A DNA stretch of 41,566 nucleotides from Flavobacteriales bacterium. GTDB lineage: Bacteria; Bacteroidota; Bacteroidia; Flavobacteriales; Flavobacteriaceae. Below are positions 1 through 41,566 of this stretch, in pieces. A program made the translations under genes and the position numbers. Each line of letters begins with the position of its first letter. Position 1 is the stretch's first letter. Below the pieces are notes generated by a model. That model did not search any database. It worked only from the letters and a program-made list of their open reading frames with translations, and was not told the DNA's origin. Location of the stretch: assembly GCA_011525195.1 (NCBI GenBank), contig WTIP01000003.1:1-41566 (forward strand), given 5' to 3'.

Positions 1-2
1 TG

Positions 3-764
3 ATGAATCAAATTGTTCAGGATGCAGATTTTCGCTATGTCGAAGCTGGAGAAGGGCAGCCAATCATAATCTTACACGGGCTTATGGGAGGGTTAAGTAA
101 TTTTGAAGGAGTTTTAGATTACTTTCCTCCAAAAGGATATAAGGTCATCATACCCGAACTACCTGTCTATACACTTCCGGTACTAAAAACTTCAGTTAAG
201 TCGCTTTCTGAATTTTTACATGACTTTATTCTTCATAAAGGACTCAAAGAGGTCATACTGTTGGGAAATTCATTAGGAGGACATGTAGGTCTTCTTTATA
301 CCAAAAATCATTCTGAATACGTTAAGGGCCTAGTGCTTACGGGGAGTTCAGGTTTGTACGAAAATAATATGGGAGATGGCTATCCCAAAAGAGGGGATTA
401 TGACTATATCAAAAAGAAAAGTGAAGATGTATTTTATGACCCAAAAGTTGCCACAAAAGAGATTGTAGACGAAGTTTATGAATCGGTCAATGACAGAAAT
501 AAATTAGTCCGTACACTGGCACTTGCCAAAAGTGCCATTCGGCATAATATGTCAAAAGAACTGCCAAATATGAATACCCCCACTGCCATAATTTGGGGAG
601 CTGAAGATCAGGTCACGCCTCCTAATGTCGCTGAGGAATTTAATCAACTGCTACCCGATTCTAATCTGTATTGGATTAAAAAATGTGGCCATGCCCCTAT
701 GATGGAGCATCCTGACCAATTTAATCAAATACTTAAAAATTGGTTTGACCTAAGAGCATTTTAG
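3..764 (+). CDS. alpha/beta hydrolase
   Basis: A 253-residue alpha/beta-hydrolase-fold enzyme. The oxyanion-hole region reads LHGLMGG near residue 25, the nucleophile elbow is GNSLGG with Ser90, the acid is probably Asp202 in GAEDQVTPP, and the catalytic His is His230 in CGHAPMMEHP, so a full Ser-Asp-His triad is present. There is no signal peptide, so it is probably cytoplasmic. The substrate cannot be told from sequence; carboxylesterases and C-C hydrolases share this pattern. The ATG overlaps a TGA at the very edge of the window (TGATG), which suggests coupling to an upstream gene that is not visible. engB begins 6 bp downstream, so the two are probably co-transcribed. Confidence 0.9.
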   Translation: MNQIVQDADFRYVEAGEGQPIIILHGLMGGLSNFEGVLDYFPPKGYKVIIPELPVYTLPVLKTSVKSLSEFLHDFILHKGLKEVILLGNSLGGHVGLLYTKNHSEYVKGLVLTGSSGLYENNMGDGYPKRGDYDYIKKKSEDVFYDPKVATKEIVDEVYESVNDRNKLVRTLALAKSAIRHNMSKELPNMNTPTAIIWGAEDQVTPPNVAEEFNQLLPDSNLYWIKKCGHAPMMEHPDQFNQILKNWFDLRAF

Positions 765-770
765 TCAAGC

Positions 771-1385
771 ATGCGAATCAAGTCTGCCCATTTTGTTATC
801 AGTAATACTGAGGTTGCAAAGTGTCCTCAAAGCACACTACCCGAATATGCTTTTATCGGTCGCTCCAATGTGGGAAAATCCTCACTTATCAATGCCTTAT
901 GCAATAAAAAAAGTCTAGCCAAAACCTCTTCAAGACCTGGTAAAACACAGTTGATTAATCATTTTTTAATCAATGAAAACTGGTACCTGGTGGATCTTCC
1001 AGGTTATGGCTATGCTCGGGTTTCTAAATCTGATAAGAAAGTATTTCAGCATTATATCACTTCTTATTTTCTTAAACGAAAACAACTTATCAGTGCTTTT
1101 TTACTTATTGATATCCGACACGAACCCCAACCCATTGATTTGAAGTTTATGCAATGGTTAGGTGAGCAACAGATTCCTTTTGCCATTATTTTTACTAAAG
1201 CAGATAAATTAAAACCCAAAGCCTTAGAAAAAAATATTGAAACCTATTGTGAAAAACTTCGAGAGCAATGGGAAGCATTACCTCCTCAATTTATTACTTC
1301 AGCACAAAATAAAAGTGGAATTGATGCTGTTCTAGCGTATATAGACACGCTGAATAAAAGCGTGCAGAATCACTTTAAAGATTAA
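771..1385 (+). CDS. engB: ribosome biogenesis GTP-binding protein EngB (YsxC/YihA)
   Basis: A 204-residue Era/TrmE-type small GTPase that acts in assembly of the large ribosomal subunit. The G motifs appear in order: G1 GRSNVGKSS near residue 30, a Thr-containing switch I after SSRPGKTQ, G3 DLPGYG, G4 TKAD, and G5 as SAQ. Length and architecture fit EngB, a single G domain without extra domains. It follows the hydrolase after 6 bp. Its TAA stop overlaps the convergent gldC stop by 4 bp, leaving no room for a separate terminator. Confidence 0.96.
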   Translation: MRIKSAHFVISNTEVAKCPQSTLPEYAFIGRSNVGKSSLINALCNKKSLAKTSSRPGKTQLINHFLINENWYLVDLPGYGYARVSKSDKKVFQHYITSYFLKRKQLISAFLLIDIRHEPQPIDLKFMQWLGEQQIPFAIIFTKADKLKPKALEKNIETYCEKLREQWEALPPQFITSAQNKSGIDAVLAYIDTLNKSVQNHFKD

Positions 1386-1720
1386 GACTTTTTAAGTTCT
1401 AATTTTTCTGCAAAATAAGCACAGAAATCTCGCATTGTTTCGGTCATTTTTTCATCTTGAGTCGCACGGTAATAGGTGTCACTGAGTGAAACAAGGGTTT
1501 GATGAAAAAAAAGCTGCATCTGATCTACGGGCATCTCTTTCACCCACAGGTCCATTTTTAAGGTTTCTTGCGCTTCGGCATCCCAAAAAGACAAAAGCAT
1601 GGCTTTGGTGTCCATTTGAGAGATACCCCCATCTGGTGCTGTCCATTGCATTTGCTCTGGAATATTATTTTCATCAAGATTGACATCTATAGTAATTTGT
1701 GTATTTTTTACAATAGCCAT
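1382..1720 (-). CDS. gldC: gliding motility protein GldC
   Basis: A small soluble protein of 112 residues matching the flavobacterial gliding accessory protein GldC, which in Flavobacterium johnsoniae is encoded beside gldB and improves gliding. The ORF track extends it to 150 residues, but the first 38 codons lie inside gldB in another frame. The real start is the ATG giving MAIVKNTQIT; it overlaps the gldB stop by one base (TAATG), typical of translational coupling. No signal peptide or membrane segment is visible. No enzymatic motif is recognisable. The assignment rests on sequence resemblance and on the gldB-gldC arrangement. Confidence 0.92.
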   Translation of the reverse strand: MAIVKNTQITIDVNLDENNIPEQMQWTAPDGGISQMDTKAMLLSFWDAEAQETLKMDLWVKEMPVDQMQLFFHQTLVSLSDTYYRATQDEKMTETMRDFCAYFAEKLELKKS

Positions 1721-2712
1721 TAGCGTTTGGGTTTGTATTTTGAGAGTTGAAATAATTGTTGAGCAGGCATTCGAAGCAAAGCTTCTAATGGAGTCTCTGG
1801 GTTCTGATTGATATAACTTTTTATAATTTGCCAACCCATCCAGCGACCTACACGCCCTGGAGATTCATTGTCTAATTGCAAATAAAATTTTGAAAAAGGG
1901 GCAGGTTCCAAAAAGCGTTGCACCAATTTTGGGTCTGTCTTGTATAAGAGTTGTTCTTCTATAAAATATTGCCAGATATAGAGCTCATTTTCTTTCACCC
2001 AATTTAATTCTTCCTCTGAATAGGCTATTTTTACGGTCGCTGGTTCATGAGGCAGGAGTAGATCCTGTAAATACATTTTTTTTCCCTCAAATAACATTTG
2101 AGCTAAAAATGTCCGGTCTTCTTCTGGCGGCAAGAGATAATTTGCAAATTTTTCTACAATTTGACTGGTCATGTATTTTTGATCCAATTCTTTACGAATA
2201 TAAGTTGGAATACCCTGGTAAAGCTCATGAGAAGCACCCAGAAAAGTATCTAATGAAATGAGCAATAAACTATCAGAATATACAGTTTTGATTTGATAGT
2301 CTACATTATTAGTAAGTGTCACCACCTGGGGGATTTTAACACTGGGAAAGTGAAATTTAATATGCTGAAAGAGGTGATTTATTTTCGCTTCCATTTCTGA
2401 AGTATCCTCAAAAACATCTCCCACTGCCCTCTGGAGAATGAGCTGAAGGCTGTCTTGTTGCCTGGCTACCCAAACACTATCGGAAAATTGTTTTGGAAAC
2501 AGATAAGGGTAATTCTTTTTTAGTGCGGGAAGTACTTCAGGACCTTGGGCATAAAATTGTAAGTCAAAACGGTCTAATTCTATATCAACTGCCAACGCTT
2601 GGATCGCTAATTCCTTTTCATCTGTGGAATTACACATCACTAAAACAAAGAAAACGACACCAAAGACAAGTTTTTTTTGAAGAATAGTTAAAAATACAGA
2701 ACGTCTTTTCAT
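1720..2712 (-). CDS. gldB: gliding motility lipoprotein GldB
   Basis: A 330-residue exported protein corresponding to GldB, a cell-envelope lipoprotein required for gliding in Flavobacterium johnsoniae. The N-terminus is basic (MKRR), followed by a hydrophobic stretch ending in VLVMC with Cys27, the likely lipidation site. Met at -1 is unusual for a lipobox, where Gly, Ala or Ser is expected. The mature part is acidic and charged, with no enzymatic motif. It is the first gene of a gldB-gldC pair joined by a 1-bp stop/start overlap. It is divergent from nadE, sharing about 67 bp of intergenic DNA. Confidence 0.92.
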   Translation of the reverse strand: MKRRSVFLTILQKKLVFGVVFFVLVMCNSTDEKELAIQALAVDIELDRFDLQFYAQGPEVLPALKKNYPYLFPKQFSDSVWVARQQDSLQLILQRAVGDVFEDTSEMEAKINHLFQHIKFHFPSVKIPQVVTLTNNVDYQIKTVYSDSLLLISLDTFLGASHELYQGIPTYIRKELDQKYMTSQIVEKFANYLLPPEEDRTFLAQMLFEGKKMYLQDLLLPHEPATVKIAYSEEELNWVKENELYIWQYFIEEQLLYKTDPKLVQRFLEPAPFSKFYLQLDNESPGRVGRWMGWQIIKSYINQNPETPLEALLRMPAQQLFQLSKYKPKR

Positions 2713-2719
2713 TCGCTTT

Positions 2720-2748
2720 TTTGAATCCTTTTAAATACATTAATTTTG
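2720..2748 (+). promoter_or_regulatory. putative promoter of nadE
   Basis: A TTTG element (2720-2723) lies 17 bp upstream of TAATTTTG (2741-2748), matching the Bacteroidota sigma-70 type pattern TTTG-N17-23-TAnnTTTG. The nadE ATG follows 31 bp after the -7 element. This is the best two-part promoter match seen in the window. Confidence 0.6.
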
Positions 2749-2779
2749 GGCAAATTTAGTAGCTTAAAACGACTTGAGA

Positions 2780-3571
2780 ATGAAATCACCTGAAAAAGTA
2801 GCAGATTACATCACACAATGGCTTAATGAGTACAGTGAAACTTCTTCCACCAAAGGATTTGTTGTAGGCATCTCAGGAGGCATCGACTCTGCAGTCACCT
2901 CTACCTTATGTGCAAAAACCGGAAAACCGGTTCTCTGTCTTGAAATGCCGATCAAACAAGGGGAGGATCAGTTAGCGCGAAGCGCTAAACACATCGAGTG
3001 GTTACAGTCAAATTTTTCAAATGTAAGTGCTTTTCGGTTTCAGTTAGATACTGTATTCGATGCGTTTTCAGCATTGCTACCCCCTACTGAACAGACAGCA
3101 CATCAAGAGCTCAGCCTTGCCAATACGCGTGCTCGCTTGCGCATGACAAGCCTCTATTATTTTGCCGCACTAAATGGCTATCTAGTAGCAGGAACAGGAA
3201 ATAAAGTTGAAGATTTTGGTGTCGGGTTTTATACCAAATACGGAGACGGTGGAGTAGATTTAAGTCCAATTGCAGACCTTACAAAAACTCAGGTTTTTGC
3301 CTTAGCTCGCTATTTAAATATTATAGATATTATTCAAAATGCAGCTCCTACCGATGGTCTTTGGGGGGATGCTAGGACAGATGAAGACCAACTTGGGGCA
3401 AGCTATCCAGAATTAGAATGGGCCATGGAAGCCATGGAAAAAGAAACCCCTCATTCTTTGTTTGATGACCGACAAAATGAAGTTTTTAAAATTTTTAAAA
3501 AACAATTTGACCAAAACCAACACAAAATGCAGCCCATACCTGTCTGCAAAATCCCAACCGCACTTATCTAA
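2780..3571 (+). CDS. nadE: ammonia-dependent NAD+ synthetase
   Basis: This enzyme adenylates nicotinate adenine dinucleotide and amidates it to NAD+, the last step of NAD biosynthesis. The PP-loop is GISGGIDSA near residue 30, and the synthetase signature around GTGNKVEDFGVGFYTKYGDGG is intact. The protein is of the short type, with no N-terminal glutaminase domain, so it uses free ammonia. The ORF track starts at a TTG at 2774; the ATG at 2780 (MKSPEKVADY) is preferred because it is a standard codon and fits relatives as I recall them, giving 263 residues. Divergent from gldB, with its own promoter-like element upstream. Confidence 0.95.
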   Translation: MKSPEKVADYITQWLNEYSETSSTKGFVVGISGGIDSAVTSTLCAKTGKPVLCLEMPIKQGEDQLARSAKHIEWLQSNFSNVSAFRFQLDTVFDAFSALLPPTEQTAHQELSLANTRARLRMTSLYYFAALNGYLVAGTGNKVEDFGVGFYTKYGDGGVDLSPIADLTKTQVFALARYLNIIDIIQNAAPTDGLWGDARTDEDQLGASYPELEWAMEAMEKETPHSLFDDRQNEVFKIFKKQFDQNQHKMQPIPVCKIPTALI

Positions 3572-3586
3572 AAATTAATTAAATTG

Positions 3587-3618
3587 CATAAGATGTTATC
3601 CAAATCTTACATCTTATG
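3587..3618. promoter_or_regulatory. perfect 10-bp inverted repeat over the response-regulator start codon
   Basis: CATAAGATGT (3587-3596) and ACATCTTATG (3609-3618) are exact inverse complements separated by 12 nt. The last three bases of the right arm are the ATG of the response-regulator gene. As RNA this would sequester the start codon; as DNA it is a dyad suitable for a dimeric regulator such as the LuxR-type product itself. No T-tract follows, so it is not an intrinsic terminator for nadE. Confidence 0.6.
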
Positions 3619-4245
3619 ATTGATATTGCACTTCTTGACCCACACCCCGTAGTCCATAAAGGATTTAATTCTTTTTTTAGAAAAACCGAACACATTCGTG
3701 TTGTGGCAACCTTTTCTAATCCTGATCAAATTCCCCAATTCCTTGAAAACCATAAAATTGATGCCCTAATATTAGAGATGGAGTTAGAGGGTCATAGTGC
3801 AATACAAGTGATAAAAAATGTGAAGAAAATAGCACCTCGTATTGAAATTATCATCTATACCGCTTTGCCTCAATCTATTTATGGTATTTCTTTACTAAAA
3901 GCGGGTGCTGTAGGCTATCTTTCAAAAAAAGTGAGCAGAAGGGTAATGATTGAAGCCATAGAAAAAGTGGTTGCTACCGGCTACCATATTACCTCTAACT
4001 TTGCCCAGGAAATAACGAATAATATCGACTTGAGTAAGCCCAGAAATGGATATGAAACACTGTCTCCTAGGGAAATTGAAGTCTTAAAACTACTAATTGA
4101 AGGGAATAGAAATATAGAAATTTCGGCCAAACTAAAAATCAGTCAAAAAACTGTAAACACCTATAAAACAAGACTTATGCGAAAATTAGAGGTTGAAAAT
4201 ACGGTCGACTTATTTCAGCAGGCCCGGAATTTTGAATTGATCTAG
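3616..4245 (+). CDS. LuxR/NarL-type response regulator with a degenerate receiver
   Basis: A 209-residue transcription factor with an N-terminal CheY-like receiver (about 1-120) and a C-terminal LuxR-type HTH (about 145-205; LSPREIEVLKLL, then NIEISAKLKISQKTVNTY). The receiver keeps the switch Thr (YTA) and the conserved Lys (YLSKK), but the acidic pair is reduced to Asp8-Pro9, and the expected phospho-acceptor Asp after LIL is Glu54 (DALILEME). It is probably not phosphorylated in the usual way and may be locked active or act as an atypical regulator. No sensor kinase lies nearby. Its start codon is inside an inverted repeat. Its TAG overlaps the convergent dnaG stop by 4 bp. Confidence 0.9.
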   Translation: MIDIALLDPHPVVHKGFNSFFRKTEHIRVVATFSNPDQIPQFLENHKIDALILEMELEGHSAIQVIKNVKKIAPRIEIIIYTALPQSIYGISLLKAGAVGYLSKKVSRRVMIEAIEKVVATGYHITSNFAQEITNNIDLSKPRNGYETLSPREIEVLKLLIEGNRNIEISAKLKISQKTVNTYKTRLMRKLEVENTVDLFQQARNFELI

Positions 4246-6203
4246 AGGACGCGATTTAATTTTTTAGAAAGTAATTTTTTTAACCCCTGATATTGCATTA
4301 CATCATCTAAAAACTCTGCATTCCCTTCAGCTGTTTTCTTTTCTTTAGCCTCCTGGAGTAAACTGTGTATTTTTTCGTCTATAAGGTGCCTTCTAAAAGT
4401 GAGTATGGTTTCGCTTACCAATTGTCCAACCATGCTTTCTCTTTGTTTTACGAAAATATTTTTTTTCTCCCAATCATGGAGCTGATGTGCCTCATCTGAC
4501 AAAACAATATCAGTAATAATTTGACCCAAAGCGGGATCTTCCTGCTGGACGAATTTTTCAATTTTTATCTCCCCTTCTAATTGAAAAGATTGCATTATTT
4601 GTTCGTACAGCAGACGGTACTCGGATTGAATAAATTCTACCTCGTCTTGTTGTAAGTCTAAAAATATTTTTTCAAAAACTTTAGTGTGTATTGTTTTCGA
4701 TTCTTCTACTAAATTCCCGTGCTCATCTGCACGGATGATTAATTCCTCAAAAGCAGCTTCATGAGCCCCATAATGAATTAAGATACTAATCAGCTGTTTT
4801 TCTAAAAAGACAAGTGGGCTTTTTACCTGCTCTTTTTGGGGGGTCTTTTGAATGATTTGTTGGCTTGCTGAAGCAGGCTTTATTTGACGTACGGCTTTGT
4901 TGTTTTTTGTTTGTTCCTGTGCGAGTGCATTGAAAAGTACTGCCTCTGAAATTTCCATAGTCGCCGCACACTGTTTGAGGTAAATTTCTTGCTGAATAGG
5001 GTCAGGTATTTTAGCAATACTTTGAACAATTTCCCTAACTGTAGCTGCTTTTTTTACTGGATCTTGAGCCGTTTCTTTAAGTAAAAGAGCTGTTTTAAAT
5101 TCAATAAAGTCCTGTGCGGATTCTTCCAGATAAGATTGCAGTGTTTCTTTTGTCTGATTTTTGGCAAAACTATCTGGATCTTCTCCCTCTGGAAAGCTGC
5201 AAATTTTGACATTCATCCCTTGCTCAAGAATCAGGTCTATTCCCCTCAAGGCAGCTCTGAGGCCTGCAGCATCTCCATCGAATAAAACGACAATATTTGA
5301 GGTCAATCTTCTTATGAGCCTAATTTGCTGAGGCGTGAGTGCAGTCCCCGAAGAAGAGACTACATTTTCAATGCCACTTTGAAACAGCTGAATCACATCT
5401 GTATAGCCTTCAACTAAATAGCAAAGATCTGCTTTGGCGATTGCTTTTTTTGATTCGTAGATTCCATAAAGGACTTGGCTTTTATTGTAAATCTCGCTTT
5501 CAGGAGAATTGAGATATTTTGCCGTTTTCGCTGTTGCTGATAAAATCCTACCGCCAAAACCCTGTATTCTCCCCGCCATACTTCGAATAGGGAAAAGCAC
5601 TCGTCCCCTAAACCGGTCTACCGCCCCTTGTTCATTTTTAATCACCAAGCCCGTTTCTATGAGGTAGTTTTCTTCATACCCCTCCTTAAGAGCCTGCTTA
5701 TAAAAGTGGTCTTTTTTTTCTAAGGCATACCCCAATCCAAAAAAACGAATTGTCTCATCTGTAAATCCTCGTTCTTTAAAATACGAATGACCAATTGCGC
5801 GTCCTTCTGAGAGCTCCCATAAATTTTCTTCAAAAGATTTTTGGGCATACTTATTAACTAGATAAAGGCTCTCTTTGGCATCTGCTTTCGCTTTTTCTTC
5901 TTGGGTTTGTTGGGTTTCTTCTATTTCGATATTATAGCGTTTGGCTAAATAGCGTAGGGCTTCAGGATAGGAGAAATGTTCATGCTCCATTAAAAATGCA
6001 ACTACATTACCCCCTTTGCCACTGCTGAAGTCCTTCCAAATCTGCTTTACAGGGGAAACCATAAAACTCGGAGTTCGTTCTTGAGAAAAGGGACTTAAGC
6101 CCTTAAAATTAGAACCTGATTTTTTCAAGGTGACAAAATCCCCGATCACCTCCTCTACCCGAGCGGTTTCATATACTTGATCTATGGTGCTTCTCGAAAT
6201 CAA
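4242..6203 (-). CDS. dnaG: DNA primase DnaG
   Basis: A 653-residue replicative primase that synthesises RNA primers at the fork. The N-terminal zinc-binding-like domain (about 1-100) has the fold context (ERTPSFMV, then GKGGNVVAFLMEHE), but the positions normally holding Cys-His-Cys-Cys carry other residues (LSPFS, KDFSSGKGGN), so no zinc site is seen. The core follows, with the Toprim motifs EGYTDV and LFDGDAAG, and a variable C-terminal helicase-binding region with Gln- and Lys-rich linkers. Translation appears to start at TTG (MISRSTIDQVYETARVEEV), since the conserved N-terminus begins there and no in-frame ATG precedes it closely. Confidence 0.96.
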   Translation of the reverse strand: MISRSTIDQVYETARVEEVIGDFVTLKKSGSNFKGLSPFSQERTPSFMVSPVKQIWKDFSSGKGGNVVAFLMEHEHFSYPEALRYLAKRYNIEIEETQQTQEEKAKADAKESLYLVNKYAQKSFEENLWELSEGRAIGHSYFKERGFTDETIRFFGLGYALEKKDHFYKQALKEGYEENYLIETGLVIKNEQGAVDRFRGRVLFPIRSMAGRIQGFGGRILSATAKTAKYLNSPESEIYNKSQVLYGIYESKKAIAKADLCYLVEGYTDVIQLFQSGIENVVSSSGTALTPQQIRLIRRLTSNIVVLFDGDAAGLRAALRGIDLILEQGMNVKICSFPEGEDPDSFAKNQTKETLQSYLEESAQDFIEFKTALLLKETAQDPVKKAATVREIVQSIAKIPDPIQQEIYLKQCAATMEISEAVLFNALAQEQTKNNKAVRQIKPASASQQIIQKTPQKEQVKSPLVFLEKQLISILIHYGAHEAAFEELIIRADEHGNLVEESKTIHTKVFEKIFLDLQQDEVEFIQSEYRLLYEQIMQSFQLEGEIKIEKFVQQEDPALGQIITDIVLSDEAHQLHDWEKKNIFVKQRESMVGQLVSETILTFRRHLIDEKIHSLLQEAKEKKTAEGNAEFLDDVMQYQGLKKLLSKKLNRVL

Positions 6204-6265
6204 AAAGTAGTCTTTTTGTTAAAATTATGGATTCTTAAAGAAAGTTTTGGGTAAAAAGAAAGAAT

Positions 6266-7243
6266 TTAGATTTTGCGCTCAGTCACATAGTTCAGCATGA
6301 GTGCTAATGCTGATCTGTACTCATTTTTAGGAAATTCTTCCAAGAGCGCTAGGGCTTGTTTTTTATAAGCCTCCATTTTTTGAATTGCAAAATCCAACCC
6401 CCCTTCACTTTTTACCTGAGCGATTAATGCTTTTACTTTGGCTTTATCTGTATTGTGGTTTTTAATAGTATTGATAATTCCTCTTCGCTCTTTTGAATCC
6501 ACTTTATTTAAGGTGTAAATCAAGGGAAGAGTCATCTTTTTTTCTTTGATATCGATTCCTCGGGGCTTTCCAATTTGATGATCACCATAATCAAATAAGT
6601 CGTCTTTAATCTGAAAAGCCATCCCCAGCAATTCTCCAAACTGATGCATTTTTTTTACATCTTCCTCAGGGGCTCCTACTGATTGAGCACCCATGGCACA
6701 ACAGGCCGCAAGCAGGGTCGCTGTTTTTTGTCGAATAATCTCATAATATACTGCCTCAGTAATATCTAAATCCCGGGATTTTTCAATCTGAAGCAGCTCT
6801 CCTTGACTCATTTCTCGAACCGCTACTGAGATGATTTTAAGCAAATCAAAATCTTCATTTTCTATAGAAAGTAATAAGCCCTTAGAAAGTAAATAATCCC
6901 CTACTAGTACGGCAATTTTATTTTTCCAAAGCGCATTAATAGAAAAGAATCCACGTCGTTTATTACTGTCATCTACCACATCATCATGAACCAGTGTAGC
7001 CGTATGAATCAATTCAATTACTGAAGCGCCTCGGTAGGTCCGCTCATTTATTTTTCCATTCCCTGTAAGCTTGGCGACTAAAAAAACAAACATGGGTCGC
7101 ATTTGCTTTCCTTTTCGGTTGACAATAAAGTGGGTAATCCGATTCAGCAGTGCAACTTTTGAGGACATCGACTCGGTAAACTTTTCTTCGAAAAGTTCCA
7201 TTTCCTTATAAATCGGCTTTTTAATCTGCTCTACAACTTTCAT
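6266..7243 (-). CDS. polyprenyl synthetase (trans-isoprenyl diphosphate synthase)
   Basis: A 325-residue all-helical isoprenyl diphosphate synthase that condenses isopentenyl diphosphate with an allylic primer, giving the chain used for menaquinone side chains or related lipids. The first Asp-rich motif is LVHDDVVDDS and the second is IKDDLFDYGD; both DDxxD sites are complete. GKQMRP near residue 50 is the usual IPP-binding Lys/Arg region. Length resembles octaprenyl (IspB-like) synthases, but product length cannot be fixed from sequence. The track start at 7249 is a TTG; the ATG two codons later (MKVVEQIKKP) is preferred. Confidence 0.92.
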   Translation of the reverse strand: MKVVEQIKKPIYKEMELFEEKFTESMSSKVALLNRITHFIVNRKGKQMRPMFVFLVAKLTGNGKINERTYRGASVIELIHTATLVHDDVVDDSNKRRGFFSINALWKNKIAVLVGDYLLSKGLLLSIENEDFDLLKIISVAVREMSQGELLQIEKSRDLDITEAVYYEIIRQKTATLLAACCAMGAQSVGAPEEDVKKMHQFGELLGMAFQIKDDLFDYGDHQIGKPRGIDIKEKKMTLPLIYTLNKVDSKERRGIINTIKNHNTDKAKVKALIAQVKSEGGLDFAIQKMEAYKKQALALLEEFPKNEYRSALALMLNYVTERKI

Positions 7244-7304
7244 AAACAAGTAAAGATATCAATTCTAAAACGACCTGAATGAATTCTGCTAATTACGAAT
7301 GGAT

Positions 7305-8342
7305 TTATTTATTTGCTAACTGTCCACAAGCTGCCTCTATATCTTTCCCCCTTGATCTGCGATAGGTTACTTGAATATCAGAAGCGGTAAGCAGCTTAAT
7401 ATAAGCATCTACCACTTCTGGGGCAGCTTGCTCCATTGTATTGCTCTCTATGGGGTTGTATTGGATTAAATTAACTTTTGAGGGGACCTTAAGGCAAAAC
7501 TGAATGAGGGCCTGTATGTCTGCTTTGGTATCATTAATGCCTTTCCAGACCACATATTCAAAAGTAATCTTACTTTTTGTTTGCTGATACCAATATTGTA
7601 AGGATTCAAGAAGGTCTTCAAGAGGAAATTTAGTTGCAAAAGGCATGATTTTTTCTCTTATTTCTTGACGTGCGCTGTGGAGCGAAACAGCCAGCTTAAA
7701 TTTAACCCCTTCATCAGCGAGTTTGTGAATCATTTTAGGGATGCCCGAAGTAGACACAGTAATGCGCTTAGGCGACATGCCCAATCCTTCTGGCTTAGTT
7801 ATTTTAGCGATCGCAGCTAATACGTTTTTGTAATTCATTAAAGGTTCCCCCATCCCCATAAAAACGATATTTGATAAGGGCCTTTGGTGATAGGCTTCGC
7901 TTTGGGCATTGAGAGTCACTACTTGATCATAAATTTCATCGGGATTTAGATTTCGCATGCGCTTCATAGTAGCCGTAGCACAAAATGTACAATCTAAACT
8001 ACAACCTACTTGGGAAGACACACAAGCCGTACTCCTAGATGCCGTTGGAATAAGTACAGACTCTACAACCAGATTATCATGTAGCTTCACTGCATTTTTC
8101 ACGGTTCCATCTTTGCTTTTTTGCTCAATATCAATTTGTATGTGATTGATATCAAAATGGGCTTTTAAGAGCGCCCTGTCCTCCAGAGTAAGGTTGGTCA
8201 TGGAATCAAAATCATGCACTCCTTTTTGCCACAGCCACTGATATACCTGTGTGCCTCTAAATGAGGGTTTTCCCTGATCTTTAAAAAATTGATCAAGCGC
8301 TTCTTTCGTATAGGCTCTGATGTCTTTTTTTCCTTTTTCCAA
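7305..8342 (-). CDS. rlmN: 23S rRNA (adenine2503-C2)/tRNA (adenine37-C2)-methyltransferase RlmN
   Basis: A radical SAM methyltransferase that methylates C2 of A2503 in 23S rRNA and A37 in some tRNAs. The [4Fe-4S] cysteines are Cys114, Cys118 and Cys121 (GCSLDCTFC). Cys107 in TACVSSQ and Cys339 in EAACGQLANK match the RlmN accessory and methyl-carrying cysteines. The motif GMGEPLMNY is typical of the family. Translation must begin at TTG (TTG GAA AAA GGA): an in-frame TGA lies three codons upstream and no ATG is near. It follows queA on the same strand, but an intrinsic terminator separates them. Confidence 0.96.
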   Translation of the reverse strand: MEKGKKDIRAYTKEALDQFFKDQGKPSFRGTQVYQWLWQKGVHDFDSMTNLTLEDRALLKAHFDINHIQIDIEQKSKDGTVKNAVKLHDNLVVESVLIPTASRSTACVSSQVGCSLDCTFCATATMKRMRNLNPDEIYDQVVTLNAQSEAYHQRPLSNIVFMGMGEPLMNYKNVLAAIAKITKPEGLGMSPKRITVSTSGIPKMIHKLADEGVKFKLAVSLHSARQEIREKIMPFATKFPLEDLLESLQYWYQQTKSKITFEYVVWKGINDTKADIQALIQFCLKVPSKVNLIQYNPIESNTMEQAAPEVVDAYIKLLTASDIQVTYRRSRGKDIEAACGQLANK

Positions 8343-8356
8343 TCGCTTTCAACTAA

Positions 8357-8380
8357 AAAAACCGCTAAAGAGCGGTTTTT
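8357..8380 (-). terminator. intrinsic terminator downstream of queA
   Basis: A 10-bp perfect stem, AAAAACCGCT and AGCGGTTTTT, with a 4-nt loop. On the reverse strand it begins 5 bp after the queA stop and ends in a T-run. It lies 14 bp before the rlmN start codon, so rlmN must rely on read-through or on a promoter within or after the hairpin. The stem is A/T-flanked on both sides and could work in either direction. Confidence 0.88.
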
Positions 8381-8385
8381 AATTT

Positions 8386-9435
8386 TTACAATATCAACAT
8401 GGCATCGCCATAAGAATAAAAATTATATTTTTCTTTTATAGCCATTTTATAAGCTTCCATAATAAAATCAGGATCTGCAAAGGCAGAGACCATCATTAAT
8501 AGGGTAGATTTTGGTGTGTGAAAATTAGTAATCATACAATTTGCTATTGAAAAATCATAAGGGGGAAAGATGAATTTATGAGTCCATCCCTGGTATTCAT
8601 TAAGCCTCCCCGCTGAAGAAACTGAACTTTCCAAACCGCGCATTACTGTAGTTCCAACAGCGCAAATTTTTCTGCGTTCTTCTATTGCTTTATTCACTTT
8701 ACTGACAGCTGTAGAATCAATTATTAATTCTTCAGAATCCATTTTATGTTTCGATAAGTCTTCAACCTCTACGGGACTGAAGGTGCCCAAGCCCACATGA
8801 AGTGTTAACTCGGCCAAATCAATTCCTTTAATTTCCAATCGCTTTAGTAAATGCTTTGAAAAATGTAAACCCGCTGTAGGGGCAGCTACCGCACCTTCGT
8901 GCTTGGCATAAATCGTTTGGTAGCGCTCTTTGTCTGCTTCATCTGTTTCCCGCTTGATGTATTTTGGCAAAGGCGTTTGCCCAAGCTCTTTTAGTTTGGT
9001 TCTGAATTCAGCATAGCTTCCGTCAAATAAAAAACGCAGTGTTCTTCCTCGAGAAGTAGTATTGTCTATAACTTCAGCTACTAAACTCTCATCGTCTCCA
9101 AAATAGAGTTTATTTCCTATCCTTATCTTTCGTGCAGGGTCTACTAATACATCCCATAAACGCTGCTCCTCATTGAGTTCGCGCAATAAAAAAACTTCAA
9201 TTCGCGCACCTGTTTTTTCTTTATTCCCGAAAAGTCTTGCTGGAAAAACTTTGGTATTATTTAAAACCATAACATCGCCCTCATCAAAATAGTTGATGAC
9301 ATCTTTAAAAGTACAATGCTCGATTTTCTCTTCTTTTCTGTGGAGGACCATGAGTCTAGATTCATCGCGATCAGGCGCTGGACGTTGTGCTAATAAAGCC
9401 TTAGGTAGTTCGAATTGGAATTCAGATAATTTCAT
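8386..9435 (-). CDS. queA: S-adenosylmethionine:tRNA ribosyltransferase-isomerase QueA
   Basis: A 349-residue enzyme that transfers and isomerises the ribosyl moiety of SAM onto preQ1-modified tRNA, making epoxyqueuosine in the queuosine pathway. Family hallmarks are the N-terminal [23 protein letters not shown], the block [21 protein letters not shown], and the C-terminal [16 protein letters not shown]. Length is normal and the ATG start fits the conserved N-terminus. A TATATTTG promoter element lies 18 bp upstream, and a strong terminator follows the stop, so it looks like a one-gene unit. Confidence 0.96.
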
Positions 9436-9453
9436 TGTTATAGTTTAAAGCGG

Positions 9454-9484
9454 CAAATATAGTGTCTGGCCTAGGGCCTTGTCA
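9454..9484 (-). promoter_or_regulatory. putative promoter of queA
   Basis: On the reverse strand a TTG (start of TTGACA) is followed after 21 bp by TATATTTG (9461-9454), fitting the Bacteroidota -33/-7 pattern. The spacer holds the near-palindrome GGCCCTAGGCC, which may or may not be meaningful. The queA ATG is 18 bp downstream of the -7 element. Confidence 0.55.
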
Positions 9485-9497
9485 AGTAAATTGGACT

Positions 9498-10721
9498 TTA
9501 TCTGCGTGTAATTTGAAAATTTAATTGTTTTAAGTCTTCCCAAAAGGTAGGATAAGACTTAGAAACAACCTGGGCGTCTTCAATCACTATAGGGACTTTA
9601 AGGGCTAAAGGAGCAAAAGCCATTGCCATTCGGTGGTCATTATAGGTAGGAATACTACAATTAGAATTAAGATTAGAACAGGGATCTAGGATTAAACTAT
9701 CTGCCGTAATTTTAACAGAAGCGCCCAACTTTGTTAGCTCATTATAAAGTGCCTGTAAGCGATCTGTTTCTTTAATTTTTAAGGTGTGTAATCCTTCTAG
9801 TCTACACCCAATACCCAGACCTAAACAGCTTACTGCTATAGTTTGTGCGATATCGGGCGCCTTTACTAGGTTCCATTGGAGTATTTCAGGGACCTCAACC
9901 GCTACTTTTTTTAGCTTTAGAACCTGATTTTCTAATGACGCACTTATTCCGAGCTGCTTGTAGATTTCCATAAGCACACGATCTCCTTGTAAGCTGTTTT
10001 CTCGATAGCTTTTTAAATGAATTGTTCCAAAATCAGACAGTGAAAGTATACTGAAAAAATAAGAGGCTGAACTCCAATCAGACTCTACAATTTGTTGATT
10101 GAGGACAGGCTTCTTTAAGGGATTTACGGTTATTATTTGCCCTTCAAATTGGGGATCAGCACCAATACGTTTCAATAAAGAGCAGGTCATTTCTATATAA
10201 GGAACAGAGGTGATTTTACCTACTAATTCGAGCTTTAGTCCCGCTTCTAAAACTGGACCTATAAGTAAGAGTGCTGAAATATATTGGCTGCTGATATCAG
10301 CAGGCAATTGCACTGTTCCTCCCCTTAATTTTTTTCCTTTAATTCTCAAAGGCGGATAGCCTTCTTCTTTTTCATAGCTTATTGTGGCCCCTAAAGCACG
10401 AAGTGCCTCAACTAAAACTTTAATAGGGCGTTCTTGCATGCGTTCAGAACCAGTGAGGAGCACTTCTCTTCCTTCTGCTAGAGAAAAATAGGCGGTAAGA
10501 AAGCGCATAGCGGTCCCAGCATGGTGTACATCGATCAGGTCAGAGGTTGAAGACAGTGCCTTTTTCATTACCTCACTGTCGTCAGAGGATGAAGTATTGG
10601 CAATCGAAAATCCGGGGAATAAAGCTTGTAAAAGTAAGAGTCTATTGGTCTCGCTTTTAGAACCCGTAATTTGCAACTTCGATGTACATGCCCCAGTGGG
10701 GTGCGAGAGGTTTACATTCAT
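9498..10721 (-). CDS. aroA: 3-phosphoshikimate 1-carboxyvinyltransferase (EPSP synthase)
   Basis: A 407-residue EPSP synthase that transfers the enolpyruvyl group of PEP to shikimate-3-phosphate in aromatic amino acid synthesis. The substrate-binding Lys is in ITGSKSETNRLLLL near residue 20; the PEP-site region reads DVHHAGTAMRFLTAYF, where Bacteroidota sequences typically show AGTAMRF in place of the LGNAGTA seen in E. coli. KETDRL and YNDHRMAMAFAPLA are the other conserved sites. The ATG overlaps the TGA of the preceding MazG-like gene by 4 bp, so the two form an operon with translational coupling. Confidence 0.95.
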   Translation of the reverse strand: MNVNLSHPTGACTSKLQITGSKSETNRLLLLQALFPGFSIANTSSSDDSEVMKKALSSTSDLIDVHHAGTAMRFLTAYFSLAEGREVLLTGSERMQERPIKVLVEALRALGATISYEKEEGYPPLRIKGKKLRGGTVQLPADISSQYISALLLIGPVLEAGLKLELVGKITSVPYIEMTCSLLKRIGADPQFEGQIITVNPLKKPVLNQQIVESDWSSASYFFSILSLSDFGTIHLKSYRENSLQGDRVLMEIYKQLGISASLENQVLKLKKVAVEVPEILQWNLVKAPDIAQTIAVSCLGLGIGCRLEGLHTLKIKETDRLQALYNELTKLGASVKITADSLILDPCSNLNSNCSIPTYNDHRMAMAFAPLALKVPIVIEDAQVVSKSYPTFWEDLKQLNFQITRR

Positions 10722-11050
10722 TGAGTTTTTAATTTGGGATTATTTTGATGCCTTTCGTGATCACGATTGGATTTAAGTTCTAATTTTTTTTCAAATGCGG
10801 TTTGCAGATCTACCCCTGTTTGATTTGCTAAACAAAGGGCTACAAAAATCACATCCGCCAATTCTTCTCCTAAATCTTTTTGTTTGTCACTTTCTTTTTC
10901 TGATTGCTCACCATAGCGTCTCGCTATAATTCGTGCAACTTCACCGACCTCTTCAGTAAGTTGCGCCATATTGGTAAGCTCATCAAAATAACGGACCCCA
11001 TGGGTTTTTATCCATTCATCGACTTTCTTTTGTGCTCCTTCTAAATCCAT
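10718..11050 (-). CDS. MazG-like nucleotide pyrophosphohydrolase
   Basis: A 110-residue all-alpha NTP pyrophosphatase of the MazG/iMazG type. It carries the metal-binding pattern EEVGEVARIIARR followed by GEELADVIF, that is ExxE plus ExxD. Such enzymes hydrolyse (d)NTPs to monophosphates and are thought to clean aberrant nucleotides. The track start at 11056 is TTG; the ATG at 11050 (MDLEGAQKKVDEW) is preferred. A -7 element ends only 3 bp upstream of that ATG, so the transcript probably has no leader. The stop overlaps the aroA start by 4 bp. Confidence 0.9.
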   Translation of the reverse strand: MDLEGAQKKVDEWIKTHGVRYFDELTNMAQLTEEVGEVARIIARRYGEQSEKESDKQKDLGEELADVIFVALCLANQTGVDLQTAFEKKLELKSNRDHERHQNNPKLKTQ

Positions 11051-11053
11051 AGT

Positions 11054-11061
11054 CAAAAATA
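11054..11061 (-). promoter_or_regulatory. -7 promoter element of the mazG-aroA operon
   Basis: TATTTTTG on the reverse strand matches TAnnTTTG exactly and ends 3 bp before the ATG at 11050. If it is used, transcription should begin at or beside the A of the start codon. No clear -33 TTTG was found at the expected distance. Confidence 0.5.
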
Positions 11062-11100
11062 CGGATAAATCTTGGTATCCCCATTACCTATACTTGGGAG

Positions 11101-11796
11101 TTATAACAGCTTTGTTAGCTCTTCCAAGGAATTGATAATGGGACAGTGTGTATGAAGCGCTTCATCATGAGAATTAAAGTGTATGGCGTGCATCCCTTGA
11201 TTCAATGCCCCTAAAATATCGGCCTCTAAACTATCTCCTATCATTAAAGCCTTTTCTGGATTTGTCTTGGTTTGTTCCAAAGCGGTTTTAAAAATTTGAG
11301 GATGCGGCTTTTTTACCCCTACACCTTCTGCTGTAAAAATAAAATCAAAAAAAGGGGCTAAGCCTGAATTTTTGATTTTATAGTGCTGAACTTTTTCAAA
11401 TCCATTGGTAATGACATGTAGTTTGTAATGCGGGCTTAATTTATTTAATACCTCCAGCGCCCCCTCAAATAAATGAGTAAAACTACTCAGATGATCAATA
11501 TAAGCCACCGCTATTTCATTAATTTGTGACTCCCCGATGGAGAAGTTTAACTTTTGAAAAGTCTCAGCCAATCGCTGATATCGCAATCTTTCTTTACTTA
11601 TTTTATTTTCTCTATACAATTTCCAATAAGCGTGGTTGATGGGTTTATAGTGCATGACAAATTGATCCAAATCAACAGCAACTTCCCTTTCCAAAAAAAC
11701 TTTTTTAAAAGTGAGGTAAGAATTGGTTTCGAAATCCCAGAGGGTATGGTCTAAATCAAAAAATAAATCTGTTACTAATACTTTTAATTCGCTCAC
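11101..11796 (-). CDS. YjjG-family noncanonical pyrimidine nucleotidase (HAD superfamily)
   Basis: A 231-residue HAD hydrolase with a helical cap, resembling E. coli YjjG, which dephosphorylates pyrimidine nucleoside monophosphates including noncanonical ones. Motif I is FFDLDHTLWD, motif II is VITNG, the Lys of motif III is in GVGVKKPHPQIF, and motif IV is MIGDSLEADILGA. The start is GTG (MSELKVLVTDLFFDLDHT), overlapping the TGA of the upstream gene by 4 bp, which indicates coupling. It is the last gene of a radC, deacetylase-like, yjjG-like run. Exact substrate is inferred from family only. Confidence 0.9.
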   Translation of the reverse strand: MSELKVLVTDLFFDLDHTLWDFETNSYLTFKKVFLEREVAVDLDQFVMHYKPINHAYWKLYRENKISKERLRYQRLAETFQKLNFSIGESQINEIAVAYIDHLSSFTHLFEGALEVLNKLSPHYKLHVITNGFEKVQHYKIKNSGLAPFFDFIFTAEGVGVKKPHPQIFKTALEQTKTNPEKALMIGDSLEADILGALNQGMHAIHFNSHDEALHTHCPIINSLEELTKLL

Positions 11797-13082
11797 TTAA
11801 TATAGTTTTTCAGTGCAATGAAATTGGGTGCTTTCTGTCTTTTTTTATTCAAAAACCCGTTACTGACTGCAATAATCAGCTCGTTACAAGGTAGCGGTAA
11901 ATTTTCATAAATAGTCTCTAGTTTATTGAATACCGCCGCTTTTTTTCCTTTTTTTAAGGCCTTTTCCTCTGCTATTACAGGAGCTACTTTAAGGGGAAGT
12001 TGCACTTCATTAGTAAGATCATAAAAATAAAAAGGAGTTGCAGTGCTGGCACGAAAGCCTAAAAGACCCGAATAACCCATACTGAAATCTTCAGTAAATT
12101 CATGGGCGACAAGCTCTTTGTAAAGCTGCACAAAAGGCACATAGGCAAATTGTACACGACAACACTTTACCTGCCTGCGTGTCAACTGATAAAAATCTCT
12201 TTTCTCTTTATTCATCTGCTGATCTGGTTTCAGCTGTGCCTGAGCTGAGAGCAATAAGCCAAGGGGATAGAAATCCCCCGTTTGTTTAATTCGATATTGA
12301 AAACTGTGATTAAAGATTGAAAGATTGGTCTCATAAATTGAACTTTTGGCATAGCGAAAGAAAACATGTGGGGTAACAGCAGCATTTTTAAATAGGTCCT
12401 CCCAGGAACTAAAAGTATCATAGGGGTCTTGCTCTATTCTTAGATAGACTGCCAGCTGCTTATAAAGCGCTAGAAAATCAAAATTTATGAGGGCCTTAAA
12501 AAATAATTCTATAACAACTAAAAGTGAACGATGACTGTACTTAAAAGCAAGGGGTACATCCACTATTAGTTTTTTCTGCGGTTTTTTTTTGCTCAGGGGG
12601 GGCAAGTCCGCAAAGACTTCACTCATGAGCCCATAGAGTTTAAATACCCATAAATCGATTAAAGGTTGCTCCAAGAAGTCTTCTTTAAGGGCGATACTCT
12701 GTTTAGCATCAAACAACCCCTTTTCAGATTTTAATTGAGGTCCCATTTCTTCATACCTACTCAAAAGGAAAAAACTGGCAGCAAATAAATCAAAAGGGAG
12801 ACTACTCTCCTTCACTGTTTTAAAAAAGCAAGGAAGTTCCTCCCAGTCCGATCGAACAATTTGAATATCATTTATTCCGCGTTCGAATAAGAGCGGGTGT
12901 GCTGCTATAAAAAATTCATCTCCCAAAGGCTTAAAAGTATAACTCATTTTAGGGCCAGAGTGCGCGACAAAGGCTTCAACTGCCGTAGTAAATTGTACAG
13001 GCAAATTCAGCATATTTTCAAAAATATGCTTAAAAATATAGCTCAGTCTGGGTGCTATTTTATGTGTATAGACAAGAAGCAT
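11793..13082 (-). CDS. polysaccharide-deacetylase-family protein (DUF7033 type), catalytic residues not conserved
   Basis: A 429-residue protein resembling flavobacterial proteins annotated as polysaccharide deacetylases with an N-terminal DUF7033-like region (MLLVYTHKIAPRLSYIFKHI) and a C-terminal NodB-like part (DFSMGYSGLLGFRASTATPFYFYDL). NodB enzymes need an Asp-Asp pair and a His-x3-His metal site. Here the first motif reads LIVDVPLAF (Asp175, but Pro177 where a second Asp is usual), and the segment where a His-Pro-Ser motif would fall reads GLLLSAQ (275-281). Metal-dependent catalysis is therefore doubtful. No signal peptide. Its ATG directly follows the radC TAA (TAAATG), and its end overlaps the HAD gene by 4 bp. 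The fold assignment is from family memory. Confidence 0.72.
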   Translation of the reverse strand: MLLVYTHKIAPRLSYIFKHIFENMLNLPVQFTTAVEAFVAHSGPKMSYTFKPLGDEFFIAAHPLLFERGINDIQIVRSDWEELPCFFKTVKESSLPFDLFAASFFLLSRYEEMGPQLKSEKGLFDAKQSIALKEDFLEQPLIDLWVFKLYGLMSEVFADLPPLSKKKPQKKLIVDVPLAFKYSHRSLLVVIELFFKALINFDFLALYKQLAVYLRIEQDPYDTFSSWEDLFKNAAVTPHVFFRYAKSSIYETNLSIFNHSFQYRIKQTGDFYPLGLLLSAQAQLKPDQQMNKEKRDFYQLTRRQVKCCRVQFAYVPFVQLYKELVAHEFTEDFSMGYSGLLGFRASTATPFYFYDLTNEVQLPLKVAPVIAEEKALKKGKKAAVFNKLETIYENLPLPCNELIIAVSNGFLNKKRQKAPNFIALKNYIK

Positions 13083-13781
13083 TTATAGAATTTCTCGATC
13101 AGCAAAGCTAAAATACCCTTTTTCTGAAATAATTAGATGGTCCAAAAGCGTAAGCGCTAAATAAGAAGCTGCCTGTTTAAACTGGGCCGTTAGTTGGCGG
13201 TCAGATGCACTTGATGTGAGACTCCCCGAGGGGTGATTGTGAACTAAAATTAAAGCAGTGGCTTCTAATTCAAAAGGGCGCTTTAAAGCCAGACGAATAT
13301 CGACTACTGTGGCGGTGATCCCTCCTTGACTTAAACGAAACTTTTCCAATAGCTTTGAGGATTAATTTAAATAAAGTACCCAAAACTCTTCGTGCGGTAA
13401 TAGCGCTAATTCATAGCGCATATGCTCATAGACAAATTTACTCTGAGTCAATACTATAGGAGCTTTACTTTTTTGCTCAGCCAGACGTTTACTCAGTGCG
13501 AGAGCTGCTTTTATTTTTACGGCCTTAACTTTTCCTATTCCCTTAAATTTGACCAAGTGCTCTAAGGGAAGCTGTTGGAGTTTTTGAAGGTTATTCTCTA
13601 CACTGGCTAAAATGCGCTTCATCAATTCTACCGCGCTTTCTTGTGTTGAACCACTGCCTATAATTATTGCTATCAACTCTGCTTTACTGAGGGTTGCAGC
13701 ACCTTGATGCCACAATTTTTCTCTTTGACGATCAACGAATTCCCAATCTTTTATAGTAAAGGATTTTGGCGGTTTTGACAT
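13083..13781 (-). pseudogene. radC: radC (JAB-domain DNA repair-associated protein) interrupted by one in-frame TAA
   Basis: Two ORFs in the same frame together make a normal-length RadC-like protein of about 231 residues. The upstream part (13362-13781, 139 aa) has the helix-hairpin-helix-like N-terminal domain (LVKFKGIGKVKAVKIKAAL) and ends at PHEEFWVLYLN. The downstream part (13083-13349 in the track, beginning at TTG) holds the JAMM/MPN metal site LVHNHPSGSLTSSASD. Between them the frame reads LN-stop-SSKLLEKFRLS; intact RadC proteins usually have Gln or similar there, and TAA is one C-to-T change from CAA. Nothing else is damaged, so the mutation is recent, a sequencing error, or is read through. 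The stop TAA at 13083 abuts the next gene. Confidence 0.85.
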
Positions 13782-13837
13782 GGGGCTTTAAGTCTCCTAA
13801 AGATACTGTATTTTGGAAAGAAAATTCAATCAGCGAA

Positions 13838-15190
13838 TTAAAATCTTTCCTTCAAGTGTTCCCAGTCTATTCTTCCAAAACTCCCTGAACTCATCATGAC
13901 CAGTACTTCGTTTGAAAATTTTCTGCTTAGGAGTACTGAATGAAGTTGGTCTACCTCTGTAATACAAGTCAATGCAGGGTGTTGAAAAGCTTTTTCTATA
14001 AGCAGAGGGGCCAAAGGAGCACGATTTTTTATTTGTAAGGCTTCTGCATCATAAAAAACAATTACCTCGTCTGCATGCGCTAGTGTGTGTGCGTAGTTTT
14101 TAATAAAATATGGGTCTAGACTGCTGTAAGTATGAAGCTCTAAACAAACCGTAAGTTTCTTTTTTTCGAATTGCCTTTTTAGGGCTTGACAACTTGCCTC
14201 TACTTTACTAGGGGCATGGGCAAAATCTTTAAAAAGCAGACTGTCTTCACCCTTGACCATAAGTTCCAACCGCTTTGAAGCCCCTTTAAAGCTGAGTATG
14301 GCTTCATAAAAATCTGTACTGTCAATACCCATAAGCTGAGCGATCCACTGGGCACCAGCAAGGTTTTGAAGGTTGTGCGCTCCAAAAATCTGCAAGGGCA
14401 GATCTCCTTCTTCAGTTACTAGATACGTTATCCCCTCACGAATAAAGTGCTGTGGAGTGTGGTAACCCATTTTTTTAATGGGATGCGGATGGGATTCAAC
14501 TAATTTTTTTAATTCCAAATCTGCTTCATTATAAACTAAAACACCCCCTTGGCGAATCGTGCCAATAAATATTTCAAACTGTAATTTGTAGGTGTCATAA
14601 GTAGGAAAAACATTGACATGATCCCAGGCTATACCACTGATAAGCGCAATTTCTGGCGTATACCATAAAAATTTTGGCTGAGGATCAAGGGCTGAAGAAA
14701 GGTATTCATCACCCTCTAATAACATAAAATCATTCTCTGCTGACAAGTTGAATGTTTTTGCACTATTAGAAAGCGGAGCGCCCACCATAAAATCTGTAGG
14801 TTGGTCGTGATAGTTAAGTGCATGCAGCACCATAGAAGTAATAGTGGTCTTACCGTGACTACCTGCAATTACAACTCTAGTTTTTTTTTGGGTTTGTGCT
14901 GCTATAAACTCAGGATAAGACTGAATGGTTAAATTCAACTCTAAGGCGCGCTTCAACTCTGGATTTTCTTTTTTGGCATGCATCCCCAAAACAATGACCT
15001 CAAGTTGTGAGGTTATTTTTTCAGGAAACCATCCCAAAGCATCAGGTAAAAGTCCTGCTGCTTCTAATTTTGATTTAGAGGGCTCAAATAGGGTGTCATC
15101 GCTACCAGAAACTTCATGTCCCAAGGCTTGCATTTCCAAGGCCAAACTGTGCATCGCACTCCCCCCTATGGCAATAAAATGGATACGCAT
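13838..15190 (-). CDS. mpl: Mur ligase family protein, Mpl-like (UDP-MurNAc:tripeptide ligase)
   Basis: A 450-residue Mur ligase closest to Mpl, which recycles cell-wall peptide by joining L-Ala-gamma-D-Glu-meso-DAP to UDP-MurNAc. The N-terminal Rossmann domain starts [17 protein letters not shown] with SGSDD; the ATP site is AGSHGKTTIT near residue 112; LLEGDEYLSS and WDHVNVFPTYD are the usual central-domain motifs. MurC is the alternative, but Mpl proteins typically have the AMHSLA form rather than GMSG(I/V)A. The ATG overlaps the obgE stop by 1 bp (TAATG), so it is the third gene of adk-obgE-mpl. Confidence 0.85.
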   Translation of the reverse strand: MRIHFIAIGGSAMHSLALEMQALGHEVSGSDDTLFEPSKSKLEAAGLLPDALGWFPEKITSQLEVIVLGMHAKKENPELKRALELNLTIQSYPEFIAAQTQKKTRVVIAGSHGKTTITSMVLHALNYHDQPTDFMVGAPLSNSAKTFNLSAENDFMLLEGDEYLSSALDPQPKFLWYTPEIALISGIAWDHVNVFPTYDTYKLQFEIFIGTIRQGGVLVYNEADLELKKLVESHPHPIKKMGYHTPQHFIREGITYLVTEEGDLPLQIFGAHNLQNLAGAQWIAQLMGIDSTDFYEAILSFKGASKRLELMVKGEDSLLFKDFAHAPSKVEASCQALKRQFEKKKLTVCLELHTYSSLDPYFIKNYAHTLAHADEVIVFYDAEALQIKNRAPLAPLLIEKAFQHPALTCITEVDQLHSVLLSRKFSNEVLVMMSSGSFGRIDWEHLKERF

Positions 15191-16200
15191 TAGCTAATTG
15201 AGGTAGTTAATTCTTTCCACAGCAGGTCTTTTAGGGCGGTCAATTGATATTGGGTCACACTTGAAATTATTACATGCGGAATTGATTGAAAGATATTTTT
15301 CATCTCTTGTTTGTATTCCTCTATAAGTTCTTCATCCAGTAAATCTGCTTTAGATAGTACTACGATATATTTTTTATCAATTAATTCAGGATTGTACTTA
15401 ATTAATTCTTTTCGCAAAATTTCAAATGCTTTTTGAAGATCTGGAGTGTCTGCAGGCAGCAAATAAAGCAAAATAGAATTGCGCTCTATATGCCTTAAAA
15501 AATAATGTCCTAATCCTTTTCCCTCAGCAGCCCCTTCTATAATTCCGGGTATATCCGCCATGACAAAAGATTGATAATCCCGATACTGAACAATGCCTAA
15601 ATTGGGTTTTAAAGTGGTAAATTCATAATCGGCAATTTTAGGCTTTGCTGATGTTAATGCTGCGAGTAATGTAGATTTTCCTGCATTGGGAAACCCAACC
15701 AACCCTACGTCGGCAAGTACTTTAAGTTCTAAAGTTACTGCCAGTTCTCTACCGGCTAATCCGGGTTGGGCATAGCGGGGGGTTTGGCGGGTAGACGATT
15801 TAAAGTGCCAGTTTCCTCTCCCTCCTAGGCCACCTTCCAGGAGTCGTTTTTCTTGTCCTGCCTCTGTTATTTCAAACAAAATTTCATCTGTTGAGGTATT
15901 GCGCACAACAGTCCCTACTGGTACTTCTATATAGAGATCTTCTCCTTGGGCGCCACTACTTCTATTTTTACTGCCATCCCCTCCATGACCTGCAGCAAAA
16001 TGCCTTTTAAATTTAAAATTATAAAGTGTCCAAAGTTGCGGATTTCCTTTTATGATCACGTGTCCTCCGCGGCCGCCATCACCCCCATCAGGGCCCCCTT
16101 TAGTAATAAATTTTTCGCGGTGTAAGTGTACAGAACCTTTGCCTCCTTTACCAGAAGCGACTTGGAGTTTAACATAATCGACAAAGTTCCCCTCTGTCAT
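15190..16200 (-). CDS. obgE: GTPase ObgE/CgtA
   Basis: A 336-residue Obg GTPase involved in late large-subunit ribosome assembly and stress control. The glycine-rich Obg fold covers about 1-160 ([32 protein letters not shown]), followed by the G domain with [23 protein letters not shown] and SKAD. The variable C-terminal extension of some Obg proteins is absent. It begins 3 bp after the adk stop and overlaps the mpl start by 1 bp, forming one operon. Confidence 0.97.
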
Positions 16201-16203
16201 AAA

Positions 16204-16779
16204 CTAAGAAAGACTATTGATCAGTTCAGTAAGTCGCTCCGTAATGGCTTCTATGGAACCAATGCCACTGACACTCTGAAATTTACCTTGTTTTGTATAA
16301 TAATCCCTTAAAGGAGCTGTTTTGAGGTTGTACTCTTCAAAACGGTTTCGGATTTTGGCTTCATCTTGGTCATCGGTACGGCCGCTACTTTTGCCGCGCT
16401 CTAAAAGTCGATCTACGAGGACATCATCAGCCGCCTCCAGAGCGATGGTGGCAGAAATCGACATGTTTTTTTCTTTTAAAAAAGCATCTAAGGCTTCCGC
16501 CTGTGCCTTTGTTCTGGGGAATCCATCAAAAATAAATCCTTGGGCTTTCGGGTTTTTATCCACCTCGGCTTCCAACATATCTATCGTAACTTGATCTGGA
16601 ACTAAATCGCCCTGATCCATATATGATTTTGCCAAAAGACCAAGGGGGGTTTCGTTTTGAATATTGGATCGAAAAAGGTCTCCTGTAGAAATATGAACCA
16701 AATTGAATTGTTCTTTTAAAAAGGAGGCTTGTGTTCCCTTACCTGCTCCAGGTTTTCCGAATAAAACAAGATTTATCAT
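16204..16779 (-). CDS. adk: adenylate kinase
   Basis: A 191-residue adenylate kinase (ATP + AMP = 2 ADP). The P-loop is GKPGAGKGTQA near residue 8, the AMP-binding region is HISTGDLFRS, the motif DGFPRT is present, and the Arg cluster is in LLERGKSSGRTDDQ. The LID is the short form without zinc cysteines, which accounts for the length. It leads the adk-obgE-mpl operon and is divergent from purK, each with its own TAnnTTTG element in the shared 87-bp gap. Confidence 0.97.
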   Translation of the reverse strand: MINLVLFGKPGAGKGTQASFLKEQFNLVHISTGDLFRSNIQNETPLGLLAKSYMDQGDLVPDQVTIDMLEAEVDKNPKAQGFIFDGFPRTKAQAEALDAFLKEKNMSISATIALEAADDVLVDRLLERGKSSGRTDDQDEAKIRNRFEEYNLKTAPLRDYYTKQGKFQSVSGIGSIEAITERLTELINSLS

Positions 16780-16795
16780 AAATTGAGATTTGTGT

Positions 16796-16803
16796 CAAAG
16801 ATA
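16796..16803 (-). promoter_or_regulatory. -7 promoter element of adk
   Basis: TATCTTTG on the reverse strand matches TAnnTTTG and lies 16 bp upstream of the adk ATG. It is back-to-back with the purK element 43 bp away, making a divergent promoter region. Confidence 0.5.
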
Positions 16804-16845
16804 CCCATTTTATATGGGTTTTTTCTATTCCAAAAAACTTATGCG

Positions 16846-16853
16846 TATTTTTG
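16846..16853 (+). promoter_or_regulatory. -7 promoter element of purK
   Basis: TATTTTTG matches TAnnTTTG exactly and ends 13 bp before the purK ATG at 16867. Its position supports that ATG over the track start at 16783, which would put the promoter inside the gene. Confidence 0.55.
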
Positions 16854-16866
16854 CAAAAAGCGAAAG

Positions 16867-18021
16867 ATGGGATTTTTCTCAACCACAAAAACTATCGGGA
16901 TTTTAGGAGGGGGGCAGTTAGGCAAAATGCTTCTTTCTACAACCCGACAGTGGGATCTCACAACACACGTAATGGATCCCAGCCCTGAGGCACCCGCGCG
17001 GATAGGTTGCAATCATTTTACCCAAGGAGATTTGATGGAATACCAGGATGTATTGGACTTTGGCAAAAAAGTAGACTTGTTGACGATTGAAATTGAAAAT
17101 ATAAATACCAAAGCCCTCGCTGAGCTCGAAAAACAGGGCGTAAAAGTCTATCCTCAGGCTGCCGTTTTAGAGCTGATCCAGAATAAATGCAAACAAAAAG
17201 AATTTTACCAAAAAAAAGGGATTCCTACCGCCCCCTTCCAAGTCTTTAACTCTAAAGAGGCACTTAAAGATGCGGTAGTTAGAGGGCGTGTTTCTTTTCC
17301 TTTTGTATGGAAATCAGCTGCTATGGGCTATGATGGTTTTGGTGTACAGATTATACGTTCTAATCAAGATCTAGAAACGGTCAGTGAAGGTGGGTGTATG
17401 GCAGAGGACTTGGTGGCAATAGAAAAAGAAATCGGCGTGATTGTCTGTCGCAGTGTAAGTGGCGAAACCGTTAGCTACCCTTGTGTGGAGATGGAATTTC
17501 ATCCTACTGCTAACCAAGTAGAGTTTGTTTTAAGCCCTGCGCGCATCAGTAAAAAAATTGAAGAAAAAGCACGAGAAGTAGCCCTTGAAGTATCCAAAGC
17601 ATACCAACATGTAGGGCTTTTGGCTGTCGAATTATTTTTAACTAAAGAAGGGGAAATTTGGGTTAATGAAGTGGCCCCACGACCCCACAATAGTGGGCAC
17701 TACAGTATAGAAGCTGCTTATACTTCCCAGTTTGAACAGCACATAAGAGCCTTACTCGATCTCCCTTTGGGGAATCCAGAAAATAAATTAGCAGGAGTCA
17801 TGGTAAATTTAGTGGGAGCTGAAGGACATCAGGGACCCGTCTATTATAAGAATATGGAACATATTTTGGCAATCGAAGGCGTTTGTCCTCATATTTATGG
17901 AAAAAAAGAAACCCGTCCTTTTCGGAAAATGGGACACATCACTATTGTCAATAAAAATTTAGAAACTGCGCGTCAAATTGCGGCTCAAGTAAAAGAAACT
18001 ATTGAAGTAATCTCAAAATAA
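16867..18021 (+). CDS. purK: 5-(carboxyamino)imidazole ribonucleotide synthase PurK
   Basis: A 384-residue ATP-grasp enzyme that makes N5-CAIR from AIR, bicarbonate and ATP in purine synthesis. The N-terminal nucleotide-binding loop is GILGGGQLGKM; ATP-grasp features include FPFVWKSAAMGYDGFGV, the Glu-rich VAIEKEIGVIV, and the metal site VNEVAPRPHNSGHYSIEA. The track ORF begins 28 codons earlier at a TTG; the ATG at 16867 (MGFFSTTKTIGILGGGQLG) fits family length and sits just after a -7 element. purE follows 1 bp after the stop. Confidence 0.96.
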   Translation: MGFFSTTKTIGILGGGQLGKMLLSTTRQWDLTTHVMDPSPEAPARIGCNHFTQGDLMEYQDVLDFGKKVDLLTIEIENINTKALAELEKQGVKVYPQAAVLELIQNKCKQKEFYQKKGIPTAPFQVFNSKEALKDAVVRGRVSFPFVWKSAAMGYDGFGVQIIRSNQDLETVSEGGCMAEDLVAIEKEIGVIVCRSVSGETVSYPCVEMEFHPTANQVEFVLSPARISKKIEEKAREVALEVSKAYQHVGLLAVELFLTKEGEIWVNEVAPRPHNSGHYSIEAAYTSQFEQHIRALLDLPLGNPENKLAGVMVNLVGAEGHQGPVYYKNMEHILAIEGVCPHIYGKKETRPFRKMGHITIVNKNLETARQIAAQVKETIEVISK

Positions 18022-18022
18022 T

Positions 18023-18508
18023 ATGGCACAAGTAGGAATAATAATGGGAAGCCAGTCAGACTTCCCCGTAATGGAAGAAGCGGTAGCAATACTTAATGAA
18101 TTCGGAATTGATACTGAAGTGGATATCGTTTCGGCACATAGAACCCCTGATAAAATGACTGACTATGGAAGTACCGCCCATCAGAGGGGGATAAAAGTAA
18201 TTATTGCAGGAGCAGGAGGCGCTGCCCATCTGCCTGGGATGATTGCTTCACTAAGTCCTCTTCCTGTAATTGGTGTTCCCATAAAATCGAGTAATTCTAT
18301 TGATGGTTGGGACTCAGTACTTTCTATACTGCAGATGCCCGGTGGAGTACCTGTCGCAACAGTAGCCCTAAATGGAGCTAAAAATGCAGGGATTTTAGCT
18401 GCGCAAATCATCGGGAGTTCAGACCCGGAGATCCTTAATAAAATAAAAAACTATAAAGAGGACTTAAAACAAAAAGTGATAGAAAGTAGTAAAAACCTAA
18501 ATAAATAG
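18023..18508 (+). CDS. purE: N5-carboxyaminoimidazole ribonucleotide mutase PurE
   Basis: A 161-residue class I PurE that converts N5-CAIR to CAIR, the step after PurK. The N-terminal IIMGSQSDFPVM phosphate-binding loop, SAHRTPD with the catalytic His, and AGAGGAAHLPGM are all present. It starts 1 bp after purK, so the two steps of the unstable intermediate are encoded in one operon. A peptidase gene follows after 4 bp. Confidence 0.97.
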   Translation: MAQVGIIMGSQSDFPVMEEAVAILNEFGIDTEVDIVSAHRTPDKMTDYGSTAHQRGIKVIIAGAGGAAHLPGMIASLSPLPVIGVPIKSSNSIDGWDSVLSILQMPGGVPVATVALNGAKNAGILAAQIIGSSDPEILNKIKNYKEDLKQKVIESSKNLNK

Positions 18509-18512
18509 GCTT

Positions 18513-20528
18513 GTGAGAAACCCCTTTTTAGCTGAATTTAAAACCCCACACCAGTCTGCTCCATTTAAAGCAATTAAAACCGAACATTATATTCCAGCTA
18601 TTGAGCAGGGCATAAAAACTGCTTTACAAGAAATAGAGGCCCTCCTTTCCCAAAAAGAGGCACCTACTTTTGCCAATACACTCGAAAAATTAGAAGACTG
18701 TGGAAAGCAGATTGGACGAACCTCCTCCCTACTTTTTAATTTAAACAGTGCTGAGACCAGTAAATCTCTCCAACAGATCACCCAACAAGCAGCGCCCTTA
18801 TTGACCCAATTTCAAAATGATATCCGCCTCAATACACGTCTATTTGAGCGTATAGAAGCAGTCTATCAAAATGAAGACCGCAGTAAACTGACGGCAGAAC
18901 AAATTACACTACTTGAAAAAGAGTATAAAAGCTTTGTTCGCAATGGTGCAAAACTCCCTGCCTCTTCCAAAGAGAAATTAAGAGCCATTGATACAGAGCT
19001 TGCCCAACTTAGCTTACGTTTCGGCGAACATGTATTGGCGGATACCCAAGCGTTTCAACTGCATCTAGACAATAAAGCTGATTTGAAAGGATTACCTCCA
19101 ACGCTGATAGAAGCTGCAGCCCAAGAAGCCAAATCAAGAAAGCTTAAAGGGTGGGTTTTTACCCTAGATTATCCCAGCTATGTACCCTTTATGACTTATG
19201 CTGAAAATAGAGATTTGAGAAAAAAAATGAGTCTTGCTTTTGGACAAAGAGGCTTTCAGGACAATGCTCAAAATAATAGTGCCATAATTTTATCTATTGT
19301 AAAACTTCGCAAAGCAAGGGCTGAACTTTTGGGATACGATTCACATGCCGCTTTTGTTTTGGAGGAACGCATGGCGCAAACTGAAGACCAAGTAGCTGCT
19401 TTTTTGAATGACCTAGCAGCAAAAGCTAAACCAGCAGCAAAAAAAGAATGGGATACTCTTCAAGACTTTGCTCGCCATAATTTAGGTCTTGAGAAATTAG
19501 AGAAATGGGATACTGCTTATGCTTCTGAAAAACTGAAACAGCATATTTTAGATCTAGATGAGCAGGAGCTCAAGCCCTACTTCCCGCTAGATTATGTACT
19601 TCAAGGGCTTTTTACTATTGTGGGTAAACTCTATGGGTTACATTTTCGTAAAACAGATGAAGTGGATCCTTACCATCCAGAAGTTACTGTTTTTGAAGTC
19701 TATAAAGACGAGGCTTTTTACGCCCTGCTTTATACTGATTTTTTCCCACGTGCCGGAAAAAGAAGTGGGGCATGGATGACAAGTTATAAGTCACAATCCA
19801 AGACAGCGCGTCCCCATATTTCTATTGTATGTAATTTTTCTCGACCCACAGCTTCACAACCCGCCCTTTTAACTTTTCAAGAAGTTACTACTCTTTTCCA
19901 TGAATTTGGGCATGCCCTTCATGGCATATTGGCCAATACTACCTATAGTTCGCTCAGCGGAACAAGTGTTTGCTGGGATTTTGTAGAACTCCCCTCTCAA
20001 ATTATGGAAAACTGGTGTTATCAGCCAGACGCTTTATCCCTATTTGCTAAACATTACAAAACAGGAGCAGCTCTGCCCCCTGAGATGATAGAAAAAATAA
20101 AAAAAACAGCCTACTTCCAACAAGGAATGCAAACCCTTAGGCAGCTCAGTTTTGGTTATTTAGACCTGTCTTATCACACTAAAAAAGCAGATCAAATTCA
20201 AGCAGTCAAAGCGCATGAAAGGGAACAAATTTCAGAACTCCAATTTACGGAAGAAGCAAAAGAAAATTGCGTGAGTACGGCCTTTTCCCATATTTTTCAA
20301 GGGGGCTACGCGGCGGGGTATTACAGCTATAAATGGGCCGAAGTTTTAGATGCCGATGCCTTTGAATTATTTTTAGAAAAAGGACTTTTTGATTCCCAAA
20401 CAGCAACTTCTTTTTTAGAAAATATACTCTCTAAAGGGGGAACAGAACACCCCATGATACTCTATAAAAGATTTCGAGGAAAAGCGCCCGATCCCGCTGC
20501 CCTATTAAGAAGGGCTGGACTTATTTGA
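18513..20528 (+). CDS. M3 family zinc oligopeptidase (oligopeptidase A/Dcp-like)
   Basis: A 671-residue M3 metallopeptidase related to E. coli PrlC and Dcp. The zinc motif is HEFGHALH with His463, Glu464 and His467; the third ligand Glu is in the following SLSGTSVCWDFVELPSQIMENW segment. The C-terminal substrate-binding Tyr/Gly region FQGGYAAGYYSYKWAEVLDADAF is intact. No signal peptide is visible, suggesting a cytoplasmic enzyme that degrades short peptides. The start is a GTG (MRNPFLAEFKTPHQSAPF), 4 bp after purE, so it is probably the third gene of the purKE transcript. OpdA versus Dcp specificity cannot be set from sequence. Confidence 0.93.
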   Translation: MRNPFLAEFKTPHQSAPFKAIKTEHYIPAIEQGIKTALQEIEALLSQKEAPTFANTLEKLEDCGKQIGRTSSLLFNLNSAETSKSLQQITQQAAPLLTQFQNDIRLNTRLFERIEAVYQNEDRSKLTAEQITLLEKEYKSFVRNGAKLPASSKEKLRAIDTELAQLSLRFGEHVLADTQAFQLHLDNKADLKGLPPTLIEAAAQEAKSRKLKGWVFTLDYPSYVPFMTYAENRDLRKKMSLAFGQRGFQDNAQNNSAIILSIVKLRKARAELLGYDSHAAFVLEERMAQTEDQVAAFLNDLAAKAKPAAKKEWDTLQDFARHNLGLEKLEKWDTAYASEKLKQHILDLDEQELKPYFPLDYVLQGLFTIVGKLYGLHFRKTDEVDPYHPEVTVFEVYKDEAFYALLYTDFFPRAGKRSGAWMTSYKSQSKTARPHISIVCNFSRPTASQPALLTFQEVTTLFHEFGHALHGILANTTYSSLSGTSVCWDFVELPSQIMENWCYQPDALSLFAKHYKTGAALPPEMIEKIKKTAYFQQGMQTLRQLSFGYLDLSYHTKKADQIQAVKAHEREQISELQFTEEAKENCVSTAFSHIFQGGYAAGYYSYKWAEVLDADAFELFLEKGLFDSQTATSFLENILSKGGTEHPMILYKRFRGKAPDPAALLRRAGLI

Positions 20529-20577
20529 TTTGGCGTAAAAATTTTATGTATTGATTTTTAAAAAAACTCCAAAGAAA

Positions 20578-20940
20578 TTAATCGGCCCAATTATTATATC
20601 CGCCTTGTAGCTCATATACTTTTTTAAAACCTAGGGCTTGCATACGGGCGGCGGCTTTGGCGCTTCGCCCCCCTACAGCACAGTAGATTAAGAAAGGCTG
20701 ATTGCGGTCTAAAGCATTTATCTGCGCTTCAAAATCTAGGGCATTATAGTCTATATTCACTGCCTTAGCGATATGACCCGAGGCATACTCCCCAGGGGTA
20801 CGTACATCGAGCAATGGGAGGTCTTGCAATAAAAGTTGTTTAAAAGTAGCTTGATTTACAGTTTCTATAACGGGTGTAGTACTTTGGGCACAAGAAACCA
20901 AAAAGAAAAGGCTGAGGCTTATTTTAATAAAGGTTTGCAT
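20578..20940 (-). CDS. rhodanese-like domain lipoprotein
   Basis: A 120-residue exported single-domain rhodanese. The signal peptide ends in the lipobox LVSC with Cys17, so it should be lipid-anchored in the envelope. The rhodanese domain runs from about 30 to 118, with LLDVRTPGEYASGHI and an active-site loop CAVGGRSAK holding Cys87. Likely role is sulfur or persulfide transfer, or redox handling in the periplasm; the partner is unknown. It converges on the M3 peptidase gene 49 bp away; no clear terminator is seen between them. Confidence 0.9.
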   Translation of the reverse strand: MQTFIKISLSLFFLVSCAQSTTPVIETVNQATFKQLLLQDLPLLDVRTPGEYASGHIAKAVNIDYNALDFEAQINALDRNQPFLIYCAVGGRSAKAAARMQALGFKKVYELQGGYNNWAD

Positions 20941-21065
20941 AAAATTTTTCTTTGATTTTTAAATATAGGAAAACTAGGAATTGGCATCGATAAGTAGGGT
21001 TATTAAAATCTAATAATAACACTAAATATGTCCTTGTTTCATTACACAAATTAAATTGAAAATAT

Positions 21066-21884
21066 TCAGAAAAAGAGAATTAAAGTAATACTTCCCCACC
21101 AAAATAGGGGAAGGCTTTCTACCCAAAAACGACTGTAGTAAAAAGACTGCTTCGGATGGCTTTTAAACAGCAAGACCCCTAAAATGAAAAATATCAGTAG
21201 AGTACTTCCTCCAAAAGGGGTCATTACACCCCCTGTAAAGCAAGAGAAAAGGGCGGCTATAACTAATAAAATCAGCCCTAGGATTTTGGTTTTTAACACG
21301 CCGAAACGTTGGGGTAAGGTTTGCAAATTGGGGGCATCGGTAGAAAGATCCCCGATCTCAAAGGGGAGTAAAGCCACAAAAATATATGTGCCCTGAATGC
21401 CACACAAGTACAAAAAGAGAAAGAAGTCAAATTGAGGGGCCAGTGCCAGCGGCATTCCTACAGTAAGACACAGCCAGCTAAGCACAACTAAATGTTGTTT
21501 CCAACCTTTTCTACTGCGCCAATTAGAAAGTTTTGAGTGGAAGGGCACTGTATAGGCCACTACTAAAAAACTACCTAGGATACTAATCAGTAAAACTTCA
21601 ATAGGCAGGCTAAAGAGTAGTGAAAAACTAACTAAAAAACTGCTGGCCGTAAGCAGCCTAATGGGAGTTATTTTCCAAGTGAAATTTTGATGCCTAAAAT
21701 CAGAGAAAAACTTAATAAAATTATAGGCCGAAAGGGCCGCAAAAAAAATAAATATTAACAACAGTTCTCCACCCTCTACCTCGGCCCTCACTAGAGTGAT
21801 TTTTGCTAAAGCCACTACTGCTAAAGCCACATGAATACTGGATTTAATATAAAAATTAAAAAGTTTTTTAAGGGTATTTCGCAC
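21066..21884 (-). CDS. UbiA-like polytopic membrane protein
   Basis: A 272-residue protein with about eight or nine hydrophobic segments, resembling UbiA-superfamily prenyltransferases common beside gcvP in flavobacteria. The first UbiA Asp-rich motif (NDxxDxxxD) appears degenerate as YNFIKFFSD, and the second region reads EIGDLSTDAPNLQTLPQRFG, retaining two Asp and the TLP(x)RFG shape. Prenyl-transfer activity is therefore uncertain. The start is GTG (MRNTLKKLFNFYIKSSIHVA); no in-frame ATG is nearby. Divergent from gcvP. Confidence 0.7.
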   Translation of the reverse strand: MRNTLKKLFNFYIKSSIHVALAVVALAKITLVRAEVEGGELLLIFIFFAALSAYNFIKFFSDFRHQNFTWKITPIRLLTASSFLVSFSLLFSLPIEVLLISILGSFLVVAYTVPFHSKLSNWRSRKGWKQHLVVLSWLCLTVGMPLALAPQFDFFLFLYLCGIQGTYIFVALLPFEIGDLSTDAPNLQTLPQRFGVLKTKILGLILLVIAALFSCFTGGVMTPFGGSTLLIFFILGVLLFKSHPKQSFYYSRFWVESLPLFWWGSITLILFF

Positions 21885-21980
21885 ACGTAAATATCGAAAC
21901 TTTAAGGGAGTTGGGTGTCTTTTTTTAAAAAGTTTTATTTGAAAGAAAAAAAGAGCTTTTAAAAATTGAGGGAGAACTGC

Positions 21981-21988
21981 TATTTTTG
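21981..21988 (+). promoter_or_regulatory. -7 promoter element of gcvP
   Basis: TATTTTTG matches TAnnTTTG and ends 17 bp before the gcvP ATG at 22006. A TTG is present upstream, but only 12 bp away, shorter than the usual spacing. Confidence 0.45.
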
Positions 21989-22005
21989 AGGTTTATAATG
22001 TGTTT

Positions 22006-24849
22006 ATGAGAACGGAAAAATTTGTTGAAAGACATATCGGACCTAATGAAGCGGAAATCGAAAAAATGTTGGGTCATATTGAAGCCCAAACCATAGAGGA
22101 ATTATTAGCCCAAACCCTTCCTGAGGCGATTCGTCTCAAACAACCCCTAAATTTAGCAGAGGGGATTAGTGAATACGCATTTTCGAAACACATACAAGCC
22201 CTAGGTAAAAAAAACAAATCCTTTTCTAATTTTATCGGCTTGGGTTACCATCCTGCCATTACCCCTGCAGTGATCCAAAGAAATATTTTAGAAAATCCAG
22301 GCTGGTATACGGCCTATACACCTTATCAAGCAGAAATTGCCCAGGGACGCCTTGAAGCGCTTTTTAACTTCCAAACGGTAGTCTGTGATCTTACGGGTAT
22401 GGAGCTAGCCAATGCCTCTCTACTAGACGAAAGTACAGCTGCAGCTGAGGCCATGACCATGCTCTTTGGTACGCGTTCGCGCACCCAAAAACAAAATAAG
22501 GCCCTTCAGTTTTTTGTAGATGAAGCCTTATTGCCACAAACACATTCCTTACTCGAAACAAGATCAAAGCCTTTGGGAATAGAACTTGTAGTTGGTAATG
22601 CTGAAAGCCATGAATTTTCTCCAGCCTATTTTGGTGCCATCTTCCAATACCCCGGAAAAAACGGTGCTATCCCTGATCTTAAAAAATGGATCACAAAAGC
22701 CCAAGCTTTTGAGCTTGCTACTGTAGTAGCTGCAGATTTAATGAGTTTAGTATTGCTCGAAAGTCCTGGCACATACGGTGCCGATGTAGTGGTGGGTACT
22801 ACCCAACGCTTTGGCATTCCCCTAGGTTATGGAGGTCCTCATGCTGCCTTTTTTGCTACAAAAAGCAGTTATAAACGCAATATTCCTGGACGAATTATCG
22901 GCCAGACGAAAGACCTCGATGAAAACCCTGCCTTACGCATGGCATTGCAAACACGCGAGCAACACATCAAGCGTGACCGCGCCACCTCTAATATTTGTAC
23001 TGCGCAAGTACTGCTGGCAGTTATGGCGGGTATGTATGCCGTTTACCACGGCCCTAAGGGATTAAAACACATCGCTCAAGGTATTCACAATAAAGCCAAG
23101 CAGCTCAATGCACGATTAAATCAGCTGGGCGTATCCCAAAAAAATGAGTTCTTTTTTGATACGCTCCAACTACAAGGAGATGCTCAGGAGATTAAAAAAC
23201 GTGCTGAAGCGGCACAGATGAATTTTTATTATCCCGATGCGCAGACCATCTGTATTTCTATCAATGAAACCACTACGGATGAGGAACTCAATCACATTGT
23301 TTCTGTTTTTGAAGCGGCACAAAATCAAAACCCTCCCGCTAAACCTACTAGTTTGGAGGCTCATTTACCCAAAGACCAAGAGCGGACCTCTGCATTTTTA
23401 ACGCATGCTATTTTCAATTCTTATCATTCGGAAACCGCTTTGATGCGTTATATCAAAAAACTAGAAAAGAAAGACCTCGCCCTCAACCATTCAATGATTT
23501 CTTTGGGCTCCTGTACCATGAAGCTCAATGCCGCTGCTGAGATGCTTCCTCTAAGCGATCCCAACTGGGGGGAGATTCACCCTTTTGTGCCTGAAGCGCA
23601 GGCTTTGGGGTATCATGAAATGTTAAACCAACTTACTACACAGCTCAATGAAATTACAGGTTTTGCTGCCACTTCTCTTCAGCCCAATTCTGGTGCCCAA
23701 GGAGAATATTCAGGCCTAATGGTCATTCGTGCCTATCATGAATCACGTGGGGAAAGTCATCGGAATATCTGCTTGATTCCTGCCTCCGCACATGGAACCA
23801 ACCCTGCTTCTGCAGTGATGGCGGGTATGGAGGTAGTGGTAACAAGGACGGATGATAAAGGTAATATTGATTGGGATGACCTAAGTGAAAAAGCTGCGTT
23901 GCACCAAGATCGACTTGCCGGTTTGATGATCACTTATCCGAGTACACACGGTGTTTTTGAGGCTAAAATCAAAGACATTACTGCCCTGATCCATCAATAT
24001 GGAGGTCAGGTTTATATGGATGGCGCCAATATGAATGCCCAGGTGGGGCTTACCAGTCCTGCGGCCATTGGTTCTGATGTATGCCACCTGAATCTCCACA
24101 AAACTTTTGCCATTCCTCATGGAGGGGGTGGTCCTGGCGTAGGCCCTATTTGTGTGGCAGCGCACCTTGCGCCTTTCCTTCCTGGCAATCCGCTTGTTAA
24201 AACAGGAGGGGAAAAGGCGATTACCGCTATTTCTGCTGCTCCTTATGGCTCAGCGCTCGCCTGCCTGATCTCTTATGGCTATATCAAAATGCTAGGAGGC
24301 TCTGGACTTCAAAAGGCGACCGAAATTGCGATACTCAATGCCAACTATATCCAAAAAAGATTGAAGGGTGCTTATGAGATTCTTTATACCGGTGCGCAAG
24401 GAAGGGCTGCTCATGAACTTATTATCGATTGCCGTCCCTTTAAAGAATTTGGAATAGAAGTCACCGATATTGCAAAAAGGCTAATGGATTATGGTTTTCA
24501 TGCGCCCACTGTTTCTTTTCCAGTTGCGGGTACCATGATGATTGAACCTACAGAAAGTGAAAATTTAGCAGAATTGGATCGTTTTTGTGAGGCCATGATT
24601 TCTATCCGTATGGAAATTGCCTCTGAAAATCCAGAAGATCACGCCTTACTCAAAAATGCACCCCATACTTTAGCAATGGTAACTTCAGATCAATGGGATT
24701 TTCCGTACTCGCGTCAGAAGGCAGCTTACCCCTTAGGGTTTGTCTACGAAAATAAATTTTGGCCCACTGTTCGTCGTGTAGATGAAGCCTATGGAGACCG
24801 TAATTTAGTCTGCAGTTGCGCGCCCATAGAATCCTATGTAAATATCTAA
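22006..24849 (+). CDS. gcvP: glycine dehydrogenase (decarboxylating), P-protein
   Basis: A 947-residue single-chain P-protein of the glycine cleavage system, which decarboxylates glycine and passes aminomethyl to lipoylated GcvH. The N-terminal half begins RHIGPNEAEIEKML and holds GLGYHPAITPAVIQRNILENPGWYTAYTPYQ. The PLP Lys is Lys699 in HLNLHKTFAIPHGGGGPG. The track start at 22000 is a GTG; the ATG at 22006 (MRTEKFVERHIGP) is preferred. gcvT and gcvH are not nearby. A short hairpin terminator follows. The coding sequence is somewhat richer in G and C than its neighbours, as expected for a strongly expressed gene. Confidence 0.97.
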   Translation: MRTEKFVERHIGPNEAEIEKMLGHIEAQTIEELLAQTLPEAIRLKQPLNLAEGISEYAFSKHIQALGKKNKSFSNFIGLGYHPAITPAVIQRNILENPGWYTAYTPYQAEIAQGRLEALFNFQTVVCDLTGMELANASLLDESTAAAEAMTMLFGTRSRTQKQNKALQFFVDEALLPQTHSLLETRSKPLGIELVVGNAESHEFSPAYFGAIFQYPGKNGAIPDLKKWITKAQAFELATVVAADLMSLVLLESPGTYGADVVVGTTQRFGIPLGYGGPHAAFFATKSSYKRNIPGRIIGQTKDLDENPALRMALQTREQHIKRDRATSNICTAQVLLAVMAGMYAVYHGPKGLKHIAQGIHNKAKQLNARLNQLGVSQKNEFFFDTLQLQGDAQEIKKRAEAAQMNFYYPDAQTICISINETTTDEELNHIVSVFEAAQNQNPPAKPTSLEAHLPKDQERTSAFLTHAIFNSYHSETALMRYIKKLEKKDLALNHSMISLGSCTMKLNAAAEMLPLSDPNWGEIHPFVPEAQALGYHEMLNQLTTQLNEITGFAATSLQPNSGAQGEYSGLMVIRAYHESRGESHRNICLIPASAHGTNPASAVMAGMEVVVTRTDDKGNIDWDDLSEKAALHQDRLAGLMITYPSTHGVFEAKIKDITALIHQYGGQVYMDGANMNAQVGLTSPAAIGSDVCHLNLHKTFAIPHGGGGPGVGPICVAAHLAPFLPGNPLVKTGGEKAITAISAAPYGSALACLISYGYIKMLGGSGLQKATEIAILNANYIQKRLKGAYEILYTGAQGRAAHELIIDCRPFKEFGIEVTDIAKRLMDYGFHAPTVSFPVAGTMMIEPTESENLAELDRFCEAMISIRMEIASENPEDHALLKNAPHTLAMVTSDQWDFPYSRQKAAYPLGFVYENKFWPTVRRVDEAYGDRNLVCSCAPIESYVNI

Positions 24850-24904
24850 TTTTCAGTTACTTAAAAATTTATTAGCGAGGGAATACTTGCGTAATTTTTA
24901 CTTT

Positions 24905-24924
24905 AGGCTTCGTAGCCTTTTTTT
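24905..24924 (+). terminator. intrinsic terminator of gcvP
   Basis: AGGCT and AGCCT pair around the loop TCGT and run straight into a T-tract. The stem is only 5 bp but GC-rich. It lies 56 bp after the gcvP stop and 47 bp before the next start codon. Confidence 0.65.
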
Positions 24925-24932
24925 GCTTTTTA

Positions 24933-24962
24933 TTGAAGGTGCTGATGAATCGCGTATTTTTG
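24933..24962 (+). promoter_or_regulatory. putative promoter of the KAS III-like gene
   Basis: TTG (24933-24935) and TATTTTTG (24955-24962) are 19 bp apart, matching the Bacteroidota -33/-7 layout. The -7 element ends 8 bp before the ATG at 24971, so the leader must be very short or absent. Confidence 0.6.
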
Positions 24963-24970
24963 ATCTCAGG

Positions 24971-26029
24971 ATGACAACTATCAAAATTACAGGCAGCGGA
25001 AGTAGTATTCCAGATTTTATTCAGCCTAACGCGAGTTTTTCTAATAATACGTTTTACGATACAGAGGGGCAGCCCATTGCAAATCCCAATGAAGAGATTA
25101 TTGAAAAATTTAAAGCCATCACAGGGATTGAGGAGCGCCGGTATATTAGAGACGATCAAACCGTAGCAGAGATTGCTGTAGAGGCAGCTCAAAAAGCGAT
25201 TCAAGATGCCAAATTGGATGCCGAAACCCTTGATTATATCATTTTAGCACATAATGTGGGGGATATAAGTGTGCATTCAAATCAAGTTAATACCCTACCC
25301 AGTTTGGCTTCAAAAGTTAAAGCAGGCCTGGGTATTCAAAACCCTAATTGTGTAGCCTATGATATCCTTTTTGGGTGTCCAGGATGGGTGGAAGGTGTTA
25401 TACAAGCCCAAGCCTTTATCAAAGCGGAAATGGCCTCAAAATGTCTGGTAATTGGCGCCGACACGCTTTCCCGCGTATTGGATCAAAGCGATCGGGATTC
25501 GATGATTTACGCCGATGGTGCTGGGGCCGTAGTAGTAGAAAAAACAACGGGTGAAGCTGGACTATTGGCGCATAAAACGGTAACCTATACCGCTAATGGT
25601 GAGGCTAATTTTATTTTTTATGGCCCCTCAAATGCCACAGGCGAGGGAACAAAATATATTAAAATGTTTGGCCGAAAAGTTTATGAATTTGCACTCAGCC
25701 ATGTACCCCAAGCAATTAAAGCGTGTCTGGATGCTTCAGGCGAATGCATAGATGAAGTAAAGAAAATCTTTATCCATCAGGCCAACCTTAAAATGGACGA
25801 TGCCATAATCAAGCGCTTATACCGACTTTATAAAAAACCGATGCCTGAGGGTGTACTTCCAATGAATATCCAAGAATTCGGTAATAGTTCTGTGGCCACT
25901 GTGCCCACCCTCTTTGACTTGATCCGTAAGAAAAACTACGGCGGCCATAGCATGCAGGCGGGTGACTTGATCATTTTTGCCTCTGTAGGTGCGGGTATGA
26001 ATATCAACGCCATCACTTATAGAATGTAG
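24971..26029 (+). CDS. 3-oxoacyl-ACP synthase III family protein (thiolase fold)
   Basis: A 352-residue KAS III-like condensing enzyme. The catalytic triad is visible: Cys136 in LFGCPGWVEG, His in IHQANLKMDD, and Asn in EFGNSSVATVP. It probably condenses an acyl-CoA with malonyl-ACP or transfers an acyl group; because the Cys context LFGCPGW differs from the usual ACSGF of FabH, it may not be the housekeeping FabH. The track start at 24887 is 28 codons too early and would include the gcvP terminator and the promoter; the ATG at 24971 (MTTIKITGSGSSIPDF) is preferred. mlaE follows after 56 bp. Confidence 0.88.
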   Translation: MTTIKITGSGSSIPDFIQPNASFSNNTFYDTEGQPIANPNEEIIEKFKAITGIEERRYIRDDQTVAEIAVEAAQKAIQDAKLDAETLDYIILAHNVGDISVHSNQVNTLPSLASKVKAGLGIQNPNCVAYDILFGCPGWVEGVIQAQAFIKAEMASKCLVIGADTLSRVLDQSDRDSMIYADGAGAVVVEKTTGEAGLLAHKTVTYTANGEANFIFYGPSNATGEGTKYIKMFGRKVYEFALSHVPQAIKACLDASGECIDEVKKIFIHQANLKMDDAIIKRLYRLYKKPMPEGVLPMNIQEFGNSSVATVPTLFDLIRKKNYGGHSMQAGDLIIFASVGAGMNINAITYRM

Positions 26030-26058
26030 TATAAAAAGTACTACTCCCAATTTTTTTT
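26026..26058 (+). terminator. weak terminator after the KAS III-like gene
   Basis: GTAGTA (26026-26031, overlapping the stop codon) pairs with TACTAC (26039-26044); a run of eight T follows at 26051-26058, six bases after the stem. The stem is short and AT-rich and the T-run is displaced, so termination is probably partial. Confidence 0.4.
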
Positions 26059-26070
26059 AGTGAAAATTGC

Positions 26071-26078
26071 TACCTTTG
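26071..26078 (+). promoter_or_regulatory. -7 promoter element of the mlaE-mlaF pair
   Basis: TACCTTTG matches TAnnTTTG and ends 7 bp before the ATG at 26086, the spacing expected if transcription starts at or next to the start codon. No -33 TTG is evident at the usual distance. Confidence 0.5.
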
Positions 26079-26085
26079 GAAGGGT

Positions 26086-26823
26086 ATGAAAGTCCTCTCT
26101 AAAATTGGTCAATATTTCCTGATGCTAAAAAGTGTTTTTGGGAAATTCACCAAATGGAAAATCCTTAAACAGTTGATATTAAAAGAGATCGACACCCTTA
26201 TTATCGGGTCTTTAGGGATTGTTGCTTTTATCTCCTTTTTTGTGGGGGGCGTAGTGGCAATACAAACAGCTCTGAATCTTGAAAATCCCTTGCTTCCAAA
26301 AGATCTAATTGGTTTCGCCACCCGACAGTCGGTTATTCTTGAATTTGCTCCCACATTTATCTCTATAATTATGGCGGGTAAAGTAGGCTCTTATATCACC
26401 TCAAGTATTGGAACTATGAGGGTGACTGAACAAATTGATGCGCTTGAAGTAATGGGAATAAACACCTATAACTATCTTATCTTCCCTAAAATTATCGCAT
26501 TACTGCTATACCCACTAGTGATCTGCCTTTCTATGTTTTTAGGTGTTTTTGGGGGCTATATTGCCTGTGTTTATGGGGGGTTTTCTTCAAGTGCTGAATT
26601 CATTCAAGGCATTCAGTTAGATTTTATACCCTTTCACATCACTTATGCCTTTATAAAAACGGCTTTTTTCTCCTTTATTCTTGCGACTATTCCCTCTTAT
26701 CACGGTTATTATATGACGGGTGGAGCACTAGAAGTAGGAAAGGCAAGTACTGTTTCTTTTGTCTGGACCAGTGTGGTTATTATCTTAGTCAATTATCTTA
26801 TCACCCAAATGCTACTTACCTAA
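26086..26823 (+). CDS. mlaE: MlaE-family ABC transporter permease
   Basis: A 245-residue inner-membrane permease of the MlaE/YrbE family, the membrane subunit of phospholipid (Mla/Mce-type) transporters that keep the outer membrane asymmetric. It has about five hydrophobic segments, with family features such as GVVAIQTALNLE, RQSVILEFAPTFISIIMAGKVGS and the MRVTEQIDALEVMGI coupling helix. The ATPase gene begins directly after the stop codon, so the two form one unit. The Mce-type substrate-binding protein (MlaD) is not in this window. Confidence 0.93.
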   Translation: MKVLSKIGQYFLMLKSVFGKFTKWKILKQLILKEIDTLIIGSLGIVAFISFFVGGVVAIQTALNLENPLLPKDLIGFATRQSVILEFAPTFISIIMAGKVGSYITSSIGTMRVTEQIDALEVMGINTYNYLIFPKIIALLLYPLVICLSMFLGVFGGYIACVYGGFSSSAEFIQGIQLDFIPFHITYAFIKTAFFSFILATIPSYHGYYMTGGALEVGKASTVSFVWTSVVIILVNYLITQMLLT

Positions 26824-27591
26824 ATGATCGAAGTTCAAAATTTAAAAAAATCTTTTGAAGGGGCGGAGGTCCTTAAGGGCATCTCTGCTGTTTTTGAAAA
26901 AGGAAAAACCAATTTAATAATTGGACAAAGTGGTTCGGGGAAGACTGTATTTTTAAAATGTCTACTCGGTTTATTTGAAGCCGATGAGGGTAAAATTCTT
27001 TTTGAAGGCAAAAGGCTAAAAAAAATGTCAGTTACAGAGCGTTCTGTCTTGCGTCAGGAAATGGGAATGGTCTTTCAGGGCAGTGCCCTTTTTGATTCAA
27101 TGACTGTTGAAGAAAATATTATGTTCCCCATGCAGATGTTTACGCAAAAAGCCGATGAAGAAATCCGTGAAAGAGCAAATATTGTAATCAAACGGGTAAA
27201 TCTTATTAATGCCAATGATAAATACCCAGACGAGATTTCTGGGGGAATGAAAAAAAGAGTAGCCATTGCACGAGCGATCGTAATGAACCCTAAATACCTG
27301 TTTTGTGATGAACCCAATTCGGGATTGGATCCCAAAACGGCGATCCTTATTGACAACCTTATCCAAGAGATCACGGAAGAATACAATATAACAACGGTTA
27401 TCAATACCCATGATATGAACTCGGTAATGGAAATAGGGGAAAAAATTGTTTTTTTACAAAATGGTCATAAAGCCTGGGAAGGCAGTAAGGAAGCCATCTT
27501 TAATACGGACAATGAAGCCGTCACCAATTTTGTTTACTCCTCGGACCTGTTCAAGAAAGTGCGTGAAGTGTATCATAAAGACGATCACTAA
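26824..27591 (+). CDS. mlaF: MlaF-type ABC transporter ATP-binding protein
   Basis: A 255-residue ABC ATPase that partners MlaE. Walker A is GQSGSGKTVF, the Q-loop lies in MVFQGSALFDSMTVEEN, the signature is the Mla-type ISGGMKKRVAIARA (GGM in place of GGQ), Walker B is LFCDEPNSGLDP, and the H-loop His is in VINTHDM. The ATG follows the mlaE TAA with no gap. The gene ends 2 bp before the convergent SprT-like gene, leaving no room for a dedicated terminator. Confidence 0.94.
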   Translation: MIEVQNLKKSFEGAEVLKGISAVFEKGKTNLIIGQSGSGKTVFLKCLLGLFEADEGKILFEGKRLKKMSVTERSVLRQEMGMVFQGSALFDSMTVEENIMFPMQMFTQKADEEIRERANIVIKRVNLINANDKYPDEISGGMKKRVAIARAIVMNPKYLFCDEPNSGLDPKTAILIDNLIQEITEEYNITTVINTHDMNSVMEIGEKIVFLQNGHKAWEGSKEAIFNTDNEAVTNFVYSSDLFKKVREVYHKDDH

Positions 27592-27593
27592 CC

Positions 27594-28187
27594 TTAAGAC
27601 ACGGGCAGTACCTCTTCATGAGGACTAAAAAGATACCCTTTTCCTGTACGAAGTTCTTTACATTCAAAACGGGTTCTGCGTTTTTTGATTTTTATAAAAG
27701 CCCTCCCATTTTCCAATTCAAACTGTTGCCCATCTGCCAGTTCAAAGAGGGGGGTGGTAAGAGAGGGTGGATCAAATTTTTTTAGCGCCATAACCAAGGC
27801 AAAATCACGATCTGTACTCGCTTTAGGATTGCGAAGATGCCCAGCCAATAAGGCACATAGGGGTTCAGGAAAAATAGCGGTATGCAAAAAGGGAAGAAAC
27901 AGTGTTCGGTATGTTTTTTTCCATTCCGCACCGTGTGGTTTTAATCGAGAATGGGCAGTTTGGGAAACTTGATAATGGGCCAACTCATGAAGTAATGTAA
28001 TTAAGAATCGGTAAGGATTTGAGGTTTTATTGAGGGTAATTAATGCGGTACCTCTGGGGTTTAATCTAAAATCACCGTGTTTAGTTACTCTTTTTTTGGT
28101 GATTTTAATCGCCACATCCTGGGACTGTAACAATTGTTGGATCCCTGTTCTTGCGGCTTGGGGAATATAAGATAAGACCTCTTCCAT
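27594..28187 (-). CDS. SprT-like zinc-binding domain protein
   Basis: A 197-residue protein with a SprT-like metal site: HELAH (His67, Glu68, His71 from this start) plus a further His in KPHGAEWKK, matching the HExxH...H arrangement of SprT/Spartan-related proteins. The C-terminal part (EFENGRAFIKIKKRRTRFECKEL-like) is a basic beta-rich segment with one Cys but no zinc-ribbon cysteine set. A protease or metal-dependent role is inferred from family only. The track start is GTG at 28190; the adjacent ATG is as good. Upstream SDR gene ends 6 bp away, so they are co-transcribed. Confidence 0.85.
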   Translation of the reverse strand: MEEVLSYIPQAARTGIQQLLQSQDVAIKITKKRVTKHGDFRLNPRGTALITLNKTSNPYRFLITLLHELAHYQVSQTAHSRLKPHGAEWKKTYRTLFLPFLHTAIFPEPLCALLAGHLRNPKASTDRDFALVMALKKFDPPSLTTPLFELADGQQFELENGRAFIKIKKRRTRFECKELRTGKGYLFSPHEEVLPVS

Positions 28188-28193
28188 CACAGA

Positions 28194-28871
28194 TTAGGGT
28201 GTTGTAGCAGAAACAGGAAGCACTTTACCATTAAAAAACTGCTGCCCCTCTAAAGCAAATTTTAGGATATAAGTCGCCATTTCTTCCGCTGTAACAGGAG
28301 CTTGAAAACCAGGAAAGGCTTGGGCAAGCATTTCAGTTTGTACCGCTCCTAAGGCGAGGGCATTAAATGCAGGACCCGTTTCTTTATATTCTTCCGCTAG
28401 TAATTCGGTAAGTATAGAGACGGCCCCTTTACTGCTGCTGTAAGCGGCCAATCCAGGAAATTTAGCACTGGATGTGAGTCCTCCCATACTGCTGATTGAA
28501 ACTATATGTCCCTTTGGTTCTATTGAGGGTAATAGCAGCCGGGTTAGCGCTGCTAAACCAAAAACATTAACTCGATAAATAGATTCAAAATCCGCAGTAG
28601 TCGTTTCGCTAAATGGCTTAAAGAGCAGCATGCCTGCATTGTGAATTAAGGCATCGATTTTAATCCCCTCTTTTTGAAGTTGTTCAGCGAAAATAGGGAG
28701 TGATTGTTCCTCTGACAAATCAATGCGATACGGATATAACCGTTCGCTTTTTTTAAGCGGTTGGATATTTCTCGAAAGTGCGTAAATACGGTGTCCTTCC
28801 TGAAGAGCAAGTTGTGTTAAGGCAAAGCCTATCCCACGGCTTGCCCCTGTTATGACGATGGTTTTTGACAT
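28194..28871 (-). CDS. short-chain dehydrogenase/reductase (SDR)
   Basis: A 225-residue classical SDR. The cofactor loop is TGASRGIGFAL, the structural motif is HNAGML, and the catalytic residues are Ser in SISSMGG and Tyr-x3-Lys in AYSSSKGAV. Ser and Arg after the second beta strand (ALSRN) favour NADP(H). The substrate is unknown. A near-consensus -7 element, TACCTTTA (28883-28876), lies 4 bp upstream of the ATG. The SprT-like gene follows on the same strand. Confidence 0.92.
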   Translation of the reverse strand: MSKTIVITGASRGIGFALTQLALQEGHRIYALSRNIQPLKKSERLYPYRIDLSEEQSLPIFAEQLQKEGIKIDALIHNAGMLLFKPFSETTTADFESIYRVNVFGLAALTRLLLPSIEPKGHIVSISSMGGLTSSAKFPGLAAYSSSKGAVSILTELLAEEYKETGPAFNALALGAVQTEMLAQAFPGFQAPVTAEEMATYILKFALEGQQFFNGKVLPVSATTP

Positions 28872-28958
28872 GGTTTAAAGGTAGGGAAATAATGGATATT
28901 CTACTCTATTCAATAGATGACCCCTTTAAGCAACGGTAAAACTTGGATACTGGAGATG

Positions 28959-30584
28959 CTATACCACCATGGTTAGCGGATTCTCTATATAGCCTCGCAA
29001 AGTCTGTAAAAACTGTGCTCCAGTAGCACCGTCAATAACGCGGTGGTCACAGGCTAGTGTGAGCTTCATTGTATTACCCACTACAATTTGCCCTTCTTTG
29101 ACAACGGGTTTTTGAACTATACCCCCTACCGATAAAATCGCTCCATTGGGTTGGTTAATAATAGAAGTAAATTCCTGAATACCAAACATTCCTAAATTAG
29201 AAATTGTAAAGGTACTCCCGTCCATTTCTTCAGGCTTAAGTTTCTTATCACGTGCCCTTACTGCATAGTCTTTTACAGCGGCTCCGAGCTGGGGTAAACT
29301 TTGCTCATCAGCAAACTTCACCACAGGAACTACTAAGCCATCTTCTACAGCCACAGCGACTCCGATATGAACATGGTGGTGCTGTGTAATCTGATGGTCT
29401 TCCCATTTGGCATTGACTTGTGGATGTTGTTTTAGCGCTAAAGCGGAAGCCTTAACTATGATGTCATTAAATGAAATTTTAGTATCAGGAAGGGTATTGT
29501 ATTGTGTACGGAAGGCAATAGCGTGATCCATATCAAACTCTACCCCCAGATAGTAATGAGGTGCAGAAAATTTTGAGGCTGAGAGTCTTTTGGCAATGGT
29601 CTTTCGCATTTGGGAATTAGCCAATTCAGTCACTGATTCTGTACCTCTCGGCGTAAATGACTGAATACCTCCTCCCATTTGGGGTTGGTAATTGTCTATA
29701 TCTCTTTTCACAATTCGTCCGTGGTCACCAGAACCTTGGACACGTGCTAGATCAATCCCCTTTTCATGGGCTAATTTTTTAGCTAAGGGAGAAGCGATAA
29801 CTCTTCCATTAGAAGACTGTGTTTGTATAGGCTGAGCAACCGGTTGTGGCGCTGGCTTTACTTCTGCTAGAGGTGCTACAGGTTCAGGCTTTGCTGCTGC
29901 TGTTGGTTGAGGAGTCACTGCCTGTATAGGAGCTGAAGCTGGCTGATTTTGTGCGGCTAATATCCCGCTGATGTCTGTTCCCTTTTTACCAATAATGGCC
30001 AATACACTGTCTACAGGTGCTGATTCGCCTTCATTGAGTCCTATATGAAGTAAAGTACCTTGATGGAAAGACTCAAACTCCATCGTCGCTTTGTCAGTCT
30101 CTATTTCGGCAAGGATGTCACCTTCATTAACTGTATCGCCTACTTTAATATTCCATTTTGCTACTGTTCCTTCTTCCATGGTGTCACTAAGTCTGGGCAT
30201 CGTAATGACTTCAACACCCTCGGGAAGGGCTGCTGGGGCAGCTTGCTCGGACTGGACTGGAGTGGTTTCTTCTGATGGAGCGGCTTCAGCTGCTGCTGGA
30301 GCGGTGCCGTTGTCACCTCCTGATAGCAATGCAGAGATGTCTTCCCCCTTTTTGCCAATAATAGCCAAAAGCGTATCTACTGGAGCTGTACCCCCTTCTT
30401 GGATACCGATATGAAGCAGTTCTCCCTCATTAAAAGATTCAAATTCCATAGTGGCTTTGTCGGTTTCAATTTCAGCAAGTATATCTCCTTCATTTACGGT
30501 ATCACCTACCTTTTTAAACCATTTCGCCACGGTACCTTCTTCCATGGTATCACTTAATCTGGGCATATTAATGATCTCCGCCAT
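28959..30584 (-). CDS. pdhC: pyruvate dehydrogenase complex E2, dihydrolipoamide acetyltransferase
   Basis: A 541-residue E2 that moves the acetyl group from E1 to CoA. Two tandem lipoyl domains lie at about 3-86 and 125-208, each with ETDKATMEFES; the lipoylated lysines are Lys43 and Lys165. An Ala/Pro-rich linker, a peripheral subunit-binding domain (about 263-302, VIASPLAKKLAHEKGIDLARVQGSG), another linker and the catalytic domain follow, ending with DHRVIDGATGAQF (His514). pdhA lies 3 bp upstream. The E1 beta and E3 genes are not in the window. Confidence 0.96.
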   Translation of the reverse strand: MAEIINMPRLSDTMEEGTVAKWFKKVGDTVNEGDILAEIETDKATMEFESFNEGELLHIGIQEGGTAPVDTLLAIIGKKGEDISALLSGGDNGTAPAAAEAAPSEETTPVQSEQAAPAALPEGVEVITMPRLSDTMEEGTVAKWNIKVGDTVNEGDILAEIETDKATMEFESFHQGTLLHIGLNEGESAPVDSVLAIIGKKGTDISGILAAQNQPASAPIQAVTPQPTAAAKPEPVAPLAEVKPAPQPVAQPIQTQSSNGRVIASPLAKKLAHEKGIDLARVQGSGDHGRIVKRDIDNYQPQMGGGIQSFTPRGTESVTELANSQMRKTIAKRLSASKFSAPHYYLGVEFDMDHAIAFRTQYNTLPDTKISFNDIIVKASALALKQHPQVNAKWEDHQITQHHHVHIGVAVAVEDGLVVPVVKFADEQSLPQLGAAVKDYAVRARDKKLKPEEMDGSTFTISNLGMFGIQEFTSIINQPNGAILSVGGIVQKPVVKEGQIVVGNTMKLTLACDHRVIDGATGAQFLQTLRGYIENPLTMVV

Positions 30585-30587
30585 CTG

Positions 30588-31586
30588 CTATAATTTGTGT
30601 TTGATAAAAGGGTAATCTTGTTCTTCATATACTGCATCATACATCACATTGAGCGCTGGGTAAGGTGAGGATTCAGCAAATTCTTCGCATTCTTTTACGC
30701 GTGCTTTAACCGACTGGTCTATGGCATCTATCTCTTTCTGAGTTGCGTATTTTTTAGATAATATGACTTCTTTGACCTGTGTAATGGGGTCAATTTTTCG
30801 GTATTCTTCTACTTCTTCTTTGGTACGATAATGCTGCGCATCGGACATAGAGTGTCCTCTATAGCGATAGGTTTTCATCTCAATAAAAGAAGGTCCTCCT
30901 CCGGAGCGGGCGCGCTGTATGGCTTTATCCATTGTTTTGGCTACCGCTACAGGATCCATACCGTCACAAGGCTCACAAGGCATGTCATAGCCTAGGCCCA
31001 ATTTCCAAATTTCTTGATGAGAGGCGGTACGGGCAACAGATGTACCCATCGCATACCCATTATTTTCTACTACAAATACTACAGGTAATTCCCATAAAGT
31101 AGCGAGATTTAGTGTTTCATGAAGAGAACCCTGGCGAACAGCCCCATCTCCCATAAAGCACAGGGTTACATTGTCCCGTTCAAAATATTTATCTCCAAAA
31201 GCCATTCCTGCACCTAGGGGAATTTGTCCCCCAACGATACCGTGACCGCCATGAAATTTGTGTTCTTTTGAAAAAATATGCATCGAACCTCCTAATCCTT
31301 GTGAAGTACCGGTGGCTTTCCCATAGAGTTCTGCCATCACCCGCTTGGGGTCTACTCCCATACCAATGGGTTGTACGTGATTTCTATAAGCCGTTATCAT
31401 TCGATCTTTCCCCAGCTCCATGGCGTGTAAAGAACCTGCCAAAACGGCTTCCTGTCCGTTATAAAGATGTAAAAAACCCCTGACTTTTTGCTGGATGTAT
31501 ACGGCTGCAAGTTTATCTTCAAACTTTCTCCAGAACAGCATATTTTCATACCAATCCAGGTAGGTTTGTTTTGTAATTTTCTTCAT
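30588..31586 (-). CDS. pdhA: pyruvate dehydrogenase E1 component, alpha subunit
   Basis: A 332-residue E1 alpha of the heterotetrameric type. The thiamine diphosphate motif is GDGAVRQGSLHETLNLA ... VVENNGYAMGTS, and the phosphorylation-loop-like region YRYRGHSMSDAQHYRTKEE is typical. With E1 beta it decarboxylates pyruvate and acetylates the lipoyl groups of PdhC, encoded 3 bp downstream. A TAATTTTG element lies 33 bp upstream of the ATG. Branched-chain E1 alpha is the alternative, but fusion with a two-lipoyl E2 neighbour and the HGGHGIVGGQIPL motif favour PDH. Confidence 0.95.
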   Translation of the reverse strand: MKKITKQTYLDWYENMLFWRKFEDKLAAVYIQQKVRGFLHLYNGQEAVLAGSLHAMELGKDRMITAYRNHVQPIGMGVDPKRVMAELYGKATGTSQGLGGSMHIFSKEHKFHGGHGIVGGQIPLGAGMAFGDKYFERDNVTLCFMGDGAVRQGSLHETLNLATLWELPVVFVVENNGYAMGTSVARTASHQEIWKLGLGYDMPCEPCDGMDPVAVAKTMDKAIQRARSGGGPSFIEMKTYRYRGHSMSDAQHYRTKEEVEEYRKIDPITQVKEVILSKKYATQKEIDAIDQSVKARVKECEEFAESSPYPALNVMYDAVYEEQDYPFIKHKL

Positions 31587-31619
31587 AAAATCCTAATAAA
31601 TAATCCCATTTGGTGATTG

Positions 31620-31627
31620 CAAAATTA
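31620..31627 (-). promoter_or_regulatory. -7 promoter element of pdhA-pdhC
   Basis: TAATTTTG on the reverse strand matches TAnnTTTG and lies 33 bp upstream of the pdhA ATG. The gap between porV and pdhA is 110 bp, enough for a promoter independent of porV. Confidence 0.5.
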
Positions 31628-31696
31628 CTGATTTCTATTTTTAAGGGGAAATATTCAGACTAATTTATTCGAATGACTAAAAGCCCAGTTGATTTC

Positions 31697-32863
31697 TTAC
31701 TCTGTAGGAATTGGAGTCGCGGGACTTTCCAAATCTAAAGCCAATGAAAAACGGATCGTATTTTCGAGGGGATTGCGCACATTTGAGGTAGAAAAAAGAT
31801 AGGAAATATCAATTGTCATAAAATTGAGGTCAAAACCCGCACCGAGTGTTAAATAGCGTCTCGATCCTTTTTCTTTACTTTCATTAAAATACCCCGTTCT
31901 AAGGGAAAACGCATTTTGAAAGGAATATTCAAAACCGATTGCTGCCGTGATTTCGCTGAGTTCTTCAGCACCGCCCCCGGGAGCGTCAGTAAAGGAGGTG
32001 AATATCCCCTTAAGAAAATCAATATCTGGTTGGCGGTAGCCCAAAAAGACACCTGCTTCATCGTATACTGCTACCGGAGTGGGGACTAATAATTTATTAA
32101 ATTCAGTATAGATTCCAAGGGTGTTTGCATCATCATAGAGAAAATCAAATCCAAAACCCAATTTTAGATTTGTGGGAATAAAACTTTTTTGACCTCCAAT
32201 ATCGTAATTTAAGCGAGGGCCTATATTAGAAGTATTAAAGCCGGCTCTAAAAATTGAATTGGTTGCCCCCATTTGAAAAGGAGCACTTTCATAAAAGCCT
32301 GCAATATCTATTCCCAATGTATTGGCGGAAGAATTATCAGCATCCGTTGCAATTCTCAGGTCTGAACGTATATATCGCCCCGCTACAGCCAAAGAAAAAT
32401 GCTCACTTAGCTTGAGTGCGTAGGAAAGGTCAAGCGTCAATTCTGAGGGGCGCTCTTGTCCTTGGTCTACAATAGTCCCTCCAATAAATTCATTAAATTG
32501 GATATTCCCCAAACTAAAATATTTAAGGCTTGTCGACCAGGAACTTCGATCGCTAGTTTGTTTGTAGTAAGTAAGATTACCAAGAAAGATATCATCTACT
32601 AATTTGCTCAAATACGGGGTATAACTTAAACCCATCCCTTTTTCAGCAGAAGCAAATACATATTTAGCTGGATTCCATTGCTGTGAGTAGGCGTCTGCAG
32701 AAGTCGCCACTCCTAGCTCCCCCATTCCTGCAGCACGTGCATCTGGTGTGATTAATAAAAATGGGACTCCTGTCGTAATTACCCGGTTAGAGTTTTGGCC
32801 AAAAGCTAAAGTACACCCAATAAATAATCCGAAGACCAACAAAGCCTTACTGTTTTTTATCAT
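31697..32863 (-). CDS. porV: type IX secretion outer-membrane protein PorV (LptO)
   Basis: A 388-residue outer-membrane beta-barrel of the FadL-like PorV family, which shuttles type IX secretion cargo from the translocon. A signal peptide ends near FGQ; the mature N-terminus RVITTGVPFLLITPDARAAGMGELGVATSADAYSQQWNPAKYVFA is the family signature. The rest alternates as amphipathic strands and ends in an aromatic-rich terminal strand. gldJ is divergent 188 bp away. In F. johnsoniae porU sits between gldJ and porV and is absent here. Confidence 0.92.
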   Translation of the reverse strand: MIKNSKALLVFGLFIGCTLAFGQNSNRVITTGVPFLLITPDARAAGMGELGVATSADAYSQQWNPAKYVFASAEKGMGLSYTPYLSKLVDDIFLGNLTYYKQTSDRSSWSTSLKYFSLGNIQFNEFIGGTIVDQGQERPSELTLDLSYALKLSEHFSLAVAGRYIRSDLRIATDADNSSANTLGIDIAGFYESAPFQMGATNSIFRAGFNTSNIGPRLNYDIGGQKSFIPTNLKLGFGFDFLYDDANTLGIYTEFNKLLVPTPVAVYDEAGVFLGYRQPDIDFLKGIFTSFTDAPGGGAEELSEITAAIGFEYSFQNAFSLRTGYFNESKEKGSRRYLTLGAGFDLNFMTIDISYLFSTSNVRNPLENTIRFSLALDLESPATPIPTE

Positions 32864-33051
32864 AATAGCGTGTCTTGCTATACTATAACGTCAATAAGTT
32901 AAAAATCTTATTTGCAGAAAAATTTTCCTTCCAAGGCAATACCCGAAAAAAATATACGTTAACAAGCTTGTAGAATTATAAAATTGCAATTCTTTCTATA
33001 AAATTGATTATTTGTATATTGCATAATGTTTTGTAAATAACAACGAACTAT

Positions 33052-34722
33052 ATGAAATTGAGTCAATTCAAATATTATTTACTCACCTGTATGGGGCTGT
33101 TTTTTCTAATTTCCTGCGGGGGTAATAACGCTTCAAGAGCAACAGGATGGGACATCAACTCAAAAAAAGGAGGTTTCCAATTTAATGTTGAATTTGAAGA
33201 CCAAGAGACAGGTCCTGGGCTTGTCTTTGTTGAAGGGGGAACATTTACAAAAGGGCAGGTACAAGATGATGTAATGCATGATTGGAATAATACTCCCAAT
33301 AAGCAACACATTATGTCCTTCTATATAGACGAAACTGAAGTCACGAATTTAATGTATCTAGAATACTTAGACTGGCTTGAATATGTATTCCCCACCAATG
33401 AGCCTCGATACCGACAAATATATGAAGGCGCCTTACCAGATACCCTTGTTTGGAGGGATCAATTGGGCTATATGGAAGAGCTTACCACCAATTATTTAAG
33501 ACACCCAGCCTATGCTGAGTACCCAGTAGTGGGGGTAAATTGGCTGCAAGCCGTTCAATACGCTGAGTGGAGAACTGACCGTGTCAATGAATACATACTT
33601 GAGCGTGAGTCTTATATCCAAAAAGACATTCGCTATACAGAAGTGGCTGCTAATAGCACCTTTAATACAAATTCTTACCTAAAACGTCCGGAAACCGTAT
33701 ATGGTGGAAAGATGGACAGTTTGAGCGGTAAAGCGGCTGAAGTGAAAAAAGGAGACTCTATAGTAAAAGCCTATGCGGGAATTGAAAAAGGAATTTTACT
33801 CCCCTCCTACAGGCTTCCTACTGAAGCAGAATGGGAATACGCAGCCCTCGCACTTGTAGGTGAGAGAGAATACAATACCTACAGAGGGAAAAAGAAGTAC
33901 CCCTGGTCGGGAGAATACACACGCTCTAGTGATCGGAGAACGGAAGGGGATCAGCTTGCTAATTTCAAATTAGGTAAGGGAGATTATGGCGGAATAGCGG
34001 GTTGGTCTGATGATGGCGCAGATATCACTATCCAAGTAAAACAATATCCCCCTAATGACTTTGGTCTATATGATATGGCCGGAAATGTAGCGGAATGGGT
34101 TTCGGATGTTTATCGCCCGATCGTAGATGATCAAGCAAATGATTTTAATTACTACAGAGGGAATGTATACCTTAAAAATGTGATGGGTGAAGACGGTAAA
34201 GCGGTAACTATTGCTCCTGACGAACTGGTTTTTGACACCTTACCCAATGGGCGTATACTTTTGAAAAAATTACCTGGAGATTTAGTGGAAACACCTATTG
34301 ATGAGGAGGAAACTTTCTTGCGTCAGAATTTTTCTGAAAGTGACAATCGTAACTTTAGAGATGGTGATGTTGAATCTTCAAGAAGTTTTGCTGCTGGGAA
34401 AAAAGAAGGCGCTGAGGGTGAGGGTGATCCTGAAACATCATTAATGTATAACGCGCCACGTCCACCCAAAGTGACAGACCTTGGTGATGGAATTAGCAGA
34501 GAAATTGATGCTTCTACTAAAAGAACAACGCTCATTACTGATGAAGTAAGAGTTTTTAAAGGTGGCTCTTGGAAAGACAGAGCCTATTGGTTAGACCCTG
34601 CGCAGCGGAGGTATATGCCCCAATATATGGCTACTGATTATATCGGCTTCCGATGTGCCATGTCTCGGGTAGGATCAAAAAGTCAAGTAAAAAAGACCCC
34701 ACGTCACAAAAGACGCGGATAA
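33052..34722 (+). CDS. gldJ: gliding motility lipoprotein GldJ
   Basis: A 556-residue lipoprotein with a lipobox LISC (Cys22) and a domain of the formylglycine-generating-enzyme/sulfatase-modifying type: FVEGGTFTKGQ, YIDETEVTNLMYLEYLDW, PVVGVNWLQAVQYAEWRT, RLPTEAEWEYAA, GLYDMAGNVAEWVSDVY and FKGGSWKDRAYW...GFRCAM. In F. johnsoniae GldJ is needed for gliding and type IX secretion and stabilises GldK. GldK is the nearest alternative, but the length, the conserved murF neighbour and the porV location favour GldJ. The extreme C-terminus is strongly basic (KKTPRHKRRG); in F. johnsoniae the last residues matter for motility. A terminator follows 11 bp after the stop. Confidence 0.92.
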   Translation: MKLSQFKYYLLTCMGLFFLISCGGNNASRATGWDINSKKGGFQFNVEFEDQETGPGLVFVEGGTFTKGQVQDDVMHDWNNTPNKQHIMSFYIDETEVTNLMYLEYLDWLEYVFPTNEPRYRQIYEGALPDTLVWRDQLGYMEELTTNYLRHPAYAEYPVVGVNWLQAVQYAEWRTDRVNEYILERESYIQKDIRYTEVAANSTFNTNSYLKRPETVYGGKMDSLSGKAAEVKKGDSIVKAYAGIEKGILLPSYRLPTEAEWEYAALALVGEREYNTYRGKKKYPWSGEYTRSSDRRTEGDQLANFKLGKGDYGGIAGWSDDGADITIQVKQYPPNDFGLYDMAGNVAEWVSDVYRPIVDDQANDFNYYRGNVYLKNVMGEDGKAVTIAPDELVFDTLPNGRILLKKLPGDLVETPIDEEETFLRQNFSESDNRNFRDGDVESSRSFAAGKKEGAEGEGDPETSLMYNAPRPPKVTDLGDGISREIDASTKRTTLITDEVRVFKGGSWKDRAYWLDPAQRRYMPQYMATDYIGFRCAMSRVGSKSQVKKTPRHKRRG

Positions 34723-34731
34723 AAATAAATA

Positions 34732-34761
34732 AGGCATCTTTATTTAAGATGCTTTTTTTTT
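34732..34761 (+). terminator. intrinsic terminator of gldJ, abutting murF
   Basis: GCATCTT (34734-34740) pairs with AAGATGC (34746-34752) around a 5-nt loop, followed by nine T (34753-34761). The murF ATG is at 34765, three bases after the T-run. It is a clear Rho-independent signal placed in the only space between gldJ and murF. Confidence 0.85.
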
Positions 34762-34764
34762 GCC

Positions 34765-36069
34765 ATGGATACTGCTGCGCTCTACTCCCTTTTTTTAAAA
34801 TCTACTGGGGTCAGTACGGATACTCGCACTTTGGAAAAGGGGGCTTTATTTTTTGCTTTAAGCGGCCCTCATTTTGACGGTAACCAATTTGCCCAAAAAG
34901 CCCTTGAAAAAGGGGCGCTCGCTGTAGTGGTAGACGATGCGCAACTTGAACGAGATACCAAACAAATATGGTATGTTGACAATACACTTAGTGCGCTTCA
35001 GAAATTGGCAACATATCACCGCCAACAATTAAATACCACCCTAATTGCCCTCACAGGGAGTAATGGAAAAACAACGACGAAAGAATTAATCGCTACTGTT
35101 TTAAAACAAAAATACAAGCTCCTTGCAACAGCGGGCAATTTAAATAATCATATAGGCGTACCCCTAACCCTACTCAAACTAAAACCTGAACATGAAATTG
35201 GCATTATTGAAATGGGCGCCAATGCCCTGGGTGAAATTGCCGCTTTAGCAGCTATTGCACAGCCCAATTGGGGCGTTATTACCAATTTCGGTAAAGCACA
35301 TCTCGAAGGTTTTGGTAGTGAAGAAGGGGTTATTCAGGGAAAAACAGAATTATACCGTCATCTTATTCAATTCCAACAAAAAATCTTAATCAATGCTGAC
35401 GACCCAAATCAAATCAAATACAGCTTAGGGGGTGATGTAGTCACATTTGGTCAAACAAAAGAGGCAGAATTAAAATGGTATCCAAGTAAATCAAATACTG
35501 AGGGAATCCGTATTGTATTTGAGGGGCATTCCTATCATTCCAAACTTTATGGCAGCTATAACTGTACTAATTTAGCTATAGCACTTGCTTTCGGAACCTT
35601 ATTTGATATAACGCCTGCTAAGGCTCAACAGGCCCTACAGAATTATGAATCCACAAATAATCGCTCTCAGATTATCCATATTAAAGAGACGGCCTTTGTA
35701 TTAGATGCCTATAATGCAAATCCAAGCAGTATGCAAGCCGCTCTAGAAGCCTTTGCTGCAAAAAAGAATTCTAAAAAAGCGGTGATATTGGGAGACATGA
35801 GGGAACTCGGTACACACGCAGTGGAAGCACACGAGCAAATTGCTGCTTTGACTACAACCTTAGGTATAGAAAAAGCCCTGCTTATTGGTCCCTTATTCTC
35901 CGCTACCTCCTTTAAGCATAACAGCATAGAAAAATATAAAGACCTGGAATCCTTTAAAAATACTTTCAATCCGGCCCATTGGGAATATAGTCGTGTCTTA
36001 CTGAAGGGCTCACGAGCGCTCGAACTTGAGCAATTGATCCCTTATTTTAAAGCCTGTTTCTCTTCATGA
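34765..36069 (+). CDS. murF: UDP-N-acetylmuramoyl-tripeptide--D-alanyl-D-alanine ligase MurF
   Basis: A 434-residue Mur ligase that adds D-Ala-D-Ala to the UDP-MurNAc tripeptide, the last cytoplasmic step of peptidoglycan precursor synthesis. The N-terminal domain begins SLFLKSTGVSTDTRTLEKGALFFAL; the ATP loop is TGSNGKTTTKE (Lys102); NLNNHIGVPLTLL and IIEMGANALGEI are MurF-typical; VLDAYNANPSSMQAAL is the C-terminal-domain signature. The ATG sits directly behind the gldJ terminator. The stop overlaps the next small gene by 4 bp. Confidence 0.96.
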   Translation: MDTAALYSLFLKSTGVSTDTRTLEKGALFFALSGPHFDGNQFAQKALEKGALAVVVDDAQLERDTKQIWYVDNTLSALQKLATYHRQQLNTTLIALTGSNGKTTTKELIATVLKQKYKLLATAGNLNNHIGVPLTLLKLKPEHEIGIIEMGANALGEIAALAAIAQPNWGVITNFGKAHLEGFGSEEGVIQGKTELYRHLIQFQQKILINADDPNQIKYSLGGDVVTFGQTKEAELKWYPSKSNTEGIRIVFEGHSYHSKLYGSYNCTNLAIALAFGTLFDITPAKAQQALQNYESTNNRSQIIHIKETAFVLDAYNANPSSMQAALEAFAAKKNSKKAVILGDMRELGTHAVEAHEQIAALTTTLGIEKALLIGPLFSATSFKHNSIEKYKDLESFKNTFNPAHWEYSRVLLKGSRALELEQLIPYFKACFSS

Positions 36070-36323
36070 AAAAACCCGCGCTATTGCTGCTTTTTTTCTT
36101 TTTCTGTCAGTGCAATACCGACACAGAAAAATGTGGACAAATTATACAAAAAGTGGTGCAGGGTTCTACCTATCTTTTTGTACTTCAAACAGATGATTAT
36201 AATACTTATTACGCCGATCAAGATCTTCCTGGAATCCCAGATGATGGCGTACGCCAAGGAGCCGTTTCAAAAGAAATTTATGACGCCTTTGAAGTAGGTG
36301 ATGAATATTGCGCAGCAGATTAG
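36066..36323 (+). CDS. small lipoprotein-like hypothetical protein
   Basis: An 85-residue exported protein. The N-terminus MKKPALLLLFFFFCQC is a strong signal; Cys14 or Cys16 could be lipidated, although neither sits in a perfect lipobox. The mature part is acidic, with Tyr-rich stretches and two further Cys (KCGQ, EYCAAD) that could form a disulfide. The ATG overlaps the murF stop by 4 bp, implying coupling, and the TAG overlaps the convergent acs stop by 4 bp. I do not recognise a function; I recall similar short proteins near acs in flavobacteria but cannot verify this. Confidence 0.75.
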   Translation: MKKPALLLLFFFFCQCNTDTEKCGQIIQKVVQGSTYLFVLQTDDYNTYYADQDLPGIPDDGVRQGAVSKEIYDAFEVGDEYCAAD

Positions 36324-38224
36324 GGTGCTAATCCCGCCCCCTTAATAATCTGATCTACAACTTCAGGATTCAATAAGGTTGAAGTATCTCCCATATTAGA
36401 GAGCTCTTTGCTGGCTACTTTTCTTAAAATCCTTCTCATGATTTTACCCGAGCGTGTTTTCGGCAAGCCCGGAACAATTTGCATTTCATCGGGTGTTGCT
36501 ATGGGACCGATAATTTTGCGAACGGTTTCTTTTATTTCTTTAATCAGTCCTTCCTCAGTGCGTCCTTCTAGGTCACAGATGACATAGGCATAGATTCCCT
36601 GTCCCTTGATATTATGAGGAAAGCCTACCACAGCAGATTCAACCACTTTAGGGTGCTCATTAATGGCATTTTCAACCTCAGCAGTCCCCATACGGTGACC
36701 CGAAACATTAATGACATCATCTACTCTTCCCAAGATTCGCAAATAGCCATCATGATCGCGTTTGGCTCCATCTCCCGTAAAATACATCCCTGGATAAGTA
36801 GAAAAATAAGTTTCCTTGCAGCGTTTGTGGTCGCCATAAGTTGTTCGTAACATTGAGGGCCAAGGAAATTTAATACAAAGATTTCCTTCTACATTATTTC
36901 CTTTGAGTTCATTTCCCTCTGCATCTACAATTAGTGGTTGAATTCCAGGTAGTGGGAGTGAAGCATGGGCTGGCTTATTAGGGGTGATGCCTGCAAGAGG
37001 AGAAATCATAATTCCCCCTGTCTCAGTTTGCCACCAAGTATCTACTAGGGGGCATTTTCCTTTTCCTATATGATCATGATACCAGTGCCACGCCTCTTCA
37101 TTAATAGGTTCTCCTACAGAACCGATTACTTTTAAAGAGTCAAGCGAATAGGGTGCTAAAGGTTCTAATCCATACGCTTGAAGAGCTCTAATTGCTGTTG
37201 GTGCTGTATAAAATTGGTTGACTTGGTACTTATCTACAATCGCCCAAAACCTTCCAGGGTCGGGATAAGTAGGAACCCCTTCAAACATTACGGTAGTAGC
37301 GCCTGCCAATAAGGGGCCATAAACGATATAAGAGTGCCCCGTAATCCAGCCCACATCCGCTGTACACCAATATACATCTCCCTGTGAATACTGAAATACG
37401 TTGGTAAATGAATAATGAGTATATACCATATAGCCTGCAGTAGTATGGACGACCCCTTTGGGTTTTCCAGTAGAACCAGAGGTATATAAAATAAAAAGTA
37501 AATCTTCGGCGTCTAAAGTGGCAGCTGTATTCGCTTTAGGTTCATTTGCTATTACTTCGTGCCACCACAAATCCCTTCCAGATTTCATCTCTACTGCTGT
37601 CTGTGTGCGTTGGTAGACAATTACTTTTTCTACAGTTTGAGTTTGTGCTAACGCTTCATCAACTACCGCTTTTACTGGGATATTTTTTGTTCCACGAAAA
37701 TTTCCATCAGCGGTTAGTACCATTTTTGCTTTACAATCCTTTATTCGGTCTGCGAGGGCTGTAGAAGAAAAACCAGCAAAAACAACAGAGTGTACTGCGC
37801 CTACTCGAGCACAAGCAAGCATGGCAACCGCAGCTTCCGGAATCATGGGCATATAAATAATGACGCGGTCTCCTTTTTGAATTCCTTGTGACTCTAGCGC
37901 ATTGGAAAATTGGCATGTCATCTCATAGAGCTCTGAATAGCTGATTCTTCTTTCCGCCTCATTGGGTTCATTGGGTTCCCAAATAATGGCGGTTTTGTCT
38001 CCGTGAGTAAAGAGATACCGCTCAAAAATATTTTCTGTGATATTCAATTTGGCATTTTCAAACCACTTAATCTCAGGACCTTCAAAATCCCAGGAGAGTA
38101 CATTGTCCCAAGGTTTTTTCCAGTGAAATCCCTGAGCGATTCTACTCCAAAATTGTTCAGGCTGGTGGATACTTTTTTGATATTCGTGATAATAGCCAGA
38201 GAGCGATTGAATTTTTTGACTCAT
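36320..38224 (-). CDS. acs: acetyl-CoA synthetase
   Basis: A 634-residue AMP-forming acetate:CoA ligase. The AMP-binding signature is YTSGSTGKPKGVVHT; GWITGHSYIVYGPLLAGATTVMFEG and the acetate-pocket region WWQTETGG are typical of Acs; the C-terminal catalytic Lys is Lys594 in PKTRSGKIMRR, the site that is acetylated in regulated Acs enzymes. It is 15 bp downstream of an acetate-type symporter gene on the same strand, so uptake and activation are coupled. Confidence 0.96.
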   Translation of the reverse strand: MSQKIQSLSGYYHEYQKSIHQPEQFWSRIAQGFHWKKPWDNVLSWDFEGPEIKWFENAKLNITENIFERYLFTHGDKTAIIWEPNEPNEAERRISYSELYEMTCQFSNALESQGIQKGDRVIIYMPMIPEAAVAMLACARVGAVHSVVFAGFSSTALADRIKDCKAKMVLTADGNFRGTKNIPVKAVVDEALAQTQTVEKVIVYQRTQTAVEMKSGRDLWWHEVIANEPKANTAATLDAEDLLFILYTSGSTGKPKGVVHTTAGYMVYTHYSFTNVFQYSQGDVYWCTADVGWITGHSYIVYGPLLAGATTVMFEGVPTYPDPGRFWAIVDKYQVNQFYTAPTAIRALQAYGLEPLAPYSLDSLKVIGSVGEPINEEAWHWYHDHIGKGKCPLVDTWWQTETGGIMISPLAGITPNKPAHASLPLPGIQPLIVDAEGNELKGNNVEGNLCIKFPWPSMLRTTYGDHKRCKETYFSTYPGMYFTGDGAKRDHDGYLRILGRVDDVINVSGHRMGTAEVENAINEHPKVVESAVVGFPHNIKGQGIYAYVICDLEGRTEEGLIKEIKETVRKIIGPIATPDEMQIVPGLPKTRSGKIMRRILRKVASKELSNMGDTSTLLNPEVVDQIIKGAGLAP

Positions 38225-38239
38225 GATTTTTTTTTTGGT

Positions 38240-39937
38240 TTAATGCATTGCTGTTGCAGTATTTGAAGCGCCTCTTGGGGTTCTAATACGCTCAGTAAGT
38301 GCAGCTACTTCTTGGGGAGGAGCAGGTGTTAGTCTTGATACAATCAGTGCCATACTAAAATTAATAAGCATTCCTAAAGTTCCTATACCCTCTGGTGATA
38401 TTCCCCACCAGTAATCTTCAGGTAGTCCAGGTCCGCCCAATTGGGGTTTAAAATATATGATGTATGAGGCGGTAAAAACAATGCCAAGAATCATCCCGCA
38501 CATCGCTCCCATCTTATTCATTCGTTTATCGAATATACCTAAAATTATGGCAGGAAAAAAAGAGGATGCTGCCAGACCAAAAGCCAAGGCCACTACTTGA
38601 GCTACAAAGCCTGGGGGGTTTAAGCCAGCGAGGCCTGCAGCTACTACCGCTACTGCAATTGCAATGCGCGCTGCATAAAGTTCTCCCTTTTCACTGATTT
38701 CTGGTTTTAAATAATTTTTTAATAAGTCGTGGGAAATAGAGGTTGAAATTACAAGCAAAAGTCCAGCCGCTGTCGAAAGTGCTGCTGCTAAGCCCCCTGC
38801 TACCACTAAACCGATAATCCAAGCAGGTAGATCTGCAATCTCGGGATTTGCCAGTACGATTATATCTTGGTCTACTGTGAGCTCATTTACAGCTGGATCT
38901 GCGACATACTGAATAATTCCGTCATCATTTTTGTCGTCAAAAGTGACAAGCCCTGTGCTTTCCCAATTGGTAAACCATTGGGGTACTTTTTCATAAGAAA
39001 CTTGAGAGATCGTGGTTAATAAATTAGTCCGAGCAAATACGGCTACCGCCGGTGCTGTAGTATAGAGAATTGCAATAAATAATAGCGCCCACCCTGCAGA
39101 GATACGTGCATCTTTAACACGAGGCACGGTAAAAAACCGCACAATCACATGAGGTAAACCCGCCGTTCCAAACATGAGTGCTGCGGTAATAAAAAACATA
39201 TTGACCAAATTAATTTGATCAATATGGGTATAGGCATCAAAACCCAGATCTACCGAAAGTTGATTTAATTTCTCTAAGAGGTAGACACCGTCAGATCCCT
39301 TCGCACCAAAACCCATTTGAGGGACCGGATTTCCCGTCATCTGTAAAGAGATAAAAATTGCTGGGACAGTAAAGGCAAAAATTAGCACGCAAAATTGAGC
39401 CACCTGGGTATAGGTTATTCCTTTCATACCGCCGAGTACGGCATAAAAGAAAACGATGCCAATTCCAATAAGGACACCGGTATCAAAAGGGACATTGAGA
39501 AAACGAGCAAAAGCCACCCCTACCCCTTTCATTTGCCCCACTACATAGGTAAAGGAAACAAATAATGCACAAATTAAGGCTACCAGTCGTGCGTTTTTTG
39601 AATAATAGCGCTCTCCTATAAAATCTGGTACTGTAAATTTTCCAAATTTCCTTAAATAAGGGGCGAGTAAAAGGGCGAGAAGTACATAGCCCCCTGTCCA
39701 GCCCATTAAGTATTGTCCTCCAGAATAACCCATAAAAGCAATCAATCCTGTCATAGACAAAAAGGAAGCTGCCGACATCCAGTCCGCTGCAGTGGCCATT
39801 CCATTCGCTATTGGGCTAACGCCCCCTCCAGCAACATAAAATTCTTTAGTAGATCCTGCCCTGGAAATTATCGCAATAATGATATAGAGCAGAAAAGTAG
39901 CACCTACCAAAAGGTAGGTCCAAGTTTGTGCAGTCAT
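38240..39937 (-). CDS. sodium:solute symporter (acetate permease type, large subunit)
   Basis: A 565-residue SSS-family transporter with about 13 transmembrane segments. Typical features are EFYVAGGGVSPIANGMATAADWMSAASFLSM in the first segments, GGMKGITYTQVAQF, GTAGLPHVIVRFFTVP and GGLAAALSTAAGLLLVISTSISHDLL. It belongs to the group of ActP-like permeases paired with a small DUF4212 subunit, and lies between that subunit (12 bp upstream) and acs. Acetate or a short carboxylate is the likely substrate, by context. Confidence 0.92.
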   Translation of the reverse strand: MTAQTWTYLLVGATFLLYIIIAIISRAGSTKEFYVAGGGVSPIANGMATAADWMSAASFLSMTGLIAFMGYSGGQYLMGWTGGYVLLALLLAPYLRKFGKFTVPDFIGERYYSKNARLVALICALFVSFTYVVGQMKGVGVAFARFLNVPFDTGVLIGIGIVFFYAVLGGMKGITYTQVAQFCVLIFAFTVPAIFISLQMTGNPVPQMGFGAKGSDGVYLLEKLNQLSVDLGFDAYTHIDQINLVNMFFITAALMFGTAGLPHVIVRFFTVPRVKDARISAGWALLFIAILYTTAPAVAVFARTNLLTTISQVSYEKVPQWFTNWESTGLVTFDDKNDDGIIQYVADPAVNELTVDQDIIVLANPEIADLPAWIIGLVVAGGLAAALSTAAGLLLVISTSISHDLLKNYLKPEISEKGELYAARIAIAVAVVAAGLAGLNPPGFVAQVVALAFGLAASSFFPAIILGIFDKRMNKMGAMCGMILGIVFTASYIIYFKPQLGGPGLPEDYWWGISPEGIGTLGMLINFSMALIVSRLTPAPPQEVAALTERIRTPRGASNTATAMH

Positions 39938-39949
39938 AATTATAGTTTT

Positions 39950-40207
39950 TTAAAGCTCATCAACATCAAACTTTTTATCCAAACGGTTCATTAGATAAAC
40001 ATAAACGAAAATCAAAATCACAAAAGTGTAAATTGCCCCTTGGTGAGCAAACCAAAATCCCAAAGGAAAACCCCCTAACTGAAATTCATTCAACGCATCA
40101 GCAAATACAATCCCGAAGAGAAAAGAAACTGTAAACCAGATCATTAAAAGTATAAAGAGGTACTTTAAATTGATTTTCCAATAGGCTTTTTCGTTTTTTG
40201 TTGCCAT
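39950..40207 (-). CDS. DUF4212 small subunit of the sodium:solute symporter
   Basis: An 85-residue membrane protein with two transmembrane segments (about 16-36 and 55-75), matching the DUF4212 family that is always found next to ActP-like symporters. KAYWKINLKYLFILLMIWF and GFPLGFWFAHQGAIYTFVILIFVY are the usual blocks. The symporter gene starts 12 bp downstream. It probably stabilises or regulates the permease. Confidence 0.92.
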   Translation of the reverse strand: MATKNEKAYWKINLKYLFILLMIWFTVSFLFGIVFADALNEFQLGGFPLGFWFAHQGAIYTFVILIFVYVYLMNRLDKKFDVDEL

Positions 40208-40299
40208 TTCATAAAATATTTAAGTAGTAAAAGATAAAGAAGTTCTTCTTGATTTGCTAAAAAATAAAAGGGAGATTAAGCCAGAGAGAAATTGAGAAA

Positions 40300-40689
40300 T
40301 TAATCCTTGAAGGGAATATTGGATCGAAAAGCTCGGTTCATCCAATTATAGGTGTCTGTTTTAAAAACCTCAATAGAGCGAGCAGGATCGAAATAAAAAG
40401 CCAAAACTTCAGCATTTACGCCATAATCAACCCTTAAGCTGGCCCCTGTAAGACTTTTAAAATTGACATAAAATACTAAGTCTTTGGGTTGGTTTTGATG
40501 TTGCTCAGCAGCTGCTGTAATTTCCTGAGTGACGACTCTAAGGAGCATAGAAGACTCTAAATGATAAAATTCTGAATCAAAGGCAGTTTGAAAAGGAAGT
40601 TCTGTCTGATAAGTAAGTGTAATCTGCTGCTGCGCATAGAGCTGAAGTGAACTAAAGCCAATAAGGAGTGTAATGAGGAATCGATTCAT
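40300..40689 (-). CDS. small secreted hypothetical protein
   Basis: A 129-residue protein with a clear Sec signal peptide (MNRFLITLLIGFSSLQLYAQQ, cleavage after YAQ or nearby). The mature part has mixed alpha/beta character without cysteines or recognised motifs. It lies 92 bp upstream of the DUF4212 gene on the same strand and just downstream of the tRNA-Val gene. No function can be assigned. It could be expressed from read-through of the tRNA. Confidence 0.75.
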   Translation of the reverse strand: MNRFLITLLIGFSSLQLYAQQQITLTYQTELPFQTAFDSEFYHLESSMLLRVVTQEITAAAEQHQNQPKDLVFYVNFKSLTGASLRVDYGVNAEVLAFYFDPARSIEVFKTDTYNWMNRAFRSNIPFKD

Positions 40690-40747
40690 GGTTAAAAATT
40701 TTTTTATTCACCCTAATTTAAAAAATTATTTTAAGGCCGCTAAAAAG

Positions 40748-40822
40748 TGGGTGTTACTGGATTCGAACCAGTGACCTCTACCCTGTCAAGGTAGCGCTCT
40801 AAACCAACTGAGCTAAACACCC
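40748..40822 (-). tRNA. tRNA-Val (anticodon GAC)
   Basis: On the reverse strand a complete 75-nt cloverleaf can be folded: acceptor GGGTGTT/AACACCC, D-arm GCTC/GAGC, anticodon stem CTACC/GGTAG with loop TTGACAG, a 5-nt variable loop, and T-arm ACTGG TTCGAAT CCAGT. The anticodon is GAC, so it reads GUC (and GUU by wobble) valine codons. The discriminator is A and CCA is not encoded. Read on the plus strand the same anticodon arm would show GTC, but the T-arm orientation fixes the reverse strand. Confidence 0.93.
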
Positions 40823-41061
40823 GTGATACCTATAAAGCTGCTTGTAGGGTTCGATCTAAAGTTGTGGATTAAAAAGTAATCCAAACAAGATAAAAATCAC
40901 AAGCTTTTCTTCAAAGTAGAATTCAAAGATACACTTCGTTACAGATACTAAAGCAAGTTTTTTAGAAATTCTTTTAAGTTATACCGTAGTTCTATTTTCA
41001 AAGACTTATTTATAATCGGACGCTCTCTTTTTTCCTAATTTTAAAGAAAATTAGTTGTTCA
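40823..41061. other. AT-rich intergenic region between the tRNA and the small membrane protein gene
   Basis: No gene is seen in this stretch. It should hold the tRNA promoter on the reverse strand and the promoter of the small gene on the plus strand, but I find no exact TAnnTTTG in position for either. The only clear structure is the hairpin listed at 41035-41054. Confidence 0.5.
41035..41054 (+). promoter_or_regulatory. 8-bp AT-rich hairpin directly upstream of a small gene
   Basis: CTAATTTT and AAAATTAG pair perfectly around the loop AAAG, ending 7 bp before the ATG at 41062. It covers the place where a ribosome-binding site would be, so it could influence translation. It could also be chance in AT-rich DNA. 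Confidence 0.4.
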
Positions 41062-41289
41062 ATGAATCATTTTGCTTCTACTGTTCTACTTGCTAGTACA
41101 ATTCTAATCGCGGCTTTAATCTATGCATTATCAAACAGATACGAACCTTCTCCTGTAAACGAATCATTTGTTATCGATACTTGGACGGGTGATATCTATG
41201 ACCTACAAGGTAATAATTTGAGTGCTATCCATAGAAATTTACCGTATCAAGAGCCTAATAATGAAATGAAACCTGATAAAATTCAGTAA
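41062..41289 (+). CDS. small single-pass membrane protein, function unknown
   Basis: A 75-residue protein with one N-terminal hydrophobic segment (about 5-25, FASTVLLASTILIAALIYAL) followed by a short polar domain with ESFVIDTWTGDIYDLQGN. The order fits a signal anchor with a small domain outside the membrane. The codon use and the clear membrane helix argue that it is real, but it stands alone with no operon partners. I do not recognise a family. A hairpin lies just upstream of the start. Confidence 0.6.
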   Translation: MNHFASTVLLASTILIAALIYALSNRYEPSPVNESFVIDTWTGDIYDLQGNNLSAIHRNLPYQEPNNEMKPDKIQ

Positions 41290-41341
41290 TTGAAGTATGT
41301 AAAGAAAACTAGAGTACTATTGGGAATTCTTAGGGTAAAAA

Positions 41342-41402
41342 GTGGGAATTCGGCAATGAAGTATCCATTCTCTCATTTTCAACAGCATTACTTCATTCCC
41401 AC
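41342..41402. repeat. interrupted inverted repeat
   Basis: GTGGGA...ATGAAGTA (41342-41363, with an 8-nt insertion ATTCGGCA) is complementary to TACTTCATTCCCAC (41389-41402), so 14 bp can pair around a 25-nt loop with one bulge. A copy of TGGGAATTC also lies just upstream (near 41331) as a direct repeat. No T-tract follows. No gene overlaps it. Confidence 0.4.
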
Positions 41403-41535
41403 ATAGGAATTGAATCTGTAGCTAAGGAAATAAAATAATAAATACGCTCCGCTTTTGTATAAAAATATCTTCTGATACAAGCATAGTCAAAAACTATATT
41501 CATCAGAAAAATATATAAATAAGATTCTAATCCCC

Positions 41536-41555
41536 TACTACTTAGAAAAGTAGTA
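41536..41555. repeat. 8-bp perfect hairpin at the window end
   Basis: TACTACTT and AAGTAGTA pair around the loop AGAA. There is no T-run on either strand, so it is not a standard terminator. The window ends 11 bases later, so what follows is unknown. The rest of 41290-41566 shows no ORF or RNA gene that I can support. Confidence 0.4.
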
Positions 41556-41566
41556 AGCGCTTAAAT

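Follow-up and report, generated by a model that had tools for sequence, protein, structure and literature searches.

Probable recent inactivation of radC by a nonsense codon in a Flavobacteriales draft genome, and parallel loss of radC and transformation genes in its genus

RadC is widespread, and several bacteria induce it along with their competence genes, although laboratory transformation apparently does not need it. The radC gene examined here is interrupted by one in-frame stop codon. The window, i.e. the whole stretch of 41,566 nucleotides analysed, is contig C45 of the draft genome G000 (1.82 Mb, 172 contigs, 85% complete, contamination estimate 1.9%). Translation of the minus strand from 13781 to 13083 affirmed the claim of the sequence-only reading, which named no strand, that a single in-frame TAA splits radC. 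This codon appears as TTA on the plus strand; around it the translation reads HEEFWVLYLN-stop-SSKLLEKFRLSQGG, and no other internal stop was present. The read-through protein aligned with the intact orthologues of the genus along its entire length and ungapped around the stop, so that the two ORFs are parts of a single homologous gene and did not arise by chance. As its coding frame is interrupted at codon 140, it is a broken member of the RadC family. A PF04002 search of this incomplete, fragmented genome detected no second radC copy. A scan of genome contigs yielded relatives of only 35% identity and no close ones, and a plasmid search returned distant RadC proteins of at most 45% identity. 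The features of the locus are listed in Table 1, together with the gliding-motility genes gldB and gldC, which fit a Bacteroidota host with a reduced genome.

Table 1. Features of the window and related loci (positions refer to the window).
Feature	Position	Strand	Remark
radC (UPF0758 / RadC)	13083..13781	-	only copy found; one in-frame stop inside
in-frame TAA, codon 140	13362..13364	-	Gln codon in 15/16 intact genus orthologues
N-terminal ORF, 139 aa	13362..13781	-	UPF0758_N/HhH-like part and first 28 JAB residues including JAMM Glu131
C-terminal ORF, 88 aa, from TTG	13083..13349	-	remaining JAB with HNHPSG and Asp194; without catalytic Glu
GAAAAAGGGTATTTTAGCTTT, near radC 3' end	13104..13124	-	lies in the most codon-conserved radC stretch of the genus; persists as relic where radC is lost; candidate cis element for the next gene
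DUF7033 protein gene, 429 aa	11793..13082	-	start codon abuts radC stop; intact
mpl-like Mur ligase, 450 aa	13838..15190	-	upstream neighbour, synteny anchor
obg GTPase	15190..16200	-	synteny anchor and tree marker
gldB	1723..2712	-	gliding motility
gldC	1385..1834	-	gliding motility
decayed radC 3' relic loci	L104, L105, L096, L116, L117, L118		

When read through, the protein matched the Pfam family UPF0758_N at residues 10-88 (87.3 bits, curated cut-off 27.1) and the RadC JAB domain at residues 112-230 (123.4 bits, above the curated cut-off, covering profile positions 2-120 of 121), each nearly from end to end of the profile. The solved RadC homologue PDB 2qlc matched residues 114-231, with the Glu aligned. 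The JAMM motif has the form E-Xn-H-S/T-H-X7-S-XX-D, in which Glu is the predicted acid-base catalyst and the two His and the Asp bind the metal (PMC300881); in the read-through frame its residues are Glu131, His181-Asn-His183, Ser191 and Asp194. The stop is situated 28 residues into the JAB domain, between Glu131 and His181/His183/Asp194. Hence, the clean separation of two domains that had been proposed does not hold: a split at the domain boundary is ruled out, since the break divides the JAB domain. Since Glu131 and the metal ligands would land on different chains, the 139-aa and 88-aa products are predicted to be inactive.

Retention of function would demand either readthrough or suppression of the TAA, or a split RadC formed by both fragments with a restart at TTG 13349. 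Both fragments are conserved and this TTG follows four codons past the stop. However, TAA is the main stop codon, terminating 20 of the 31 long ORFs in the window, and thus has not been reassigned. Moreover, the 15 tRNAs called, an incomplete set from a genome that is 85% complete, included none that reads UAA. Suppression, as suggested by the sequence-only reading, is therefore unlikely. A split RadC is at odds with the position of the break within the JAB fold, with the catalytic Glu on one side and the metal ligands on the other, and with the absence of this arrangement from all relatives compared. Shorter RadC-like JAB proteins do occur in the related genome G038, but their match begins at residue 103 and spans the entire domain, Glu included. 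We consider it very improbable that this radC is still functional.

Concerning the origin of the stop, 15 of the 16 intact genus orthologues have Gln at the corresponding residue (13 CAA, 2 CAG), and the remaining one has His. No stop occurs there in any of them, which excludes an ancestral stop shared with relatives. Judged from these orthologues, Gln is likely the ancestral residue in the genus, and its presence in 15 of 16 makes a single C-to-T transition the simplest origin of the stop, in agreement with the CAA-to-TAA change at a common Gln site that had been postulated.

Neither a further stop nor a frameshift was present in the read-through radC. The ratio of the radC to the core branch length at this tip was 1.23 (0.45-2.56 for intact copies), and private changes at otherwise invariant radC sites amounted to 4 of 73, two in each half; neither measure gave a signal of relaxed selection preceding the stop. 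The lack of a second lesion and of excess divergence implies that the stop is very recent, and very recent decay was among the options named by the sequence-only reading. With 4.8% of point mutations producing a stop, a gene that had taken up 0.1 neutral substitutions per site would have stayed free of another stop with a probability of 0.036. In core proteins the tip branch measures about 0.3 amino-acid changes per site, and this comparison likewise argues for a young stop. An old pseudogene, to be recognized by relatives with the same TAA plus further damage, is not what the genus displays: no relative shares the TAA, and independent lesions or deletions are found instead.

A single lesion without relaxed divergence is also what a sequencing or consensus error would leave, or a minority assembly allele from a living population with intact radC, and both the intact dprA of this genome and the draft state of the assembly with its contamination estimate are compatible with such an error. 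However, of the 32 other readable slots of the genus, 16 hold a broken radC or have lost the gene, which sets a high prior for a real lesion, and none of the other window genes examined is visibly split. A substitution error should only rarely introduce a stop into any one gene. Because radC lesions are frequent in the genus, a real lesion is the better bet, and we regard an error as unlikely. Altogether, with a probability of about 0.75, a real and very recent nonsense mutation inactivates the sole radC found in this genome and constitutes one of approximately six independent losses in the genus.

These losses were traced at a conserved slot, as the gene order adk-obg-mpl-[radC]-[DUF7033]-HAD is maintained across the genus. 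In 33 genus genomes with a readable slot, one genome per species, radC was intact in 16, interrupted by a nonsense codon in one (this genome), frameshifted in one (G005) and deleted or reduced to a relic in 15. Six of the latter (G004, G008, G009, G002, G035, G006) retain a short decayed 3' relic, while nine have no clear remnant. Genome incompleteness is ruled out as the cause of a missing radC where the slot between mpl and DUF7033 or HAD was sequenced and empty. The G005 copy (L034 / L103, G005:C2) is otherwise full-length; its frameshift, around codon 166 and close to a GGGGG run, is a second independent lesion, although it may also reflect a homopolymer error. Dollo reconstruction on a four-protein maximum likelihood (ML) tree gave six losses (five to seven in bootstrap trees), four of them complete-loss events, and placed this genome as a separate loss event in the ML tree and in every bootstrap tree. 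In three radC-less genomes, mpl itself is disrupted by stops and frameshifts (L116 in G035, L117 in G002, L118 in G009).

Codon-level conservation of radC in the genus reached the gene maximum of 0.73 in the last codons, compared to an expectation of 0.52 at this position and a maximum of 0.71 in 200 shuffles, and in three independent radC-less lineages the 3' relic is located directly upstream of DUF7033. In other families the codons of this stretch are not fixed. A genome-wide repeat does not account for the conservation, as the genome contains no second exact copy of GAAAAAGGGTATTTTAGCTTT, and near matches to it stay at control level. The radC 3' end may thus act as a candidate cis element, promoter or leader, of the DUF7033 gene, and a genuine element of this kind would shape the mode of radC deletion. 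The DUF7033 gene is itself patchy in the genus (found in 22 of 38 genomes) and was lost independently of radC.

Complete loss of radC coincided with the absence of transformation genes. dprA was present in 16/16 radC-intact and 0/15 radC-deleted genomes (Fisher 3e-9, a value that ignores relatedness and reflects four complete-loss events only), comEC in 10/16 and 0/15, and comM in 11/16 and 0/15. By comparison, recA and ruvB were each detected in 16/16 radC-intact and 12/15 radC-deleted genomes; the recA, ruvB and comM queries were E. coli K-12 proteins joined into one. Restriction to genomes of at least 85% completeness gave 12/12 versus 0/8 for dprA and 12/12 versus 8/8 for ruvB, with recA in 7/8 of the radC-deleted genomes. 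Hence, radC is co-distributed with dprA, comEC and comM beyond the general recombination genes, although through four complete-loss events only. In this genome, dprA is intact (335-aa ORF) and comM is at least partly present at a contig end, whereas comEC was not found in the 85% complete draft. The presence of dprA and part of comM implies that radC broke with these genes still in place, which weighs against the explanation put forward here. In five genomes dprA looks frame-broken, through frameshifts or stops that differ in position (G003:C20, G012:C14, G030:C29, G034:C55, G005:C205), and four of these keep an intact radC. The transformation gene set therefore seems to be eroding in several lineages.

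The main rival to a functional co-loss is general genome erosion, which would remove radC and the transformation genes from whole lineages with no functional link between them. In favour of erosion, long branches are frequent in radC-lost lineages, and mpl is broken in three of them. On the other hand, recA and ruvB are kept in most deleted genomes, and the eroding neighbour DUF7033 is not associated with radC, being found in 9/16 radC-intact and 12/15 radC-deleted genomes, i.e. in the opposite direction. Furthermore, the complete losses of radC and of dprA fall on the same four stems, for which the branch-length-weighted chance is about 4e-6. We therefore rate general erosion as a serious possibility at clearly less than even odds. 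A similar distribution was observed at the level of the order: among 117 other genomes, evenly drawn, dprA was present in 73 of 76 with radC and in 11 of 41 without it. Accordingly, few genomes carry radC without dprA. The reverse combination is seen chiefly in one family (f11), where it is frequent, and this too weighs against the explanation.

The function of RadC is disputed, and a role in nucleic-acid processing has been proposed (PMC5512222, PMC11981726). radC belongs to the core of the streptococcal SigX competence regulon (PMC5069739), is among the competence homologues listed for Flavobacteriaceae (PMC7965970), and is present in competence regulons of other competent bacteria cited in PMC6237807. 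Nevertheless, S. pneumoniae, H. influenzae and V. cholerae apparently do not need radC in order to be transformed (PMC6237807). In Enterococcus faecalis a prophage inserts into radC, as reported in a survey of mobile elements hitting competence genes (PMC4774983). The co-loss described here is in line with the regulon data and suggests that RadC has a role in transformation which escapes the standard laboratory assay. If the RadC product acts on incoming or recombining DNA within the transformation pathway, abandonment of natural transformation would release radC from selection. We tentatively propose, at somewhat under even odds, that in this bacterial branch RadC acts as an accessory dedicated to natural transformation, maintained only for as long as DNA uptake and DprA-dependent integration persist and discarded along with them. 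Should this be true, the parallel losses in the genus would provide strong comparative evidence on the disputed function of RadC. Taken by itself, the stop makes an ordinary recent pseudogene, whereas the parallel co-loss is an interesting and modestly surprising lead: about six drops of radC, the complete ones in step with dprA, comEC and comM and mostly not with recA and ruvB, represent a natural experiment linking RadC to transformation, and they indicate which taxa and assays to choose.

In comparison with known systems, the interrupted gene shares with RadC proteins of the 2qlc type (UPF0758, PF20582 and PF04002) the two-part architecture, the E..HNH..S..D residues and an ungapped orthologue alignment, but it is stopped at codon 140 and a protein of normal length is not expected. 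As in RadC-like JAB proteins of mobile elements (PMC5512222), its C-terminal fragment places JAB sequence apart from the usual UPF0758_N partner; the short JAB forms of G038, however, are complete domains with the Glu, which the 88-aa fragment does not contain. With early-stage bacterial pseudogenes it has in common one lesion, normal divergence, a single copy found and repeated loss in relatives, and it is distinctive among them solely by the co-loss with transformation genes. In competence regulons such as that of streptococcal SigX (PMC5069739), radC is joined to dprA and comEC by co-regulation, whereas here it is joined to them, and to comM as well, by co-loss. The evidence from this genus is thus evolutionary in nature and stands against an apparent laboratory dispensability of radC in three species (PMC6237807).
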